NCBI RefSeq assembly: GCF_027568515.1
Contig: NZ_JANKZF010000003.1
Coordinates: 1-64,000 of the forward strand
DNA: 64,000 bases
DNA from: Arthrobacter sp. HY1533
GTDB taxonomy: Bacteria > Actinomycetota > Actinomycetes > Actinomycetales > Micrococcaceae
Reading direction: 5' to 3'
Numbering within the stretch: position 1 is the stretch's first letter; the number at the start of each line of letters is the position of its first letter. A model generated the notes under the pieces. It worked only from the letters and a program-made list of their open reading frames with translations. It had not been told where the DNA came from and made no database searches. Shown piece after piece: positions 1 through 64,000 of this stretch. Made by a program: the position numbers and the translations under genes.

Positions 1-32
1 GGTCACCTTTTTTTTGTTTTTTCCTTCTGTTT

Positions 33-50
33 GGGGGGTTTTGGCCCCCC
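33..50 (-). other. atpA-atpG intergenic hairpin followed by A-rich tract
   Basis: A 6-bp G6/C6 stem with a six-base loop lies just after the atpA stop in the direction of transcription. In the minus-strand RNA it is followed by A-rich sequence, not a U-run, and the last visible bases read AAGGTGA. It therefore looks like an intercistronic structure before an A-rich translation enhancer and ribosome site for atpG, which should start just beyond base 1, rather than a terminator. That atpG follows is inferred from conserved operon order. Confidence 0.4.
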
Positions 51-83
51 ACCGGGCCCCAACAACCCGCATCAGGGATGGTG

Positions 84-1721
84 TCAGCGTTTCTGCTTAA
101 CGATCTTTTCCTGGTCGACGTCCTCGGCGGCAAGCGCATCGAACTCTTCGTGGCCGGCGCCGACAAGCTTGTCGTCGCCATCCCCGAAGAAGCCCTTCTT
201 GAAGTCAACAATGTTGGACTTGAGTGCTTCAACCGTTGAGTCTTCGAGCAGGTTGGTCTGAGCCAAGGTGGTCAGGACCGAGGTGCGCAGGCGCAGGTGC
301 TCCAGGAACTCGGTCTCGAAGCGGCGCACATCTTCCACCGGGACGTTGTCCAGGTAGCCGTTGGTGCCCATCCAGATTGAAACAACCTGGTTTTCGACCG
401 GGAACGGTGCGTACTGGCCCTGCTTGAGCAGTTCCATCAGGCGGGCGCCACGGGTCAGCTGCTGCTTGGAAGCGGCATCCAGGTCCGAGGCAAACATGGC
501 AAATGCCTGCATGTCGCGGTACTGGGCCAATTCCAGCTTCAACGTACCGGAAACCTTCTTCATGGCCTTGACCTGTGCGGCACCGCCAACGCGGGACACA
601 GAGACACCCACGTCAACAGCGGGACGCTGGTTGGCGTTGAAGAGGTCCGACTGCAGGAAGATCTGGCCATCGGTGATGGAAATGACGTTGGTCGGGATGT
701 AGGCCGAGACGTCGTTTGCCTTGGTTTCAATGATCGGCAGGCCGGTCATTGAACCTGCGCCGAGCTCGTCGGAGAGCTTTGCACAGCGTTCCAGCAGGCG
801 GGAGTGCAGGTAGAACACGTCACCCGGGTATGCCTCGCGGCCCGGCGGGCGGCGCAGCAGCAGCGAGACGGCGCGGTAGGCTTCAGCCTGCTTGGAGAGG
901 TCATCAAACACGATCAGGACGTGCTTGCCGGCGTACATCCAGTGCTGGCCGATGGCCGAACCGGTGTAGGGAGCCAGGTACTTGAAACCAGCCGGGTCAG
1001 ATGCCGGGGAGGCAATGATCGTGGTGTATTCCAAGGCACCGTTGTCAGCCAGGGTCTGGCGGACAGCAGCGATGGTGGATGCCTTCTGGCCGATTGCAAC
1101 GTAAACGCAGCGAACCTGCTTCTTGACATCCCCTGAAGCCCAGTTGGCCTTCTGGTTGATGATGGCGTCAACGGCCAGGGCCGTCTTGCCGGTCTGGCGG
1201 TCACCAATGATCAGCTGGCGCTGGCCACGGCCGATCGGGATCATGGCGTCAATGGCCTTCATACCGGTCTGCAGCGGTTCGTGAACCGACTTGCGCTCGG
1301 TAACGCCAGGAGCCTGAAGTTCGAGGGCGCGGCGGCCTTCGGATTCAATCTCGCCCAGGTCGTCCATGGGCTGGCCCAGGGGGTCAACCACGCGGCCCAG
1401 GAAGTTGTCGCCCACCGGCACGGAGAGGATCTCCCCGGTGCGGTGAACCTGCTGGCCCTCGGCGATGCCGGCGAAGTCGCCAAGGACAACAACACCGATC
1501 TCGCGAGTGTCCAAGTTCTGGGCCAGGCCCAGTGTGCCATCTTCGAAACGAAGAAGCTCGTTGGCCATGACGGAGGGAAGACCCTCCACCTTGGCAATGC
1601 CGTCACTAGCCGTGGTGACGCGGCCAACCTCGACGCGCTCTGCGTTGCCCGGTTCATAGGACGCTGCGAACTCATTCAAGGCATTCCGGACGTCGTCGGC
1701 ATTGATGGTCAAGTCGGCCAT
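84..1721 (-). CDS. atpA: F1Fo ATP synthase subunit alpha
   Basis: The product (545 aa) is the alpha subunit of the cytoplasmic F1 head and forms the alpha3beta3 hexamer that makes ATP. The Walker A motif GDRQTGKT is near residues 170-177, after the N-terminal beta-barrel ([19 protein letters not shown]), and length and sequence are typical. The start at 1721 ([15 protein letters not shown]) is chosen because AGGAGAG precedes it by about 12 nt and homologues begin there; an upstream in-frame extension to 1781 has no such support. It is the fifth ATP synthase gene of the operon, after atpH. The 114-nt gap to atpH contains a possible 7-bp stem (1751-1757 with 1774-1780). Confidence 0.98.
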
Positions 1722-1835
1722 CTGCAGTCCCTGCTCTCCTAAGTTGTGGCTGCCGCCGCTAATACAAGTGGTAGGCGGCACCCTAAGTGTTTGATTCAGT
1801 CTGTTGTGGACTGGCGGGTGTGGAACTAAGAGTCC

Positions 1836-2651
1836 CTACACTGCCAACCGGCGGCGAAGTTCGGCAATGCGGGTTGCTGCGGTTGCGTCAACAACCTCAG
1901 ATCCCACAACAACCTTGATTCCGCCGACCAATGTCGGATCGATCGTGACATTGATCTTCAAGTCGCGGCCATAGAGGTTGTTCAAGCCGGCCTGCAGGCG
2001 GGCGAGCTGCTCTTCGCTCAGGTCACGGGTGACACTGACGGAGGCAATCCAGCGCTGCTGGCGCTTGGCAACCAATTCCACGAAACGTTGCACCAGGGCC
2101 GTTGGCTTGAGCCCGCGGGGGGCAGTCACGGCCTGGTGGATCAACAGCGCGGCGACGTCGCCGGCTTCCGGGACAACCTTGCGCGCCAGGGCGCCCTTGG
2201 CTGCATCCGAGGCCTGTGCATCGTCAAATGCGCGCTGCAGATCATGACTGGACCCAACAACACGGATAAACGAGAAGAGTTCCTCTTCAAGCTTGTCCAG
2301 GTTGGCAGAACCGCCACCTTGACCTTCAGCAACTGCGATCGCCGATGTTGCTGCCAGGACTTCGAGTGCATCGCCCAGGTCACGTGCCGAGCTCCATCGT
2401 GAGGCAACCAGGTCCAGGAAGACGGCCTGCGCCTGGGCGCCGACCTTGCCCGAGACCAGCTTGGTGGCCAGTGCTGCCTTGTCCGCACCCTGGCGGGTGG
2501 GATCAGTCAGTGCGCGGCGCAGGCCGGCGTTGCTGTCCAGGAGCTCCAAGATGCCAAAGAGGTCCTGGGCCAGTGCGATCGACGCAGTGGCAAGCTGGGG
2601 TTCCAACGACTCCAGGGCCGCTGCCAATGACTTGCTCGATACACCTGCCAT
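1836..2651 (-). CDS. atpH: F1Fo ATP synthase subunit delta
   Basis: The product (271 aa) is the delta subunit, which sits on top of F1 and joins it to the peripheral stalk. The length matches actinobacterial delta subunits, which are longer than the roughly 180-aa E. coli protein. The N-terminal half (ASIALAQDLFGILELLDSN) is the helical F1-binding domain, and the C-terminal end (VGGIKVVVGSEVVDATAATR) carries the conserved OSCP/delta signature. The ATG overlaps the atpF stop by one base (TAATG), so translation is probably coupled. Confidence 0.97.
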   Translation of the reverse strand: MAGVSSKSLAAALESLEPQLATASIALAQDLFGILELLDSNAGLRRALTDPTRQGADKAALATKLVSGKVGAQAQAVFLDLVASRWSSARDLGDALEVLAATSAIAVAEGQGGGSANLDKLEEELFSFIRVVGSSHDLQRAFDDAQASDAAKGALARKVVPEAGDVAALLIHQAVTAPRGLKPTALVQRFVELVAKRQQRWIASVSVTRDLSEEQLARLQAGLNNLYGRDLKINVTIDPTLVGGIKVVVGSEVVDATAATRIAELRRRLAV

Positions 2652-3205
2652 TACTTCGATGCACCCGCGTTCGTCTGGTTTTCCAGATCAGCCAGGAAGC
2701 GCTCAACGACGCGGTTGGAACGCGCATCGTCTTCGAGTGCTTCGCCGACGATCTTGCCGGCAAGCGACGTTGCCAAGGTGCCAACCTCGCTGCGGAGGGA
2801 GTTCACTGCGGCAACACGCTCGGATTCGATCGTGACCTGTGCCTGTGCGGTGATGCGTGCAGATTCCTCTGCAGCCTTCGCCTTCAGGTCAGCCAGGATC
2901 TGGGCGCCTTCTGCACGGGCGGTCTCACGGATGGTGTTGGCCTCCGTGCGTGCGTCCATCAGCTGGGCCTTGTACTGCTCCAGGAGGGCGTTGGCTTCTG
3001 CCTGCGCCTCTTCTGCCTTCTCGAGCCCACCTTCGATGGCCTCTACACGGTCGGTGTAGGACTTCTCGAAGGTCGGTGCGATGAATTTCTTCACCACGAA
3101 GAGCAGGACAGCGAAGGACACAGCAGTAACTAGTATTTCCCAAACATTGGGAACAAGCGGGTTTGCACCCTCACTAGCAGCGAGGATTACTTCTGCGGTA
3201 ATCAT
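2651..3205 (-). CDS. atpF: F1Fo ATP synthase subunit b
   Basis: The product (184 aa) is the peripheral stalk subunit b. One membrane helix lies at about residues 20-40 (EILVTAVSFAVLLFVV), followed by a long charged alpha-helical stretch rich in Glu, Ala, Arg and Lys that forms the coiled-coil stator. The gene lies between atpE and atpH and overlaps atpH by one base. Length and architecture are normal for the family. Confidence 0.97.
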   Translation of the reverse strand: MITAEVILAASEGANPLVPNVWEILVTAVSFAVLLFVVKKFIAPTFEKSYTDRVEAIEGGLEKAEEAQAEANALLEQYKAQLMDARTEANTIRETARAEGAQILADLKAKAAEESARITAQAQVTIESERVAAVNSLRSEVGTLATSLAGKIVGEALEDDARSNRVVERFLADLENQTNAGASK

Positions 3206-3247
3206 TTCTCACTAATCCTTAATCTGATATTTGTCCATGAACACTGC

Positions 3248-3265
3248 GGCCCCCGCAAAGGGGCC
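3248..3265 (-). other. atpE-atpF intergenic hairpin
   Basis: GGCCCC and GGGGCC form a 6-bp stem with a six-base loop 17 nt after the atpE stop and before atpF. There is no U-run, so termination is unlikely. Intercistronic structures like this can adjust the ratio of subunit c to the other subunits; that role is inferred. Confidence 0.35.
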
Positions 3266-3281
3266 AGGGGGTTCAAAAGGA

Positions 3282-3497
3282 CTAAGCGCCGATGACGAAG
3301 GCGAAGACCAGGCCCAAGATGGCCAGTGCTTCTGCAAGGGCGAAGCCAAGCAGTGCGATGGGCTGCAGGATGCGCTGTGCTTCGGGCTGGCGGGCCACAC
3401 CGTTGATGTATGCGGCGAAGATCATGCCCACACCAATAGCCGAGCCAATTGCTGCCAGGCCGTAGCCAATCATGTTGAGCGAGCCGTGGAGTTCCAT
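3282..3497 (-). CDS. atpE: F1Fo ATP synthase subunit c
   Basis: The product (71 aa) is the proteolipid of the membrane c-ring. It is two hydrophobic helices joined by the polar loop ARQPEAQ. The proton-carrying acidic residue is Glu56 in the second helix ([10 protein letters not shown]), and the glycine-rich first helix (IGSAIGVG) is typical of ring packing. A strong ribosome site (AAAGGAACGAA) precedes the ATG, consistent with the high copy number of this subunit. Confidence 0.98.
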
Positions 3498-3592
3498 TTC
3501 GTTCCTTTCAAGATACCGGCGTTGTGCCGGCAGGTTGTGAGGTGATTCTTTAGGGGAAAGCTTGTGGGGGTGAACCCGGGAGGGAAAACGTC

Positions 3593-4405
3593 TTAGTGTG
3601 CGTCAGCTTCCAGGCTGCCCTGGATGTAGATCGCGGTCAGCAGCGTGAACACAAACGCCTGCAGGACCATGATCAGAAGTTCCAGGAAGTACATGGCAAC
3701 TGAGCCCGCGATCACTGCAACGCCTGTGGCGTTGAGCAGGATGCTGTCCTGGACGACGATCAGGTACTGCGCGCCGCTGCCTGCCAGTGCCACAATCATG
3801 TGGCCGGCCAGCATTGTCGCCATCAAACGCAGGGAGTGCGTCAGCGGGCGGACAATGAAGTTGGAAATGATTTCCAAGGGCACCATCAGCGGCATGATCC
3901 AGCCGGGAACACCGGAGGGAACAACTGCCAGCTTGAAGTAGCGGATGCCGTGCTTCTGCACGCCAACACCGATCCACGTGAAGTAGATGATGAGGGCGAT
4001 TGCATAGGCACTGCCTGCGTGTGAGAACGAGGGCAGCTGCAGCAGCGGGATTGCGCCGAAGATGTTGTTCAGCAGCACAAACAGGAACACGGAGAAGAGC
4101 AGCGGCACCCAGGGGCGGAAGTTCTTCTCACCCATGATGTCGCGGCCCACAGTGTTGCGCGCGAAGCTGTAGAAGCCTTCGGCGAAGAACTGGAGCCGGC
4201 CCGGAACCAGTTTCGGGTTACGGATCGCAACTTTAAAGAAAACAGTGATCAAGACCACCGACAAGATGACCATGATCATCTGCTTGCCGAGCCCAGTGCC
4301 GTATTCGGCCATCCAGGGAAGGATGTCTGGGAGGTGGGTGTCACTAATCGTCGGTGGAACGAAGCCACCGTCATTCGAGGCCATCGGAAGCGCAAACGCG
4401 GTCAA
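3593..4405 (-). CDS. atpB: F1Fo ATP synthase subunit a
   Basis: The product (270 aa from the chosen start) is the membrane channel subunit a. Several hydrophobic helices are visible, and the segment [15 protein letters not shown] holds the essential arginine that faces the c-ring. The chosen start is a TTG at 4405, because GAGAGGA lies about 7 nt before it and the resulting N-terminus matches the expected length; an ATG frame opening at 4441 lacks a good ribosome site, and an internal ATG lies 8 codons downstream. The gene starts the core atpB-E-F-H-A series. Confidence 0.95.
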
Positions 4406-4496
4406 CGCGCTGTCCTCTCTGCAGTTTCGGTCATAGGGCAAGTGTGCTGGGCCATCGCGAGACGGTCAGCTACGTGAAAGAGTCTGATGGTGGGAT

Positions 4497-4751
4497 TCAT
4501 TGCTGTTTGCCATTATCTGGGCGGCCATGCCTTTGATAATGCCGGGCCAGGTAGTATCCGCAGACCGCCCCAACGGGTATGGCAGCGAACACAATCCAAG
4601 CAGTGTGCAATAAAAAGTCCAGTCCCCACCCTATCAAACCCCAGAGAAGGATTCCGCCAATAATGTAGGTGTAATCCAGCTTTCCGGCGTTCTGCGCCGG
4701 TGGAACAACCACATGGCGGGGTTCTGTGCCGTCGGGGTCCTTATGCGTCAT
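4497..4751 (-). CDS. AtpZ/AtpI-type small membrane protein ahead of the atp operon
   Basis: This 84-aa protein has two membrane segments (YTYIIGGILLWGLIGWGLDF and a second hydrophobic stretch ending in GYYLARHY) after a hydrophilic N-terminus. Its size and place just before atpB fit the AtpZ/AtpI group, which in other bacteria helps c-ring assembly or ion supply to ATP synthase. The ATG overlaps the end of the upstream membrane gene by 11 nt, so the two are probably co-translated. The assignment rests on topology and position, not on a catalytic motif. Confidence 0.75.
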   Translation of the reverse strand: MTHKDPDGTEPRHVVVPPAQNAGKLDYTYIIGGILLWGLIGWGLDFLLHTAWIVFAAIPVGAVCGYYLARHYQRHGRPDNGKQQ

Positions 4752-5283
4752 GGGAACCGTCCTTTGTGTCGCTGGTGCTGCCGTTGCCGGCCTCGCCTGC
4801 GGGGCTGGCCGGGGCCTGCGCCGGCACCGCCGACTCATCGAAAATCAGGAAGCGCTGCTTGCTGAAGATGACCACCTCGGTGGCCTGCCACAGCAGCACG
4901 CAGGCCACTGCGGCACCTGCAAACCAGGGCTTGTTGAGCCAGCCGGGGGTTCCCATGGCGAAAAGCACCGCGGCAAACCCCACAACCTTCACAAAGTACG
5001 TCATGACAAAGATGCCCATGACGGCCTGGGGCATTTTCCTGCTGAACAGGTGGCCCACCAGCAGGCTCAGGCCAAAGAAGGAGATGACCAACAGCGAGCC
5101 AAACAGCACGCTGGCCACTCCGTCCGCATCGGTGAAGATGAAGGCCAGCAGGACCATGACGGCAACGGCAATGCCGTCCACCAGCAGGCACTTTTTCAGG
5201 ATGTTCCAGCTGGGGCTCGCAGTGGGACCCGAGGCCGCAAAAGGCGCCTGCGCAGCGCTGTAGTGGGCGCTTTTGTCCTTCAT
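4741..5283 (-). CDS. ATP synthase I-like integral membrane protein
   Basis: The protein (180 aa) has four predicted membrane helices starting with LLVDGIAVAVMVLLAFIF, including one containing MGIFVMTYFVKVVGF, and a polar Ala/Pro/Ser-rich C-terminal tail. It matches the usual position of the hypothetical protein before atpB in actinobacteria (the Rv1303 position in M. tuberculosis) and the ATP synthase I superfamily by topology. It is the first gene after the likely atp operon promoter. A role in F-type ATPase assembly is inferred from synteny only. Confidence 0.75.
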   Translation of the reverse strand: MKDKSAHYSAAQAPFAASGPTASPSWNILKKCLLVDGIAVAVMVLLAFIFTDADGVASVLFGSLLVISFFGLSLLVGHLFSRKMPQAVMGIFVMTYFVKVVGFAAVLFAMGTPGWLNKPWFAGAAVACVLLWQATEVVIFSKQRFLIFDESAVPAQAPASPAGEAGNGSTSDTKDGSHDA

Positions 5284-5350
5284 GGGAGCTCCGTCGTCTG
5301 GGGCGGGTGCCCACGGCGGGGCAAGAGGCGGGTGAATGTCACCGATGCCA

Positions 5351-5356
5351 ATTCTA
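5351..5356 (-). promoter_or_regulatory. candidate -10 box of the atp operon
   Basis: On the minus strand the 118-nt gap after wecA contains GTAGAATT, with TAGAAT a good actinobacterial -10, about 67 nt before the first ATG of the operon. No clear -35 element is visible. TTCTA/TAGAA form a short inverted repeat at the same place. Confidence 0.4.
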
Positions 5357-5400
5357 CATGAGATAGAACTGATGCCGCACGCCGGGTGCCCGCCATGGCG

Positions 5401-6438
5401 TCACACAGCCTTCGCAGCCCGCCGGCGCAGCAGTTTCTGGAAAAGCGTTGGCGTGCGCAGGTAGCACAGCACCACGGCAAAACCGGCGGCGGTGGCGGCA
5501 ATCTGCGCCACCTCCCCGCCTTGGGCGGCGATGATGCCCAGCACGCTTACCAGGATGGTGGCCCCGGCCACCACGGCGGTGGCCTGGACGTGGCCCAGGC
5601 CCACGATTGTCAGCCGCTGGTACACATGCTGGCGGTGCGCCACGTACCAGCGCTCACCGGCCAGCAGCCTGCGCAGGAACGTCACAAAGGTGTCCGTGAG
5701 GTAGATCAGCACGGGGGAGAAAATGTATTCCACCGGGACGCCGGCAAGGAAGGCGCACATGGCTGTCACGGAAATGGCGGCACCGAGCAGGTAGCTGCCC
5801 ACATCGCCCAGGAACACCTTGTTGCGGCTCAGGTTCCACGGCAGGAAGCCGGCGAACGCCAAGGCGATGGCAATGCCCGCATAGACCAGCCAGGAATGCC
5901 CCGTGAGGTGCCCGGCGTAGGCATAGAAGCCGCCCACGAGCAGGCCGTGCGAGCCGGAAATGCCGTTGATGCCGTCCATGAAGTTCGTGACGTTGATGTA
6001 CGCGGCCACCGCGAGGGCCCCGGCAGGGATGAGCCACAGTTGCTGCCTGCCCGGGTCGATCACGGCCACCGCCGCCGTTGCCAGGCCGCCAACGCCCAGC
6101 TGCAGCCCTGCGCGGACCTTCACGGAGAGCCCCTTGATGTCCTCGACCCAGCCAATGGCGGCGGCGGCAAGCACGACGGCGAGAATCACCGTGAGCGTCA
6201 ACTGCGCCCCGTTCCCGGCACCGGTCTGTGGCATGAAGACGGCTGTCAGCACGGCTGCGGCCAGGGCGACCGCGGTGGTGATGCCCATGCCGCGGATGGT
6301 GGGCACGGAGTGCGATGAACGGGCGTTGGGGACGTCAAGCACCCCGGCGCGCGCCAACAGGGGCCGCGCCGCGAACGGCAGCACGAGCGCCAGGACAAGC
6401 GCCACGGCGCCCACTGTGATTTGTGCCCAGGTCTCCAT
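5401..6438 (-). CDS. wecA: WecA/MraY-family polyprenyl-phosphate GlcNAc-1-phosphate transferase
   Basis: The integral membrane enzyme (345 aa) should transfer GlcNAc-1-phosphate from UDP-GlcNAc to decaprenyl phosphate, the first step of linker or wall-glycan synthesis. Family motifs are NFMDGINGISG near residue 151 and FLGDVGSYLLG near residue 208, with about eleven hydrophobic helices. The ATG overlaps the stop of the preceding dehydratase gene by one base (TGATG). It is orthologous in position to rfe/Rv1302 ahead of the atp operon. The acceptor and sugar are inferred from the family. Confidence 0.9.
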   Translation of the reverse strand: METWAQITVGAVALVLALVLPFAARPLLARAGVLDVPNARSSHSVPTIRGMGITTAVALAAAVLTAVFMPQTGAGNGAQLTLTVILAVVLAAAAIGWVEDIKGLSVKVRAGLQLGVGGLATAAVAVIDPGRQQLWLIPAGALAVAAYINVTNFMDGINGISGSHGLLVGGFYAYAGHLTGHSWLVYAGIAIALAFAGFLPWNLSRNKVFLGDVGSYLLGAAISVTAMCAFLAGVPVEYIFSPVLIYLTDTFVTFLRRLLAGERWYVAHRQHVYQRLTIVGLGHVQATAVVAGATILVSVLGIIAAQGGEVAQIAATAAGFAVVLCYLRTPTLFQKLLRRRAAKAV

Positions 6439-8336
6439 CAGGCACCCGCCGCAACGTCGCCGTCGGACTCGTCGATGCTGGGCACGCCCGGCCCCGCCTC
6501 GTCGCGCGTGTGCTGCAGCCACAGTTCCAGGTCCAGGTCCGCCGGATCCAGGGGGCGGGCCTGCGTGTGGGAAATCTTGGGGTGGCCGTCCGGGTCCTTG
6601 ATTTCGTCGTCGCCCGTGAGCTGTTCGTGCAGCTTCTCCGAGGGGCGCAGGCCCGTGATCTCAATCTTGATGTTCCGCCCGGACATGGCAATCATGCGCT
6701 CGGCCACGTCCATGATGCGCACGGGCTCGCCCATGTCCAGGATCAGCACGTCGCCGCCGTGGCCAATGGCGCCGGCCTGGATGACAAGCTGGCAGGCCTC
6801 GGGGATGGTCATGAAGAAGCGCGTCACGTCGGGGTGGGTGACGGTGACGGGGCCGCCGTTGTTGATCTGGTCGGTGAACAGCGGCAGCATTGAACCGCGG
6901 CTGCCGATCACGTTGCCGAAGCGGACGGAGACGTAGCGCTTGCCCGTCTCCCCCGCCATCCAGGCCGTGAGCTTCTCGGCGGCGCGCTTGGAGTGGCCCA
7001 GGGCCGTGGTGGGGCTGGCGGCCTTGTCGGTGGAGATGTTCACATAAGTTTCAACGTCAACGCTGCGGGCCGCGGCCAAGACGTTCAGGGAGCCCAGCAC
7101 GTTGGTCTTCCAGCCCTCCTCCGGGTACATCTGCAACAGCGGTGCGTGCTTGAGGGCCGCTGCGTGGAAAACCACCTCGGGACGGCGCTTGGCGAAGATT
7201 TCGTTGAGCGAATCGGCGTCGCGGATGTCGGCGAGCACAATGTTGTTGTTGTCCAGCAGGCCGTGGCCCCAGATGGACAGCTGCGTGTGCTGGAGCCCGG
7301 ATTCGTCCCTGTCCAGCATGATCAGCTCGGCCGGGTCAAAGCCGTGCAGCTGGCGGCACAGCTCGGAGCCGATCGAGCCGCCGGCACCTGTCACCAGGAC
7401 GCGCTTGCCCCGGATGTAGCCGGCAATCTGCTCCACCTCGGTCTCCACGGGCGATCGGCCAATGAGGTCGGCGACATCAATTTCGCGGAAGTCCGTCAGC
7501 CCGCCCTTGCTGTCTTTGTTGGTGTCGGGGCTGAGCATCTCCTGCAACGGCGGCAGGACCAGCACCTTCACGCCCAGCCCGGAGACGCGGTCCGAAATCC
7601 GGCGGATGGCCCGCGAGTCCAGGTGGGCAATGGCCAGGACCACCACCGTGGACTTGGTGCGCTTGATGATCTCGGGCAGTTCGTCGCCAATGCCCAGCAC
7701 GCCCACCGAGCTCAGGCGCAGGTGCTTCTTGGTGGGGTCGTCGTCGATCAGGCCCACGGGGACGTACGGGGACTCGGGGTCCTGGACCATGCGGGTGACA
7801 AGCGAGTTGCCCAGGAAGCCGGCGCCGTAGACAAGGGTCCGCTGGGCCTCCTCGCCGAAGATCGGCTTGCCCTCGACGTACAGTCGCTTGGCGTAGCGCA
7901 CGGCGGCCATGAGCAGGGCCGCGAAGGGGAAGGCGATGACGGCCACGGAGCGGGCAATGTGGAGTTCGTTGATGAGCACCGACAGGAAGACGCTGGTGAC
8001 CACGGCGACAATGAGCGTCACGGCGACCAGGACCCTGGCCTCGTGGATGCTGCCAAAGGTGTAGCGGCCCCGGTACAGGGCCATGTACCAGCCGGCAATG
8101 AGCTGTGTGGCAACGGCCACGGCGATCAGGCCCGCCAGGCCAACAAAGTTGATCAGGCCAATGTCGAGTTCATAGCGCAGCAGCACTGCCAAAAAGAGCG
8201 CCACGGCCCAGGCAAGGGAGTCGAGCAGGGCCTGTGACCAGAGCCAGAGCCGGGGCTTCCGCTCGCCGTCCCCGGAAGGGCCGGATCCCTGGCCCGCTGC
8301 GGGGATTCCGGCTGCCTGCTTGCTGGAGGTATTCAA
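6438..8336 (-). CDS. Membrane-bound UDP-sugar 4,6-dehydratase (CapD/PglF/WbpM type)
   Basis: The product has 632 aa. Four N-terminal membrane helices (about residues 35-150) and a CoA-binding-like domain precede an extended SDR domain with VTGAGGSIGSE near residue 314. The motif STDKAASPTTALGHSK (about 425-440) is the catalytic segment of inverting UDP-GlcNAc 4,6-dehydratases; where the WbpM/PglF enzymes carry Met in place of the SDR Tyr, this protein has Leu. It probably supplies a 4-keto-6-deoxy sugar to the neighbouring WecA and glycosyltransferases. The start is a TTG at 8336 with only a weak ribosome site; an in-frame later start is possible. Confidence 0.88.
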   Translation of the reverse strand: MNTSSKQAAGIPAAGQGSGPSGDGERKPRLWLWSQALLDSLAWAVALFLAVLLRYELDIGLINFVGLAGLIAVAVATQLIAGWYMALYRGRYTFGSIHEARVLVAVTLIVAVVTSVFLSVLINELHIARSVAVIAFPFAALLMAAVRYAKRLYVEGKPIFGEEAQRTLVYGAGFLGNSLVTRMVQDPESPYVPVGLIDDDPTKKHLRLSSVGVLGIGDELPEIIKRTKSTVVVLAIAHLDSRAIRRISDRVSGLGVKVLVLPPLQEMLSPDTNKDSKGGLTDFREIDVADLIGRSPVETEVEQIAGYIRGKRVLVTGAGGSIGSELCRQLHGFDPAELIMLDRDESGLQHTQLSIWGHGLLDNNNIVLADIRDADSLNEIFAKRRPEVVFHAAALKHAPLLQMYPEEGWKTNVLGSLNVLAAARSVDVETYVNISTDKAASPTTALGHSKRAAEKLTAWMAGETGKRYVSVRFGNVIGSRGSMLPLFTDQINNGGPVTVTHPDVTRFFMTIPEACQLVIQAGAIGHGGDVLILDMGEPVRIMDVAERMIAMSGRNIKIEITGLRPSEKLHEQLTGDDEIKDPDGHPKISHTQARPLDPADLDLELWLQHTRDEAGPGVPSIDESDGDVAAGA

Positions 8337-8532
8337 TGCGACTCTGGTTCCGTATTCTGCCGGTTGCTAGGTTGCTGAGGCCTTGTTCCACGGCACAGCG
8401 GCGGCCCATGATGGCGGCTGTACTAAAGTGGAGGCTACACAAGAATAGTAATCCCTTTGGGCGATTACCCACTGTTTAGCCGTGCCGCATGCCGCGCAAC
8501 CGCCGCGGGCAGGCGCCCGAGAGGACCCTCCC

Positions 8533-9432
8533 TTGACCGATACCGTAGCCGTCGCTGCCGTCACCTTTGACAGGCCCTCGGACGTGCGCACCCTGCTCGG
8601 GGCCCTGGCCGCGCAAAGCCACACGCCGCACGCCATCGCCCTGGTGGATTCGGGCACACAGGACGTGCGCAGCATTGCCGAGGAGTCACCGGCCGAGGTC
8701 ACGTATGTGAGGTCGCTGGCCAACCTGGGCGGCGCCGGCGGGTTCTCACTGGCCATCCTGAACGCCATTGCCTCGGGTGCGCAGTGGGTCTGGATCATGG
8801 ACGACGACGCCCATCCCGAGGACCCCGAATGCCTGGCCACACTGCTGGCAGCGGCGAAGGAGCGCGGCCTGGACGTGGTGGTGCCCATCATCGTGGCCCC
8901 GGGCGAGCCCACCAAGCTGTCCTTCCCGTTCCGCATTGACGGCCACCTCACGCATGAGCGTTCAGTGGTGGAGCCGCTGGGCTTCATTGACAACGTGGGC
9001 CAGTTCTTCAATGGCGCATTGATCCGCAGCGACGTCTTCTTCAAGGTGGGCCTGCCCGATCTGCGCCTGTTCATCCGCGGCGATGAAACCGACTTCATGC
9101 TGCGACTGCGCGAGGCCAAGGTGAAGTTCGGCACCGTCACCTCCGTGGCACTGAGCCACCCGGTGGGCTGGGGCGAGGTCCAGCAGGTCCTGGGCGACCG
9201 CCTGCACGTGCTGGTCCCGGAAACTGCCTTCAAGCGCTTCTACTATTACCGCAACCGCGGCCACCTCACCCGCAAGCACCGCCGCGTGCGCTCCTTCGTG
9301 GCCGACGCGGTGGGATACCCCCTGTTCTTCCTCAAAAAGGGCGATCTCAAGGGCCTGGCCAAGTGGGCCGGCACGTACGGCGCCGGGCTGCGCGGGGCAA
9401 AGTTCGGCCCCATGAAGGACCAAAAGTTTTGA
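8533..9432 (+). CDS. GT2 glycosyltransferase (GlfT1/rhamnosyltransferase-like), first of pair
   Basis: The product (299 aa) has the GT-A fold: VAAVTFDRP near the N-terminus, NLGGAGGFS (the NxGGAGGF motif of GlfT1-like enzymes) and the metal/nucleotide motif WIMDDDAHPED around residue 85. The TTG start at 8533 is chosen because GAGAGGA lies about 7 nt upstream; the frame opens further upstream without a ribosome site. It heads a three-gene overlapping operon divergent from the dehydratase gene. The likely role is transfer of a sugar to a cell-surface glycan; donor and acceptor cannot be told from sequence. Confidence 0.87.
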   Translation: MTDTVAVAAVTFDRPSDVRTLLGALAAQSHTPHAIALVDSGTQDVRSIAEESPAEVTYVRSLANLGGAGGFSLAILNAIASGAQWVWIMDDDAHPEDPECLATLLAAAKERGLDVVVPIIVAPGEPTKLSFPFRIDGHLTHERSVVEPLGFIDNVGQFFNGALIRSDVFFKVGLPDLRLFIRGDETDFMLRLREAKVKFGTVTSVALSHPVGWGEVQQVLGDRLHVLVPETAFKRFYYYRNRGHLTRKHRRVRSFVADAVGYPLFFLKKGDLKGLAKWAGTYGAGLRGAKFGPMKDQKF

Positions 9433-10421
9433 GCCTGGGCCGCCGCGAGCAGTTTTTCGTTGTCATCACCACGTTCAACCGTGCTGACTACCTTGCCGAG
9501 CTGCTGTCCTCGGTTGCCGCCCTCGACCCCGCCCCGCACGGCGTGGTGGTGGTCAACAACGCCAGCACTGACGGCACCGCATCCGTCATAGAGGAGGCCC
9601 GGGCGCGCTTTGCGGCGCTTCCCGCGCCGATCCCCCTGGTCCACCACCTGCTCGCCGAGAACTCCGGCGGTGCCGGCGGCTTCTCCGCCGGCGTGGAGCG
9701 TGCCCTGGCCGAGGGTGCGCAGTGGATGTGGCTGATGGACGACGACGTCACTGCCGTTCCCGGGGCCATCGGCGCCTTTGGCCCGTGGATGGAGCGCTAC
9801 GACGCCCTGGTGGGGCGCCGCTACGACGCCGCCGGCGAGCCCTTCTATTGGCAGAACAACTTCAGCTCCTTCCTTGGCTTCCCCCTGCCCGTGCGCGGGG
9901 ACGTTTTCAAGGACTCCAATGAATTCGCCACCAACGCCGGCTGCTTTGAGGGCATGCTGCTGCACCGCGACGCCGTTGCCGAGGTTGGGCTGCCCGACCC
10001 GCGCTTCTTCCTGACCTGGGACGACACCGTGTACGGCTGGCTCATCTCGCTGCGCCGCCCCGTGGTTTACGTCAATGAGTTTGTGCTGCACAAGGCGCGC
10101 GCCCAGCGCAGCATCGACCTGGGCATCCGCCACCTCAATGACTCCTCGGACCTTGGCCGCTACTACGTCATGCGCAACCGCGGCCTTGTGGCACAGTACC
10201 TGCGCGCCAACGGCCGCTTCAACCGCGTTGGTTTTGCCCTCGGCACGGTCTTGACCGCGGCCAAGGAAGTGCTGCGCCTGCTGGCCGTGGAGAAGTCACC
10301 CAAGGGCGCCGGCCGGCTGCTGGCGGGCTGGCGGGAATCCCGGCGCATCATGGCCGCCACGGACTTTGAGCCCATGCCGGCCCTGGACCTGGCCCCCGGC
10401 CGGGACGGCGGCGCGGCATGA
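9429..10421 (+). CDS. GT2 glycosyltransferase (GlfT1-like), second of pair
   Basis: The product (330 aa) resembles its upstream neighbour in layout: FVVITTFNRADYL, then NSGGAGGFSAGVERAL and WLMDDDV near residue 102. The chosen TTG start overlaps the stop of the previous gene (TTGA), which implies re-initiation by the same ribosomes. The C-terminus overlaps the next gene by ATGA. Two adjacent GlfT1-like enzymes suggest consecutive steps in the same polysaccharide or an initiator/extender pair. The function is inferred from the family. Confidence 0.87.
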   Translation: MSLGRREQFFVVITTFNRADYLAELLSSVAALDPAPHGVVVVNNASTDGTASVIEEARARFAALPAPIPLVHHLLAENSGGAGGFSAGVERALAEGAQWMWLMDDDVTAVPGAIGAFGPWMERYDALVGRRYDAAGEPFYWQNNFSSFLGFPLPVRGDVFKDSNEFATNAGCFEGMLLHRDAVAEVGLPDPRFFLTWDDTVYGWLISLRRPVVYVNEFVLHKARAQRSIDLGIRHLNDSSDLGRYYVMRNRGLVAQYLRANGRFNRVGFALGTVLTAAKEVLRLLAVEKSPKGAGRLLAGWRESRRIMAATDFEPMPALDLAPGRDGGAA

Positions 10422-11389
10422 GCGGCGAAACGCCTGGCCTGAGGTGGGCCGTGGTTGGCGCCTCCGGCTTTGTGGGCAGCGCCGTGGTTGCGGAGCTGCG
10501 CGGCCGCGGCCTGGACGTCCTTGAGGTCACGGCACCGCGGCTCGAGAGCAGCGCCACGGCTGCCGCGGACGTGGTGGCCGAGGCCGCCGGCGCGAATGCC
10601 GGCGCAGCCGCCGCTGCGGCCGCCTTGCTCGAGACGTTCCGCGGTGTGGACGTTGTGGTCAACGCCGCGGGCCTGGCCACGCCCGGCGGCGGCGAATCGC
10701 CGGGGCAGACGGGGGCCAATGCGCTCCTGCCGGCAGTCATTGCCACCGCGGCGCGGGACGCCGGCGCCCGGCGCCTGGTGCACCTGAGCAGCGCCTCCGT
10801 CCAGGGGCAGTTGCGCACCATCGACGCCTCAAGCCGCCGCGAGCCGTTTTCCGCCTACTCACGGTCCAAGGCCCTCGGGGAGGAAGCCCTGGAGCTGCTT
10901 GCGGCCGGGCCGCTGGGCATCACCACCATCCGCGCCACCTCCGTGCAGGGTCCCAGCCGCCCCACCACGCTGTCGCTGGCCAAGATTGCCCGCTCGCCGC
11001 TGGCCAGCGTGGCAGCCCCCGGCACAGCCCCCACACCCGTGAGCTCCATCGACGCGCTGGCCTGGTTTGTCGCCGAGGTGGGCAGGCACCCAGGCGGGGT
11101 TCCCGCCGTCGTGCTCCAGCCATGGGAGGGGCTCTCCGTCCGCGAGGTCCTCGCGGCGGCTGGCGGCCGCTCCCCCATCACCCTGCCCGCGTGGCTGTGC
11201 CGCGCCGTGCTTGCCGCGGGCTACGCGGTGTCGGGCGCGCTGCTGGGCGAGAGGCTGCACGGTCCGCTGCGGCGCGTGGAGCTCATGTGGTTTGGCCAGG
11301 AACAAGTTCCTGGCTGGGCCGAGGCGGAGGGCCTGGTGCCGGTTCCGGCCGTGGCCCGCGTCCTGGAGCAGGCCCGCACCGCCGCTTAG
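10418..11389 (+). CDS. NAD(P)-dependent epimerase/dehydratase (extended SDR)
   Basis: The product (323 aa) has the N-terminal Rossmann motif VVGASGFVGSAV and the active-site YSRSKALGEE (YxxxK), preceded by HLSSASVQG supplying the serine. It belongs to the NAD-dependent epimerase/dehydratase family and probably modifies a nucleotide sugar for the two glycosyltransferases it overlaps (ATGA). Its stop codon overlaps the stop of the converging alcohol dehydrogenase gene (TTAG). An Ala-rich stretch near residues 45-70 is unusual for the family. Confidence 0.85.
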   Translation: MSGETPGLRWAVVGASGFVGSAVVAELRGRGLDVLEVTAPRLESSATAAADVVAEAAGANAGAAAAAAALLETFRGVDVVVNAAGLATPGGGESPGQTGANALLPAVIATAARDAGARRLVHLSSASVQGQLRTIDASSRREPFSAYSRSKALGEEALELLAAGPLGITTIRATSVQGPSRPTTLSLAKIARSPLASVAAPGTAPTPVSSIDALAWFVAEVGRHPGGVPAVVLQPWEGLSVREVLAAAGGRSPITLPAWLCRAVLAAGYAVSGALLGERLHGPLRRVELMWFGQEQVPGWAEAEGLVPVPAVARVLEQARTAA

Positions 11390-12435
11390 GCCTGGAGGCG
11401 GACCTTCAGGGCACTGCGGCTGTCCATGGCCCGGTAGCCGTCTGCCGCGTCCTCCAGGCTGATGGTTTGGTCGAACACCTTGCCGGGGTTGATGCTGCCG
11501 CTGAGCACCTCGGGCAGGAATTCCTCGATGTAGGCGCGCACGGGTGCCGGCCCGCCGGTCAGCGTGATGTTGTGGCCGAACAGGCTGCCGAATCCCACGG
11601 GTGCCTCCTCATATTGCGGCACACCCACGCGCGAGATCGTGCCGCCAGGGCGCACCACGCCAACGGCCTGCGTATAGGCCTCCATGTAGCCCACGGCCTC
11701 CAGGACAGTGTGGGTGCCCTGGCCGCCGGTGAGTTCACGGACCCTTTCAATTCCCTCCGCGCCGCGCTCGGCCACCACATCGGTGGCGCCGAACTCACGG
11801 CCCAGGTCCGTGCGGTCCCCGTGGCGGCCCATCAGGATGATCTGCTCCGCGCCCAGCCGCCTGGCGCTGAGCACGGCCATGAGGCCCACGGCGCCGTCGC
11901 CAATCACCGTGACTGTTGTTCGGGCGTTGACCCCGGCGCTGCGGGCGGCGTGGTGGCCCGTGCCCAGCACATCGGAGAGGGTCAGCAGGGACGGCAGCAG
12001 GGCGTCGTCAGCGCCCGACGGCGTGTAGCCGGGCACCTTGACGAGGGTTCCGTCGGCGAGGGGCACCCGCACGGCCTCCGCCTGGCCGCCGGCAACATCC
12101 CCCGAATTCCAGAAGCCGCCGTTGCTGCAGGAGGTTTGCAGACCCTCGCGGCAGAAGTCGCAATTCCCGCAGGACCACGCGAAAGGGGCAATGACAAAGT
12201 CACCCTTGGCCAAGGTCCGCACTGCAGCGCCAATCTCCTCAACGATGCCAATGAATTCATGCCCCATGGAGGATCCCGTGCCGCCAGCAGGGCTGTGGTG
12301 GTAGGGGTGCAGGTCGCTGCCGCAGATACAGGAGTTCACCACCCTCACAATGGCGTCCGTTGGGTTCAACAGCACGGGGTCGGCAGTGGTTTCCACCCGG
12401 ACGTCGCCGGCTCCGTACATAAATGTGGCTCGCAT
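11386..12435 (-). CDS. Zinc-dependent alcohol dehydrogenase family protein
   Basis: The MDR-type dehydrogenase (349 aa) has the catalytic zinc site CGSDLHPYHH plus GHEFIG, the structural zinc cysteines CGNCDFCREGLQTSC, and the nucleotide-binding motif GDGAVGLMAVLSARRLGA. The start at 12435 has AAGGAAG about 8 nt upstream and fits the family's length. It is divergent from an XRE regulator that is the likely controller; an inverted repeat lies between them. The substrate is unknown. Confidence 0.9.
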   Translation of the reverse strand: MRATFMYGAGDVRVETTADPVLLNPTDAIVRVVNSCICGSDLHPYHHSPAGGTGSSMGHEFIGIVEEIGAAVRTLAKGDFVIAPFAWSCGNCDFCREGLQTSCSNGGFWNSGDVAGGQAEAVRVPLADGTLVKVPGYTPSGADDALLPSLLTLSDVLGTGHHAARSAGVNARTTVTVIGDGAVGLMAVLSARRLGAEQIILMGRHGDRTDLGREFGATDVVAERGAEGIERVRELTGGQGTHTVLEAVGYMEAYTQAVGVVRPGGTISRVGVPQYEEAPVGFGSLFGHNITLTGGPAPVRAYIEEFLPEVLSGSINPGKVFDQTISLEDAADGYRAMDSRSALKVRLQA

Positions 12436-12518
12436 GGCACTTCTTCCTTGACGCTGGTGCCGGCGCATTCCGCCGGCCTGCCCCCAGTCAAGCTTCTTTT
12501 GCAGCTGTGTGGGAGTGC

Positions 12519-12540
12519 CTGCCATTGCAGGTAATGGCAG
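12519..12540. promoter_or_regulatory. Inverted repeat between ADH and XRE regulator (candidate operator)
   Basis: CTGCCATT and AATGGCAG form perfect 8-bp arms around a 6-nt spacer, placed between the divergent dehydrogenase and regulator genes and about 28 nt upstream of the regulator -10 box. A role as binding site of the XRE regulator is inferred from position. Confidence 0.4.
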
Positions 12541-12567
12541 TGCCTCCCTGCGCCGATCGGCCCGGCG

Positions 12568-12573
12568 TACTGT
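12568..12573 (+). promoter_or_regulatory. -10 box for leaderless XRE regulator mRNA
   Basis: TACTGT ends 7 nt before the ATG at 12581 and no Shine-Dalgarno sequence is present, so transcription probably starts at or next to the A of the start codon. Confidence 0.45.
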
Positions 12574-12580
12574 TGAAACC

Positions 12581-13468
12581 ATGGACCACAAAACTGAGAT
12601 TCGGGAGTTTCTGACCAGCCGGCGCGCCCGGCTCACACCCGATCAAGCCGGACTGCCTGCCTATGGCGGCAACCGCCGGGTCAAGGGGCTGCGCCGGGAG
12701 GAAGTGTCCCTGTTGGCCGGGGTCAGCATCGACTACTACGTGCGCATGGAGCGCGGCAACCTTGCAGGGGTCTCCGAGAGTGTGCTTGAGGCCGTGGCCC
12801 GCGCACTCCAGCTCGACGAGGCGGAGCACGGACACTTGTTTGCCCTGGCGCAGAAATCCTCGGGCAAGGCCCCGGCCCGGCGCCGGCCTGCACCGCTGAA
12901 GGTGCGCGCCAACCTGCAGGAGATCCTGGACGCCATGCCCGGCATACCCGCCTGGATCCGCAACGCCCGGCACGACTTCCTGGCCGGCAATGAGATGGCA
13001 CGGGCCTTGTACTCCCCCCTCCTCGCCTCGCCGGGCCAGCCGCCCAACACGGCGCGCTTTGTCTACCTTGACCCGGACTCCAAGACGTTCTTCGGCGACT
13101 GGGACAGGGCCGCCGACGACCTCGCCGCCATGCTGCGCCAGGAAGCCGGGCGCAATCCCCAAGACAAGGCCCTGGCAGAGCTGGCGGGCGAGTTGTCCAC
13201 GCGCAGCGAGGACTTCCGCCGTCGTTGGGCCGCACACAATGTGCGCTTCCACCGCACGGGGGCCAAGAAGCTGCACCACCCCGTGGTGGGCGACCTTGAG
13301 CTGAACTTTGAGGCCATGGAATTCCCCTCCGACCCGGGCCTGACGCTCATTGTCTACACCGCAGCCGCCGGCAGCCCGTCGGCGGATGCCCTGAAGCTGC
13401 TGGGCAGCTGGGCCAGCACACAGGCCGCCGCTGCCGCGCCGGCGCACCAGAACTCACCCACGGAATAG
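12581..13468 (+). CDS. XRE-family transcriptional regulator with MmyB-like ligand-binding domain
   Basis: The product has 295 aa. A helix-turn-helix lies in residues 30-65 (RREEVSLLAGVSIDYYVRME), and the C-terminal half (about 100-285) matches the MmyB-like (MLTR) ligand-binding domain, with a typical tail ending LKLLGSWA. Such proteins usually control the divergent neighbour gene, here a zinc dehydrogenase. The cupin gene follows 10 nt later and is probably co-transcribed. The ligand is unknown. Confidence 0.9.
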   Translation: MDHKTEIREFLTSRRARLTPDQAGLPAYGGNRRVKGLRREEVSLLAGVSIDYYVRMERGNLAGVSESVLEAVARALQLDEAEHGHLFALAQKSSGKAPARRRPAPLKVRANLQEILDAMPGIPAWIRNARHDFLAGNEMARALYSPLLASPGQPPNTARFVYLDPDSKTFFGDWDRAADDLAAMLRQEAGRNPQDKALAELAGELSTRSEDFRRRWAAHNVRFHRTGAKKLHHPVVGDLELNFEAMEFPSDPGLTLIVYTAAAGSPSADALKLLGSWASTQAAAAAPAHQNSPTE

Positions 13469-13478
13469 GAGGAAACAC

Positions 13479-13880
13479 ATGAAGCGAGTGCCCAAGACGC
13501 CCACCACCAAGGGACCGGCGCAGATGTTTACAGGCGACGTCCACTTCGACGTCATTGCTGCCGGCGAGGCCCCCTCGCGGCTGCGCGTGAACACCGTCCG
13601 GTTCGCACCCGGCGCACACACCGCCTGGCACCGGCACGCCAACGGCCAGACCCTCCACGTCACCGACGGCGTGGGCTATGTCCAGGCCCGGGGCGGCGAG
13701 CTCATCACGATGCACCCGGGCGACACCGTGCACACTCCCCCTGGCGAGTGGCACTGGCACGGCGCAAGCCCCACCGACTTCATGGTCCACCTGGCCATGT
13801 GGGAATCCCTCGCCGAGGGCCAGGACGGCCCCGAAACGGAGTGGGGCGAGCACCTGGCCGAGGGTGAATACCCCGTTTAA
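13479..13880 (+). CDS. Small cupin protein, manganese hydroxynitrile-lyase-like
   Basis: The single-domain cupin (133 aa) follows a strong ribosome site (AGGAGGAAACAC). The metal-binding set is HRHxxxQ, giving His51, His53 and Gln57, plus His92 in EWHWH. By recall, this spacing is the same as in the cupin hydroxynitrile lyase of Granulicella tundricola (His53, His55, Gln59, His94). It could catalyse cyanohydrin cleavage or a related small-molecule reaction. Pairing with an alcohol dehydrogenase and a ligand-sensing regulator hints at an aldehyde or alcohol detoxification group; this is inference. Confidence 0.85.
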   Translation: MKRVPKTPTTKGPAQMFTGDVHFDVIAAGEAPSRLRVNTVRFAPGAHTAWHRHANGQTLHVTDGVGYVQARGGELITMHPGDTVHTPPGEWHWHGASPTDFMVHLAMWESLAEGQDGPETEWGEHLAEGEYPV

Positions 13881-13881
13881 C

Positions 13882-13947
13882 CACCGTGAACACGCACTTG
13901 TGGCCCCGAAATCATGATTTCGGGGCCACAAGTGCGTGTTCACGGTG
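13882..13947. repeat. 66-bp perfect palindrome
   Basis: The two 33-nt arms are exactly complementary with no loop; the arm begins CACCGTGAACACGCACTTG and the centre is ATCATGAT. It fills the gap between the cupin stop and the tsaC stop, so it could end transcription from both sides, though no T-run follows. Its perfection and length suggest a mobile or REP-like repeat rather than an ordinary terminator. Confidence 0.9.
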
Positions 13948-13960
13948 CTTCCACGGGGAG

Positions 13961-14830
13961 CTAGGGCTTGGCGTCGCCTTCGGCCGGCTCGGCGTCTTCC
14001 ACTGTGTCTTCCGCAGGCTCAGCGACGGCTGCAGGCTCAGCGTCAGCATTGCTTTCGGCGATTTCAGCATCCGACTTGACCAAGTCAATCGCCGGTTCCG
14101 CTTCGTCTTCGGCCGGGGCATCCTTGACCAGGTTGGCCGGCTCCCACAGCTCGGGCTCGGCGTCGCCGCCCAGGGCGCTGGGGACAATGCGCTTGATTTC
14201 CTCCAGGCTGATGGCGCCCTCGCGGACCACACGCAGGCGCAGGCCCGTGGCGTCAACAATCGTGGACGGAGTGGGGTCGGTGCCCTCCAGCGGGCGGAAG
14301 CCGCCCTCCAGGTACACCTCCACCGATTCGGCCAGCTGTGAGCGTGCCTCGGAGGCCGTCTGGGCGGCGGGCTGCCCCGTGCGGTTGGCACTGGAGACGG
14401 CCAGCGGGCCCGTGATGGTGAGCAGGTCAAGTGCCAGCTGGTCGTCGGGGACGCGCAGTGCCACGGTGCCCTTGGTCTCCCCCAGGTCCCAGGTCAGGGT
14501 GGGCTGGGAGTGGAAGATCAAGGTGAGCGGGCCCGGCCAGTACTTCTCGGCAAGCTTGCGGGCATCGTCGGGAATGTCCACGGCGAGGCCCTCCATGGTG
14601 CCGATCCGCGGGATCAGCACGGGCGGGGGCATGTTGCGGCCGCGGCCCTTGGCAGCCAGCAGCGTGGCCACGGCCTGCGGGGAGAAAGCGTCGGCGGCAA
14701 TGCCGTAGACGGTGTCCGTTGGCATGACAATGACCTGCCTGCCGGCGATGGCCTTCTGCGCGTGGGCCAGGCCCTCGGCGCGCTGCTCATCATTGGTGCA
14801 GTTATAGGAAGTGGTACTCACGTCAACCAT
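13961..14830 (-). CDS. tsaC: L-threonylcarbamoyladenylate synthase (Sua5/YrdC family)
   Basis: The enzyme (289 aa) makes threonylcarbamoyl-AMP from threonine, bicarbonate and ATP for the t6A37 modification of ANN-decoding tRNAs. The YrdC core covers about residues 18-215, with VMPTDTVYGIAADAF, KGRGRNMPPP and SSANRTGQPA. After it comes a roughly 55-aa acidic, low-complexity tail rich in Ala, Glu, Asp and Pro that is not part of the catalytic fold. The ATG at 14830 is used; an in-frame GTG at 14821 is an alternative. It lies after prmC in the conserved rho-prfA-prmC block. Confidence 0.93.
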   Translation of the reverse strand: MVDVSTTSYNCTNDEQRAEGLAHAQKAIAGRQVIVMPTDTVYGIAADAFSPQAVATLLAAKGRGRNMPPPVLIPRIGTMEGLAVDIPDDARKLAEKYWPGPLTLIFHSQPTLTWDLGETKGTVALRVPDDQLALDLLTITGPLAVSSANRTGQPAAQTASEARSQLAESVEVYLEGGFRPLEGTDPTPSTIVDATGLRLRVVREGAISLEEIKRIVPSALGGDAEPELWEPANLVKDAPAEDEAEPAIDLVKSDAEIAESNADAEPAAVAEPAEDTVEDAEPAEGDAKP

Positions 14831-14905
14831 TCTTTCATCACGGCGCCCCCTGAGTGGAACGCCAGCCGACTTTCACAGTGATTCACCGCAACAATTCCGT
14901 GGACC

Positions 14906-15832
14906 CTAGAGCCGGATGCCGCTGGTGGCCCGGTCCCGGCCCGTCAGGTCAACATGGCCCCGGACATCGCGCCAGTTCCCGGAGGCCTGCATCATGGCCA
15001 CCATTTGCTCGGCCTGCACCTCGGCGTGCTCCATGACAAAGAAGCCGCCGGAATGAAGCAGCCGTGCGGCCGTTGCGGCAGCCGCCGTGGGCAGCTCCAT
15101 GCCGTCAGCTCCCCCGCCGTACAGTGCCATGTGCGGATCGTGGAGCCGAACTTCCAAGTCTCGCGGAATGGCCGCAGCAGGAATGTACGGCGGGTTGGAG
15201 ACCACCACGTCCACGCTCCCATCCAGCTCTGCGAAGGCGTCGCGGAGGTCGCCCTGCACCAGGGTGGCCCCGGTGCCGGCAAGGTTCCGCTCTGCCCACG
15301 GGTAGGCGTCATCGCTTAGTTCCACGGCGTACACCCGTGTTCCGGCCGATTCCGTGGCCAGCGAACCGGCAATGGCGCCGGAGCCCGTGCCCAGGTCCAC
15401 GGCCAGCAGTTCAGCCGCATCACCGCGTTCCTGGCGCAAGCGGGTTAATTCATCCAGTGCCAGCTGGACAACCGATTCCGTCTCGGGTCTGGGCACAAAA
15501 ACACCCTTGCCCACGGCCAGCTCAAGGTGGCGGAAGTAGGCCACGCCCGTGATGTGCTGCAGGGGTTCCCGCGCGGCACGGCGCGCCACCAGGGCGTCGT
15601 AGCCGGCGGGTGCCACAGCTGTGCCAAATAGCATGGCGGCCAGTTCCCCGCGGCTCACACCGAGCAGATGCGCCGCCAACAGCTGCGCATCCACCGCCGG
15701 TGAGGGCACGCCGGCGGCGGCAAGGGCCGCCGTCGCTCCCGCAACGGCATCGGCCAGGCTGGGGCCACGCTCGCCAGGTTCCGGGGAAATCGCGCCAGCG
15801 ATTTCCCCGGCCGGCGAGTGGGGACTAGTCAC
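14906..15832 (-). CDS. prmC: Peptide chain release factor N5-glutamine methyltransferase
   Basis: The product (308 aa) methylates the GGQ glutamine of release factors RF1 and RF2. The class I methyltransferase motif [15 protein letters not shown] and the catalytic [10 protein letters not shown] (near residue 211) are clear, and the N-terminal helical domain ([23 protein letters not shown]) is complete. The start is a GTG at 15832 that overlaps the prfA stop by 8 nt (GTGACTAG), coupling enzyme and substrate. The first 20 codons contain a perfect 13-bp hairpin (15781-15810). Confidence 0.92.
15781..15810 (-). repeat. 13-bp perfect stem-loop within the first codons of prmC
   Basis: CCGGGGAAATCGC and its complement GCGATTTCCCCGG flank a 4-nt loop (15794-15797), entirely inside codons 8-18 of prmC. 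It would form a very stable hairpin in the mRNA just after the ribosome leaves the prfA stop. A role in limiting prmC translation or transcription is inferred. Confidence 0.8.
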
Positions 15833-16898
15833 CCAGGGCGTCCAATCGGGCCTGTTCGTCCATCTCAATGGCCGACTGCACCACGGGTTCCAGGTCGCCG
15901 TTCATGACGGCGTCCAGGTTGTAGGCCTTGTAGCCGGTGCGGTGGTCCGCGATCCGGTTTTCCGGGTAGTTGTAGGTGCGGATGCGCTCGGAGCGGTCCA
16001 TGGTGCGGATCTGGGACTTGCGCACGGCGGAGTTTTCCGCGTCCACAATGGCCTGCTGGTGGGCCAGGATGCGGGCACGCAGCACGCGCATGCCGGCTTC
16101 ACGGTTCTGCAGCTGCGACTTCTCGTTCTGCATGGCCACCACAATGCCCGTGGGAAGGTGGGTGATGCGCACGGCGGAGTCGGTAGTATTGACCGACTGG
16201 CCGCCGGGGCCCGAGGAACGGTACACGTCGATCTTGAGGTCGTTCTGGTTGATGTCCACTTCCTCGGGCTCATCAACTTCCGGCAGCACCAGCACACCGG
16301 CGGCCGAGGTGTGGATGCGCCCCTGGCTTTCAGTGGCAGGAACACGCTGCACGCGGTGCACGCCGCCTTCGAACTTCAGGCGGGCAAACACGCCCTCGGC
16401 GGGGTCGTTGGAACGGCCCTTCACGGCAATGGAAATGTCCTTGTAGCCGCCCAGGTCGGACTCGGTGGCGGAGATGATTTCCGTCTTCCAGCCGCGCTGG
16501 TCAGCATAGCGGGTGTACATGCGCACCAGGTCGGCAGCGAACAGGGCTGCCTCGTCGCCGCCTTCTCCGGCCTTGACCTCAAGGATCACATCGCGTGCGT
16601 CATCGGGGTCGCGCGGGATGAGCAGGCGGCGCAGCTTCTCCTGGGCGGCGGCAAGCGCCTCCTCCAGGACGGGGACCTCGGCGGCAAATTCTGCATCCTC
16701 GGCAGCCATCTCGCGGGCGGCCTCCAGATCGTCGCTGATGGACTCAACCTGGTGGTAGCCCTCAACCACGTTGCTCAGTTCCGCATACCGGCGGCCCAGC
16801 TTGCGGGCCAGCGCCTGGTCGGCGTGCACTTCGGGCTCGCTCAGGCGCATCTGCAGCTCGGCGTGCTCATCAAGCAGACCGTGGATGGATTCAAACAT
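15825..16898 (-). CDS. prfA: Peptide chain release factor 1
   Basis: RF1 (357 aa) ends translation at UAA and UAG. The catalytic GGQ motif is in [15 protein letters not shown] near residue 231, and the codon-recognition PxT motif is PAT in [12 protein letters not shown] near residue 190. The start at 16898 ([12 protein letters not shown]) is chosen for its ribosome site AGAGAGG 7 nt upstream; the frame is open to 16925. It follows rho after a strong hairpin and overlaps prmC. Confidence 0.97.
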
Positions 16899-16987
16899 TT
16901 CAAAACCTCTCTCGACGTACGTCAAGTCTAATTACAATTGGCCCGGCGGCGGCTCCGGCGGCGGGCCGGCCGCCGGACAACGCGAAA

Positions 16988-17021
16988 GGGCGGGTCCGCA
17001 CACGAATGTGCGGTCCCGCCC
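16988..17021 (-). terminator. Hairpin with UUCG loop after rho
   Basis: In the minus-strand RNA, two 15-nt arms pair with one internal mismatch and close on a UUCG tetraloop, 11 nt after the rho stop. Only UUU follows, so termination may be partial and prfA could still be reached. It is the only structure in the 134-nt rho-prfA gap, where rpmE sits in mycobacteria. Confidence 0.7.
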
Positions 17022-17032
17022 CAATTGCAGCG

Positions 17033-19198
17033 CTACTTGTCCAGCTCAGCCTTCGAACCCAGGGTGGTCTTCTGGATCTGCATGAGGAACTCGACGTTGG
17101 AGCCTGTCTCACGGATCTTGGAGGTCAGCAGTTCAAGCGACTGCTGCATTTCCAGGCCGGAGAGCACGCGACGCAGGCGCCACATGATCTTTACTTCCTC
17201 AGGGGAAAGCAGGTTCTCCTCGCGACGGGTGCCTGACGCGTTGACGTCAACGGCCGGGAAGATGCGCTTGTCGGCCAGCTGGCGTGACAGGCGCAATTCC
17301 ATGTTGCCGGTGCCCTTGAACTCCTCGAAGATGACCTCGTCAGCCTTGGAACCGGTTTCCACCAGTGCCGTGGCCAGGATGGTCAGTGAGCCGCCGTTTT
17401 CAATGTTGCGGGCCGCACCGAAGAAACGCTTCGGCGGGTACAGGGCTGCGGAATCCACACCACCGGAGAGGATGCGGCCGGAGGACGGTGCCGAGTTGTT
17501 GTAGGCACGGCCCAGGCGGGTCATGGAGTCCAACAGGACAACAACATCCATGCCCATTTCCACGAGGCGCTTGGCGCGCTCGATCGACAGTTCGGCAACC
17601 TGTGTGTGGTCGTCGGCGGGGCGGTCGAAGGTTGAGGCAATGACCTCGCCCTTGACGGTGCGCTGCATGTCGGTGACTTCTTCGGGACGTTCGTCAACGA
17701 GCACCATCATGAGGTGGACCTCAGGGTTGTTGATGGTGATGGCGTTGGCGATTGCCTGCAGGATCAGCGTCTTTCCGGCCTTCGGCGGGGAGACGATCAG
17801 GCCGCGCTGGCCCTTGCCGATGGGGGCGACCAGGTCGATGACACGGGGTCCGACCTTCTTGGGGTCGGTTTCCAGGCGCAGGCGCTCGGAGGGGTACAGC
17901 GGAACCAGCTTGGCGAACTCGACGCGGTTCTTCAGTTCCTCGGGGTTCTTGCCGTTGACGCTCGTGACGCGCACCAGTGCGTTGAACTTCTGGCGTGCGC
18001 TCTGGGCGTTGCTGCGGTCCTCGCCTTCGCGGGGTGCACGGATGGCACCGACCACGGCGTCGCCCTTGCGCAGGTTGTACTTCTTGACCTGGTTCAGGGA
18101 AACGTAGACATCGTTGGAGCCCGGCAGGTAGCCGGAGGTGCGCACAAAGGCGTAGTTTTCCAGGATGTCCAGGATGCCGGCCACGGGCAGCAGCACGTCG
18201 TCCTCGGTCACCTCGGTGTCATCGAAGTCCGGGCCCGCGTTGCGGCCGCGGCGGCGTTCGTTGCGGTCGCGGAAGCGGTCGTTGCGGTCGTTGCGGTCAT
18301 TGCGGCTGTTGTTGGAGCTGCGGTCGTTGCGCTCGTTGCCGCCGTCGTTGGTGTTGCGGTCGCGGCGGTTGCGGCGGTTGCGGCTGTTGCGTGAGCCGTC
18401 CTCGTCGTCGTTGCCCGCGGCGTTGGCAGCACCCTGGTTGTTGTTGCCACGCTCGTTGCGGTCGTTGCGCTGGGTGCGGTCGTTGCGCTGGTTGCGCTGG
18501 TTGCGGCCGTTGCGCTCGGAGCCTTCGCCGTTCTCGCCCTGCTGCTCGGCTGCGGGGGCTTCGCCCTGCTCGGCCGCGGGGGCTTCCACTGCTGCGTTTT
18601 CGGTGCCGGCGTCCTGCTGGCGGCCGCCGCCCTGGGCGCGGCGGTTGCGGGTGCGGGGCTGGCGGCGGTTGTCGCCGTCGTTCTCCGCTGCTGCCTCGGA
18701 AGGCTCGACGGCGGCTGCCTCCTGTGCGGGGGCGGCGGCCTGGGCGGGCGCCTCCTGGGCACCGGAGCCGGTGGTGATGATGCCGTCGCTGCTGGCGGCG
18801 CGGCGGGTGCGGCGGCCGCGGGCCGGGCGCTCTGCGGTCTCGGAAGTTGCGGCCTCGGTGGCGGCGGGCTCTGCCGCCGGTGCGGCGTCGGCGCCGGACT
18901 TGCGGGCGGCACCGCGCTTGGCGGGTGCCTCTGCTGCCTCGGCGGCCGGCTCGGCTGCCTTGGCGGCACGTGCCGGGCGGTCAGCGACGGACGAGCCGCG
19001 CTGGTGCGCCGAGATGGCGTCCACAAGGTCGCCCTTGCGCATGCGGGAACCGCCAGTGATGCCCAGCTGGCCTGCCAGGACCTGCAGCTGTGCCAGTTTC
19101 AAGCCTGCCAGCCCTGCGGACTTTGCAGGTGCCGACTGTGCGGCGGAGTCCAAATCAGCAGCCTTGGAAGCGGCGGCTGAAGTTACGGTTTCGGTCAC
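17033..19198 (-). CDS. rho: Transcription termination factor Rho with long disordered insert
   Basis: Rho (721 aa) is the hexameric RNA helicase that ends untranslated transcripts. In order: SAP-like Rho_N helices (about 30-75), an insert to about 320 that changes from Ala/Glu/Pro-rich to Arg/Asn/Asp-rich (RNDRNDRN repeats), the cold-shock RNA-binding domain (about 325-395), and the RecA-like ATPase with PPKAGKTLI near 465. E. coli Rho is 419 aa, so the insert adds most of the difference. The start is a GTG at 19198 with GGAAGG upstream. It is preceded by a 338-nt untranslated gap. Confidence 0.97.
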   Translation of the reverse strand: MTETVTSAAASKAADLDSAAQSAPAKSAGLAGLKLAQLQVLAGQLGITGGSRMRKGDLVDAISAHQRGSSVADRPARAAKAAEPAAEAAEAPAKRGAARKSGADAAPAAEPAATEAATSETAERPARGRRTRRAASSDGIITTGSGAQEAPAQAAAPAQEAAAVEPSEAAAENDGDNRRQPRTRNRRAQGGGRQQDAGTENAAVEAPAAEQGEAPAAEQQGENGEGSERNGRNQRNQRNDRTQRNDRNERGNNNQGAANAAGNDDEDGSRNSRNRRNRRDRNTNDGGNERNDRSSNNSRNDRNDRNDRFRDRNERRRGRNAGPDFDDTEVTEDDVLLPVAGILDILENYAFVRTSGYLPGSNDVYVSLNQVKKYNLRKGDAVVGAIRAPREGEDRSNAQSARQKFNALVRVTSVNGKNPEELKNRVEFAKLVPLYPSERLRLETDPKKVGPRVIDLVAPIGKGQRGLIVSPPKAGKTLILQAIANAITINNPEVHLMMVLVDERPEEVTDMQRTVKGEVIASTFDRPADDHTQVAELSIERAKRLVEMGMDVVVLLDSMTRLGRAYNNSAPSSGRILSGGVDSAALYPPKRFFGAARNIENGGSLTILATALVETGSKADEVIFEEFKGTGNMELRLSRQLADKRIFPAVDVNASGTRREENLLSPEEVKIMWRLRRVLSGLEMQQSLELLTSKIRETGSNVEFLMQIQKTTLGSKAELDK

Positions 19199-19536
19199 GA
19201 AGGATCCTTCCCCCTCGATGGCGGGCCCAGTTGCTGGGGCCGCGATGATTAGTGTCAGATCCGCCGTTTGCTGCCGCACTGGCAGTCAAGGGCAGGTATC
19301 TGAGGTCCATTTTTCGCTCCTGGACGAACCAGAAATACGGGAAATGTGTGGTTCACCCTTCGAATCAAGCCTCACAGGGGAGCAATCCATCGGCCCCATC
19401 CGGCGGCTGCCATGGATTGGACCGGCGGCCGCCACGCAAGAAAGCGCAGGCCGCAAGGGCGGCATCAAGAGCCAGGGAAACATTGCTCATTTCCGCACAG
19501 GCCCAATGAGCGCCAGGTGGGGAAAGTGTTTGTGAG
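19199..19536 (-). other. 338-nt rho leader region with a possible 41-codon ORF
   Basis: No conserved gene lies between thrB and rho. On the minus strand a small frame runs from ATG at 19490 to a stop at 19365, encoding a 41-aa peptide beginning MSNVSLALDAALAACAFL, with only a weak ribosome site. Long leaders that control Rho level are known in other bacteria, so a regulatory leader is plausible. No convincing -35/-10 pair was found. Confidence 0.3.
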
Positions 19537-20505
19537 CTACGGATGCACTTCCACTTTAGCACCATCAAGGTCCACCTGGAGCCGCAAAACCCGCCAAGAC
19601 ACGCCGCCATTGACCGCATTTTGTGCAGCGGCGCCAAGATCTGTGATTCGCTGCACAACGGCGTCCGCCTCGGTGCCGCCGTTGGCCAGCACCATGACTG
19701 TGGGGCCAGCGCCGGAGATGAAGGCGGCGTGCCCCTCGGCGCGCAGCTGTGCCACGAGTGCGGCGCTGCCGGGCATGGCCTCGGCGCGGTAGTCCTGGTG
19801 CAGGTAGTCGCGCGTGCCGGCCAGCAGCAGCGCCGGTTCGGAGGCCAGGGCATGCATGAGCAGCGCGGCACGGCCGGAGTTGGCGGCGGCATCGGCGTGG
19901 GGAACGGTGGCGGGCAGCATGCCGCGGGCCCGCTCGGTCTTCAGTTCAACATTGGGGATGGCCACCACGGGCACCACCCGGTCCGACGGCGTGACCTTGG
20001 CGCTGGCGTAGCCGGCGCCTTCCTGCCAGGAGACAGCCACGGCGCCGTAGATGGCCGGGGCCACGTTGTCCGGGTGGCCCTCCAGCTCGGAGGCAAGCTG
20101 CAGCACCCAGGCGCGATCCTGCCGGTCCGTTTCCTCCACGAGGGCGTTGGCGGCCATGATGGCCGCCACGATGGCCGAGGCCGAGGAGCCCAGGCCACGG
20201 CCGTGCGGGAGCACGTTGCTGGCCGTGATGCGCAGGCCGGCGCGGCTGTAGCCCAGGCGCGCCCAGGCCGTGTCGAGGGTCTTCACCACGAGGTGGCTGG
20301 CGTCGCGCGGGAGCTCCTCCACGCCTTCCCCGCTCAGGTCAAACTCCAGTCCGGGTCCGTCAAGGACGGTCACGGACAGCGTGTCGTACAGCGAAACCGC
20401 AAGGCCCAGCGAGTCAAAGCCGGGGCCCAAGTTGGCACTGGTGCCCGGGACGCGCACGGTGGCGGTGGTTCCGGGGACGGGAGTTTTCAGGAGCGGGGAA
20501 GTCAT
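19537..20505 (-). CDS. thrB: Homoserine kinase (GHMP family)
   Basis: The enzyme (322 aa) phosphorylates homoserine to O-phosphohomoserine for ThrC. GHMP motif 1 is RVPGTSANLGPGFDSLG, motif 2 is LPHGRGLGSSASAIVAAI (ATP-binding loop), and motif 3 is FISGAGPTVMVLA near the C-terminus. The start at 20505 is preferred because AGG lies about 7 nt upstream; an ATG five codons earlier (20520) is possible. It follows thrC by 29 nt in the hom-thrC-thrB operon. Confidence 0.95.
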   Translation of the reverse strand: MTSPLLKTPVPGTTATVRVPGTSANLGPGFDSLGLAVSLYDTLSVTVLDGPGLEFDLSGEGVEELPRDASHLVVKTLDTAWARLGYSRAGLRITASNVLPHGRGLGSSASAIVAAIMAANALVEETDRQDRAWVLQLASELEGHPDNVAPAIYGAVAVSWQEGAGYASAKVTPSDRVVPVVAIPNVELKTERARGMLPATVPHADAAANSGRAALLMHALASEPALLLAGTRDYLHQDYRAEAMPGSAALVAQLRAEGHAAFISGAGPTVMVLANGGTEADAVVQRITDLGAAAQNAVNGGVSWRVLRLQVDLDGAKVEVHP

Positions 20506-20534
20506 GGCGGTGCCTGTCATGGTGGTGGTTGCCG

Positions 20535-21635
20535 CTAGTCCGTCAGGCCCAGTGCAGTGGCGACCGTGACGACGTCGAACGGCACGGACTTCGGCTCGGC
20601 GGCGCCCTCGGCGTTCTTCAGGGCCCAGTCCGGGTCCTTCAGGCCGTGGCCGGTGACGGTGATGACGATCGTCTTGCCGGAGGGCACCTGGCCTGCGGCG
20701 TGCTTCTTGATCAGGCCGGCAACGCCTGCCGCGGAGCCGGGCTCCACGAAGACGCCTTCCTTGGCGGACAGCCAGCGGTGGGCGGCGAGGATTTCCGTAT
20801 CGGTCACGGCCTCGATGACTCCGCCGGACTCGTCGCGGGCGGCAATGGCCATGTCCCAGGACGCCGGGTTGCCGATGCGGATGGCCGTGGCGATCGTGTC
20901 GGGCTCGGTGATGGGGTGGCCGGCCACGAACGGGGCGGCGCCTGCCGCCTGGAAGCCCCACATGATGGGGGTGTGCGTGGACACGGCCGGCAGGGTGCCG
21001 GCGGTTGCCGACTCGTAGGGCGCCGCGTATTCCTTGTATCCGCGCCAGTAGGCGCTGATGTTGCCTGCGTTGCCCACGGGCAGCACGTGGTAGTCCGGGG
21101 CGTCGCCCAGGGCGTCCACAACCTCAAAGGCACCGGTCTTCTGGCCCTCGATGCGGGCCGGGTTGACCGAGTTCACCAGGAACACGGGGTAGGACTCGGC
21201 CAGCTTGCGGGCCACGTCCAGGCAGTTGTCGAAGTTGCCGTCAACCTGCAGGATCGTGGCGCCGTGCGCCACTGCCTGGCTGAGCTTGCCCATGGAGATC
21301 TTGCCCTCGGGCACCAGCACGGCGCAGGTCAGCCCTGCAGCCTTGGCGTAGGCCGCGGCGGAGGCCGAGGTGTTGCCGGTGGAGGCGCAGACAACGGCCT
21401 TGGCGCCGGCGGCAACGGCTGCCGTCATGGCCATGGTCATGCCGCGGTCCTTGAAGGATCCGGTGGGGTTCATGCCCTCCACCTTCAGGTACACGGTGGA
21501 GCCGGTCAGCTCCGAGAGGTGCGCAGCGTGCACCAGCGGGGTGCCGCCCTCCCCCAACGTGATGATCCTGGTTTCTGCCGTAACCGGCAGGCGTTCTGCG
21601 TATTCGCGGACAACCCCGCGCCACTGGTGAGCCAT
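20535..21635 (-). CDS. thrC: Threonine synthase
   Basis: The PLP enzyme (366 aa) converts O-phosphohomoserine to threonine. The PLP lysine is Lys62 in [11 protein letters not shown], and [15 protein letters not shown] binds the cofactor phosphate. The length matches the short type I threonine synthases of actinobacteria. Its ATG overlaps the hom stop by one base (TGATG), so the two proteins are probably made in step. Confidence 0.97.
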
Positions 21636-22981
21636 CAGACTCCCTCCACCCTCAAGACACTCGTAACGGAATTAATGATGTCAAGGCCCTTGATGGCCTC
21701 GACAGTTGCTGCCAGGGCAGCTTCGCTTGCGCGGTGCGTGACGATGCGCAGCTCCGCCGAGGCGGGCCCTGCATTTTTTGCCTCGTCGCGGTCGCGGTGC
21801 ACGGTCTGGCGCATGGTCTCGATGGAGACCCCGTTCTCGGCAAACAACGCAGCAATCTTTGACAGCACGCCCGGCTGGTCGGCGGCGTCCAGGCCAATGT
21901 AGTAGCGCGTGGCCACGGCATCGATGGGCAGCACCGGCAGCACCTCAATGGTGGAGTCGGTGCGGCCCGGGCCGCCCAGGACCAGGCGGCGGGCTGCCGA
22001 GACAACATCGCCCATGACGGCCGACGCCGTTGGGGAGCCGCCGGCGCCGCGGCCGTAGAACATGAGCTCGCCGGCGGACTCCGCCTCGACGAACACGGCG
22101 TTGAAGGCACCGCGCACGGCACCGAGCGGGTGTTCGCGCGGGATCAGGGTGGGGTGCACGCGCACGCTCACACCGCCGTCGAGCTTCTCGGCAATGGCCA
22201 GCAGCTTGATGACGTAGCCGGCATCCTTCGCGGAGGCAATGTCGGTGGCCGTGACGGCCGTGATGCCCTGGCAGTGCACGTCTTCCAGTGCAACGCGGGT
22301 GTGGAAGGCCAGCGAGGCCAGGATGGCGCCCTTGGCGGCGGCGTCGTGGCCCTCGATGTCGGCTGTGGGGTCTGCCTCGGCGTAGCCCAGGCGGGTGGCC
22401 TCGGCCAGGGCGTCGGCAAACTCCGCGCCCGTGGAGTCCATGGCGTCCAGGATGAAGTTCGTGGTGCCGTTGACGATGCCCATGACGCGGGTGATCTTGT
22501 CCCCGGCCAGGGAGTCGGTGATGGGGCGCAGGATCGGGATGGCCCCGGCCACGGCGGCCTCGTAGGAGAGCTGGACGCCGGCGGCGTCGGCCTTCTCGTA
22601 CAGGGTGGGGCCGTCCACGGCCAGCAGGGCCTTGTTGCCGGTGACAACCGTGGCCCCGTGCTCAATGGCTTCCAGGATCAGTGTGCGGGCCGGCTCAATG
22701 CCGCCCATGAGCTCAATGACAATGTCAGCGTTGCGCACCAGCGCCGAGGCGTCGGTGGTGTACAGCTCCCGGGGAACCTCCACCTCGCGGGGCGCGTCAA
22801 TGTTGCGCACCGCAATGCCCGCCAGTTCCAGCCGGGCGCCTGTGCGTGCAGCCAGGGCTGCGGCGTCCTCCAGCAGGATGCGGGCAACCTGCGAGCCCAC
22901 ATTCCCGGCGCCAAGCAGCGCCACCTTCAAGGTCTTGATGTTGGCGGACACGTCAGCGTCCGCAGTGTTGAGCTCTGTCAA
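21635..22981 (-). CDS. hom: Homoserine dehydrogenase
   Basis: The enzyme (448 aa) reduces aspartate semialdehyde to homoserine. The N-terminal Rossmann motif is [15 protein letters not shown], the catalytic region contains [14 protein letters not shown] and [19 protein letters not shown], and the C-terminal part (about 365-448; [20 protein letters not shown]) is an ACT domain that gives threonine feedback. It lies 6 nt after lysA, so lysine and threonine branches share a transcript. Confidence 0.97.
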
Positions 22982-22987
22982 AGGTCT

Positions 22988-24439
22988 CTAGGCCCCTAAA
23001 TCGCGTGCCAGCAAATCGTCTTCTGTCTCGCCCCGCACGATCAGGCGTGCGGTGCCGTTTTTGACGGCAGCCACGGGCGGACGGGGAACGTAGTTGTAGT
23101 TGCTGGCAAGTGCCCAGCAGTACGCGCCCGTTCCGGGAACTGCAAGCAGGTCTCCGGCCGCCACGTCATTGGGCAGATATACATCTCTAACAACAATGTC
23201 ACCGCTCTCGCAATGCTTGCCCACCACTCGGGACAAAGCTGGCGCTGCTTCGGAGGCGCGGCTGGCCAGAACTGCCGAGTAATCGGCCTCGTAGAGCACG
23301 GGGCGGGCGTTGTCGCTCATGCCGCCGTCCACCGACACATAGCGGCGCGGGGCCGTCACATCCCCCTGGCCGTCCACCTCGACCTGCACGGTCTTCAGCG
23401 TGCCTGTCTCGTACAACGTGAAGGTGGTGGAGCCAACTATGGCGCGGCCCGGCTCAATGGAGATCCGCGGCGCCTCCATGCCCAGCTCCGCGCACGTTTC
23501 ACGCACGACGGCGGCCATGGCCCGTGCCACCTCGGCGGCAGGGCGCGGGGTGTCAACGGCGGTGTAGGCAATGCCGTAGCCGCCGCCCAGGTCCAGTTCG
23601 GGCAGCGTGACGCCGTACGTTTCCTGGATCCGGTGGGTGAAGGCCAGCAGCTTGCGGGCGGCGATCTCAAAGCCCTCGGCCTCAAAGATCTGCGAGCCGA
23701 TGTGCGCGTGGAAGCCCAGGAAGTTGATGCTGGGGGCCTCCACGGCAAGCTTGGCGGCGGCCTCCGCGGCGCTCATGCCGGGGGCCTCGGGGTCCTCGGC
23801 AATAAAGCTCAGGCCGAACTTCTGGTCCTCGTGGGCCGTGGCAATGGATTCGTGCGTGTGGGCATGCACGCCGGGGGTCAGGCGCAGCATGACGTTGGCC
23901 TTTTCGCCCCGGGCGGCGGCAATGTCAGCAACGCGCTGGAGTTCGTGGAGGCTGTCCACCACAATGCGGCCCAGCCCCATGTCCAGGGCGCGGTTGATCT
24001 CCGCGGCGGACTTGTTGTTGCCGTGCAGGCCCAGGTTTTCACCCAACAGGCCGGCACGCCTTGCCACGGCCAGTTCGCCGCCGGAGCAGGTGTCCAGGCG
24101 CAGGCCCTCGGAATCAACCCAGCGGGCCACCTCGGTGGACAGGAATGCCTTGCCGGCGTAGTAGACGTCCACGCCGCCGCAAATGTCCGCGAAGGCCTCA
24201 TCAAAGGCGTCCTTGAACATGCGGGCGCGCTGGCGGAAGTCGTCCTCGCTCATGACGAACAGGGGCGTGCCGAACTGTGCCTTCAACTCGCTCACGGCAA
24301 TGCCGCTGATGGTGACCTCGCCGCTTTCGCTGCGGTCGACGTCGTGCGCCCACATCGCCGGCACAAGCTCATTGACGTTTCCTGCGGCAGGCAGCCAATC
24401 GGGGGCCAGCTCGGCGCCGGCGATGCGGGTGTTTTCCAT
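22988..24439 (-). CDS. lysA: Diaminopimelate decarboxylase
   Basis: This PLP enzyme (483 aa) makes lysine from meso-diaminopimelate. It is a fold-type III alanine-racemase-like barrel with the PLP lysine at Lys97 in DVYYAGKAFLS, the glycine-rich LDLGGGYGIAY motif, and the C-terminal catalytic Cys-containing segment KHCESGDIVVRDV. The start at 24439 is only 4 nt after the argS stop and matches the family N-terminus; the frame is open to 24511 inside argS. Confidence 0.96.
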   Translation of the reverse strand: MENTRIAGAELAPDWLPAAGNVNELVPAMWAHDVDRSESGEVTISGIAVSELKAQFGTPLFVMSEDDFRQRARMFKDAFDEAFADICGGVDVYYAGKAFLSTEVARWVDSEGLRLDTCSGGELAVARRAGLLGENLGLHGNNKSAAEINRALDMGLGRIVVDSLHELQRVADIAAARGEKANVMLRLTPGVHAHTHESIATAHEDQKFGLSFIAEDPEAPGMSAAEAAAKLAVEAPSINFLGFHAHIGSQIFEAEGFEIAARKLLAFTHRIQETYGVTLPELDLGGGYGIAYTAVDTPRPAAEVARAMAAVVRETCAELGMEAPRISIEPGRAIVGSTTFTLYETGTLKTVQVEVDGQGDVTAPRRYVSVDGGMSDNARPVLYEADYSAVLASRASEAAPALSRVVGKHCESGDIVVRDVYLPNDVAAGDLLAVPGTGAYCWALASNYNYVPRPPVAAVKNGTARLIVRGETEDDLLARDLGA

Positions 24440-24443
24440 CGGG

Positions 24444-26096
24444 TTACATCCGTTCCGGTGCCGAGACGCCCAGCAGTGAAAGGCCGTTGGCAAGCACCTG
24501 GCCCACGGCATCGTTGAGCCACAGGCGGGTGCGGTTCACGTCGGTGACGGGTTCCTCGCCCATGGGGGTGACGCGGCAGGCGTCGTACCAGCGGTGGTAG
24601 GCGCCGGCGATGACTTCCAGGTGGCGGGCCACGCGGTGCGGTTCGCGGAAGCCGGCGGCCTGCGCCAGCATGCCCGGGTACTGGCCCAGCACGGCCAGCA
24701 GCTCGGATTCGGTGGCGTGGCTCAGGGCCGCGGCGTCGAAGGCGCTGCGCTCAACACCGGCGGCAGCGGCGTTGCGGCCCACTGCGCAGGTGCGTGCGTG
24801 GGCGTACTGCACGTAGAACACGGGGTTCTCGTTGGACTTCTTGGTCAGCACGTCCAGGTCGATGTCAATGTTGGAGTCCGAGGAGAAGCGGGCCAGCGAG
24901 TAGCGGGCTGCGTCCGTTCCGACCACCTCCACGAGGTCTTCCATGGTGACAACGGTGCCGGCCCGCTTGGACATGCGCACGGGCTTGCCGTCCTGGACCA
25001 GGTTCACCATCTGGCCGATGAGGACCTCGACGCGGTTTGCGTCATCGCCCATGGCTGCCGCGGCGGCCTTGAGGCGGGCCACGTAGCCGTGGTGGTCGGC
25101 GCCGAGCATGTAGATGCACAGGTCAAAGCCGCGGTCGCGCTTGTTCTTGAAGTAGGCAATGTCGCCGGCAATGTAGGCTGCGTTGCCGTCGCTCTTGATG
25201 ACCACGCGGTCCTTGTCGTCGCCGTAGTCGGTGGAGTTCAGCCACCAGGCGCCGTCCTTCAGGTACATGTTGCCGGAGCCCTTGAGCTGGTCAAGGAGCT
25301 TCTCCACGGCACCGTCCTCAAAGAGGGAGTTCTCGTGGAAGTAGACGTCAAAGTCCACGCCGAACTCGTGCAGGGAGGCGCGGATGGCCGCGAACATGAG
25401 CTCGACGCCCTGGGCACGGAATTCTTCCTGCGGATCCGCCGAGTCAAGGATGCCGGGGTTGTTGGCCATGACTTCGCGGGCGATGTCCTCGATGTACGCT
25501 CCGCCGTAGCCGTCTTCGGGTGCGGGCTCGCCCTTGGCGCTGGCCAGCAGGGAGCGGGCAAACTTGTCGATCTGGTTGCCGTGGTCATTGAAGTAGTACT
25601 CACGGGTGACGTCGGCGCCCTGCGACTGGAAGATGCGGGCCAGGGAATCGCCCACGGCGGCCCAGCGGGTGCCACCGAGGTGGATGGGGCCCGTGGGGTT
25701 GGCGGAGACGAACTCAAGGTTGATCTTGGTTCCGGCCATGGCGGCATTGGTGCCGAAGGCCTCCCCTGCCTCAACGATGGCCTTGGCCAGCTCGCCGGCT
25801 GCAGCGGCGTCCACTGTGATGTTCAGGAAGCCGGGGCCGGCAATGTCAACCTTGGCGACGCCGGGGATCGCACCCAGGCGCGTTTGCAGGACCTCGGCGA
25901 TCTTGCGCGGGGCAACGCCGGCCGGCTTGGCCAGCTGGAGCGCAATGTTGGTGGCCCAGTCGCCGTGTTCACGGCTCTTGGGCCGGTCCACCTTGACTTC
26001 CGAGGGCAGTGCGTCGGCGGGAACGGCGAGTTCACCGGCGTCGACGGCATCTTTTAGGCAGGTGGCAATGGCGGCAGAAAGTTCTTCAGGAGTCAC
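24444..26096 (-). CDS. argS: Arginyl-tRNA synthetase
   Basis: The class I synthetase (550 aa) has the HIGH-type motif HLGG near residue 135 ([14 protein letters not shown]) and the KMSKS-type MSKRAG near 371. An N-terminal additional domain ([14 protein letters not shown]) and the C-terminal DALR anticodon-binding domain are present. The GTG start at 26096 gives the expected N-terminus; AGAGG lies only one base before it, too close to act as a ribosome site, and a -10 box ends 7 nt upstream, so the mRNA is probably leaderless. It is the first gene of the argS-lysA-hom-thr series. Confidence 0.95.
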
Positions 26097-26103
26097 GCCT
26101 CTA

Positions 26104-26109
26104 AGTGTA
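26104..26109 (-). promoter_or_regulatory. -10 box for leaderless argS operon mRNA
   Basis: On the minus strand TACACT is followed by 7 nt and the argS GTG. A TTGGGG-like -35 lies 19 nt upstream. Transcription should start at the GTG. Confidence 0.5.
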
Positions 26110-26181
26110 CGGTTCCGCCCGCGCGCTCCCCCAATCCGCCTGTGCACCGCCCAGAATGTGGCCCGGGCACCCCGCTGCCTG

Positions 26182-27456
26182 TCAGGCGGCGGACTTCCGG
26201 GTGAAGTCGTCCTCGAGCATCCTGGGCCTGCAGATGATCCAGGCGCCAGCACCCAGCAGGAGCAGCGTGCCGAAGAGGAACAGGAACGGCACGGTCCAGG
26301 AACCGCTGGACTGCCGCAGCAGCCCAAACAGCAGCGGACCCGTGCAGGCCAGCGTGTAGCCCATGCCCTGGCTGAAGCCGGACAGCGCCCCGGCACCGAG
26401 CTGGGTGCGGGTGCGGTGGTTGATGAGCAGCAGCGACAGCGGGAACGTGCCGGGGCCAAGGCCCGCCAGCGCCACCCAAAGCCACGTGCCGCTGGCCGGG
26501 GAGAGCAGCAGGCCCAGGTAGCCGGCAACGAAGCAGCCCAGCATGAGAACCACGGCCGGGAACGGGTTGCGCATCATGGCGGCGATGAGCGGGATGCACA
26601 GGCTCAGCGGCAGGCCCAGCGCGGCAAAGAGCGCGAGCATGGAGCCGGCATGGCCCCTGTCCAGCCCGGCCTGGGTGAGGATTTCCGGCAGCCAGGCAAA
26701 CATGGCGTAGGTGTTCAGTGCGGTGCAGCCAAACATGAACGTCAGTCCCCAGGCCGTGGGCGACTTCCACAGGTTCATCTTCGGTGCGGGCGCCGGATGG
26801 TGCACTGTCAACGCGGCGGCGGTGTCCGTCCCGGTCCCGGGCACGACGGCGGCCGCCGGCTTGGCAGGGCTGGCGGGGGCCTGCGCGGTGCGCTGGGAAA
26901 AGAGCGCCACGAGCCAGGGAATGAGCGCAATGGTGCTGATGCCGGCCCAGGAGGCCAGTGAGAACTGCCAGTGCGTGGCGTCCGCGACGGGCACTGACAG
27001 CTGCGCCGGCAGCGCGGTGCCCACGGAGATGGACGTGACGTACAGGGCCGTCATGAGGCCGATCTTGGTGGGGAAATACTTCTTCACCAGGGGCGGCAAC
27101 AGGACGTTGCCGGCACCCAGACCACCGAAGGCCACCACGGAGAACACCAGGAACAGGGGCGTGTTGGGTGCCAGCACGCGGGCAACCTGGCCCACGATGC
27201 TCACCAGGATTGCAATGACAATGAGGCGCTCAAGTGAGGCCCAGCGGATCACGTACGGCGTCAAGAAACCAAACAGCCCGAAGGCCGCAGTGGGGAGCAT
27301 GCCCAGGATGCCGATCGTCGCCGGGCTGAGCGGAAGGTCCTGGCTGATGGTTGAGATCAGCGGCGGCACCACCGTGACGGCGGCGCGCAGCGTCAGGGCA
27401 GTGAGGATGATGGCAGCGGCAAAAAGCCACGCCCGTTGATGCATTTTTACGCCCAT
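26182..27456 (-). CDS. MFS transporter, CynX/NimT type
   Basis: The permease (424 aa) has twelve predicted helices and a polar central loop (about residues 200-240, Ala/Pro/Val-rich). The N-terminal segment [33 protein letters not shown] is characteristic of the CynX/NimT family (cyanate, nitroimidazole and related efflux or uptake). The ATG at 27456 is used; a second ATG four codons later is possible. No neighbouring enzyme indicates the substrate. Confidence 0.85.
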
Positions 27457-27609
27457 GAATTCACCATTGACCCAACGTTACCCCCAGGTCAGGCGCTCCC
27501 AGGAAGCGGTTTGCCGGGCATCGCGGCAACGGCCCGCATCCGGTTTTCATGTGGCGCCCTGCACCTGCTAAGCTCTTTCTCGTTCCCATATGGCAGCCAC
27601 GGTTGCCAC

Positions 27610-27682
27610 GCCTTCGTAGCTCAGGGGATAGAGCGTCGGTTTCCGGTACCGTAGGTCGGGGGTTCGAATCCCTCCGAGGGCA
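27610..27682 (+). tRNA. tRNA-Arg, anticodon CCG
   Basis: The 73-nt cloverleaf has a 7-bp acceptor stem (GCCTTCG with CGAGGGC, one G-U), D-arm GCTC/GAGC, anticodon loop TTCCGGT with anticodon CCG reading CGG, a 5-nt variable loop, and T-arm GGGGG/CCCTC closing on TTCGAAT. CCA is not encoded. The outermost anticodon-stem pair (27-43) is a U-U mismatch. The gene is followed at once by a strong terminator. Confidence 0.96.
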
Positions 27683-27691
27683 CATTTTGAA

Positions 27692-27741
27692 GGTGTCCGG
27701 CTTTGCGAATCACTTCGCCAAGCCGGACACCGTTTTTGTTT
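27692..27741 (+). terminator. Intrinsic terminator after tRNA-Arg
   Basis: Perfect 12-bp arms (27692-27703 and 27720-27731), with an inner GCGAA/TTCGC stem, are followed by GTTTTTGTTT. This is the clearest Rho-independent terminator in the window and should end the tRNA transcript. Confidence 0.92.
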
Positions 27742-27828
27742 AATCCGCAGGCCGTGCCGTGCGGGTGCCGGGCAGCCGCACAGGCCGCTGCCAGCTTCCA
27801 CCCAATTTTCCGTGGCAGCGTTGATGCG

Positions 27829-28794
27829 ATGGCATTGCTACAGGAACACCACAGGGCACCCGCGTCCGCACGCCCCCGCCGCACCCGGCTGGGCACGGTC
27901 GTCGTGGCCAGTTCCCTGCTGCTCACCTTCGTGCTGCTGGGCCATGCCTGGCTCCCCGACATTGCGGGGCTGGGCCTGGTCATCGACTCCGGGCTCATCT
28001 GGCTCGGTGCCGCCGTCCCCCTGTTGGGGCTTGCCGCCATTGCGGCCCGGCGGAAGTACCTCGCCGCAGCCGTCATGGTTCCGGCAGTGGTGTGGTCCCT
28101 GATGTTTGTTCCGGGGTTGGTTCCGCTGGCCTGGAGCGCCCCGGCACCCGCTGCGGATGCCATGACCGTTGTCAGCCAAAACCTGCAGGCCGAGTCCGGC
28201 ACGGGGGCAGAGTCGGCCAGGGCCATGGCCGCCACGGGCGCCCAGGTGGTTGCGTTGCAGGAGATTGACGGCGGCTCACGGGAGGCTGTCAACGCCGAAC
28301 TGGACCCGCACTACGGGTATTCCTACCGGATCGGCACGGTTGGCCTATGGAGCAGCTACCCCATCCTGAATGCCCAGCCGCAGGATCTTGGCCTGGGCTG
28401 GAACCGGGCGCTGTCGGCCGATCTGCAAACCCCGTCCGGGTTGGTGCGCATCTACGTTGTCCACGCCGCCTCCGCCCGCCCGCTGGAACACGCCGAGCGG
28501 GACACTATGCTCAACAACCTCGGCCAGGCCATCGCGGCCGACGACAGCGAGCGGGTCATTGCCGTGGGCGATTTCAATGCCGCATCATCCGACCGCAACT
28601 TCCCGGCGGGCACAGCCAAGCTGAGCGAGCCGCGGCAGGATGCGGGCCTGGCCGGGTTCACCTGGCCGGCCTCACCCTTCCCCGTGGCACGCCTTGACCA
28701 CATCCTGCAGCGCGGCCTGACGGCAACGTCCAACACAGTAATGCCGGCAGGAGCCAGCGACCACCTGGCCGTGCGCGCCAGCTTCAATTTCTAG
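27829..28794 (+). CDS. Membrane-anchored endonuclease/exonuclease/phosphatase (EEP) family protein
   Basis: The product has 321 aa. Three N-terminal membrane helices (about residues 20-105) place an EEP catalytic domain (about 115-320) outside the cytoplasm. Catalytic motifs are SQNLQAE, ALQEIDGG (metal-binding Glu), VGDFNAA and the C-terminal SDHLAV. Enzymes of this layout hydrolyse phosphodiesters such as extracellular DNA or lipids; the substrate is unknown. It starts about 90 nt after the tRNA terminator, so it needs its own promoter, which was not identified. Confidence 0.87.
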   Translation: MALLQEHHRAPASARPRRTRLGTVVVASSLLLTFVLLGHAWLPDIAGLGLVIDSGLIWLGAAVPLLGLAAIAARRKYLAAAVMVPAVVWSLMFVPGLVPLAWSAPAPAADAMTVVSQNLQAESGTGAESARAMAATGAQVVALQEIDGGSREAVNAELDPHYGYSYRIGTVGLWSSYPILNAQPQDLGLGWNRALSADLQTPSGLVRIYVVHAASARPLEHAERDTMLNNLGQAIAADDSERVIAVGDFNAASSDRNFPAGTAKLSEPRQDAGLAGFTWPASPFPVARLDHILQRGLTATSNTVMPAGASDHLAVRASFNF

Positions 28795-28882
28795 GCGTTT
28801 GCAAACTTGTTGGGCGCATTTCCTTGACTTGACCCGAAGCATCCGAAAAGCTCAGGCCACGGATAGTCAATGAAAGGTCTCC

Positions 28883-30286
28883 ATGGACAAGCCCGCATTC
28901 CCCACTTTTCCGCGCAATTTTTCCTGGGGTGTTTCCACCGCCGCGTACCAAATTGAGGGTGCCGTCGCGGAGGACGGCCGCGGCCCTTCCAGCTGGGACG
29001 CCTTTGTGGCCCAGCCGGGCCGGGTGGTAAACGGCGACACCGGGGAGGTGGCCTGCGACCACTACCACCGCTATCGCGAAGACACGGCCCTCATGAAGGA
29101 CCTGGGCATTGACGCCTACCGTTTTAGCTTTTCCTGGCCCCGCATCCAGCCGGGCGGCAGGGGCGCGGTCAATGCCGCGGGACTTGGCTTCTACGACAAG
29201 CTCGTGGACGGGCTGCTCGAGGCCGGCATCACCCCCGCACCCACCCTTTTCCACTGGGACACGCCCCTGGAGCTTGAGGAGGCCGGCGGCTGGCTGAACC
29301 GGGACACGGCCGAACGGTTTGCCGAGTACGCCGGGATCGTGGGCGGACACTTTGCCGACCGGATTCCGCAGTGGATCACCATCAATGAACCCGTGGTGCT
29401 GACCATGCTTGGCTATGGCGCCGGCATCCAGGCACCCGGCCTGGCCCTGGGCTTTGAGGCCCTGCCCGCCGCGCACCACCTGCTGCTGGCACACGGCCTG
29501 GGCGTGCAGGCACTGCGTTCAGCCGGGGCCGGCAACATTGGCATTGCCAACAACCACGCGGCCACCTGGCCAGCCAGCGAGCACGAGGAGGATCTGCAGG
29601 CTGCCGGGCTGTACGACAACATTGCCAACTGGATCTTTGCCGACCCCATTCTCACCGGTGCCTACCCGCCGGAACTGGAGCCCTTCCTGCCGCCGGTCCC
29701 CGACGCCGACCTTGCCGTGATCTCCACACCGATCGACTGGTACGGCATCAACTCCTACAACCCCACCCTGGTGGGTGCGCCCACAGCGGGCGAGGCGGCC
29801 CTGGTGGACGGCCACGAACTGGATGCTTCGTTGCCGTTCTCACTGCGGGAAATTGAGGGCTACCCGCGCACGGACTTTGACTGGCCCGTGGTCCCCGCGG
29901 CCTTCACCGAGCTGCTGCTCGCCTTCAAGGACCGCTATGGCGAGAAGCTGCCGCCCATCTACATCACCGAGAACGGCGCCGCGTTCAACGACGGCCCGGA
30001 CGGCGAAGGCCGGGTGCGGGACTCACGGCGCATCGACTACACGGACGCCCACCTGCGAGCGCTGAAGGCAGCCATGGATGCCGGCGTGGATGTCAGGGGC
30101 TACTTCCACTGGTCGCTGCTGGACAACTTTGAATGGGCGGTGGGCTTTTCCCAGCGCTTTGGCCTGGTCCATGTCGACTACGAAACCCAGAAGCGCACGC
30201 CCAAGGATTCCTACCACTGGTACCAAGAACTGATCCGCTCGAACAAGGAACGCCCGGCGGGCAACGACGAAGGAACGCTTTCATGA
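28883..30286 (+). CDS. GH1 beta-glucosidase
   Basis: The product (467 aa) is a family 1 glycoside hydrolase. FSWGVSTAAYQIEGA is the N-terminal signature, the acid/base Glu is in TINEPVV near residue 168, and the nucleophile Glu is in YITENGAAF near residue 362. There is no signal peptide, so it acts on imported beta-glucosides. A good ribosome site (AAAGG) precedes the ATG. The esterase gene overlaps its stop (ATGA), suggesting joint use on acylated plant glycosides. Confidence 0.95.
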   Translation: MDKPAFPTFPRNFSWGVSTAAYQIEGAVAEDGRGPSSWDAFVAQPGRVVNGDTGEVACDHYHRYREDTALMKDLGIDAYRFSFSWPRIQPGGRGAVNAAGLGFYDKLVDGLLEAGITPAPTLFHWDTPLELEEAGGWLNRDTAERFAEYAGIVGGHFADRIPQWITINEPVVLTMLGYGAGIQAPGLALGFEALPAAHHLLLAHGLGVQALRSAGAGNIGIANNHAATWPASEHEEDLQAAGLYDNIANWIFADPILTGAYPPELEPFLPPVPDADLAVISTPIDWYGINSYNPTLVGAPTAGEAALVDGHELDASLPFSLREIEGYPRTDFDWPVVPAAFTELLLAFKDRYGEKLPPIYITENGAAFNDGPDGEGRVRDSRRIDYTDAHLRALKAAMDAGVDVRGYFHWSLLDNFEWAVGFSQRFGLVHVDYETQKRTPKDSYHWYQELIRSNKERPAGNDEGTLS

Positions 30287-31779
30287 GCGATGCAGGACAG
30301 GCCATGCCCACGGCCGTATCCACCAGCCCGGCAGGCCCCGGCCCCACCGCAACCACCTCCCGGGGTGCCGTGCGCGGGGTGGCGGAAGGCGGCGTCGAGC
30401 ATTACTGGGCCATCCCGTACGCCGCCGCCCCCATTGGTGAACTGCGTTTTGCCCTCCCCTCCCCCGCAGTGCCCTGGGACGGCGTCCTGGATGGCACCTC
30501 GCCCGGCCCCACCGCGCCGCAGAATCCCTATGGCGGGGCGTTGGCACGCATTCTGCCCACCGTGGACATCCCGGGCGAGAACTTCCTGAACGTACACATT
30601 GCCGCACCGGCCAGCCGCGACCCGGAACTGCTGCCCGTCATGGTCTGGTTCCATGGTGGCTCGCTGCAGCACGGCTCCAACGCCCTGGCCGGGTACCGGG
30701 GCAGCTCCTTTGCCCGCGACGGTGTGGTGTTTGTGGCCGCCAACTACAGGCTGGGCGCCGAAGGGTTCTCCGTGCTGGGGGGTGCACCCCTGAACCTGGG
30801 CCTGGCGGACCAGATGGCCGCACTGCGCTGGGTCCAGGCCGAGATTGCCGCCTTTGGCGGTGACCCTGCCCGGGTGACGGTGTTTGGACAGTCAGCCGGC
30901 GGCAACACGGTGTCGGCCCTGCTGGCCCATCCGGATGCCCCGTCCCTCTTCAGCCGCGCCATCATCCAGAGTGGTCCGCTGAGCGCCGATCCACCCGCCA
31001 AGGCAGGGCGGATCACCGAAAAAATTGCCAAGGACCTGAAGATTCCGGCCACGCGCGAGGCCTTTTCCCGGCAGTCCCCCGCCTCCCTGCTGGCCGCCCA
31101 GGCACGGGTCACCGCTGGCACCACCCCGCTGACGGGAGGGCCGTCGTACGCACTGTCCGTGGAACCCGGGCTGGTGCCTGCAAGCCCCGCGGAGGCCCTG
31201 GCCGGCGGCGCCGGAGCGTCCATCCCCCTGCTCATTGGCACCACCACGGACGAGGCCCGGCTGTGGCTGGTCCCCACGGGGCTGGTCATGAAGCTCAAGG
31301 CACTGCACCTGGCCGTGGCGCGCCGGAAGGTGGGAATTTCCGCCGCAGCCGTGAAGCTCTTCAAGCGCAACCGGCCGCACTCCATCACGGGGGAAATCCT
31401 GGGCGACCTCGCCACGGACAAGCTGCTGCGGGTGCCCATGAACCAGCTGGCCGACGCCCGTCTGGCAGGCCCCGCCCCCACCTTCGTCTACGAGTTCGCC
31501 TGGCCGAGCCCCGTGGAATACCTGCGGGCCGCGCACGCGGTGGAACTTGGCTTCGCGTTCGACGATCTCGGCTCGGCAGATTCGCTGGGGCTGGCCGGCA
31601 GCACGGCGCCGCAGGAACTGGCCACGGCCATGCACCGGGCGTGGGTGGACTTTGCCGCCACGGGCAGCCCGGGCTGGGAACAGTGGAGCACGCAGCGGCC
31701 GGTCAAGACGTTCGACGGCGGCAGCAACCCCGTGGTCTTCGCGCCCCGCGACGACGAGCGGGCCGCCCTGACGCCGTAG
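30283..31779 (+). CDS. Type B carboxylesterase
   Basis: The product (498 aa) is an alpha/beta hydrolase of the carboxylesterase type B family. The nucleophile Ser is in FGQSAGGNTV near residue 204, the oxyanion-hole segment is VWFHGGSLQHG, and the likely catalytic His lies in HAVELGF near residue 420. The ATG overlaps the beta-glucosidase stop. No signal peptide is seen. The natural ester is unknown. Confidence 0.92.
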   Translation: MSDAGQAMPTAVSTSPAGPGPTATTSRGAVRGVAEGGVEHYWAIPYAAAPIGELRFALPSPAVPWDGVLDGTSPGPTAPQNPYGGALARILPTVDIPGENFLNVHIAAPASRDPELLPVMVWFHGGSLQHGSNALAGYRGSSFARDGVVFVAANYRLGAEGFSVLGGAPLNLGLADQMAALRWVQAEIAAFGGDPARVTVFGQSAGGNTVSALLAHPDAPSLFSRAIIQSGPLSADPPAKAGRITEKIAKDLKIPATREAFSRQSPASLLAAQARVTAGTTPLTGGPSYALSVEPGLVPASPAEALAGGAGASIPLLIGTTTDEARLWLVPTGLVMKLKALHLAVARRKVGISAAAVKLFKRNRPHSITGEILGDLATDKLLRVPMNQLADARLAGPAPTFVYEFAWPSPVEYLRAAHAVELGFAFDDLGSADSLGLAGSTAPQELATAMHRAWVDFAATGSPGWEQWSTQRPVKTFDGGSNPVVFAPRDDERAALTP

Positions 31780-31812
31780 CCCGCGGCAGGCCCGGTGACC
31801 CAGGCAAAAAGA

Positions 31813-31851
31813 AATCCGCGGCGGCTCCCTGGTGGGGAGCCGCCGCGGATT
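31813..31851. terminator. Bidirectional terminator between esterase and hexosaminidase genes
   Basis: Perfect 17-bp arms (31813-31829 and 31835-31851) enclose a 5-nt loop. On the minus strand the stem is followed by TTTCTTTTTG, so it fits best as the terminator of the GH20 gene; it can also stop the converging esterase transcript. Confidence 0.85.
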
Positions 31852-31871
31852 CAGGATGGGGCGGTTTGCCT

Positions 31872-34781
31872 TCAGTGGCTGCCGCGTGAGGGCCGGCGGC
31901 GGATCATTGCCAACGCCCCTGCACCCAAGAGCAGCATGCCGCCAAGCAACAGTGCCGCCACGTTGGCGCCAGTGCTGGCCAGTCCGTCACCTGTGCCTGC
32001 CGGCGTTGCCGCCGGTGCGCTTGGTGAAGGCTTGCCCGTGGTTGTGGCAGCGCCCGTTGCGGGGGCGGTGGTTGCCGTGGACGGTTCCGGCGTCACCGTC
32101 GGTTCCGTCGTTTTGCTCGGTTCCGGCGTTGCGGTGGGTTCCGGGCTGGGCGACGGCGAGGCGCCGGGTGTGTCCAGGTCCAGCACGGCATATCCCGCGT
32201 AGCTCTCCTGGCCGCTGGCCGCACGGTACTCCACGGTGGTGGGCTGGTAGCCGGCCAGGGTGAACGGCGCGGAGTACGCACTCCACGCACCGCCGCCAAC
32301 CCGGTACTCGATCGTTGCCCCGGCCGCGGCGGCACCCGTCGCTGCCAGCGTCACTGTCGGTTCGGCGTCGTACTTGCCATCGCCATTGGGCTCACCGTCC
32401 ACGGAACCGGCAACACCAAGCGATGACACCTCCGTATTGCGGACCTCGATCTCGTACGCGGAGAGGTACTGGCCCATGGTGGAGGCCTGGACCTCTACCT
32501 TGACGTGGCGGGCGTTGACGGAGGGGAAGGTGACAACGTCGGTTCGTGCCAACTCCGGCATGCCGGTCTTGGTGGCCGCAACGGTCCAGGTGCTGCCGTC
32601 CGGGGAGGTGGACACCGTGTAGTCCCTGGCGGAGGCACCCTCCCAGGCAATCGTGACCTCATTGAAGGTCTGGGCCGTGCCGAGGTCGCCGACGAGCCAG
32701 CGGGTTCCGTTGTAGTTGGCGGACCACCGTGTTGTCAGGTTTCCGTCAAATGCCTGGTTGGCCGGAAAGTTGGGCGTCTCGTTGCCGGAGGCCGTTGCAA
32801 CGGCGCCCACAGCAACATTGTTGGCGCCTTCGATGCCCAGGTTCCAGGCCGCAACTGTGCCGCCTGCAGCGCGGGCCATGCCCGAACCGGCGGGGACCAG
32901 CCCGGCCAGGCGAACGTAGCGTGCCTCGGTGAGCGGGAACCGGAACTGGTCCGCGCCCGCGCCGGCCACCTGGTGCGTCGCGACGCGGTCCCAGAACAGG
33001 CCGTCCCTGGACGTTTCCACGGCGTAGCCGGCCGGGGCGTTGGCGGCCCACTCGGCATTGATGCCGCCCACCTTGTGGACGGAGCCCAGGTCCACGAGCA
33101 GCGATGCCGGGTTGGCGTCAGCAGATTCCCAGCGGGTGTTCTTGTCTCCGTCGGTCAGGTTCGACGCCGGGTGGCCTGCTTTGCTGGAGGACGCAGTTGC
33201 CGGCTTGCCTGAGGCGAGGTCCGCCCCGCCGGCAACGGGGGTTGAGTCCTTGACTGTGCCCAGTGCCGGGCCCATGCCAATCTTGTCCAGTGCGCTGTTG
33301 AAGCTGGCATAGCCCACCGTGGGCGCCTTGGCGGTCCAGGTCTTCTGGGCAACCACGGGGAACGAGCGCTGGATCAGGCCGTGGACGTCCTGCTGGCTGT
33401 AGTCCCGGTCCACGAGGTCGTTCCACACGGCGAACATGGCACCCATGACGTCCCCCGGCTGGACAGTGAGATTGCCTGCCATGTTGGGCAGCCAGTCGTT
33501 GTACAGTCCCTGGTTGTTCAGCCCGCTGCCGTGGTAGTAGTTGGCAAAGGGGACCACGTACAAGGTGGCGTCACTGGTGTTGATGCACTTGACCTTGTCG
33601 GCGGCCGCCATGGTGATGCTGTACCAGTCCGCACTCCAGCAATTGGGCACCACATCCATGTCGTAGCCGGCAATGGATCCGCTCATCCATTTGTAGCTGG
33701 CCCAGACACCAGGGGTTTTGCCGGCGGCGCGGATGTGCGCTGCCATGTCGTTGTAGAACTGGCGGTACTGGAGCTTGTTGCCCGGGTATTCATCGGCGCC
33801 GAAGTTGACCTCGGGCCCCTGGAACCACGGCATGAATTCGTCAAAGATGCCCTTGACCACTTCTGTCGTTTCCGGCTTGCCCAGGTCAAGGTGGTCCGAT
33901 TTTCCGTTGTCCAGGCCAATGTCCGGACGCCACTTGATGATGGCAGCCGAGTGGGCGGGGACGTCGATTTCGGGGATGATCCGGACGCCGCGGCTCGCCG
34001 CGGTGGCTTCGAACCCGTCCCAGTCGGCCCGATCGAAGGATCCGTCGGCCGAGGCCAGCCCCGCGTACTTGGGGTTGTCCGACTTCAGCCGGAAACCCAT
34101 CTGGCCCTTGGTCCAGTCCTTGTTGTCCACAAAGATCTGGTTGTCGTTGAGGTGGATCTGGAAACGGTTGAGCTTGTAGTAGCTCATCATCTTGATGTAG
34201 TCGTCCACAAAGTCCGCCGTGAAGACGCGGCGCCCCACATCCAGGATGAAACCGCGGGCCTCGTAGTCGGGCCAGTCCACGGCGGAACCGGCGGGAAGCT
34301 TGTTGCGTCCGTCGGACTGGACCATGACCTGCAGGATGGAGCGCGTGCCGTAGTAGACGCCTGTGTCGGTGGGTGCGGTGACCTTGACGCCGTCCGCGGA
34401 GACCTGAAGCTTGTACCCTTCGGCGTCGTAGCGGTCCCCGCCTGCGATGTACTTGTCTGCAACGTCCAGGACCAGCGAGATGTCACCGGGCTTGCTGGCA
34501 CCGGCCACCACCGGCAAATCCAGTCCTGTCATTTCGGCCAAATCATGGGAAAACTCCTCACCCACCTGGTTTAGTGTTGCGGGCACCACGATGCGGCTGG
34601 TCGGTGAAATTTCCACCAGGCCGCTGCCGCCCGTCCATTCATGCAGGGACGGCACCACAACCGGTGCTGGGTTGACGGCCGGCTCCACGGGAGCGGCCGT
34701 TGCCGGTGCCATTGCAGCGATGCCGGCCAGCGGCATGCTTACCGCCGCCACCATCGCCATCTTGCGCCAAGTTCTGTTCAT
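31872..34781 (-). CDS. Cell-wall-anchored GH20 beta-N-acetylhexosaminidase
   Basis: The product has 969 aa. In order: signal peptide (about 1-33), GH20 beta domain, GH20 catalytic barrel with the Asp-Glu pair in NFGADEYPG near residue 330, two discoidin (F5/8 type C, CBM32-like) domains (about 520-670 and 675-805), a chitobiase C-terminal-like domain (about 810-870), a Pro/Thr/Ser-rich linker, and a sortase signal LASTG near residue 934 followed by a hydrophobic helix and RRR. It should release terminal GlcNAc/GalNAc from glycans at the cell surface. The ATG at 34781 is used; GAGGGG lies about 10 nt upstream. Confidence 0.93.
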   Translation of the reverse strand: MNRTWRKMAMVAAVSMPLAGIAAMAPATAAPVEPAVNPAPVVVPSLHEWTGGSGLVEISPTSRIVVPATLNQVGEEFSHDLAEMTGLDLPVVAGASKPGDISLVLDVADKYIAGGDRYDAEGYKLQVSADGVKVTAPTDTGVYYGTRSILQVMVQSDGRNKLPAGSAVDWPDYEARGFILDVGRRVFTADFVDDYIKMMSYYKLNRFQIHLNDNQIFVDNKDWTKGQMGFRLKSDNPKYAGLASADGSFDRADWDGFEATAASRGVRIIPEIDVPAHSAAIIKWRPDIGLDNGKSDHLDLGKPETTEVVKGIFDEFMPWFQGPEVNFGADEYPGNKLQYRQFYNDMAAHIRAAGKTPGVWASYKWMSGSIAGYDMDVVPNCWSADWYSITMAAADKVKCINTSDATLYVVPFANYYHGSGLNNQGLYNDWLPNMAGNLTVQPGDVMGAMFAVWNDLVDRDYSQQDVHGLIQRSFPVVAQKTWTAKAPTVGYASFNSALDKIGMGPALGTVKDSTPVAGGADLASGKPATASSSKAGHPASNLTDGDKNTRWESADANPASLLVDLGSVHKVGGINAEWAANAPAGYAVETSRDGLFWDRVATHQVAGAGADQFRFPLTEARYVRLAGLVPAGSGMARAAGGTVAAWNLGIEGANNVAVGAVATASGNETPNFPANQAFDGNLTTRWSANYNGTRWLVGDLGTAQTFNEVTIAWEGASARDYTVSTSPDGSTWTVAATKTGMPELARTDVVTFPSVNARHVKVEVQASTMGQYLSAYEIEVRNTEVSSLGVAGSVDGEPNGDGKYDAEPTVTLAATGAAAAGATIEYRVGGGAWSAYSAPFTLAGYQPTTVEYRAASGQESYAGYAVLDLDTPGASPSPSPEPTATPEPSKTTEPTVTPEPSTATTAPATGAATTTGKPSPSAPAATPAGTGDGLASTGANVAALLLGGMLLLGAGALAMIRRRPSRGSH

Positions 34782-34931
34782 TGCTGTGAGACCCCTCAAT
34801 ATTTACGCTTCATTTGCCCTGCGGGGATGCGCATAGGCGTCCGCGGGGCATTCAAGATGGTTCGTGAAGCCGGCATCAGGCCCTGCGCCACAGTCTCGAA
34901 AGTGGTATGCATCACAACCGGCAACTTTCCC

Positions 34932-34961
34932 AGTAGAGTGGCTGCGCATCGCCCAAGTCAA
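34932..34961 (-). promoter_or_regulatory. Candidate promoter of the GH20 gene
   Basis: On the minus strand, TTGACT (-35, 34956-34961) and TCTACT (-10, 34932-34937) are separated by 18 nt. This would give a leader of about 145 nt before the GH20 ATG. Confidence 0.45.
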
Positions 34962-35446
34962 CGATGTTCGTGATTGATGACGTCCAAGAATCATCAGCAA
35001 TGAGCATTTTGCATGGGTTGATCCCCATTCCGAAGCACCGTCAAGGGCCCTGCACTTGGGGCTCCAGGAAACCGGATTTAGGCGGGCCTGCGGCTGCCCG
35101 CCGCTCCGTTCTGCCACTCTTCCGGGCCGCACGCAGGACCTGGCGGTGAAGCATTCTCACCCCTGGCAAAAGAGAATCCATGCAGAGCTGCTGCGGGTTG
35201 ACCGGGGCAGCAAGACGGGCATGACGGGTTTTCACTGGCCGTTGCGGGCGGGCCGCAGCCCCTGCCAGACACCTTGGGGCGTCCCAGTTGCACCGGCCAG
35301 GAGCGCCGCACGCCGCCGGGCTGTCCCTGCTTGTGCACGTGGGGCACTGCGGCGGGAAGTTTGGAATGTTACGCGGCCACCTCGCCTTGTTGCGGCGCCA
35401 TCAACGCAGCAACAAATTCAGCCACGTGCCACCGCCAGGGCAGGTA
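34962..35446. other. Gene-free stretch between GH20 and methyltransferase genes
   Basis: About 480 nt hold no frame with a convincing start or family resemblance on either strand. Only short inverted repeats are visible, such as GGTGA/TCACC around 35145-35160. It probably carries upstream control sites of the two divergent genes; nothing specific was recognised. Confidence 0.4.
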
Positions 35447-35452
35447 TAGCCT
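35447..35452 (+). promoter_or_regulatory. -10 box for leaderless methyltransferase mRNA
   Basis: TAGCCT ends exactly 6 nt before the ATG at 35459, and no Shine-Dalgarno sequence is present. Confidence 0.5.
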
Positions 35453-35458
35453 GTAGCC

Positions 35459-36166
35459 ATGCCGACCACACCCGAGGGCAGGCCGCCTGCCGAGACCATG
35501 TTCGACGAGACCTTCTGGGATGGGCGCTACAGCGGCAGCCGCGCCGTCTGGAGCGGAAATCCCAATCCACAGCTGCTGGCCGAAATGGAATCCTTCCCCA
35601 CACAGGCACCCGCGATTGCGGCCGCATCGGCGGACGGGCCGGGCTGGCCCGCTGCCCTGGACGTGGGCTGTGGTGAGGGTGCCGATTCCATCTGGCTGGC
35701 CCGGCGCGGCTGGCATGTGACGGCAGTGGACATCTCGCGCGTTGCATTGCAGAAGGCAGAGCAGCACGCCAAGGCGCTCGAGCTGCCCGGTTCCATTGCC
35801 TGGGAGCACCACGACCTGCTGGAGTGGGCCCCGCCGGCAGCAGCGTTCGACCTGGTCAACGCCCAGTTCATGCACCTCCCCAGCCAGGACCGCATACCCG
35901 TATTTGCGCGGCTCGCGGCAGCCGTTGCCGCAGGCGGGACGCTGCTGGTGGTGGGGCACTCCTCGCAGGACCTACTGGCGGGGGCCAAGCGGCCCAACGC
36001 ACCTGATCTTTACTTCACCGCCGCCGAGGTGGCCACCTCACTGGACCCGCAAGTGTGGAGGGTGGAGGTGGCAGAGGCCCGGCCCAGATCTGCGGCAGGT
36101 GTTGATGGGGAAACCATCACGATCCACGACGAGGTGCTGCGGGCCGTCCGGATCGCCACCAGCTAG
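35459..36166 (+). CDS. Class I SAM-dependent methyltransferase
   Basis: The product (235 aa) has motif I LDVGCGEGADSIWLA, the acidic motif AVDISRVAL and FDLVNAQFMHLP as motif post-I/II, so the SAM-binding fold is complete. An N-terminal FDETFWDGRYSGSRAVWSGNPN segment is shared with TehB/thiopurine-type small-molecule methyltransferases. It stands alone, divergent from GH20 and convergent with the HNH gene. The substrate is unknown. Confidence 0.88.
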   Translation: MPTTPEGRPPAETMFDETFWDGRYSGSRAVWSGNPNPQLLAEMESFPTQAPAIAAASADGPGWPAALDVGCGEGADSIWLARRGWHVTAVDISRVALQKAEQHAKALELPGSIAWEHHDLLEWAPPAAAFDLVNAQFMHLPSQDRIPVFARLAAAVAAGGTLLVVGHSSQDLLAGAKRPNAPDLYFTAAEVATSLDPQVWRVEVAEARPRSAAGVDGETITIHDEVLRAVRIATS

Positions 36167-36198
36167 TCCCGGCGCACCAGTCTCAGCTCCCAGGCTCC

Positions 36199-38049
36199 TC
36201 AGCAGCGTCGTTTTTTCGAGCGGCCGGGATTTCTCCCCGGGGAACCAGGCAGGGGCGGTGCCACGGAAACGTAGCGACGCCCTGTAGGCGTGGTGGTTTC
36301 CGTGGCCCAGCCCTCTCCCGCAGGACCGGTTCCGCGCTGGAACTGCCATCCGGGTGCTTCCTTGGCCTGGTTGCAGTCGGTGCACAGCCCCTGGCCGTTT
36401 TCCGTTGTTGTGGGACCGCCTGCGGCATAGGACTTGATGTGGTCGAACTCCCGGATGGGAGCGTCGCAGTACAGCGTCTGGCAGCGCTGGTCACGGAGCC
36501 GGATGAATTCCTTCATGCCTTCGGGGAACACCCTTGCCCGGGAGTCCATGGCGAGCAGGGCGTTGCTGTCTGGATGGGTGAAGAGCCGTTTCAACCAGAC
36601 CCGGGGTGAGAACCCGTCTGCCGCTGTGTCCGGTTGCAGGATCATGTCCCGGGCCGTGGGTGCCGGGATTGGCTCGTAGCCCACTAGGACGGCCGGTTCA
36701 TTGTCGCTGCCAAAAAGAGACCTGTCGGTCATGACCAGCTCCAGTGCGATCTCCGGCTCCCTCACGGCCGTGCACCAGGGTTCACGCACGGCACCGGGCC
36801 AGCCGCCGCCTGCTCCATCCGCCCCGGGTGCCGGGGCGCCCCTGTGGTCACTGATGGTGCCGGCGCCGTCGTCGCAGGCCGCGTGCTGGATGAGTCGGTG
36901 CATGAGGGCGTCGGCCATGACCTGGCCCTTGCTGCGTTCATCTCCTGCTGCCCGGGCGCTCTGGGCCACTTTGGTCAGGGTATTGAGGATGCGCACGCCT
37001 TGCTTGAGTGGAATGAGTGCGGTCAAGAACGTCATGCCGTCGGCGGCGGGGCGGAGCGAGACGTAGCGGTCGCCCACTGCCTTTTGTCCGCGCTTGACGA
37101 AGGCCTCCGGGTCGAGCTGGTAAGCAGCTTTTCTGGCCGCCGCCCGCAGCTCCCTGGTGCCCATGAGTTCAACGGCGCCCACGTCGCCGCTGATGCAGCG
37201 GTCCACCCGGGCCCGGTCCTCAAATGATAGGAATACAGTCTCTGTAGCCACGATTCTGGCCCTGAATTCGTTGAGGCTGCCACGGGAAAAGGCGTCCATG
37301 CTGCATGGCAGCTCACGGACCAGCACCTCCGCCAGTTCGCACAGCTGGCGCCCCCGGTGCGGCGATTCGTGCCTGGCAAGGGCCACTTGATGGGCAATCC
37401 CCTTGCCGATTCGTTCCTTCGGCACGCCCACCTGCGCCTGACTGAGGCGTTGGCTGGCCACAAACAACGTTTGCGCGTGGGCTTGCGCCGCGGCCATGGC
37501 GTTCTTGGCCGTTTCCAGCTTGTCGATGACATCTATGAGCGTGGCCGCCGAAATCTGGCCAACGGCCACGGCATCGAAGCCCGCACTGGTGGGGTTCCCA
37601 CCCAAGGGGGCAATGACATCTGTGGCTTGGGCGAAACGGGCCTCCGCCTTGCTCGCCGCTGACTTTGCCGCGGACAGCCGCTCGGACAGGGCAGCCAGGG
37701 TTTCCGCGCTGCGGCCCCCGCGAATGGCACTGTCGAGCTCCCCGGCCGCATCATCGGCCCGGGCCCTTGCCTGGGCGGCAAATTCATGGGCCAGGGCCGC
37801 ATCCAGCTGCGCGAGCATGGCGGGGTCAAAGAAGCTGCCGCAACTTTCCAGGACGGAGTTGCCAAGTTCAAGGAGGCCACGGCACTTCTGCATGGTTGCG
37901 GCGCCAGCACCACTTCTCGCGCCCGCAATCGCATTCCGGGTGCCGGCTCCAACGGCTGGCGGAACCGGCGCATTGGAGGCGGTGCCAAGGAAGCGTGGGC
38001 CGGCGCAATTGGCGGGACTGTCGAAAAAGTCCGGAGCTGCCACGTCCAT
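36199..38049 (-). CDS. DUF222 protein with C-terminal HNH nuclease domain
   Basis: The product (616 aa) has the DUF222 layout: a long helical N-terminal and central region and a C-terminal HNH domain at about 530-585 with RCQTLYCDAPIREFDHIKSY and LCTDCNQAK (two zinc CxxC-type pairs and the catalytic His). This family (13E12 repeat type) is abundant in actinobacteria; its DNA target and role are unproven. The ATG at 38049 is preceded by AGGG; an in-frame GTG lies one codon before. A TAGAGT -10-like box lies about 115 nt upstream. Confidence 0.85.
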   Translation of the reverse strand: MDVAAPDFFDSPANCAGPRFLGTASNAPVPPAVGAGTRNAIAGARSGAGAATMQKCRGLLELGNSVLESCGSFFDPAMLAQLDAALAHEFAAQARARADDAAGELDSAIRGGRSAETLAALSERLSAAKSAASKAEARFAQATDVIAPLGGNPTSAGFDAVAVGQISAATLIDVIDKLETAKNAMAAAQAHAQTLFVASQRLSQAQVGVPKERIGKGIAHQVALARHESPHRGRQLCELAEVLVRELPCSMDAFSRGSLNEFRARIVATETVFLSFEDRARVDRCISGDVGAVELMGTRELRAAARKAAYQLDPEAFVKRGQKAVGDRYVSLRPAADGMTFLTALIPLKQGVRILNTLTKVAQSARAAGDERSKGQVMADALMHRLIQHAACDDGAGTISDHRGAPAPGADGAGGGWPGAVREPWCTAVREPEIALELVMTDRSLFGSDNEPAVLVGYEPIPAPTARDMILQPDTAADGFSPRVWLKRLFTHPDSNALLAMDSRARVFPEGMKEFIRLRDQRCQTLYCDAPIREFDHIKSYAAGGPTTTENGQGLCTDCNQAKEAPGWQFQRGTGPAGEGWATETTTPTGRRYVSVAPPLPGSPGRNPGRSKKRRC

Positions 38050-38260
38050 CACCGCCCTGTGCCGGAAGCCCCGGCCGGTGGCCGAAGCAAGAGTTCGGGA
38101 TCAAGTTCAGACCGCCAAACAGGACGTTTGCCCGGCCCTTCCATTGCTCCCTTGCTACTTAAACTCTACGCAGGGGGTGTGACATTTTTGGCCCATCCGG
38201 CGCATCTGTGGATGGCCCCCTTGCCAGCTGTTCCTGTGGAGGAACTGCCCACAAAAGGCT

Positions 38261-38752
38261 TCACGCCAAGTGCAGCTTGAACCCCGCGTGGGACTGCACA
38301 AAGCCAAGCCGTTCATAGAAGCGGTGCGCGTCAGTGCGGGAATTGTCGCTGGTGAGCTGCACCAACGTGGCACCCCGCCGTCCTGCCTCCTCCACGGCCC
38401 AGGCGATCATGGCGGATCCGAGTCCATTGCCCCGCAAATCCGCCGAAACCCGCACGGCCTCGATCTGTTGCCGGGTTGCCCCGCCCCGGGCCAGGCCGGG
38501 CAGGTACGTCAGCTGCATGGTCCCCACAACTGTCCCGGCGGCGTCCTCCACCACGCACAGCAGGTGGGCCGGGTCGGCGTCGATCGCGTGGAAGGCCGCC
38601 AGGTAGGGGGCCCGGCGTTCCGGGGCCGTGGAGTCTACGGCAGCACGGAGCTGGTCGGCGGCCATCAGCCCAACGATGCCGGCAACGTCGCCTTCAACGG
38701 CGCGCCTCAAGCGGAAGGACTGGCCTGCGAGCGCGAAGGTTGTCAATGTCAT
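38261..38752 (-). CDS. GNAT-family N-acetyltransferase
   Basis: The product (163 aa) has the acetyl-CoA-binding motif VRVSADLRGNGLGSAMIAWAVEEA (R/QxxGxG/A type RGNGLG), followed by LTSDNSRTDAHRFYERLGF typical of the C-terminal GNAT strand. The gene start overlaps the end of the DMT exporter gene by 59 nt, which implies a shared transcript. A combined acetylate-and-export role is possible but inferred. Confidence 0.88.
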   Translation of the reverse strand: MTLTTFALAGQSFRLRRAVEGDVAGIVGLMAADQLRAAVDSTAPERRAPYLAAFHAIDADPAHLLCVVEDAAGTVVGTMQLTYLPGLARGGATRQQIEAVRVSADLRGNGLGSAMIAWAVEEAGRRGATLVQLTSDNSRTDAHRFYERLGFVQSHAGFKLHLA

Positions 38753-39626
38753 GGGCGGGTCCCTTCATGGTGACGCCGGCAGCAACTGATGCCAACACCA
38801 CGACGATACCCACCATTTGCCCTGCGCCCAGCACCTCCCCGGCCACAAGCCAACCCAGCAGGATCGCAACCACGGGACTGAGCAGCCCCAGGAAGGCTGC
38901 GGCACCCGCCGGAAGTTCGGACAGCCCGCGGAACCAGCAGACATAGGCCAGTGCAGTGCCGAAAAGCGACAGAAACAGGTAACCGGCCAGGTTGGGCACT
39001 GTCAGCGGTTCTGCTGGCAGGCCCTCGAGCAACATCAGGGGCACGGCCAGTGTGGCTCCACCCGCCAGCAGCTGCCACGCGGTGGTAGCCAGGGGCGGCA
39101 CCGGCCGGCCCGCACGGGAGACCGGCTGGCCCCATTTCTTCGCCAACACCGTGCCCGCCGCCATGGACAGGGTGCCGCCCGCGGCGGCGGCGAGGCCCAG
39201 CGCGTCCAGCCGCGACTGCGACTGCAGCACAATCAGGGCCACCCCAAGCACGCCTGCCGAGCCGGCCGCCAACCGGGTCCAGGTGAGATGCTCCTGCAGG
39301 ATCCGGCTGGCCAACAGGGCCACGAGCAGCGGCTGGGCACCTCCCACAATCGCGGCCACTCCGCCAGGCAGGCGGTAGGCGGCCACAAACAGCAATGCGA
39401 AGAAGAGCCCGATGTTCAGCACCCCCAGCACCCACGACTTCCACCACCAGGAGCCCGCCGGCAGGCGCCGCGACAGCGCCAACAGCAACAGGCCCGCGGG
39501 CACGGCACGCAGCACGGCGGCCAGCAAGGGCCTCCCCTCCGGCAGGAACAGGGTGGTGGTGAGGTAGGTGGACCCCCACAGCACGGGGGCAATGGCGGTG
39601 AGCAGGATGAATTTTTTGCTAAGCAC
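38694..39626 (-). CDS. DMT-family (EamA) transporter
   Basis: The permease (310 aa) has ten predicted helices in two EamA repeats; the N-terminus APVLWGSTYLTTTLFLPEGRPLLAAVLRA matches RhtA/YedA-type exporters of amino acids or metabolites. The GTG start at 39626 has no ribosome site, and a TATATT box ends 6 nt upstream, so the message is likely leaderless. The start lies inside the inverted repeat shared with the divergent marR-type gene. Confidence 0.88.
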   Translation of the reverse strand: MLSKKFILLTAIAPVLWGSTYLTTTLFLPEGRPLLAAVLRAVPAGLLLLALSRRLPAGSWWWKSWVLGVLNIGLFFALLFVAAYRLPGGVAAIVGGAQPLLVALLASRILQEHLTWTRLAAGSAGVLGVALIVLQSQSRLDALGLAAAAGGTLSMAAGTVLAKKWGQPVSRAGRPVPPLATTAWQLLAGGATLAVPLMLLEGLPAEPLTVPNLAGYLFLSLFGTALAYVCWFRGLSELPAGAAAFLGLLSPVVAILLGWLVAGEVLGAGQMVGIVVVLASVAAGVTMKGPAHDIDNLRARRPVLPLEARR

Positions 39627-39655
39627 TTAGCTAATATAACTAAGTGCTTAGCAAA
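39615..39655. promoter_or_regulatory. MarR-type operator: 16-bp perfect inverted repeat
   Basis: Arms TTTGCTAAGCACTTAG (39615-39630) and the exact complement (39640-39655) flank a 9-nt AT-rich spacer. The site covers the -10 and start of the divergent exporter gene and the promoter of the regulator, as expected for MarR autoregulation and repression of the exporter. Confidence 0.8.
39633..39638 (-). promoter_or_regulatory. -10 box for leaderless DMT exporter mRNA
   Basis: On the minus strand TATATT is followed by exactly 6 nt and the GTG start. It sits in the spacer of the inverted repeat, so bound regulator would block it. Confidence 0.55.
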
Positions 39656-39671
39656 TTGCTAGGGTGGATCC

Positions 39672-40157
39672 ATGACGGAGCAACTAGATCGCATCCTGGC
39701 CCAGTGGCACGCCGAGAAACCCCACCTGGATGTCTCACCCATGGCCGTGATCGGGCGGCTCAGCCGCGCCGCCTCTGCGGTGGAAACGAGGCTGGGCGCA
39801 ACGTTTGCCGCGCACGGGCTGGATTCCTCTTCCTTCGATGTGCTGGCCACCCTGTTGCGCAGCGGCCACCCCCACAGCCTGACCCCGGCCGCCCTGGCGC
39901 GCGACGCCATGGTCTCCACAAGTGCCGTGGCACAGCGCCTAAACAAGCTGGAGTCCCGGGGCCTGGTGTCCAGGACGGCAAACCCCGACGACGGGCGCGG
40001 CACCCTGGTCTCGCTGACGCAACCCGGCCGGGATCTCATCGAGGCAACCCTGCCGGACCACCTGGCCACCGAGCACTCCATCACCGGCGTGCTGAGCCAG
40101 GGCGAACAGGCCCAGCTGGCTGCCCTGTTGCAGAAGATCACCGACGCAGCGGGCTGA
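39672..40157 (+). CDS. MarR-family transcriptional regulator
   Basis: The winged-helix regulator (161 aa) has the recognition helix region LARDAMVSTSAVAQRLNKLESRGLVSR and wing NPDDGRGTLVSLTQPGR. AGGGTGG precedes the ATG. It is divergent from the EamA exporter and almost certainly controls it through the inverted repeat between them. The inducing ligand is unknown. Confidence 0.92.
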   Translation: MTEQLDRILAQWHAEKPHLDVSPMAVIGRLSRAASAVETRLGATFAAHGLDSSSFDVLATLLRSGHPHSLTPAALARDAMVSTSAVAQRLNKLESRGLVSRTANPDDGRGTLVSLTQPGRDLIEATLPDHLATEHSITGVLSQGEQAQLAALLQKITDAAG

Positions 40158-40191
40158 CTGCCCGGCCCGGGATCCATGGAAGACTTTCCCC

Positions 40192-41025
40192 ATGACCAAA
40201 TTGATTGCCCTGGCCGCCCTGCTTGCCGCACTGGCCTGGGGCGTCACGGCAACAGCCTCCTGGATCTCCAAACGAAAAGCCCCCAGGGCCATCGGCGCAG
40301 GAGGCACGCAGCGGCCCGTGACAAACGCCGAGGTGGACCGGGCCATGCTCACGGCCCAGTTGCGCACGGCGGCCGGCGTTGCCTTCGCGCTGCTCATGTT
40401 CACGTCCCTGTTCCGGGTGTCCGTGGGCTTGTCGGGCCAGGCGGGCCTGACGGCCGTGCTCACGGCAAGCCTGTCGGCCAGCGGGGGCCTGCTGCTGTTC
40501 TCCGCCCTGCCCGCCAGGAAACTGGATGCCCCCACACCGCTGCTTGCCAAGCGCTCCATGATTGCACCGGCGGCAATTCTGCTGGCCTTCGCGGCCTTCA
40601 TCACGGCCGGCGGCCTGGCAGGCCCGGCACTGCTGGCCTGGCAGAACGGCGCGCCTGCCCTGCTCACGGCCCTGGCCATGGCAGGTTCCGCCGTTCTTGT
40701 GCTGCAACGGCTCAAGGCCACTGCCTCACTTTCGGATCCGCGCATGGCCTCGCTGGACAGTCAATGGCGCAGGCTCTCGGCCCGCGACCTCACCACCTTC
40801 ACCAGCGGCGCACTGCTGGCCAGCCTCGGCGGGACTGCCCTTGCCGTCGGTTGGGATGCCTCCGGCGCTGGCACGGCGTCACCCATCTGGACCACGGCGT
40901 GCCTCGCCGGGGGTGCGGCACTGGCGGCAGCCGGCGTCGTGCTCCTGGTGCTCTCAGCCAGGGGTGCGCTGACCCTGCGCACGCGCGCCAAGGCAAACAC
41001 GCACGCCCCGGCCACCGCGGGCTGA
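40192..41025 (+). CDS. Integral membrane protein of unknown function
   Basis: The protein (277 aa) has seven or so hydrophobic helices (an N-terminal LIALAALLAALAWGV anchor, then paired helices) and polar loops rich in Ala, Arg and Thr, with no recognised motif. A GGAAG ribosome site precedes the ATG. It follows marR by 34 nt and precedes hrpA by 37 nt on the same strand. I do not recognise the family. Confidence 0.75.
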   Translation: MTKLIALAALLAALAWGVTATASWISKRKAPRAIGAGGTQRPVTNAEVDRAMLTAQLRTAAGVAFALLMFTSLFRVSVGLSGQAGLTAVLTASLSASGGLLLFSALPARKLDAPTPLLAKRSMIAPAAILLAFAAFITAGGLAGPALLAWQNGAPALLTALAMAGSAVLVLQRLKATASLSDPRMASLDSQWRRLSARDLTTFTSGALLASLGGTALAVGWDASGAGTASPIWTTACLAGGAALAAAGVVLLVLSARGALTLRTRAKANTHAPATAG

Positions 41026-41062
41026 CAACACAGCGCAAAATCCGCATAAACTGGGTGGCACC

Positions 41063-44000
41063 ATGACTTTGACTATCAGCTACCCCGCCGCGCTTCCCGT
41101 CTCGGAGCGCCGCGAGGACCTCATGGCCGCCATCGCCGCCAACCAGGTCACCATCATCGCCGGTGAAACAGGCTCCGGAAAGACCACCCAGATCCCCAAG
41201 ATGTGCGTGGAACTGGGCCTGGCCGAGAAGGGCCTCATTGGCCACACGCAGCCGCGCCGCCTTGCCGCGCGCACCGTGGCCGAGCGCATCGCCAGTGAAC
41301 TCGACGTGAAGATTGGCGAGGAGGTGGGCTTCCAGGTCCGCTTCACCGGCCACGTTGGCCCGCAGACCAAGATCAAGCTCATGACCGACGGCATCCTGCT
41401 GGCCGAAATCCAGCGCGACCGGCTCCTGCGCAAGTACTCCGTCATCATCATTGACGAGGCCCACGAACGCTCCCTGAACATTGACTTCATCCTGGGCTAC
41501 CTGCGCCAGATCCTGCCCAAGCGCCCGGACTTGAAGGTCATCATCACCTCGGCCACCATTGACCCCGGCCGCTTCGCCAACCACTTCGCCTCCCCCGAGG
41601 GACCTGCGCCCATCGTTGAGGTTTCCGGGCGCACCTTCCCCGTCGAGATCCGCTACCGCCCCCTGGACGGTTCGGCCGAGGACGACGACGAACTTGACTC
41701 CCGCACTGACCGCCGCCTTGACGGGGGCAACAGTGAGGAGGACAGGGACCCGCTGGATGCCGTGTGCGACGCCGTGGACGAACTGTCCAAGGAAGCACCC
41801 GGGGACATCCTGATCTTCTTCTCCGGCGAGCGCGAAATCCGCGACGCCGCCGATGCCCTGGCCGGCCGGGTCAAGACCAACCCGCGGCTGCGCGACGTCC
41901 AGATCCTGCCCCTGTACGCCCGGCTGTCCCTGGCCGAGCAGCATGCAGTGTTCACGACGGGCAACCGCCGCCGGATCGTGCTGGCCACCAACGTGGCGGA
42001 GACGTCACTGACGGTGCCCGGTATCAAGTACGTCATTGACCCCGGGACGGCGCGCATCTCCCGGTACTCGCACCGCACCAAGGTCCAGCGCCTGCCCATC
42101 GAACGGGTGTCGCAGGCCAGCGCCAACCAGCGCTCGGGCCGTTGTGGCCGTGTCTCCGACGGCATCTGCATCCGCCTGTACTCCGAGGAGGACTTCAACG
42201 CCCGGAGCGAGTTCACCGACCCGGAAATCCTGCGCACCAACCTGGCGGCAGTCATCTTGCAGATGACGGCCATGGGCGTTGCCAAGGGGCCCAAGGACGT
42301 GGAGAAGTTCCCGTTCGTCCAGCCGCCGGACTCCCGGGCCATCACCGACGGCGTGAACCTGCTGCGCGAGCTCGGCGCCGTGACCGCCCAGGGCGGGATC
42401 ACCGGCGTCGGACGCCAGCTCTCGCAGCTCCCTGTTGACCCCCGGCTGGGCCGCATGATCGTTGAGGCAGCCAAGCGCGGCGTGGCCGCCGAGGTCATGG
42501 TGCTCGCTGCCGCGCTGACCATCCAGGACCCGCGTGAACGCCCCACCGACAAGCAGCAGCTGGCGCAGGAAAAGCACAAGCGCTTTGTGGACGAGCACTC
42601 CGACTTCACGGGCTTTTTGAACTTGTGGCGTTACATCAAGGAGAAGCAGGACGAGCTGTCCTCCAGCGCGTTCCGCCGCCTGTGCAAGGCCGAGTTCATC
42701 AACTACCTGCGCGTGCGGGAATGGCAGGACCTGTTCACCCAGCTCAAGCAAATGGGCAAGTCGCTGGACATCAAGGTGTCGGGCAATGACATTGACCCGG
42801 TGGCCAACCACGACGCAGTGCACATGAGCCTGCTGACGGGGTTGCTGAGCCACATTGGCCTGTACGACCAGCGCAAGCGCGAGTACGCCGGCGCCCGCGG
42901 CACCAAGTTCATGGTGTTCCCGGGCTCTGCATTGTTCAAGAAGTCGCCCGACTGGGTCATGGCCGCCGAGCTCGTGGAGACCTCGCGCCTGTGGGCCCGC
43001 GTGGCCGCCAAGTTTGACCCGCTCTGGGCCGAGCAGGTGGCCCCGGACCTGGTCAAGCGCACGTACAGCGAGCCGCACTGGTCCAAGCGCAACGGCTCCG
43101 TCATGGCGCATGAGAAGGTCACGCTCTACGGCGTGCCCATTGTGCCGGACCGTCGCATCCAGTACAGCCGGATCGACCCGGAACTGTGCCGTGAGATGTT
43201 CATCCGCCATGCCCTCGTGGAGGGCGACTGGCACACCAACCACAAGTTCTTCCACCGCAACCAGGCCCTGCTGGCCGAGGTTGAGGAAATGGAAACCCGC
43301 ATGCGCCGCCGCGACCTGCGCGTGGACGACGAAACGCTCTTTGAGTTCTACGACGAGCGCGTGGGCGGGGACGTGGTGTCCGAGCGGCACTTCGACAAGT
43401 GGTGGAAGAACGCCCGGCACGAGAACCCGGCGCTGCTGGACTTCGACACGCACGTGGTCATGGCCGAGGAACCCGCCCTGGACGAGGCCGCGTTCCCCAA
43501 GACCTGGGTCCAGGGCGAGTTCGAGCTGCCCCTTTCCTACGAGTTCCACCCCACGGCGCCCGGTGCCGCCCCCAACCCGTCCGACGGCGTGACGGTGCAG
43601 GTGCCGCTGCTGTTCCTGAACCAGCTCAGCGAGCCCCAGTTCCGCTGGCAGATCCCGGGCCTGCGGGCCGAGCTGGTCACGGCGCTCATCAAGTCGCTGC
43701 CCAAGGCGATCCGCAAGAACTTCATCCCGGCCCCGGACGTTGCCCGGCAGGCCGCCGCCGCACTGGCCGAGGACTTCGACCCCGCAGTGGACGAGCTGGA
43801 GCCCTCGCTGGAGCTTGCCCTGCGCCGGATCAAGGGCCATGTGATCCCGCCCGGCTCCTGGAACTGGGACGCCGTGCCGAGCCATCTGCGCATGACATTC
43901 TCCGTGGTGGACAAGAACGGCAAGATCCTGGAGGAGGGCCAGGACCTCTCCGATCTGCAGGCCAAGCTGGCCGGTGCCACCCGCCGGGCCATTGCCGAAT

Positions 44001-45091
44001 CGCTCGGCGCCACGCCCAAGACGACGCAGGCCGGGCGGGTTTCGACAAGCTCAACCACCGGACCCCGGGGATCGGCTGATAACCGGGGATCGAGCTTGTC
44101 GAGATCAGGGGTCTCGCTCCCCAGCCGCTCCCCCCACTCGCAAGCTCGCGGCGGGTCCCTCGCGGCCGTGGCCCCAAGCTCAACCACCGACGCCCGGGTT
44201 TCGACAAGCTCAACCACCGAGGGCATCCAGGAACGCTCCGGGCTCACCGCCTGGGACGTGGGCACGCTCCCCCGCGAGGTCAAGCGCCTGGTGGGCGGGC
44301 ACACCGTGACGGGCTACCCCGCACTCGTGGACGAGGGCGCAACGGCCGGAGTCCGCGTGTTCCAGCGCCAGGATGCCGCGGATGCCGCCATGCGCGGCGG
44401 CGTGATCCGGCTGCTGGCACTGCGCGTGCCTTCCCCGGACAGGTACGTTCTGGACCATTTGAGCAACACGGAGAAGCTGACCTTCAGCCAGAACCCGCAT
44501 GGTTCGGTGACGGAGCTGATTGCGGACTGCACGCTGGCCACGATCGACAAGCTCACACCTGCCGCACTCCCGTGGACCCAAAAGGACTTCGACGCGCTGT
44601 ACGAGATGGTGCGGGCCGAGCTCATAGACACGGTGTTCTCGGTGACGGCAGTGGTGGAGAAGGTCCTGGCCTCGAACATGCGCATCCAGAAGAAGCTGCG
44701 CGAGACCACGAGCCTGCCGCTCATCAGCGCGCTGAATGACATCAAGCAACAGCTGGAACTTTTGGTGTACCCGGGGTTCGTGGCGAAGACGGGCTTTGCC
44801 CAGCTCAGCCAGCTGCCCCGCTACCTCACGGCCATCGAACGCAGGCTGGAGAAGCTGCCCAACAACGTGGCCCGCGACGGACAGTCGATGGCCATAGTGC
44901 AGCGCCTCGAGGACGAGTACGACGACGCCATGGCGGCACTGCTGCCCGGGCAGCGTTCAACGGCCGGGCTGGTGCACGTCCGCTGGATGATCGAGGAACT
45001 GCGCGTGAGCTTGTTCGCCGTGGAGCTGGGCACTGCCTACTCGGTGTCGGAAAAGCGGATCCGGGTGGCCCTGGCCAAGGCGATGGCCTAG
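41063..45091 (+). CDS. hrpA: ATP-dependent DEAH-box RNA helicase HrpA
   Basis: The helicase (1342 aa) has Walker A GETGSGKTTQ near residue 34, the DEAH box IIIDEAHERSLN near 130, SAT motif III, and motif VI QRSGRCGR, followed by HA2, OB-fold and DUF3418 regions as in E. coli HrpA. It is thought to rescue collided ribosomes or remodel RNA. Within the DUF3418 region (residues about 992-1052) an in-frame 61-codon cluster of interspersed repeats adds low-complexity peptide (VSTSSTTG and SSLSRSG). Its stop overlaps the BCCT gene stop by 4 nt (CTAG). Confidence 0.94.
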   Translation: MTLTISYPAALPVSERREDLMAAIAANQVTIIAGETGSGKTTQIPKMCVELGLAEKGLIGHTQPRRLAARTVAERIASELDVKIGEEVGFQVRFTGHVGPQTKIKLMTDGILLAEIQRDRLLRKYSVIIIDEAHERSLNIDFILGYLRQILPKRPDLKVIITSATIDPGRFANHFASPEGPAPIVEVSGRTFPVEIRYRPLDGSAEDDDELDSRTDRRLDGGNSEEDRDPLDAVCDAVDELSKEAPGDILIFFSGEREIRDAADALAGRVKTNPRLRDVQILPLYARLSLAEQHAVFTTGNRRRIVLATNVAETSLTVPGIKYVIDPGTARISRYSHRTKVQRLPIERVSQASANQRSGRCGRVSDGICIRLYSEEDFNARSEFTDPEILRTNLAAVILQMTAMGVAKGPKDVEKFPFVQPPDSRAITDGVNLLRELGAVTAQGGITGVGRQLSQLPVDPRLGRMIVEAAKRGVAAEVMVLAAALTIQDPRERPTDKQQLAQEKHKRFVDEHSDFTGFLNLWRYIKEKQDELSSSAFRRLCKAEFINYLRVREWQDLFTQLKQMGKSLDIKVSGNDIDPVANHDAVHMSLLTGLLSHIGLYDQRKREYAGARGTKFMVFPGSALFKKSPDWVMAAELVETSRLWARVAAKFDPLWAEQVAPDLVKRTYSEPHWSKRNGSVMAHEKVTLYGVPIVPDRRIQYSRIDPELCREMFIRHALVEGDWHTNHKFFHRNQALLAEVEEMETRMRRRDLRVDDETLFEFYDERVGGDVVSERHFDKWWKNARHENPALLDFDTHVVMAEEPALDEAAFPKTWVQGEFELPLSYEFHPTAPGAAPNPSDGVTVQVPLLFLNQLSEPQFRWQIPGLRAELVTALIKSLPKAIRKNFIPAPDVARQAAAALAEDFDPAVDELEPSLELALRRIKGHVIPPGSWNWDAVPSHLRMTFSVVDKNGKILEEGQDLSDLQAKLAGATRRAIAESLGATPKTTQAGRVSTSSTTGPRGSADNRGSSLSRSGVSLPSRSPHSQARGGSLAAVAPSSTTDARVSTSSTTEGIQERSGLTAWDVGTLPREVKRLVGGHTVTGYPALVDEGATAGVRVFQRQDAADAAMRGGVIRLLALRVPSPDRYVLDHLSNTEKLTFSQNPHGSVTELIADCTLATIDKLTPAALPWTQKDFDALYEMVRAELIDTVFSVTAVVEKVLASNMRIQKKLRETTSLPLISALNDIKQQLELLVYPGFVAKTGFAQLSQLPRYLTAIERRLEKLPNNVARDGQSMAIVQRLEDEYDDAMAALLPGQRSTAGLVHVRWMIEELRVSLFAVELGTAYSVSEKRIRVALAKAMA
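44037..44219. repeat. Intragenic cluster of GGTTTCGACAAGCTCAACCACCG repeats
   Basis: Two direct copies of GGTTTCGACAAGCTCAACC start at 44037 and 44196 (159 nt apart), an inverted copy GAGCTTGTCGAGATC lies at 44092-44106, and a partial copy CAAGCTCAACCACCG at 44175-44189. The cluster spans 183 nt, exactly 61 codons, so the hrpA frame is kept. Related elements are dispersed palindromes in actinobacterial intergenic DNA; finding them inside an essential-type helicase domain is unusual. Confidence 0.9.
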
Positions 45092-46848
45092 GTTTTTGTG
45101 TCTGGCCCGGCCGGGGCAGCGGGATCGGCCGGGGCCTTCGGCCCCTCGGCCGTCCCCTTGGCGTGGTGGCCGAACGGGTCGATGTGCTGGCGCTTGTCGG
45201 CCGGGAGGCGTCCGCGCAGCCGGGCCGTGAGCTTTCGCAGGCTCAGCAGCGAGGAATCCGTGTTGGGCCCCTCCACCTCCAGGCCGTAGAAGTCGCCGAT
45301 GTGTTCCACGAAGGCCAGGCGCTTGGCCTTGTCGTAGGCGCGGGCCTCGCGGGAAAACGCCAGGTAGGTGGAGAAACAGACCAGGATCAAGACCACGCTG
45401 AAAGGCAGTGCGATGATGATCGCGGCCGTCTTCAGGGCCTCGAGGCCGCCGGAGAGCAGCAGTGCGCTGGCCAGCAGGGACGTGGCCAGGGTGAAGAAGA
45501 TGCGGATCCAGTTCTTCGGTTCCACGTCGCCGCCGCTGGCAATCATCCCCATGACAAGTGCGCCGGAGTCGGCCGAGGTCACGAAGAAGATCACGATCAT
45601 CAAGATGGCGCCAATGGTGAGCACGGAGCCGGCGGGAAGCTGGGCCAGGGTGGCAAACAAGGCCCCTGCGGCATCGACAGTGCCGTCCGCGCCAACCAGG
45701 CCGCCCTTGCCGGAAAGCTCGGAGTAGATGGCCGTGCCGCCCAGCACGCTGAACCACAGCAACGTGACCAGGGTGGGCACCAGGATGACGCCGGCCACGA
45801 ACTGGCGCACCGTGCGGCCCTTGGAAATGCGGGCGATGAAGATGCCCACGAAGGGCGCCCAGGAGATCCACCAGCCCCAGTAGAACGTGGTCCAGGTGGA
45901 CTGCCAGGCCTCGCCCTCGGCGCCGGAGAAGGCGCTGACGTTGAAGGCCATGCCCACAAGGTCCTGCAGGTAGTTGCCGGTGGACTGGACAAAGTTGCGC
46001 AGCAGGAACTGGGTGGGCCCCACCACGAGCAGAAACACCACGAAGATGCCGGCCAGGATCAGGTTCGTGTTGGAGAGCCACTTCATGCCCTTGCCCACGC
46101 CGGAAAGCACCGAGAACAGCACGAAACAGGTCACCACGGCAATGATGACCAGGTCAATGAACATCGAAGAGGTGATCAGGCCGGCGCTTTCGAGCCCGGC
46201 ACTGATCTGCAGCACGCCGAGCCCCAGCGAGGTGGCCACACCGAAGATCGTGCCCACGAGGGCCACAATGTCGATGATGTTGCCCAGGCCGCCGCGGACC
46301 TTCCTGCCGAAGAGGGGTTCAAGCGTCCAGCGGATGGAGACGGGCCGGCCGCGCCGGTGGATGGCGTAGGCCAGGGCCAGTCCCAGGACAACGTAGATGG
46401 ACCAGGCGTGGACACCCCAGTGCAGGAAGGTCTGTGAGAAGGCGTGCTGGGCGAGCTCGCCGGGCGTGCCCGTGGTGCCGGGCTTGGGCGAGGCGTAGTG
46501 GCTCAGGGGTTCGCTGACCCCGTAAAACACCAGGCCAATGCCCATGCCGGCGGCGAAGAGCAGGGAGAACCAGGAGCCGAGCGAGAACTCGGGTTCGTCG
46601 TCGTCGCGGCCCAACTTGATGTCGCCGAACCTGCCGAAACCCACCCACAAGCTGAAGATGACAAGGGCGGTGGCCAGCAGCACGTAGTACCAGTTGAAGT
46701 AGCCCACAATGGTGCCCTGGATGCTGGAAAACAGTTGCTCGGCGGTGTCCGGGGCGACCATCGCGAAGGACGCAAAAACCAGGACAATGGTGGCGGCCGG
46801 CCAGAAGACCCAGCGGTGGACGGGCGGGGCGGACTTGGTCTCTGACAT
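45088..46848 (-). CDS. BCCT-family glycine betaine/choline transporter
   Basis: The permease (586 aa) has twelve helices. The signature GMGIGLVFYGVSEPLSHY and the helix WGVHAWSIYVVLGLALAYAI identify the betaine/carnitine/choline family, which imports osmoprotectants with Na+ or H+. A charged C-terminal cytoplasmic tail of about 80 residues resembles the osmosensing tail of BetP. The ATG at 46848 is leaderless-like (TATGCT ends 6 nt before it). Substrate choice among betaine, ectoine and choline is not certain. Confidence 0.93.
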   Translation of the reverse strand: MSETKSAPPVHRWVFWPAATIVLVFASFAMVAPDTAEQLFSSIQGTIVGYFNWYYVLLATALVIFSLWVGFGRFGDIKLGRDDDEPEFSLGSWFSLLFAAGMGIGLVFYGVSEPLSHYASPKPGTTGTPGELAQHAFSQTFLHWGVHAWSIYVVLGLALAYAIHRRGRPVSIRWTLEPLFGRKVRGGLGNIIDIVALVGTIFGVATSLGLGVLQISAGLESAGLITSSMFIDLVIIAVVTCFVLFSVLSGVGKGMKWLSNTNLILAGIFVVFLLVVGPTQFLLRNFVQSTGNYLQDLVGMAFNVSAFSGAEGEAWQSTWTTFYWGWWISWAPFVGIFIARISKGRTVRQFVAGVILVPTLVTLLWFSVLGGTAIYSELSGKGGLVGADGTVDAAGALFATLAQLPAGSVLTIGAILMIVIFFVTSADSGALVMGMIASGGDVEPKNWIRIFFTLATSLLASALLLSGGLEALKTAAIIIALPFSVVLILVCFSTYLAFSREARAYDKAKRLAFVEHIGDFYGLEVEGPNTDSSLLSLRKLTARLRGRLPADKRQHIDPFGHHAKGTAEGPKAPADPAAPAGPDTKT

Positions 46849-46854
46849 TTCCCC

Positions 46855-46860
46855 AGCATA
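46855..46860 (-). promoter_or_regulatory. -10 box for leaderless BCCT transporter mRNA
   Basis: On the minus strand TATGCT is followed by GGGGAA and the ATG, a 6-nt gap that places the start of transcription at the A of ATG. The GGGGAA is too close to act as a ribosome site. Confidence 0.5.
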
Positions 46861-46906
46861 GGCCCACTCCCCCAATCCCCGCCGGGTTTCGGCCACCCGG
46901 GCCGTG

Positions 46907-47920
46907 TCAATGGTTGGGGAAGCACTTGCCCTGGGCGAGTTTCGACAGCCCCGTGAGGTCCCCGGCGGCAAAGGTGGTGACCTCCTGTTGGCCGTGCTCG
47001 TACATGAGCTGGGTGGCGTCCTGCACATGGCCCAGGCCCAGCACGTGGCCCAGTTCGTGCTGGATCACCGCACCCACCCCGGCCGCCCCGGTGGGTTCGG
47101 CCAAGGCCTTGGCCAGGCCCTCCGCATTGAGCTGGACGGTGCCAGTGACAAACACTGTGCTGCCCTGGTCCCCCGTGATGCCCTGGCTGCCGCCCAGGCC
47201 GGCCAGGAACGGATCGCCCTCCTTGACGTCCAGGGTGAACTGCGGCTCTTCGGCAACCGTCTCCCAGACGATCAACACCGGCGCCCAGCGTTTTCCGTAG
47301 CGTTCGGGCTGGTAGGGCTCCCGCTTCTCATCGAAGGACTCGTCAGTCGCGCCGTCGTCAATAAACTCGAAGCCGCTGGCCTTGGAGGCTGCCGCCACGG
47401 CGTCCGCCACCAGCTTGGCGGCCCCGGGCGGGGCGTTGTCGGGGCGGGTCACGTAGTGGATGGGGCGGCAGGGATCGTAGGCAATGGGGTCCTGCCGCGT
47501 GCCGCTGTGAATGAAAGAATAGCTGTCATTGGGCTCCGCCACCGGCGGCGGGGATCCCAGCGGCTCCTTTTGTGCCTCGACCCCGTGCGGCGGGAAGTCA
47601 GTGAAACCGCCGGAGAACAGCCCCGCCCCCTGGGCCGGATCCGTGAACTGCTCGCCAACGATGGCAGCGGTGATCTTCCCGGCGAGGCTGGGGGCCGCGT
47701 ACCAGGTGCCGGCCACGGCCACGAAGAGGACCAGCAACACTGTCAGCAGAATCCGCGCCGGGTGCCGGCGCCTCCGGCCGCTCCGGCGCGGGGGCACCGG
47801 TTCGTTGCCGTGCATGGCGCTGACCAGCCGGCGCACTTCTTCGTCGTGGACCCATTGCGGGGTCCGCCCGGACGGCGAACTCGGCAGCCGCTTGCTGTCC
47901 TGCGGGTCCGGCCCGCTCAC
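46907..47920 (-). CDS. Membrane-anchored matrixin-like zinc metalloprotease
   Basis: The product has 337 aa. A basic N-terminus and one membrane helix (about residues 50-75, RILLTVLLVLFVAVAGTWY) place the catalytic part outside the cell. The zinc motif HELGHVLGLGH (HExxHxxGxxH) is near residues 288-298, followed by the Met-turn LMYEH, which defines the metzincin/matrixin clan. The start is taken as GTG at 47920 (AAGG upstream); the frame is open further. The target is unknown. Confidence 0.82.
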   Translation of the reverse strand: MSGPDPQDSKRLPSSPSGRTPQWVHDEEVRRLVSAMHGNEPVPPRRSGRRRRHPARILLTVLLVLFVAVAGTWYAAPSLAGKITAAIVGEQFTDPAQGAGLFSGGFTDFPPHGVEAQKEPLGSPPPVAEPNDSYSFIHSGTRQDPIAYDPCRPIHYVTRPDNAPPGAAKLVADAVAAASKASGFEFIDDGATDESFDEKREPYQPERYGKRWAPVLIVWETVAEEPQFTLDVKEGDPFLAGLGGSQGITGDQGSTVFVTGTVQLNAEGLAKALAEPTGAAGVGAVIQHELGHVLGLGHVQDATQLMYEHGQQEVTTFAAGDLTGLSKLAQGKCFPNH

Positions 47921-48005
47921 GGTGCCCCAACCTTCATGCCGAACCCGCCATGGTGACCCCCAATAAGTGTCCAAAGAGCTGTTGGGAAGAATACTAGGCC
48001 ACGGG

Positions 48006-49259
48006 TCAAGCCCGGCGCAGGGATGCCCTGTCTGCAGGAGCGGCAACGGGCCGGACCAGCAGCAGCGGGGCGGCACAGGCAAGTGCCGCCCCGGCCACCA
48101 CCAACGCCACGCCGCTGGAGACCCCCGTGGCAACGAGCCCAAGCACCAGGGCCCCGAGCGATCCTGCGGGCTGAAGCACCATGGAGGCCAGGGACAGCAC
48201 GGTGGCGCGGTGCCCGGCGTCGACCTCGGCATGGAGCATGGTCTCGTAAATGGCGCCATAGGCCGTGTGCACGGCATAGCAGGCGAAGAACGCAACGACC
48301 AGCCCGGCGGGGCCGGCTGCCAGGCCCATGCCAACCACAGTGGCGCCCTGGGCCACGGCAAGCACCACGGCAGCATGGCGCAGGGACCAGCGCCGCAGCA
48401 GCAGCGGAACTGCGGCGGCTCCCGCGGCGGACACTGCCCAGGCCGCCGCCGACACCGGGCCCATGGCGACGCCGGCCAGCTCGGGATTGTGCAGGAGTTC
48501 GGACAGCCGAATGGGCATGAATTGTTCAAAGCCCACCATGCCGAAGCCCAGGAACAGGCTGGCACCCAGCAGGGCGCGCAAGACCCTGTTGCGCAGGGCC
48601 AGTCGGGCGCCGTCGGCAATGGTGCGCGGGGTGGCCCGGACGGAATCCCACAAGGAGGAGGCGTGGGCGGGGCGTTCCTCACGCATGAGGAGCAGGGTGG
48701 CGGCTATCTGCGCCAGCGTCAGCACGGCGGCGGCCAGGAACGGGGTGGCCAGCGCATCAAGGGCCGGAAACGGGTGCCAGGCAATGAGGCCCCCGGAGGC
48801 CAAAGCGCCGAGGGCAATGGATGAGCCAATGACAGTTCCGGCGCCGGAGATGCCCTTCGCCACGGTGTCGCCGCTGCCGCCCGGGCCGCTGCGGGCGGCC
48901 AGGGTCCCATCCACGAACCAGGCGTTCAGCGGGCCGCTGTCCAAGGCCCGGAACACGCCCTGCAACGCCGAGGCTGCCATGAACCAGCCCAGCGTCCCGG
49001 CGAAGGCGAACATTGAGTAGGAGGCCAGGGCAAACAGGGCCGCGGCCACCATGAGCGGGCGGCGGCCCCATGAATCGGCAAACCCGCCAGTGGGCAGCTC
49101 CAGGAAAAGAACCACGATGCCCTGGACCGACAACACCGCACCAAACTCGGCGATGCTCAGCCCCCGGTGCAGGGGCAGGAGCGCGTAGACGGGGATGAGC
49201 AGCCCCGCGGGCAGCCAGCGCAGGGCCGTCAACAGCCAGAACTTTGCCCGGAGGCTCAC
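48006..49259 (-). CDS. MFS transporter controlled by neighbouring ArsR regulator
   Basis: The permease (417 aa) has twelve helices and the MFS signature GGFADSWGRRPLMV between helices 2 and 3. The GTG start at 49259 overlaps the stop of the upstream regulator gene (GTGA), so it is co-translated with it. Efflux of a compound sensed by the regulator is the likely role; the substrate is unknown. Confidence 0.88.
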   Translation of the reverse strand: MSLRAKFWLLTALRWLPAGLLIPVYALLPLHRGLSIAEFGAVLSVQGIVVLFLELPTGGFADSWGRRPLMVAAALFALASYSMFAFAGTLGWFMAASALQGVFRALDSGPLNAWFVDGTLAARSGPGGSGDTVAKGISGAGTVIGSSIALGALASGGLIAWHPFPALDALATPFLAAAVLTLAQIAATLLLMREERPAHASSLWDSVRATPRTIADGARLALRNRVLRALLGASLFLGFGMVGFEQFMPIRLSELLHNPELAGVAMGPVSAAAWAVSAAGAAAVPLLLRRWSLRHAAVVLAVAQGATVVGMGLAAGPAGLVVAFFACYAVHTAYGAIYETMLHAEVDAGHRATVLSLASMVLQPAGSLGALVLGLVATGVSSGVALVVAGAALACAAPLLLVRPVAAPADRASLRRA

Positions 49260-49816
49260 TGCGGCCGCCGGGGAAGGGCCAGTACGTGCCAGGCAACCGG
49301 CCGGGCGTCCGGTGAATCGGACTCCCGTGATGCGAAGTCCGCCAGGAGGCCCTGGATGCGGTCCATGAGCTCGGCCGCGTCCTCGGGGGTGAGGCGCAGC
49401 AGCCAGTCGTTGATGCCAAGGACCGGCTCCCACTCCGGCGCCAGGCCGCCGCGGAGGTAGTCGCCCACATTCTCCATCAGGTAGTCCACACTGTGGCCCG
49501 TGGCCGCCCGCATCAACGCCTGGGCGGCCACGTCGGAGCCGAAGCCCTCCGTGCGGAAATCGGTTTGCCGGTGCACCGCCTTCCATCGGCGTTCACGGCG
49601 GGATTGCTTGGCGTCGTCGTCTGCCACAAAGCCGTAGCGTTCCAGTTGGCGCAGGTGGTACGACGCCGAGCCGCTGGATTCCCCCAGCCTGCGGCCAAGC
49701 TCCGAGGCCGTGGCCGGGCCGTGTTCGCGCAAGGCCGCCAGCAGGCCCATGCGCAGCGGGTGGGCGATGGCCTTGAGCGTTTCAAGGTCGGATACTGTCT
49801 TTCCCGAACTGTCCAT
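49256..49816 (-). CDS. ArsR-type winged-helix transcriptional regulator
   Basis: The product (186 aa) has the winged helix at about residues 10-85 (LKAIAHPLRMGLLAALREHGPATASELGRRLGESSGSASYHLRQLERYGFV), with no metal-binding CVC motif, and a C-terminal extension like those of PadR/ArsR drug sensors. A 19-bp-arm inverted repeat lies 18 nt upstream of the start and a TAGGCT -10 ends 6 nt before it. It heads the regulator-MFS operon. Confidence 0.88.
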   Translation of the reverse strand: MDSSGKTVSDLETLKAIAHPLRMGLLAALREHGPATASELGRRLGESSGSASYHLRQLERYGFVADDDAKQSRRERRWKAVHRQTDFRTEGFGSDVAAQALMRAATGHSVDYLMENVGDYLRGGLAPEWEPVLGINDWLLRLTPEDAAELMDRIQGLLADFASRESDSPDARPVAWHVLALPRRPQ

Positions 49817-49822
49817 GGCACA

Positions 49823-49828
49823 AGCCTA
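49823..49828 (-). promoter_or_regulatory. -10 box for leaderless ArsR-MFS operon mRNA
   Basis: On the minus strand TAGGCT is followed by TGTGCC and the ATG. The inverted repeat begins 6 nt further upstream and would cover the -35 region. Confidence 0.55.
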
Positions 49829-49833
49829 GAACG

Positions 49834-49875
49834 CAAAGAACTCTTTGCAAAGGTTTCTTTGCAAAGAGTTCTTTG
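49834..49875. promoter_or_regulatory. ArsR operator: 19-bp perfect inverted repeat
   Basis: The arm CAAAGAACTCTTTGCAAAG (49834-49852) is exactly repeated in inverse at 49857-49875 around a GTTT spacer, and each arm holds its own palindrome CTTTGCAAAG. It covers the -35 region of the regulator operon and lies just after the HIT gene stop. Binding of the adjacent regulator is inferred. Confidence 0.8.
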
Positions 49876-49888
49876 GGGCTTGGCCGGC

Positions 49889-50317
49889 TCAGGCCTCGGG
49901 GACGAACTCCCCGTGGCCGGCGGCGCGCAGGGCCTCGCGCAGCTTCACGGCGCTGGCGTCCAGGGCGGCGGGGTCCGGGTTGTTGTCCACGGCGGCGAAG
50001 CTGAAGTTGTCCAGCCCGTACGCCGGGAACACATGCACGTGCAGGTGCTCCACCTCAAAGCCAGCAATGATGACCCCGGCGCGCGGGGCCCCGAAGGCCG
50101 CCACCTGGGCCTGCCCGATGGTCTGCGCAACACCCATGAGCTTGCCCATGAGCTCGGGGGACGCGTCGGTCCACTTGTCCACTTCCTGGCGCGGCACCAC
50201 CAGGACGTGGCCGTCCGTCAGGGGCCCGATGGTCAGGAAGGAGACGCAGTCGGCGTCCTTCCACACAAAGCGGCCGGGGATCTCGCCTGCGATGATCTTG
50301 CTAAACAACGTGCTCAA
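49889..50317 (-). CDS. HIT-family nucleotide hydrolase/transferase
   Basis: The product (142 aa) has the histidine triad HLHVHVFP (HxHxHxx) near residues 90-97, with the N-terminal SKIIAGEIPGRFVWKDADCVSFL typical of Hint-like HIT proteins that cleave AMP-linked amides. AGGAG precedes the ATG. It lies upstream of the ArsR operon on the same strand and downstream of the dehydrogenase gene. Confidence 0.93.
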   Translation of the reverse strand: MSTLFSKIIAGEIPGRFVWKDADCVSFLTIGPLTDGHVLVVPRQEVDKWTDASPELMGKLMGVAQTIGQAQVAAFGAPRAGVIIAGFEVEHLHVHVFPAYGLDNFSFAAVDNNPDPAALDASAVKLREALRAAGHGEFVPEA

Positions 50318-50358
50318 GAAGTGCTCCTGTTCGAGGTGCCGTACGGATGGGTGCCGGT

Positions 50359-51408
50359 CTAGATGGTTGCGGCGTCCAGCACAAACCTGTACTTGACGTC
50401 GCCGGCAACCATGCGGTCGTAGGCGGCGTCGAGTTCCTTGGCTGTGACCAGCTCAATGTCGGAGACAATGCCGTGCTCGGCGCAGAAGTCCAGCATTTCC
50501 TGGGTTTCGGCAATGCCGCCGATCAATGAGCCGCCATAGGCCAGGCGCTTGCGGATGAGCAGCCCGGGGTCAACCGGCGGCATGTCCTCCGAGGGCAGGC
50601 CCAGCTGGATCAGGGCGCCGTCGCGGGCCAGCGTGCGCAGGTACGGGTTGAGGTCGTGGACGGCGGCAACCGTGTCAAGGATGGCGTTGAGCGATTCCTT
50701 GGCGGCAGCCATCTCCTCGGGGTCGGTGGAGACCACCACGTTGTCGGCGCCCAGTGCCCGCGCGTCGTCGGCCTTGGCCGGCGAGGTGGTGAACACTGTG
50801 ACGGTGGCGCCCAGGGCCTTGGCGATCTTGACGCCCATGTGGCCCAGGCCGCCCAGGCCAATCACGCCCACGGCGTCGCCGTCCTGCACGTCGAGGTAGC
50901 GCAGCGGCGAGTAGGTGGTGATGCCGGCGCACAGCAGGGGCGCGGCGGCGGCGGGGTCCATGCCTTCGGGGATGTGCAGCACGTAGTTCTCATCCACCAC
51001 GATGGACTGCGCATAGCCGCCCTGCGTCACGACGCCGCCGTTGCGGCTGTCCACCACGCCGTACGTGCCGGTGTTGCCCACCTCGCAGTACTGTTCGAAG
51101 CCCTCAAGGCAGGATTCGCATTCGCGGCAGGAATCAACCATGCAGCCAACGCCCACCCGCTCGCCAACGGTAAAGCCTTCCACGCCGTCGCCCACGCGGC
51201 TGACGATGCCCACGATTTCGTGCCCGGGCACCAGCGGGTACTTGGCGGGTCCCCATTCCGAGCGGATGGTGTGCACATCGGAGTGGCACAGGCCGCAGAA
51301 TTCAATGGCAATTTCAACGTCGTGGGCGGCCGGTTCGCGGCGCTCAATGGTGCCCGGCTGGAGCCCGGACGTGGCAGAGACGGCTTCGTAAGCCTTTACT
51401 TGGGTCAT
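50359..51408 (-). CDS. Zinc-dependent NADP(H) alcohol dehydrogenase, YahK/CAD type
   Basis: The product (349 aa) is an MDR dehydrogenase with the catalytic zinc motif CGLCHSDVH and GHEIVGIVSRVG, structural zinc ligands CRECESCLEGFEQYC, and the cofactor site GLGGLGHMGVKIAKALG. It belongs to the cinnamyl-alcohol-dehydrogenase-like aldehyde reductase group (YahK, AdhC). Its start overlaps the rhodanese gene stop by ATGA. Broad aldehyde reduction is likely. Confidence 0.92.
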   Translation of the reverse strand: MTQVKAYEAVSATSGLQPGTIERREPAAHDVEIAIEFCGLCHSDVHTIRSEWGPAKYPLVPGHEIVGIVSRVGDGVEGFTVGERVGVGCMVDSCRECESCLEGFEQYCEVGNTGTYGVVDSRNGGVVTQGGYAQSIVVDENYVLHIPEGMDPAAAAPLLCAGITTYSPLRYLDVQDGDAVGVIGLGGLGHMGVKIAKALGATVTVFTTSPAKADDARALGADNVVVSTDPEEMAAAKESLNAILDTVAAVHDLNPYLRTLARDGALIQLGLPSEDMPPVDPGLLIRKRLAYGGSLIGGIAETQEMLDFCAEHGIVSDIELVTAKELDAAYDRMVAGDVKYRFVLDAATI

Positions 51409-52280
51409 GCTTCAACCCTATCCCCGGCGGAGGCACTGCCACCAGCGGGGCTGGCGGCGGCACCTGTTGCAACGGGGCGCCCGGGCTGGTTGGACCAGGC
51501 CGACCACGATCCCGGGAACAGCGCGGCCTTGAAACCGGCTATCTCCAGCGCCGCGATTTGGTGCGCGGCAGTCACGCCGGAGCCGCAGTAGACGGCCACG
51601 GGCGTTTCGGCATCCACACCCAGTGCGGCGAACCGTGCCCGCAGCTCCGCGGCCGGCAGGAACGCCTTGTCCCCCGCCAGATTTTCGGTGGTCGGGGCAC
51701 TCACGGCCCCCGGGATGTGCCCAGCCCGCGGATCGATGGGCTCCACCTCGCCGCGGTACCGCTCGCCCGCCCTGGCGTCGAGCAGGACCCCATCCCAGGC
51801 TGCCGCGCCGTCGGCGTCAATCGTGTCCAGGGCACCAAAGCGGACGACGGCGTCACCCGGCTCCGCGTGCACCTCGCCTGCCGCCAGAGGAAGGCCGGCC
51901 GCACGCCAGGCCGCCAGCCCGCCGTCGAGCAGCTGGACATCCGCCAGACCTGCGTGGCGCAGCAGCCACCAGGCACGGGCGGCCGCGGCAGCCCCGGCGT
52001 CGTCATAGACCACCACAGTGTCACCGGCATTGATGCCCCAACGCTGCACGGTGGCGGCAAAATCTGCCTCGGCGGGCAGCGGGTGGCGGCCATCCTGCGG
52101 CGCGCCATGTGAGGCCAACTCGGCATCCATGTCAACGAACACGGCCCCGGGGATGTGGCCGCCCAGATAGTGGCCGTGGCCGTGGGGGTCGCCCAGGACC
52201 CAGCGGACGTCCAGCAGGACTGTGCGCCGACCGGCGGCGAGCCTCTCGTTGAGCTGGGCTGCGGTGATCAGGACGGGCAT
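51405..52280 (-). CDS. sseA: Two-domain rhodanese (thiosulfate/3-mercaptopyruvate sulfurtransferase)
   Basis: The product (291 aa) has two rhodanese domains; the N-terminal one is the inactive copy ([25 protein letters not shown]), and the C-terminal one has the catalytic Cys loop in YCGSGVTA near residue 240. The CGSGVTA loop fits mercaptopyruvate sulfurtransferase. AAGGAG precedes the ATG. It is divergent from a cysteine desulfhydrase-like gene, which suggests a shared sulfur role. Confidence 0.9.
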
Positions 52281-52332
52281 GTGCGGCTCCTTGGAACTGG
52301 GCGTTGGGCTGCTTCAAATCTACGCCAGTGCA

Positions 52333-52338
52333 TACACT
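52333..52338 (+). promoter_or_regulatory. -10 box for leaderless cysteine desulfhydrase mRNA
   Basis: TACACT ends exactly 6 nt before the ATG at 52345 and no ribosome site is visible. Confidence 0.5.
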
Positions 52339-52344
52339 TGGCCT

Positions 52345-53454
52345 ATGAACCCCGCTGCACAGAACACCGCCACGCCGCCTGCCGCCCCCGCCTGCCGGGA
52401 CTGGACCCGCAACGCGATAGCCCGGGTCCAGGCAGAGAACAACCGCTCGGCCGACACCCACCTGTACAAGATCGAGCTGCCCGCGCAATGGGGCGTGGAC
52501 CTGTACGTGAAGGACGAGTCCTGCCACCGGACAGGCAGCCTCAAGCACCGGCTGGCCCGTTCCCTGTTCCTGTTCGGCCTGGTCAATGGCTGGATCAATG
52601 AAGGCACCACAGTGGTGGAAGCCAGCTCGGGCAGCACAGCCGTCTCCGAGGCCTACTTTGCCCAGCTTCTGGGCCTTGACTTTGTGGCCGTCATGACGCG
52701 CACAACGAGCCCGGAGAAGATTGCCCTGATTGAGCAATTTGGCGGGCGCTGCCACCTGGTGGATGCGGCCGGGGAGGTCTACTCAGCGGCGGCTGCCATC
52801 GCGGCCGAATGCAACGGCCACTACATGGACCAGTTCACGTATGCCGAGCGCGCCACAGACTGGCGCGGCAACAACAACATTGCCGAGTCCATCTTCAGCC
52901 AGCTGGCCCACGAGCAGCACCCCGAACCTGCCTGGGTGGTTGTGGGGGCCGGCACGGGCGGCACCTCCGCCACGATCGGGCGTTACATCCGCTACCACGC
53001 ACACGCAACGCAGCTGGCCGTGGTGGATCCTGAAGGATCGGCGTTCCTGCCCGCGTGGCAGGCCAACGACATGACAGTGGTGACGGGGCGGTCCTCCCGC
53101 ATCGAGGGCATCGGCCGGCCCCGTGCCGAGCCGAGCTTTGTCCCGGGCGTCATCGACACCATGATGGAGGTGCCCGACGCCGCGTCCGTTGCGGCCATGC
53201 GGCACTTTGAGCAATTGACGGGCATGCACGCGGGCCCCTCCACCGGCACCAACCTGTGGGGCGTGTGGCAGCTCGTGGCACAGATGGTGGCAGCGGGCCA
53301 GAAGGGCAGCATTGTGACACTGATGTGCGACGGCGGCGAGCGCTACGCCGGCAGCTACAACAACCCCGCGTGGCTGGCGGAAAAGGGCCTGGACCCGGCC
53401 CCGCACCTTGGCACCATCGAACAGTTCTTCGCCACGGGGACGTGGAACGGCTGA
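52345..53454 (+). CDS. cds1: PLP-dependent L-cysteine desulfhydrase, Cds1 type
   Basis: The product (369 aa) is a fold-type II PLP enzyme of the cysteine synthase family. The PLP lysine is in [13 protein letters not shown], the phosphate loop is [14 protein letters not shown], and [14 protein letters not shown] is the glycine-rich loop. It resembles Rv3684/Cds1 of M. tuberculosis, which releases H2S from cysteine, rather than CysK. The divergent gene is a rhodanese. The function is assigned by recall and should be treated as likely, not proven. Confidence 0.85.
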
Positions 53455-53464
53455 CCCGGGGCCG

Positions 53465-54121
53465 CTAGACCTGCACGGCCTGGCCCACGGCCAGGTGCGC
53501 GAAGGTGACCCCGTGCAGCCCGCCGATCCGCGCAATGTGGGACTCGGTGAACGCCAGGCCCTGCTCATTGAGCAGCCCGTCGTGGATTTGGTAGGCGTGC
53601 GGGGCGCGGACCGAAACCACAAAGTCCACCACCTCGGCCACCTTGGACCACGGGGCATGCACCGGGACCAGCAGCGTGCCCACGGTGACGCCGTGCGGAA
53701 CCACGAGTGAATCGCCCGGGTGGTAGAGCGTGCCTTCCACGAGGTAGCCAACGTTCGCCACCACGGGGATGGAGGGGTGGATCAGCGCGTGCTGTCCGCC
53801 AAAGCACTGCACGGAAAAGCCTGCTGCCGTGAAACTGTCCCCCGGGGCGGCATCATGGATCCGCCCCGCAGTTCCGGGCGCGCGCAAGCGCAGGTCCGCG
53901 GCCACGCCGGCCGGTGCGTGCACCGCGAGGTCCGGGGAGGCGGCGAGGGCGGCGGTGAGGGCATCGGCGTCGTAGTGGTCGGGGTGTTCGTGGGTGATGA
54001 GCACGGCACCGGCGCCGGCCAGGGCCTGGGCCGCCTCCGAGAAAACGCCCGGGTCCAGGACCATCACCCGCCCGTCCTGCTCGAGCCGGACACATGCGTG
54101 GGTGTATTTGCTCAGCTGCAT
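53465..54121 (-). CDS. MBL-fold metallo-hydrolase
   Basis: The product (218 aa) has the metallo-beta-lactamase motif THEHPDHYD near residues 43-51 and further ligands in GGQHALIH and LYHPGDSL, as in UlaG-like hydrolases. The ATG is leaderless-like (TAGGCT, then 6 nt). It converges with cds1, 10 nt apart. The substrate is unknown. Confidence 0.88.
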   Translation of the reverse strand: MQLSKYTHACVRLEQDGRVMVLDPGVFSEAAQALAGAGAVLITHEHPDHYDADALTAALAASPDLAVHAPAGVAADLRLRAPGTAGRIHDAAPGDSFTAAGFSVQCFGGQHALIHPSIPVVANVGYLVEGTLYHPGDSLVVPHGVTVGTLLVPVHAPWSKVAEVVDFVVSVRAPHAYQIHDGLLNEQGLAFTESHIARIGGLHGVTFAHLAVGQAVQV

Positions 54122-54127
54122 GGTGCC

Positions 54128-54133
54128 AGCCTA
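54128..54133 (-). promoter_or_regulatory. -10 box for leaderless MBL-fold hydrolase mRNA
   Basis: On the minus strand TAGGCT is followed by GGCACC and the ATG. Confidence 0.5.
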
Positions 54134-54246
54134 TGCCCGCTCCCCTGCCTTGGCCATGGCCGTCCGGCGCCGTGGGCAGCGCCTTGTGCAGGCGGGTGCG
54201 ATAGGCTGGTTGACTGGACCATAAGCGTGGAAAGTGGGTTGCGGGC

Positions 54247-54654
54247 ATGTCTGATGCACCGGTGAAGGAGCAGCGCGTCACCAAGCAGCGTGTTGCCATC
54301 GGCGCTGCCCTGGACACGCTGGACGACTTTGTCAGCACGCAGGAGCTGCACCGCCTGCTGCACGAGCAGGGCACACGGGTGTCGCTGGCCACCACTTACC
54401 GGATCCTGGCCTCCATGGCCGATGAGGGCCTGGTGGACACGCTGCGCAACGGCGAGGGAGAGGCCGTGTACCGGCGCTGCTCCGCCACGAGCCACCACCA
54501 CCACCTGCTGTGCCGCAACTGCGGCAAAACCGTGGAGATCGAGGCCCCCGAGGTGGAGAGCTGGGCGGCCCGCGTTGCCAAGGCCAACGGCTTCACCCAG
54601 GTCCAGCACACGGTGGAGATCTTCGGCCTGTGCCCGGAGTGCTCGGCCAAGTAG
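54247..54654 (+). CDS. zur: Fur-family zinc uptake regulator
   Basis: The product (135 aa) has the Fur winged helix (VSLATTYRILASMADEGLVDTL), the His-rich metal region CSATSHHHHLLC and two structural zinc pairs, Cys89/Cys92 and Cys129/Cys132. The presence of znuABC nearby on the other strand, with two Zur-like boxes in front of znuA, supports Zur rather than Fur or PerR. It probably represses zinc uptake when zinc is sufficient. Confidence 0.9.
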   Translation: MSDAPVKEQRVTKQRVAIGAALDTLDDFVSTQELHRLLHEQGTRVSLATTYRILASMADEGLVDTLRNGEGEAVYRRCSATSHHHHLLCRNCGKTVEIEAPEVESWAARVAKANGFTQVQHTVEIFGLCPECSAK

Positions 54655-54661
54655 GCTGCGC

Positions 54662-56110
54662 TCAGCCCATTGACGCCGTGGCCGGCACGAGGTCGCCCAC
54701 CCATTCCCTGACCCACCAGTCCCCCGTCTCGCGCCGCTCGCGCCACGTGGTGAAACGGTAGGCGAACACGCGCGCCCGCACCATCTCCGGCGCGGCACCG
54801 CCAAAGGGGTCGTGGCGCAGCAGGCGCAGCGTGGCGGGATCGGCCGCCAGCAGCTTCCCCAGGAACGGCGCGAACCAGTGCATGCCCGGCTGGCCCAGCG
54901 CCAGGAACCACATCATCCAGTCCAGCCGCAGGTGGTAGGGGGCAAACTGCCGCGGCATCCGGCCCACCGGCCCCGGCTTGCCGTGGAAGCCGTACTCGAG
55001 CCAGGCCTGCCCGTCCCATCCCTCCACCACCACCTCATGCCGCTCGCGGGTGATGGAGCCGAACGCACCGTAGGCGTTCCCCAGCCGCCACCTGTTGAAG
55101 CTGGCGTTCATGAGCTGGTTCGGGGAGAAGAGGTTCCGCAGCGGCCACCAGGCCAGCACCAGCATGGCCAGACCCATGGCCAGGACGACGGCGGCCAGCC
55201 ACCAAGGCATCCCCGGCGGCTGGGTGCCGCCCGCGGCTGGGACGGCCCAGGGAAGGAGTGCGGCCAGGGCGTCGTCGCCCACGGCGCTGGCGGCCAGGAC
55301 CAGGGTGAGGGCGTTGAGCCAGGCAAAGTTCCCGGACAGGACCAGCCACAGCTGGGTCGCCACCACCACGGCCGCGGCCCAGGCGGCCACGGGCTGCGGG
55401 GCGAACAGCAGGAACGGGACAAACAACTGGGCCACATGGTTGCCCAGCACCTCCACCTTGTGAAGGGGCCGGGGCAGGTGGTGGAAGAACCAGCTGAGCG
55501 GGTTGGGCATGGGCTGGGTCTCATGGTGGTAATACAGGGCCGTGAGGTCCCGCCACACACGGTCGCCGCGCATCTTGATCATGCCGGCGCCAAACTCCAG
55601 CCGGAACACGAGCCAGCGGAACAGCCAAAGGGTGATGACCGGCGTCGTGCTCTGGCTTGAGCCCAGGAACGCGGCCAGGAAACCGGCTTCCAGGAGCAGG
55701 ATCTCCCAGCCAAAACCATAAAAGGTGCCGCCGGCGTTGACAATCGACATGTACCCCAGCCACAGGGCAAGGAAAACGAGCATGGGCAGCCACGGCGGGC
55801 CCAGCTGCGGCAGGCCCAGGACCACAGTGAGGGCCAGCACCGCCCCGGACCAGGCCAGCGTGCGCAGGAGTGCGTCCGAATAGCGCCAGTGGAAGAGCGA
55901 CGGGACCGGCGGATGCGTGCCGGGCGCGGGCCTGCGCGGGGTGGGCAGCAGGCCCCGCTCCCCCAGCAAGGCGGGGAACTGGCGGGCGCTGGAGACGAAC
56001 GCAATGACGAACACGGCGGCGATCCCGCGCTGCAGGACGAACCGGGCGGCGTCGTAGTTGGCGCTGCCCAGCCAGCCGGCATCAAGCCAGCCCGGCCCGA
56101 ACCAGTCCAT
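54662..56110 (-). CDS. Lipase maturation factor family membrane protein
   Basis: The product (482 aa) has about nine membrane helices and the LMF1-type signature: FRWLVFRLEFGAGMIKMRGDRVWRDLTALYYHHETQPMPNPLSW in the middle and the C-terminal domain with NAYGAFGSITRERHEVVVEG. Bacterial members have no proven function; the vertebrate LMF1 folds lipases. It lies between zur and znuB, with its own leaderless-like promoter. A link to zinc is only positional. Confidence 0.88.
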   Translation of the reverse strand: MDWFGPGWLDAGWLGSANYDAARFVLQRGIAAVFVIAFVSSARQFPALLGERGLLPTPRRPAPGTHPPVPSLFHWRYSDALLRTLAWSGAVLALTVVLGLPQLGPPWLPMLVFLALWLGYMSIVNAGGTFYGFGWEILLLEAGFLAAFLGSSQSTTPVITLWLFRWLVFRLEFGAGMIKMRGDRVWRDLTALYYHHETQPMPNPLSWFFHHLPRPLHKVEVLGNHVAQLFVPFLLFAPQPVAAWAAAVVVATQLWLVLSGNFAWLNALTLVLAASAVGDDALAALLPWAVPAAGGTQPPGMPWWLAAVVLAMGLAMLVLAWWPLRNLFSPNQLMNASFNRWRLGNAYGAFGSITRERHEVVVEGWDGQAWLEYGFHGKPGPVGRMPRQFAPYHLRLDWMMWFLALGQPGMHWFAPFLGKLLAADPATLRLLRHDPFGGAAPEMVRARVFAYRFTTWRERRETGDWWVREWVGDLVPATASMG

Positions 56111-56116
56111 GGCTCA

Positions 56117-56122
56117 ACGCTA
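56117..56122 (-). promoter_or_regulatory. -10 box for leaderless LMF mRNA
   Basis: On the minus strand TAGCGT is followed by TGAGCC and the ATG, a 6-nt gap. Confidence 0.45.
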
Positions 56123-56142
56123 GCCCTTCAGGGCCGGTCCGC

Positions 56143-57018
56143 CTAGGCTGCGACGGTTGGCCGCGCGGCCCAGCCCCGGCGGCGGCGCCAGGCACCGGCC
56201 GCCCGGCACAGCACGTAGATGACAAACGACAGCGTGGTGACGTACGGGCTGATCGGGATGCTGCCGCCCAGGGCCAGCATGATGCCGCCAACGGTGGCAA
56301 TCATGGCGAAGGCCACGCTCAGCAGCACCACCATGCGCGGGGCCGCGGTGACCTGCAGGGCCGCAGCCGCCGGGGTGATGAGCAGGGCCAGCACCAGCAG
56401 GGCACCCACCACCTGGATGGACAGCGCCACGGCAATGCCCAGCAGGAACATGAACGCCAGCGACAGGGCACGCACCGGCACGCCGCGTGCCGTGGCAATG
56501 TCCGGGTCGGCGCTGGCAAAGGTCAGCGGCCGCCAGATGAGTGCAAGCCCGGCCACCACCACCAGGGCGGTGCCGGCCAGGACGGATAGCTGGGTGGCGT
56601 CCACCGAGACAATCTGGCCTGTGAGGAGCCCGAACTTGTTGGCCGAGCGCCCCTCGTAGAGGGACAGGAACAAGATGCCCAGTCCCAGGCCAAAGGGCAT
56701 GATGACGCCGATGACGGAGTTTTTCTCCCTGGCCCGCACGCCCATGACGCCCAGCAGCAGGGCCGCCAGGATGGAGCCCACCAGCGAGCCGAAAATGACG
56801 TCGGCGCCAATCAGCAGCGCAAAGGCGGCGCCGGCAAAGGAGAGCTCGGCAATGCCATGCACGGCGAAGGCGAGGTCGCGCATCATGACGAAGGTGCCGA
56901 TCAGCCCGCCGACAACGCCCAGGATGGCCCCGGCGAGCAGCGTGTCGCGGAACAGCGGCAGCAGTTCGCCGTAGTTGGAGAAGTTGAAAACGGCGTCGGA
57001 AAAGTCAGCCCAGTTCAT
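56143..57018 (-). CDS. znuB: Zinc ABC transporter permease
   Basis: The membrane permease (291 aa) has about eight helices and the family motif GVVGGLIGTFVMMRDLAFAVHGIAELSFAGAAFALL, which identifies the ABC-3 metal permease family. Its start overlaps znuC by ATGA. With ZnuC and ZnuA it imports zinc. The assignment to zinc rather than manganese rests on the nearby zur gene and Zur-like boxes. Confidence 0.93.
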   Translation of the reverse strand: MNWADFSDAVFNFSNYGELLPLFRDTLLAGAILGVVGGLIGTFVMMRDLAFAVHGIAELSFAGAAFALLIGADVIFGSLVGSILAALLLGVMGVRAREKNSVIGVIMPFGLGLGILFLSLYEGRSANKFGLLTGQIVSVDATQLSVLAGTALVVVAGLALIWRPLTFASADPDIATARGVPVRALSLAFMFLLGIAVALSIQVVGALLVLALLITPAAAALQVTAAPRMVVLLSVAFAMIATVGGIMLALGGSIPISPYVTTLSFVIYVLCRAAGAWRRRRGWAARPTVAA

Positions 57019-57869
57019 GCCGCCCCCTGCCCGTGGTCGTGGTCGGCGGCAAGTTCCAGTTCGGCGACGTGCCCGTCAATGACAGTGTCGGGTCTCCCCA
57101 CCACCACGAGCCGGCCGTCCATGTTGAGCACCTCCACGCGCGTGCCGTACAGCTCGGAGAGCACCTCGGTGCGCATGACCTCGGCCGGGGTGCCCACCAT
57201 GAAGCGGCCGCCGGCAAGGTACAGCACCCGGTCAACGTGTTCCAGGATGGGGTTGATCTCATGCGTGACAAAAACGACGGCGGTCCCGTTCTCCTTGGCC
57301 TGCCGACCCACCAGGGCACTGACGGCCTTTTGGTGGTTGAGGTCCAGGGAGAGCAGCGGCTCGTCGCACAGCAGGACCTTGGGGCTGGCGGCCAGGGCCT
57401 GGGCGATCCGCAGGCGCTGCTGCTCGCCGCCGGAGAGCATGCCCACGGGGATGCGGCCGTAGCTTTCGGCGCCCACCGCAGCCAGCAGTTCATCCACCCT
57501 GTTGCGGTAGGCGCGGCCGCGGATGCGGAAGCCCCACTTGTCGCCGTCAACGCCCAGTCCCACGAGGTCGCGGGCGCGCAGGGCGGTGTCGGGGGCAAAG
57601 TTCTTTTGCTGGGGCACGTAGCCAATGGTGCGGCTGCCGCGCTTGGCCGGTGACCCGTCGAGCATGACCTGCCCGGAGCTCAGCTGCGCCAGGCCCAGCA
57701 GGATTTTCAGGAAGCTGGTCTTGCCGCTGCCATTGGCGCCCAGCACGGCCAGGAACTCACCCGGGCGGACCTCAAGGTTGAGGTCCTGCCACAGGGTGCG
57801 CGGACCGTATTTCAGGGTGGCGCGCTTGAGGCTGACGACGGCGGGGGCCTCACCTTGGAGTGGACTCAC
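57015..57869 (-). CDS. znuC: Zinc ABC transporter ATP-binding protein
   Basis: The ATPase (284 aa from GTG at 57869) has Walker A GANGSGKTSFLKI, signature LSGGEQQRLRIAQAL, Walker B VLLCDEPLLSLDLN and an H-loop THE. The GTG overlaps the znuA stop (GTGA) and the end overlaps znuB (ATGA); the frame is open to 57926 without a better start. A C-terminal His-containing tail (HDHGQGAA) is present. Confidence 0.93.
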   Translation of the reverse strand: MSPLQGEAPAVVSLKRATLKYGPRTLWQDLNLEVRPGEFLAVLGANGSGKTSFLKILLGLAQLSSGQVMLDGSPAKRGSRTIGYVPQQKNFAPDTALRARDLVGLGVDGDKWGFRIRGRAYRNRVDELLAAVGAESYGRIPVGMLSGGEQQRLRIAQALAASPKVLLCDEPLLSLDLNHQKAVSALVGRQAKENGTAVVFVTHEINPILEHVDRVLYLAGGRFMVGTPAEVMRTEVLSELYGTRVEVLNMDGRLVVVGRPDTVIDGHVAELELAADHDHGQGAA

Positions 57870-58795
57870 GGGGCGGCCGGGGACTGCAGCGCCTTTTCCA
57901 GGCTCGAAACGTTCGTATCCATCCACTCAATGTAGCTGGTTTCCTGGGGCAGGGTTTCGGCGAAGTCGGCCACGGGGACGCCGGCGGCCGTTGCCGCTGC
58001 GCGCACCTCTTCTGTCTGCGGGCTGCCGGTCTGCTCGTTGTAGGCCAGCAGGTCCAGCTTGCCCGAGCCCATCAACTCAAGGGTTTCCTTCAGGACTGCG
58101 GCGGGGACGTCGCTGCCGTTTTCCACGGCCTCGGTGAACTTGTCGGGGGTTTTGTTGACCAGCCCGGCCTGCTCGAGAAGGTAGAGCGGGACGGGCTCGG
58201 TGATGGCAGCCGGCTCGCCGTCGTGCTTTTCCTTCAAGGCGGCGAGCCGGGATTCCAGCGCTGCGACCTTGGCCTTGAAGGCGTCGGCCTGCTTGGTGAA
58301 ATCGGCCGCCTGCTCCGGGCGCAGGGCGCTGAAGCGCCCGGCCAGGTCATCTGCCAGCTTGGTCATGGTGGGCAGTGAGTACCAGACGTGCTCGTTGAAG
58401 CCGTCACCCGTGTCCAGGCCCGAGAGTTCGCTGACGTTGATGGTTTCGGCAGGGTCCAGCTGGCCCTTGGCGAGCTGGCCGAAGAAGTCGTCGTAGCCGC
58501 CGCCGTTTTCAATGCCAACCTGGGCCTTGGACACGGCCAGCTTGTCCTGGGCATTGGCCTCGTAGCCGTGGGGATCGGCCCCGGCCTTGGAAATGATGGA
58601 GTGCACGGTGACGTGGCTTCCACCAATCAATGCGGCAATGTCGCCGTAGACATTGGTGGAAGCCACCACCGCAATGGTCCCGTCCGCGCCGGCCGCCGCC
58701 GGGGCCGCATCCCCGGCCCCGGAACAACCCGAGAGTGCCAGGGCGGCGGCCGCGGCAGCACCCGTGAGAAGAAGTGTCCGGCGCGAGAAGAGCAT
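57866..58795 (-). CDS. znuA: Zinc ABC transporter substrate-binding lipoprotein
   Basis: The product (309 aa) has a lipoprotein signal with lipobox LALSGCSG, then cluster A-I metal-binding fold motifs GDIAALIGGSHVTVHSII, DPHGYEANAQDK and NEHVWYSLPTMTKLA. The His-rich loop of many ZnuA proteins is missing, so it may be a lower-capacity binder. AAGGA lies 6 nt before the ATG. It is the first gene of the operon, downstream of the two Zur-like boxes. Confidence 0.92.
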   Translation of the reverse strand: MLFSRRTLLLTGAAAAAALALSGCSGAGDAAPAAAGADGTIAVVASTNVYGDIAALIGGSHVTVHSIISKAGADPHGYEANAQDKLAVSKAQVGIENGGGYDDFFGQLAKGQLDPAETINVSELSGLDTGDGFNEHVWYSLPTMTKLADDLAGRFSALRPEQAADFTKQADAFKAKVAALESRLAALKEKHDGEPAAITEPVPLYLLEQAGLVNKTPDKFTEAVENGSDVPAAVLKETLELMGSGKLDLLAYNEQTGSPQTEEVRAAATAAGVPVADFAETLPQETSYIEWMDTNVSSLEKALQSPAAP

Positions 58796-58818
58796 GTGAT
58801 TCCTTTGCAGCTTGCTAA

Positions 58819-58833
58819 TGAGAATTGTTACCA
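58819..58833 (-). promoter_or_regulatory. Zur-like box 1 in front of znuA
   Basis: On the minus strand TGGTAACAATTCTCA matches 10 of 15 positions of the actinobacterial Zur consensus TGAAAATGATTTTCA (recalled). It lies 24 nt upstream of the znuA ATG. Confidence 0.5.
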
Positions 58834-58855
58834 ATAAGACCAGCATAGCGCATAT

Positions 58856-58870
58856 TGGGAATCATTCGCA
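58856..58870 (-). promoter_or_regulatory. Zur-like box 2 in front of znuA
   Basis: On the minus strand TGCGAATGATTCCCA matches 11 of 15 positions of the Zur consensus, including the AATGATT core. It abuts the stop of the upstream CBS gene and lies just upstream of a TATGCT -10 (58842-58847). Confidence 0.6.
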
Positions 58871-59929
58871 TCAAGCCTTCTTGCGCTCCTGGATGTGGGT
58901 CTGCGTGGCGTCGCGGATCTCGCCCACAAGCTGCTCAATCACGTCCTCCAGGAACAAGACACCCATGGTCTGGCCGCCGCCGTCGATCACGCGTGCCATG
59001 TGGGTGCCGGTGCGCTGCATGGTGGCCAGCACATCCTCAATTTCCTCATCGGCGGACAGGTTCGCCATGGAGCGCACGCGCCCCTCGCCAATGGGCATTT
59101 CGTAGCGCTCCAGCGGAATCCGCAACACGTCCTTCAGGTGCAGGTAGCCCAGCAGGGTCCCGGCGTCGTCGGTGAAGACAAACCTGGAGAAGCCGGTCTT
59201 GCCCACCTTGTGCTCGAAGTCCACGGGGGTGGAATCGGCCGGCAGGGTCACCAGCTCCGACAGCGGCACCATGATGCTCTGTGCCGTCTGGGAGGAGAAT
59301 TCCAGGGCGCCGGTGATCAGGCCTGTCTGGTCATCCACCAGCCCGCTGCGCGTGGACTCCTCCACGATGGACTGCACCTCTTCCAGCGTGTAGCTGGAGG
59401 AGACCTCGTCCTGGGGCGTGATGCCGAACAGCCGGACAATGTGGTTGGCCGTCCAGTTCAGCGACACGATGACGGGGCGCACCACCTTGCTGACAAGCAC
59501 CAGGGGCGGGGCCAGCAGCAGGGCCGCCTTGTCGGCGGCGGAAACGCTCATGTTCTTCGGCACCATTTCACCGAAGGTCACATGCAGGAACGTCACCAGG
59601 GCCAGCGTGATGACGAACGCCGCAGGGGCGGCAATGTTGTCCTCGATGCCGATCGCATGCATGGGTTCCGCCAGCAGGTGGTGGATGGCGGGCTCGGCCA
59701 CGTTCAGGATCAGCAGCGAACACACCGTGATGCCCAGCTGCGAACAGGCCAGCATGAGGGAGACATTTTCCATGGCGCCCAGGGTGATCTTGGCGCGCTT
59801 GGACCCGGCGTCGGCCAGGGGTTCGATCTGGCTGCGGCGCGCGGTCATGACGGCAAACTCGGCGGCGACAAAGAAGGCGTTTCCCAGCAGCAGCACCACC
59901 AGCCAGGCTATTCCTGCCCACGGGCTCAC
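58871..59929 (-). CDS. CNNM/CorC-type DUF21-CBS membrane protein (second of pair)
   Basis: The product (352 aa) has DUF21 (CNNM transmembrane) helices at about residues 1-185 (VVLLLGNAFFVAAEFAVMTARRS, VTFGEMVPKN) and a CBS pair at about 205-335. Such proteins transport or sense Mg2+ and related ions. Its start overlaps the upstream paralogue by 4 nt, so the two are probably a heteromeric or paired system. It lacks the CorC_HlyC C-terminal domain present in the first gene. Confidence 0.9.
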   Translation of the reverse strand: MSPWAGIAWLVVLLLGNAFFVAAEFAVMTARRSQIEPLADAGSKRAKITLGAMENVSLMLACSQLGITVCSLLILNVAEPAIHHLLAEPMHAIGIEDNIAAPAAFVITLALVTFLHVTFGEMVPKNMSVSAADKAALLLAPPLVLVSKVVRPVIVSLNWTANHIVRLFGITPQDEVSSSYTLEEVQSIVEESTRSGLVDDQTGLITGALEFSSQTAQSIMVPLSELVTLPADSTPVDFEHKVGKTGFSRFVFTDDAGTLLGYLHLKDVLRIPLERYEMPIGEGRVRSMANLSADEEIEDVLATMQRTGTHMARVIDGGGQTMGVLFLEDVIEQLVGEIRDATQTHIQERKKA

Positions 59930-61272
59930 AGGGAACCACCTTCCTTGGAGTCTTCGGCCGGGCCGGCGTCGTCCTTGGCCGGTGCAGGGATGAACTGGAT
60001 CCGGTCAACGCGGCGCTTTTCCACCCGGTCCACCACCAGCAGCCCTCCTTCGACCTCCACGGTGTCGCCGACGGCGGCGATGCGGCCAAGTTCGGCCATC
60101 ATGAAGCCGCCCACGGTTTCATAGCCGGCCTCGTCAGGGACGTTGAGCGGGCCGATGCGCTCGGAGACCTCGTCGGGGCGCATGAGGCCCGGGAAGAACC
60201 AGGTGCCGTCGGCGCCCAGCAGGATGCCTGGCTTGACGCGGTCGTGCTCGTCGGTGACTTCACCGACGATTTCCTCCACGAGATCCTCCAGCGTGGTGAC
60301 GCCGGCGGTTCCGCCGTATTCGTCCTGGACAACTGCCATCTGCAGGTTTCCCTCGCGCAGCTCAAGGATGAGCGCATCGAGGTGGACGGTTTCAGGCACG
60401 CGCAGCACATCGGTCATGATGGCGCCAACCTCAATGCGGGGGCGCTTGTGGAACGGGATGGACACGGCCGTCTTGAGGTGGACAACGCCCAGCACCTGGT
60501 CCGCGGATTCACCAATGACGGGGAAGCGGGAGAAGCCGGTGCGCCGGGCGGCGTCGATGATCTCATCGACTGTCTTGGTGCTTTCTATGGTTTCCACGCG
60601 CATGCGGGGCGTCATGACGTCCGCGGCGGTGCGCTCGGAGAAGCTCAGGGTGCGCGCCACGAAGGTGGCGGTGCCGGCGTCGAGCGTGCCCATGGCTGCC
60701 GAGCGGCGCACCAGGGAGGCAAGTTCCGACGGCGATCGCGCGCCGGAGATTTCTTCCTTCGCTTCCATGCCAAAGAGGTTCAGGACCTTGTTGGAGAATC
60801 CGTTCAGGACCACGATTGCCGGCTTGAACACGGCGGTGAAGATCAGCTGCGGCCGGGCCACGGCCTTGCCAATTTCAAAGGCCTTGGCGATGGCCATGTT
60901 CTTGGGCACGAGTTCACCGATGAGCATGGACAGCAGCGTTGCCACCACCATGGAGATGGCCAGCGCGACGCCGGTGACGGCGGCGTCCGGGACACCCAGG
61001 GAGGCGAGGGGGGTGGCAAGCAGGGCACCGAGCGAGGGTTCGATGAGGAAGCCTGTCAGCAGTGTGGTCAGGGTAATGCCCAGCTGGCAGCTGGAGAGCT
61101 GGGTGGAGAGGGACTTCAGGCAGCGCAGCAGGGGCTCGGCACCTTTGTCGCCTTCGTTGACGGCGCGCTGAACGGCGGACTGGTCAAGGGCCACGAGGGC
61201 AAATTCAACGGCAACGAAGAATCCGGTGCCAAGGATCAGCAACAGGCCTGCGGCCAGGAGGATCCATTCCAT
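59926..61272 (-). CDS. CNNM/CorC-type DUF21-CBS-CorC membrane protein (first of pair)
   Basis: The product (448 aa) has DUF21 helices (about 1-190, with LIGELVPKNMAIA), CBS domains (about 210-340) and a C-terminal CorC_HlyC domain (about 350-430, ending TVEVEGGLLVVDRVEKRRVDRI). It belongs to the CNNM Mg2+-transport family, also annotated as hemolysin. The ATG follows directly after the stop of a small upstream frame (TAAATG). Confidence 0.92.
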   Translation of the reverse strand: MEWILLAAGLLLILGTGFFVAVEFALVALDQSAVQRAVNEGDKGAEPLLRCLKSLSTQLSSCQLGITLTTLLTGFLIEPSLGALLATPLASLGVPDAAVTGVALAISMVVATLLSMLIGELVPKNMAIAKAFEIGKAVARPQLIFTAVFKPAIVVLNGFSNKVLNLFGMEAKEEISGARSPSELASLVRRSAAMGTLDAGTATFVARTLSFSERTAADVMTPRMRVETIESTKTVDEIIDAARRTGFSRFPVIGESADQVLGVVHLKTAVSIPFHKRPRIEVGAIMTDVLRVPETVHLDALILELREGNLQMAVVQDEYGGTAGVTTLEDLVEEIVGEVTDEHDRVKPGILLGADGTWFFPGLMRPDEVSERIGPLNVPDEAGYETVGGFMMAELGRIAAVGDTVEVEGGLLVVDRVEKRRVDRIQFIPAPAKDDAGPAEDSKEGGSL

Positions 61273-61488
61273 TTACTGCACCCCCCTGGTACCGGCGAGG
61301 ATCAAATGCGCTGCGCTGGTTTGGGGGTTGGCCGCCGGCGGGGGGTGGTCGGCGCCAGGGCCGGCCACTGCGGGGGTCGAAGGGCTGTGGTCACGTGTGC
61401 GGGGTTTGCCGGCATGTGCAGTGTGCGTGCAGGAGGCAGATTGACTGCCCCGCAGGCTGGTGCGCCGGCCCCTAGATTTACTTTCCAT
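61273..61488 (-). CDS. Possible small protein coupled to the CorC pair
   Basis: A 71-aa frame (starting MESKSRGRRTSLRG) ends with a TAA that directly abuts the ATG of the CorC-type gene. A TAGACT -10-like box ends 9 nt before its ATG, with no ribosome site. The peptide is basic and Pro/Ala/Thr-rich with no known motif. It may be real, an upstream ORF controlling the ion-transport genes, or chance in high-GC DNA. Confidence 0.3.
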   Translation of the reverse strand: MESKSRGRRTSLRGSQSASCTHTAHAGKPRTRDHSPSTPAVAGPGADHPPPAANPQTSAAHLILAGTRGVQ

Positions 61489-61579
61489 AGGATTTTCAGT
61501 CTACCCCAGCGCCTCCGCCGCCCTGCGGAGGAAGCGCGGCGCAAAGGTGAACGTCAGCTGGGAATTTGCCGGGTACTTC
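61489..61579 (-). other. Gap after flavin reductase with hairpin and -10
   Basis: Contains a TAGACT -10-like box near 61498-61503 and a CCTCCGC/GCGGAGG stem near 61508-61527 that could weakly terminate the flavin reductase transcript. No T-run follows. Confidence 0.3.
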
Positions 61580-62095
61580 CTAGCCGGCGAGGATGCTGTG
61601 GCCGCCCAGGGCATGGAAATTCCGGCTGTGGTAGACCAGCGGTTCACCGGCCGCGTCCGGGGCAATGATGTCCAGCACCTGGGCGGCCAGGAGCAGGGAG
61701 CCGCCGGCCGGCGTGCGGCTCAGGATGGCGCAGCGCAGGGCAAATCCGCCGTGGTTGAGCAGGGGTTCGCCGCCCTCGAGCCGGGTCCAGGCCATGGACT
61801 CCGTGAAGCGCTCGCTCGTGGAGCTGGCAAAGGTGCGGGCAAGGCCAAGGTCGGCGGTGGTCAGCAGGTGCACCACAACGGTGCCGGCCACGGCGATGGC
61901 GGCCGCGGAGCCGCTGGCGGCGGCGAGCGAGAAGGCCAGCAGGGGCGGTTCGGCCGAGACCGATGCCACGGAGGAAGCCGTGATGCCCACGGGGCCCGTT
62001 GCGGAGTCGGCGGTGATCACGGCAACGCCGGCGGGGTGGCCACCAAAGGCTGCCTTGAAATCCGCGGTCAGTCCGGGCGCTGCCTGCACTGTCAT
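61580..62095 (-). CDS. Flavin reductase family protein
   Basis: The product (171 aa) has the flavin reductase-like FMN-binding split barrel: HPAGVAVITADSATGPVGITASSVASVSAEPPLLAFSL is the typical flavin-contact region, and the C-terminal H-rich end RNFHALG is conserved. It reduces flavin with NAD(P)H, often for a partner monooxygenase. The ATG at 62095 is used; a TTG two codons earlier fits AGAGGA better. Its promoter contains a SoxR box. Confidence 0.9.
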   Translation of the reverse strand: MTVQAAPGLTADFKAAFGGHPAGVAVITADSATGPVGITASSVASVSAEPPLLAFSLAAASGSAAAIAVAGTVVVHLLTTADLGLARTFASSTSERFTESMAWTRLEGGEPLLNHGGFALRCAILSRTPAGGSLLLAAQVLDIIAPDAAGEPLVYHSRNFHALGGHSILAG

Positions 62096-62147
62096 GGCCA
62101 AAAATATCCTCTCACCGTGTCCCGCCCCGTGGCAGGATCCCCCCTGA

Positions 62148-62178
62148 CTCTAGAACCTCAACAATAGTTGAGGTCAAA
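62148..62178 (-). promoter_or_regulatory. SoxR-controlled promoter of the flavin reductase gene
   Basis: On the minus strand TTGACC (-35, 62173-62178) and TAGAGT (-10, 62148-62153) are 19 nt apart, the long spacing typical of MerR-family promoters. The dyad CCTCAAC-AATA-GTTGAGG (62157-62174) fills the spacer and matches the SoxR box layout CCTCAAG-TTAA-CTTGAGG. The SoxR gene is the next gene upstream. Confidence 0.88.
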
Positions 62179-62238
62179 CCGGGCGGCCATGACGCCTCTC
62201 ACACCGGCGCCGGAGGCGGAAGCTCCGGAGCCTGCCGG

Positions 62239-62733
62239 CTACAGCGCCCCGTCGAAGGCGCGGGCGCCGGGGCCCTGTCCGGCCACCTCGTCGTCGGGGT
62301 TCACAAATCCGCACTCGGCCAGCGACAGGCAGCCGCAGCCGATGCAGCCGCCCAGGCTGCCGCGCAGCTTTTGCAGGGCGGCAATCCGGGCGTCCAGTTC
62401 CGCCTGCCAGTGCTCGGACAATCGCTGCCAGTCGGCCTGCGTGGGGACGCCGTGCTCGGGGAGTTCACCAAACACTGACGCGACAAGCGAGAGCGGGATG
62501 CCGGCGCGCTGCGCGGCCCGGATCACCGCGACCCGGCGCAGCACGGAGCGCTCGTAGCGGCGCTGGTTGCCGGAGGTGCGGGTGCTGTTGATCAGGCCCT
62601 GGCGCTCATAGAAATGCAGGGCGGAGACCGTGACGCCGCCGCGCTGGGCAACCTGGCCCACGCTCAGCGCCTCCTGCGCGCGGTGCCCGGTCCCGGCGTC
62701 GTACGCGGGCTCCGGGGAGCCGGTGCTAGTCAC
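62239..62733 (-). CDS. soxR: Redox-sensing transcriptional activator SoxR
   Basis: The product has 164 aa. The MerR-type helix-turn-helix is at residues 24-60 (SVGQVAQRGGVTVSALHFYERQGLINSTRTSGNQRRYE), followed by the dimer helix and the [2Fe-2S] ligands Cys130, Cys133, Cys135 and Cys141 in CIGCGCLSLAEC. Redox-active compounds oxidise the cluster and turn on target promoters. The GTG start overlaps the gntK stop by 8 nt (GTGACTAG), so it is made with gluconokinase. Confidence 0.95.
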   Translation of the reverse strand: MTSTGSPEPAYDAGTGHRAQEALSVGQVAQRGGVTVSALHFYERQGLINSTRTSGNQRRYERSVLRRVAVIRAAQRAGIPLSLVASVFGELPEHGVPTQADWQRLSEHWQAELDARIAALQKLRGSLGGCIGCGCLSLAECGFVNPDDEVAGQGPGARAFDGAL

Positions 62734-63277
62734 GGGTAATGGCGCGAATCCCGGCCACGGAATGGTCCAGGATCTCGGCCATGGTGGCGGAAATGTCAAC
62801 CACGACGGCGGACTCGTCGCCTTCCAGCGGTTCCAGCGCATCCAGCTGGGAGGCCAGGAGCTTGGGCGGCATGAAGTGGCCGGAGCGGCCCTCGAGGCGG
62901 GAGCTGAGCACCTCCAGCGATCCGTCCAGGTGCAGGAAGACAGTGTCCGGGGCCTGGACGCGGATGGCGTCGCGGTACCGCCGCTTCAGGGCCGAGCAGG
63001 CCACCACAATTCCGCGGGCCTGCGTGTTGGCCAGCTCGTGTCCCACCAGGTCCAGCCAGGGCCAGCGGTCCTCGTCGGTCAGCGGCGTGCCGGCGGCCAT
63101 CTTGCGGATGTTTTCCAGCGGGTGCAGGGAATCGGCATCCACGAACGGGAAGTTCATGGCGTCCGCCACGAGGGTGCCGATGGTGCTCTTGCCTGCCCCG
63201 GAGACGCCCATGACCACAACACGGGTCACTGTGGATTTCGGCGCGGGGGAAGCAGCTGCGGATTCAGAGGAAGTCAT
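62726..63277 (-). CDS. gntK: Gluconokinase
   Basis: The kinase (183 aa) makes 6-phosphogluconate from gluconate. The P-loop is GVSGAGKSTIGTLVA, followed by FPFVDADSLHPLENIRKM and CSALKRRYRD, typical of the GntK/IdnK family. It feeds the pentose phosphate route and its NADPH. The ATG lies 7 nt downstream of a TATACA -10 inside a GntR-type palindrome, and soxR overlaps its end. Confidence 0.95.
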   Translation of the reverse strand: MTSSESAAASPAPKSTVTRVVVMGVSGAGKSTIGTLVADAMNFPFVDADSLHPLENIRKMAAGTPLTDEDRWPWLDLVGHELANTQARGIVVACSALKRRYRDAIRVQAPDTVFLHLDGSLEVLSSRLEGRSGHFMPPKLLASQLDALEPLEGDESAVVVDISATMAEILDHSVAGIRAITRD

Positions 63278-63283
63278 GTCCTC

Positions 63284-63294
63284 TTGTATACCAA
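63284..63294 (-). promoter_or_regulatory. GntR-type operator overlapping gntK -10
   Basis: TTGTATACCAA is a near-perfect palindrome centred on GTATAC and includes the TATACA -10 of gntK (with an upstream TGG, an extended -10). Its place suits repression by the GntR/FCD regulator encoded upstream. Assignment is by resemblance to GntR-family TNGTATACCA-type sites. Confidence 0.5.
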
Positions 63295-63380
63295 AGGTTG
63301 ACGCAGATCACCCCACGGGGCCCGCCCGGGCGGCAACACGGCACCGCTTGCGGTTCACAATCCGGTGCCGGGGACTGACC

Positions 63381-64000
63381 TCAGGGCTGGTTGCGGGCGC
63401 GCCCGGCCAGGATGGTGCGCAGGGCCGGCTCCCCCGCCTCGAGGAACGATTCCTCGATCATCCGCACGTAGCCCTCGGAGGATTTCATGTGCTCGCGCAT
63501 GGCGGCCTCGGCGGCATCGGCGTCGCCGGCCCGGATGGCCTCGGCAATCCGGCGGTGCTGCTGCTGCTCATCGCCCACCAGGTCGTGCACTTCACGGTAG
63601 CGGCGCACCTCAACCATGACGGTGGTCAGCTCGGTGCGCAATGCTTCGCTGAACCATTCGAGGGCGCCGTTGCCGGTGGCGCGGGCGATTGCCATGTGGA
63701 AGGCAATGTCGAGCGCGGGGTAGCCCTCCGTGTCCAGCAGGGCGTCGTCCATTTGGGCCATCAGGCCGTCGAGCACCTCAAAGTCGCCGCCGGTGGCCCG
63801 TTGCGCCGCTAGCCGTGCGGCCTGGATTTCCAGCGGGATGCGCACGTCCATCATGTCCGTCAGGGGGCGCTGGTTGTTGTGCAGGACCCGGGACAGGAAC
63901 ATCTTGATGAGGTGGCCGTCTAGTTCCTTGACCACGGCGTTGCGGCCGTTGTGGACCTCCACGAGGCCCACCGCCTCCAGGGCACTGAGGGCCTCCCGAA
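63381..64000 (-). CDS. GntR-family (FCD) regulator, 5'-truncated at window edge
   Basis: The visible part (206 codons) lacks its true start, which is right of base 64000. It begins in the end of the winged helix (REALSALEAVGLVEVHNGRNAVV) and continues with an FCD ligand-binding domain (about 30-190 of the visible part, with MMDVRIPLEIQAARLAAQ, FHMAIARATGN and the metal/ligand His in EHMKSSEGYV). It probably regulates gntK, 103 nt downstream. The ligand is likely a sugar acid. Confidence 0.85.
   Translation of the reverse strand, partial: REALSALEAVGLVEVHNGRNAVVKELDGHLIKMFLSRVLHNNQRPLTDMMDVRIPLEIQAARLAAQRATGGDFEVLDGLMAQMDDALLDTEGYPALDIAFHMAIARATGNGALEWFSEALRTELTTVMVEVRRYREVHDLVGDEQQQHRRIAEAIRAGDADAAEAAMREHMKSSEGYVRMIEESFLEAGEPALRTILAGRARNQP

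Follow-up and report, generated by a model that had tools for sequence, protein, structure and literature searches.

A probable SoxR-controlled promoter of a flavin reductase gene in Arthrobacter and a possible one-residue code for SoxR operators

Our analysis implies with high confidence that the flavin reductase gene found in the window, the 64,000-nucleotide stretch of the Arthrobacter sp. HY1533 genome under study, is preceded by a SoxR-controlled promoter, and that SoxR very probably acts on this gene directly. Four features, all evident in the sequences, underlie the reading: the anatomy of the promoter, its conservation, the way it depends on SoxR from genome to genome, and the identity of the adjacent soxR gene. 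A redox switch of this sort in a soil actinobacterium would very probably turn on the flavin reductase on exposure of the cell to redox-active chemicals. The reading of the promoter has very good support, and the switch belongs to a kind already known; what would add interest beyond the promoter is the pairing of SoxR circuits in one genome and an apparent rule that links one SoxR residue to one operator base.

The minus strand of positions 62147-62177 reads TTGACCTCAACTATTGTTGAGGTTCTAGAGT and comprises a -35 hexamer TTGACC (62172-62177) conserved across the aligned tandem loci, a 19-nt spacer (62171-62153) and a -10 hexamer TAGAGT (62147-62152), which agrees with TATAAT at four of six bases. 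The spacer harbors an 18-bp dyad (62156-62173) with the CCTCAA/TTGAGG arms of a SoxR box: on the minus strand it is CCTCAAC-TATT-GTTGAGG, that is, two perfect 7-bp arms with 4 nt between them and C and G at dyad positions 7 and 12. The earlier note had described this geometry, and its dyad, hexamers and 19-nt distance are all present, but the dyad does not lie "exactly between" the hexamers as it had claimed: it shares its two outer bases (62172-62173) with the -35 hexamer, where they form the CC of TTGACC. The note had also placed the element at 62148-62178, one base off, and had called the 19-nt spacing diagnostic for SoxR/MerR activation. The spacing is there, but a spacer of 19-20 nt is general to MerR-family activators, according to PMC9909328, and it is therefore the sequence of the dyad, not the spacing, that points to SoxR. 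The claim of a SoxR box stands on this dyad, which is single in the genome and conserved at the flavin reductase loci of relatives.

The element is separated by 61 nt from soxR on its upstream side and by 45-51 nt from the flavin reductase gene on its downstream side. Since soxR is upstream on the same strand, the promoter at the box drives the reductase gene and not soxR. A simple scan of 61550-63300 found no ordinary promoter with a 16-18 nt spacer. By eye, the leader of the reductase transcript is about 40 nt; at five loci of relatives (L038, L040, L042, L043 and L083) the -10 hexamer seems to be followed within a few bases by the ATG of the reductase gene, which makes leaderless transcripts probable there.

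A chance origin of the dyad is excluded by three kinds of counts. The pattern TTGACCTCAA-N6-TTGAGGT-NN-TANNNT, with up to three mismatches allowed, has one match in the 64 kb, at zero mismatches, and none in 100 shuffles; perfect dyads with 7-bp arms and a 4-nt loop occur 22 times on both strands of the window, and only one of them, the box, is preceded by TTGA; and a search of the 4.30-Mb genome for the same 18-bp dyad, a check proposed in the earlier note, returned the exact dyad once, with about 0.02 copies expected. The looser pattern CCTCAAN6TTGAGG likewise has a single genome match at zero mismatches. At up to two mismatches it gives 106 matches against 90 for the reversed control, and thus weak matches carry no weight.

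The genes on both sides of the promoter are those that had been named beforehand. The soxR gene (62239-62733, minus strand; 164 aa from a likely GTG start at 62733) scores 201.5 bits against TIGR01950, for which the cut-off is 116.9, and matches E. coli SoxR (2zhg) at E 1.2e-46. Its product carries the cysteine cluster CIGCGCLSLAEC (CX2CXCX5C, Cys130 to Cys141; codons at 62311-62346, minus strand), the motif of a predicted [2Fe-2S] center, and the four cysteines (Cys130, 133, 135 and 141) are invariant in 15 aligned SoxR sequences. The downstream gene (61580-62101, minus strand; start TTG 62101 or ATG 62095) is a flavin reductase by its match to PF01613. Upstream of soxR lies a gluconokinase gene (TIGR01313; 62726-63277, minus strand), which overlaps soxR by 8 nt if the latter starts at GTG 62733, and a gluconokinase gene holds the same place at 7/7 same-genus soxR-flavin reductase loci. 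Inspection by eye also revealed an AGGAGG 8 nt ahead of an in-frame GTG (soxR Val25; 62652-62665, minus strand), a possible alternative start with which SoxR would lose the beginning of its DNA-binding domain. Farther away, at 56143-58846 on the minus strand, there are ORFs that by eye resemble a metal ABC transporter (permease, ATPase and binding protein).

SoxR, at E values up to 1e-30, is present in 68 of 149 Micrococcaceae genomes. Among the 82 SoxR genes of the family that we examined, 36 have a flavin reductase gene downstream in tandem, 10 have a divergent one and 36 have no flavin reductase match nearby. The box stands ahead of the reductase gene at 36/36 tandem loci, with a best match of zero mismatches in 26 promoters, one in nine and two in one. 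A TANNNT sequence at 19 nt from the -35 hexamer is found at 35/36 tandem and 10/10 divergent reductase loci; at the SoxR loci with no reductase nearby it is found in 14/36 and missing in 22/36. The information content of the 36 aligned tandem promoters is 1.69 bits per base in the box and 1.48 in the -10 hexamer, and it is 0.21 upstream and 0.24 downstream of the promoter, i.e. the flanks are near random. At the remaining tandem locus (L049) the box is perfect and CAGAGT takes the place of the -10 hexamer; other genes, one of them TetR-like by eye, have come between soxR and the box there, which indicates that the box stays with the reductase gene. At nine other loci (L015, L016, L017, L020, L024, L027, L030, L039 and L041) the SoxR boxes face genes divergent from soxR, and the place of the reductase gene is taken by genes that look by eye like those of quinone oxidoreductases or MFS transporters.

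The same alignment bears on whether the dyad could be an RNA hairpin, a terminator of soxR or an attenuator. The predicted folding energy of the 62140-62190 transcript is indeed -19.4 kcal/mol and beats 197 of 200 shuffles, but at 36 loci the arm sequences are constant, as are the hexamers and the distance between them, as is the case for a protein site, and a simple scan of 61550-63300 found no terminator-like site. We therefore reject the terminator or attenuator, whose probability we consider negligible.

The SoxR-controlled promoter is further indicated by the distribution of the box, which follows the presence of SoxR, with exceptions: TTGACCTCAAN6TTGAGGT with zero or one mismatch occurs in 63/68 SoxR-bearing and 3/81 SoxR-less genomes of the family, the exceptions being five SoxR-bearing genomes without such a box and three SoxR-less genomes with one. 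In 34 of the 81 SoxR-less genomes we searched for the reductase itself and obtained 13 matches of at least 48% identity, 12 of them with a checkable locus. At 11 of these 12 loci the orthologues (48-56% identity) have no box at up to three mismatches. These counts, together with the conservation, sustain the prediction of the earlier note that the flavin reductase is a likely direct target of SoxR. The twelfth locus (in genome G104) has CCTCGAC..GTCGAGG ahead of the reductase gene, with both arms altered symmetrically (L331:1412-1442) and TAGCGT at 19 nt, and no SoxR over the cut-off was found in this genome; the altered box may be a relic or the site of another regulator.

The persistence of that altered box where no SoxR is recognised, and the fact that repression is also known among MerR-type regulators, would fit a dyad that is a simple repressor operator or the site of another MerR-type regulator, with no redox activation. 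Against this stand the 19-nt spacing, kept at 45/46 flavin reductase loci as activation by distortion requires, and the association of boxes with SoxR across the 149 genomes, so we regard such a dyad as very improbable.

According to the mechanism that we propose for the SoxR-controlled promoter, the [2Fe-2S] SoxR made from the neighbouring gene would bind the dyad as a dimer within the over-long 19-nt spacer, and with reduced SoxR the -35 and -10 hexamers would stay out of register. Oxidation of the SoxR cluster by a redox-active compound would distort the spacer, RNA polymerase could then use both hexamers and the reductase would be made. Binding, redox switching and distortion are adopted here from established SoxR/MerR biology. 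The reductase might supply reduced flavin to partner enzymes or reduce the compound itself; this physiological task is the least certain part of the explanation.

The genome encodes a second SoxR (C66:51419-51835; TIGR01950, 176.2 bits), and so the identity of the acting SoxR is deduced from the neighbourhood and the type of box. Ahead of the second soxR gene, facing away from it, stands TTGACCTTAAGTTAGCTTGAGCT with two mismatches, and a near-identical TTGACCTCAAGTTAGCTTGAGCT lies at C62:85949-85971, starting 81 nt ahead of an Amidohydro_2 gene; dyad position 7 is G in both boxes, in place of C. One could argue that the second SoxR controls the reductase promoter instead of or alongside the adjacent one, as it scores above the family cut-off and the SoxR boxes are similar enough for possible cross-binding. 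We find this unlikely: the boxes near the second soxR and at C62 differ from the reductase box at position 7, and the reductase box persists in genomes with a single SoxR. Additionally, ten family genomes combine an Arg-type, reductase-linked SoxR with at least one further SoxR; there the reductase box is C-type in 10/10, and boxes with up to four mismatches are found near 10 of the 11 further SoxR genes (eight of them with up to three), all G-type. A candidate second SoxR circuit is made up of the second SoxR gene (L044:4345-4899, on C66), which encodes Glu after the recognition helix and has its own G-type box, and of L045:2953-3973 on C62, with the box before the Amidohydro_2 gene; for the neighbour that diverges from this soxR (L044:3234-4106), Pfam gave no match at 1e-5.

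The pairing of residues and boxes suggests a one-residue operator code of SoxR at dyad position 7, which would also separate paired SoxR circuits in genomes with two SoxR proteins; we consider this code slightly better than an even chance. It would be set by the residue that follows Y-E at the end of the recognition helix (Arg44 in the window, codon at 62602-62604 on the minus strand; Ser33 in E. coli SoxR): C in both half-sites would accompany Arg, G would accompany Glu, Asp, Gln and in most cases Ser, and Ala and Thr would occur with either. In the window's genome the code would keep the Arg-type SoxR-flavin reductase circuit apart from the second circuit with its G-type boxes. Comparison with relatives thus points to the SoxR amino acid by which one given base of the box would be read. 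The three genomes in which all boxes are G-type argue against a general insulation of paired SoxR proteins: G075 and G112 have two SoxR proteins each, one of them reductase-linked (with Asp or Glu), and G035 has two SoxR proteins and no link to the reductase.

We collected 353 SoxR loci (82 from the family, 90 from the class, 80 from named genomes of Actinomycetes and three classes of Proteobacteria, and 101 from the window's order) and counted the 246 in which a box at up to three mismatches stands no more than about 700 bp from soxR. At each locus we kept the best box under a pattern unconstrained at dyad position 7. The class and order loci are a selection from longer lists. L384 and L389 were omitted as repeats; L217 probably belongs to the G048 genome, which leaves at least one double-counted pair. 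Position 7 sorts with the residue after Y-E in the family set. For family and class together, C fills both half-sites in 54 boxes, which belong to 52 Arg, one Lys and one Ser protein, and G does so in 46, which belong to two Arg, three Lys and 41 other proteins; 14 mixed boxes were kept apart from these tallies. The named and order sets were fetched after the rule had been framed. With Lys proteins set aside, and loci dropped where the script found no helix (2/40 class loci in the named-genome run, 1/76 in the order-set run), C in both half-sites was seen for 13/20 Arg proteins against 4/33 others in the named genomes, and for 19/26 against 2/49 in the order set. Over all 246 pairs the figures are 84/109 Arg proteins and 8/137 others.

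Among 111 protein columns the residue after Y-E has the top correlation (0.73, the next being 0.48) and the best phylogenetic contrast, and among the nine half-site positions Arg is separated from the rest most strongly at position 7 (0.70, followed by 0.37 at position 9 and 0.30 at position 8). With the family set excluded, the difference persists when SoxR proteins are thinned to below 70% identity (18/29 vs 5/44, p 7.5e-6) and to below 60% (5/7 vs 2/13, p 0.02). Phylogenetic contrasts on the well-supported branches of a quick tree agree with the rule in about 3.4 cases and disagree in 0.03; the sign test is non-significant, as the contrasts are too few for this agreement to reach significance. 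Earlier runs had one (family), one (family and class) and nine (the run that gave the named-genome counts) well-supported pairs, none significant, and in the nine-pair run, with any residue set allowed per column, the residue after Y-E ranked third of 126 columns. There are counter-cases: 25 of the 109 Arg proteins go without C in both half-sites, some of them having Leu or Met next; Ala and Thr proteins have mixed position-7 boxes; and many boxes of non-Arg proteins in Proteobacteria are mixed. Four further loci (L084, L085, L090 and L093) have box-like dyads at four mismatches near the genes of Glu-type SoxR proteins; in L084, L090 and L093 both arm ends are GC, not CC (GCTCAAG..CTTGAGC), perhaps a third operator class. 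If the rule is real, sequence alone would predict which SoxR uses which box, and the specificity of SoxR paralogues would become directly testable. In the literature on SoxR paralogues and operator specificity, as represented mainly by listings, we found no residue-site rule for SoxR.

These results name a concrete, conserved, predicted direct target of SoxR for the Micrococcaceae. In an Arthrobacter genome paper a defence against outside redox-active compounds could only be supposed (PMC3534580), and titles and abstract openings of the Arthrobacter SoxR literature, few of them from subscription papers, contain no reference to a SoxR box or to a flavin reductase under SoxR control. The closest known site is the mfsA promoter of S. 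maltophilia, to which SoxR binds in gel shift and which has CCTCAAC..GTTGAGG, TTGACC and 19 bp, i.e. the same half-sites, -35 hexamer and spacing as the window; its target is an MFS pump and its soxR is divergent and autorepressed (PMC4411124). In the window, by comparison, the target is a reductase gene that follows soxR, and soxR itself is not governed by the box. The target of E. coli SoxR is soxS, a regulator gene. The E. coli SoxR box is CCTCAAGTTAACTTGAGG, as quoted in PMC4411124. The protein family, the dyad length and the MerR-type promoter position are those of the window, whereas dyad positions 7/12 are G..C in E. coli and C..G in the window, and Ser33 stands in the place of Arg44. 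The residue after Y-E has a counterpart in heavy-metal MerR regulators, which we take to be position 21 by our alignment with CueR. There, position 21 correlates with the symmetric site positions 6 and 13; that study covers five subfamilies with SoxR not among them, and the case of the window concerns positions 7/12 of an 18-bp dyad (PMC5045206).

The actinobacterial SoxR regulon of S. coelicolor, as described in PMC4146615, is small, consists of redox enzymes and includes the flavoprotein reductase SCO2478, so that a flavin or flavoprotein reductase is a target as in the window. The likeness does not extend to orthology. Five Streptomyces-like genomes searched for G-type boxes contain two box-bearing flavin reductases (L371 and L372), both of PF03358, in contrast to PF01613 of the window, and in 12/12 Streptomyces-like genomes the best homologue of the window's reductase (40-45% identity) lacks a box even with three mismatches allowed; an orthologous relation of the window's reductase to the box-bearing reductases of such genomes is thus rejected. 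We infer that SCO2478 is one of the PF03358 reductases with a box, and the SoxR-target reductase of S. coelicolor is probably not an orthologue of the one in the window. The comparison suggests that SoxR has recruited two unrelated families of flavin reductases in two actinobacterial lineages.
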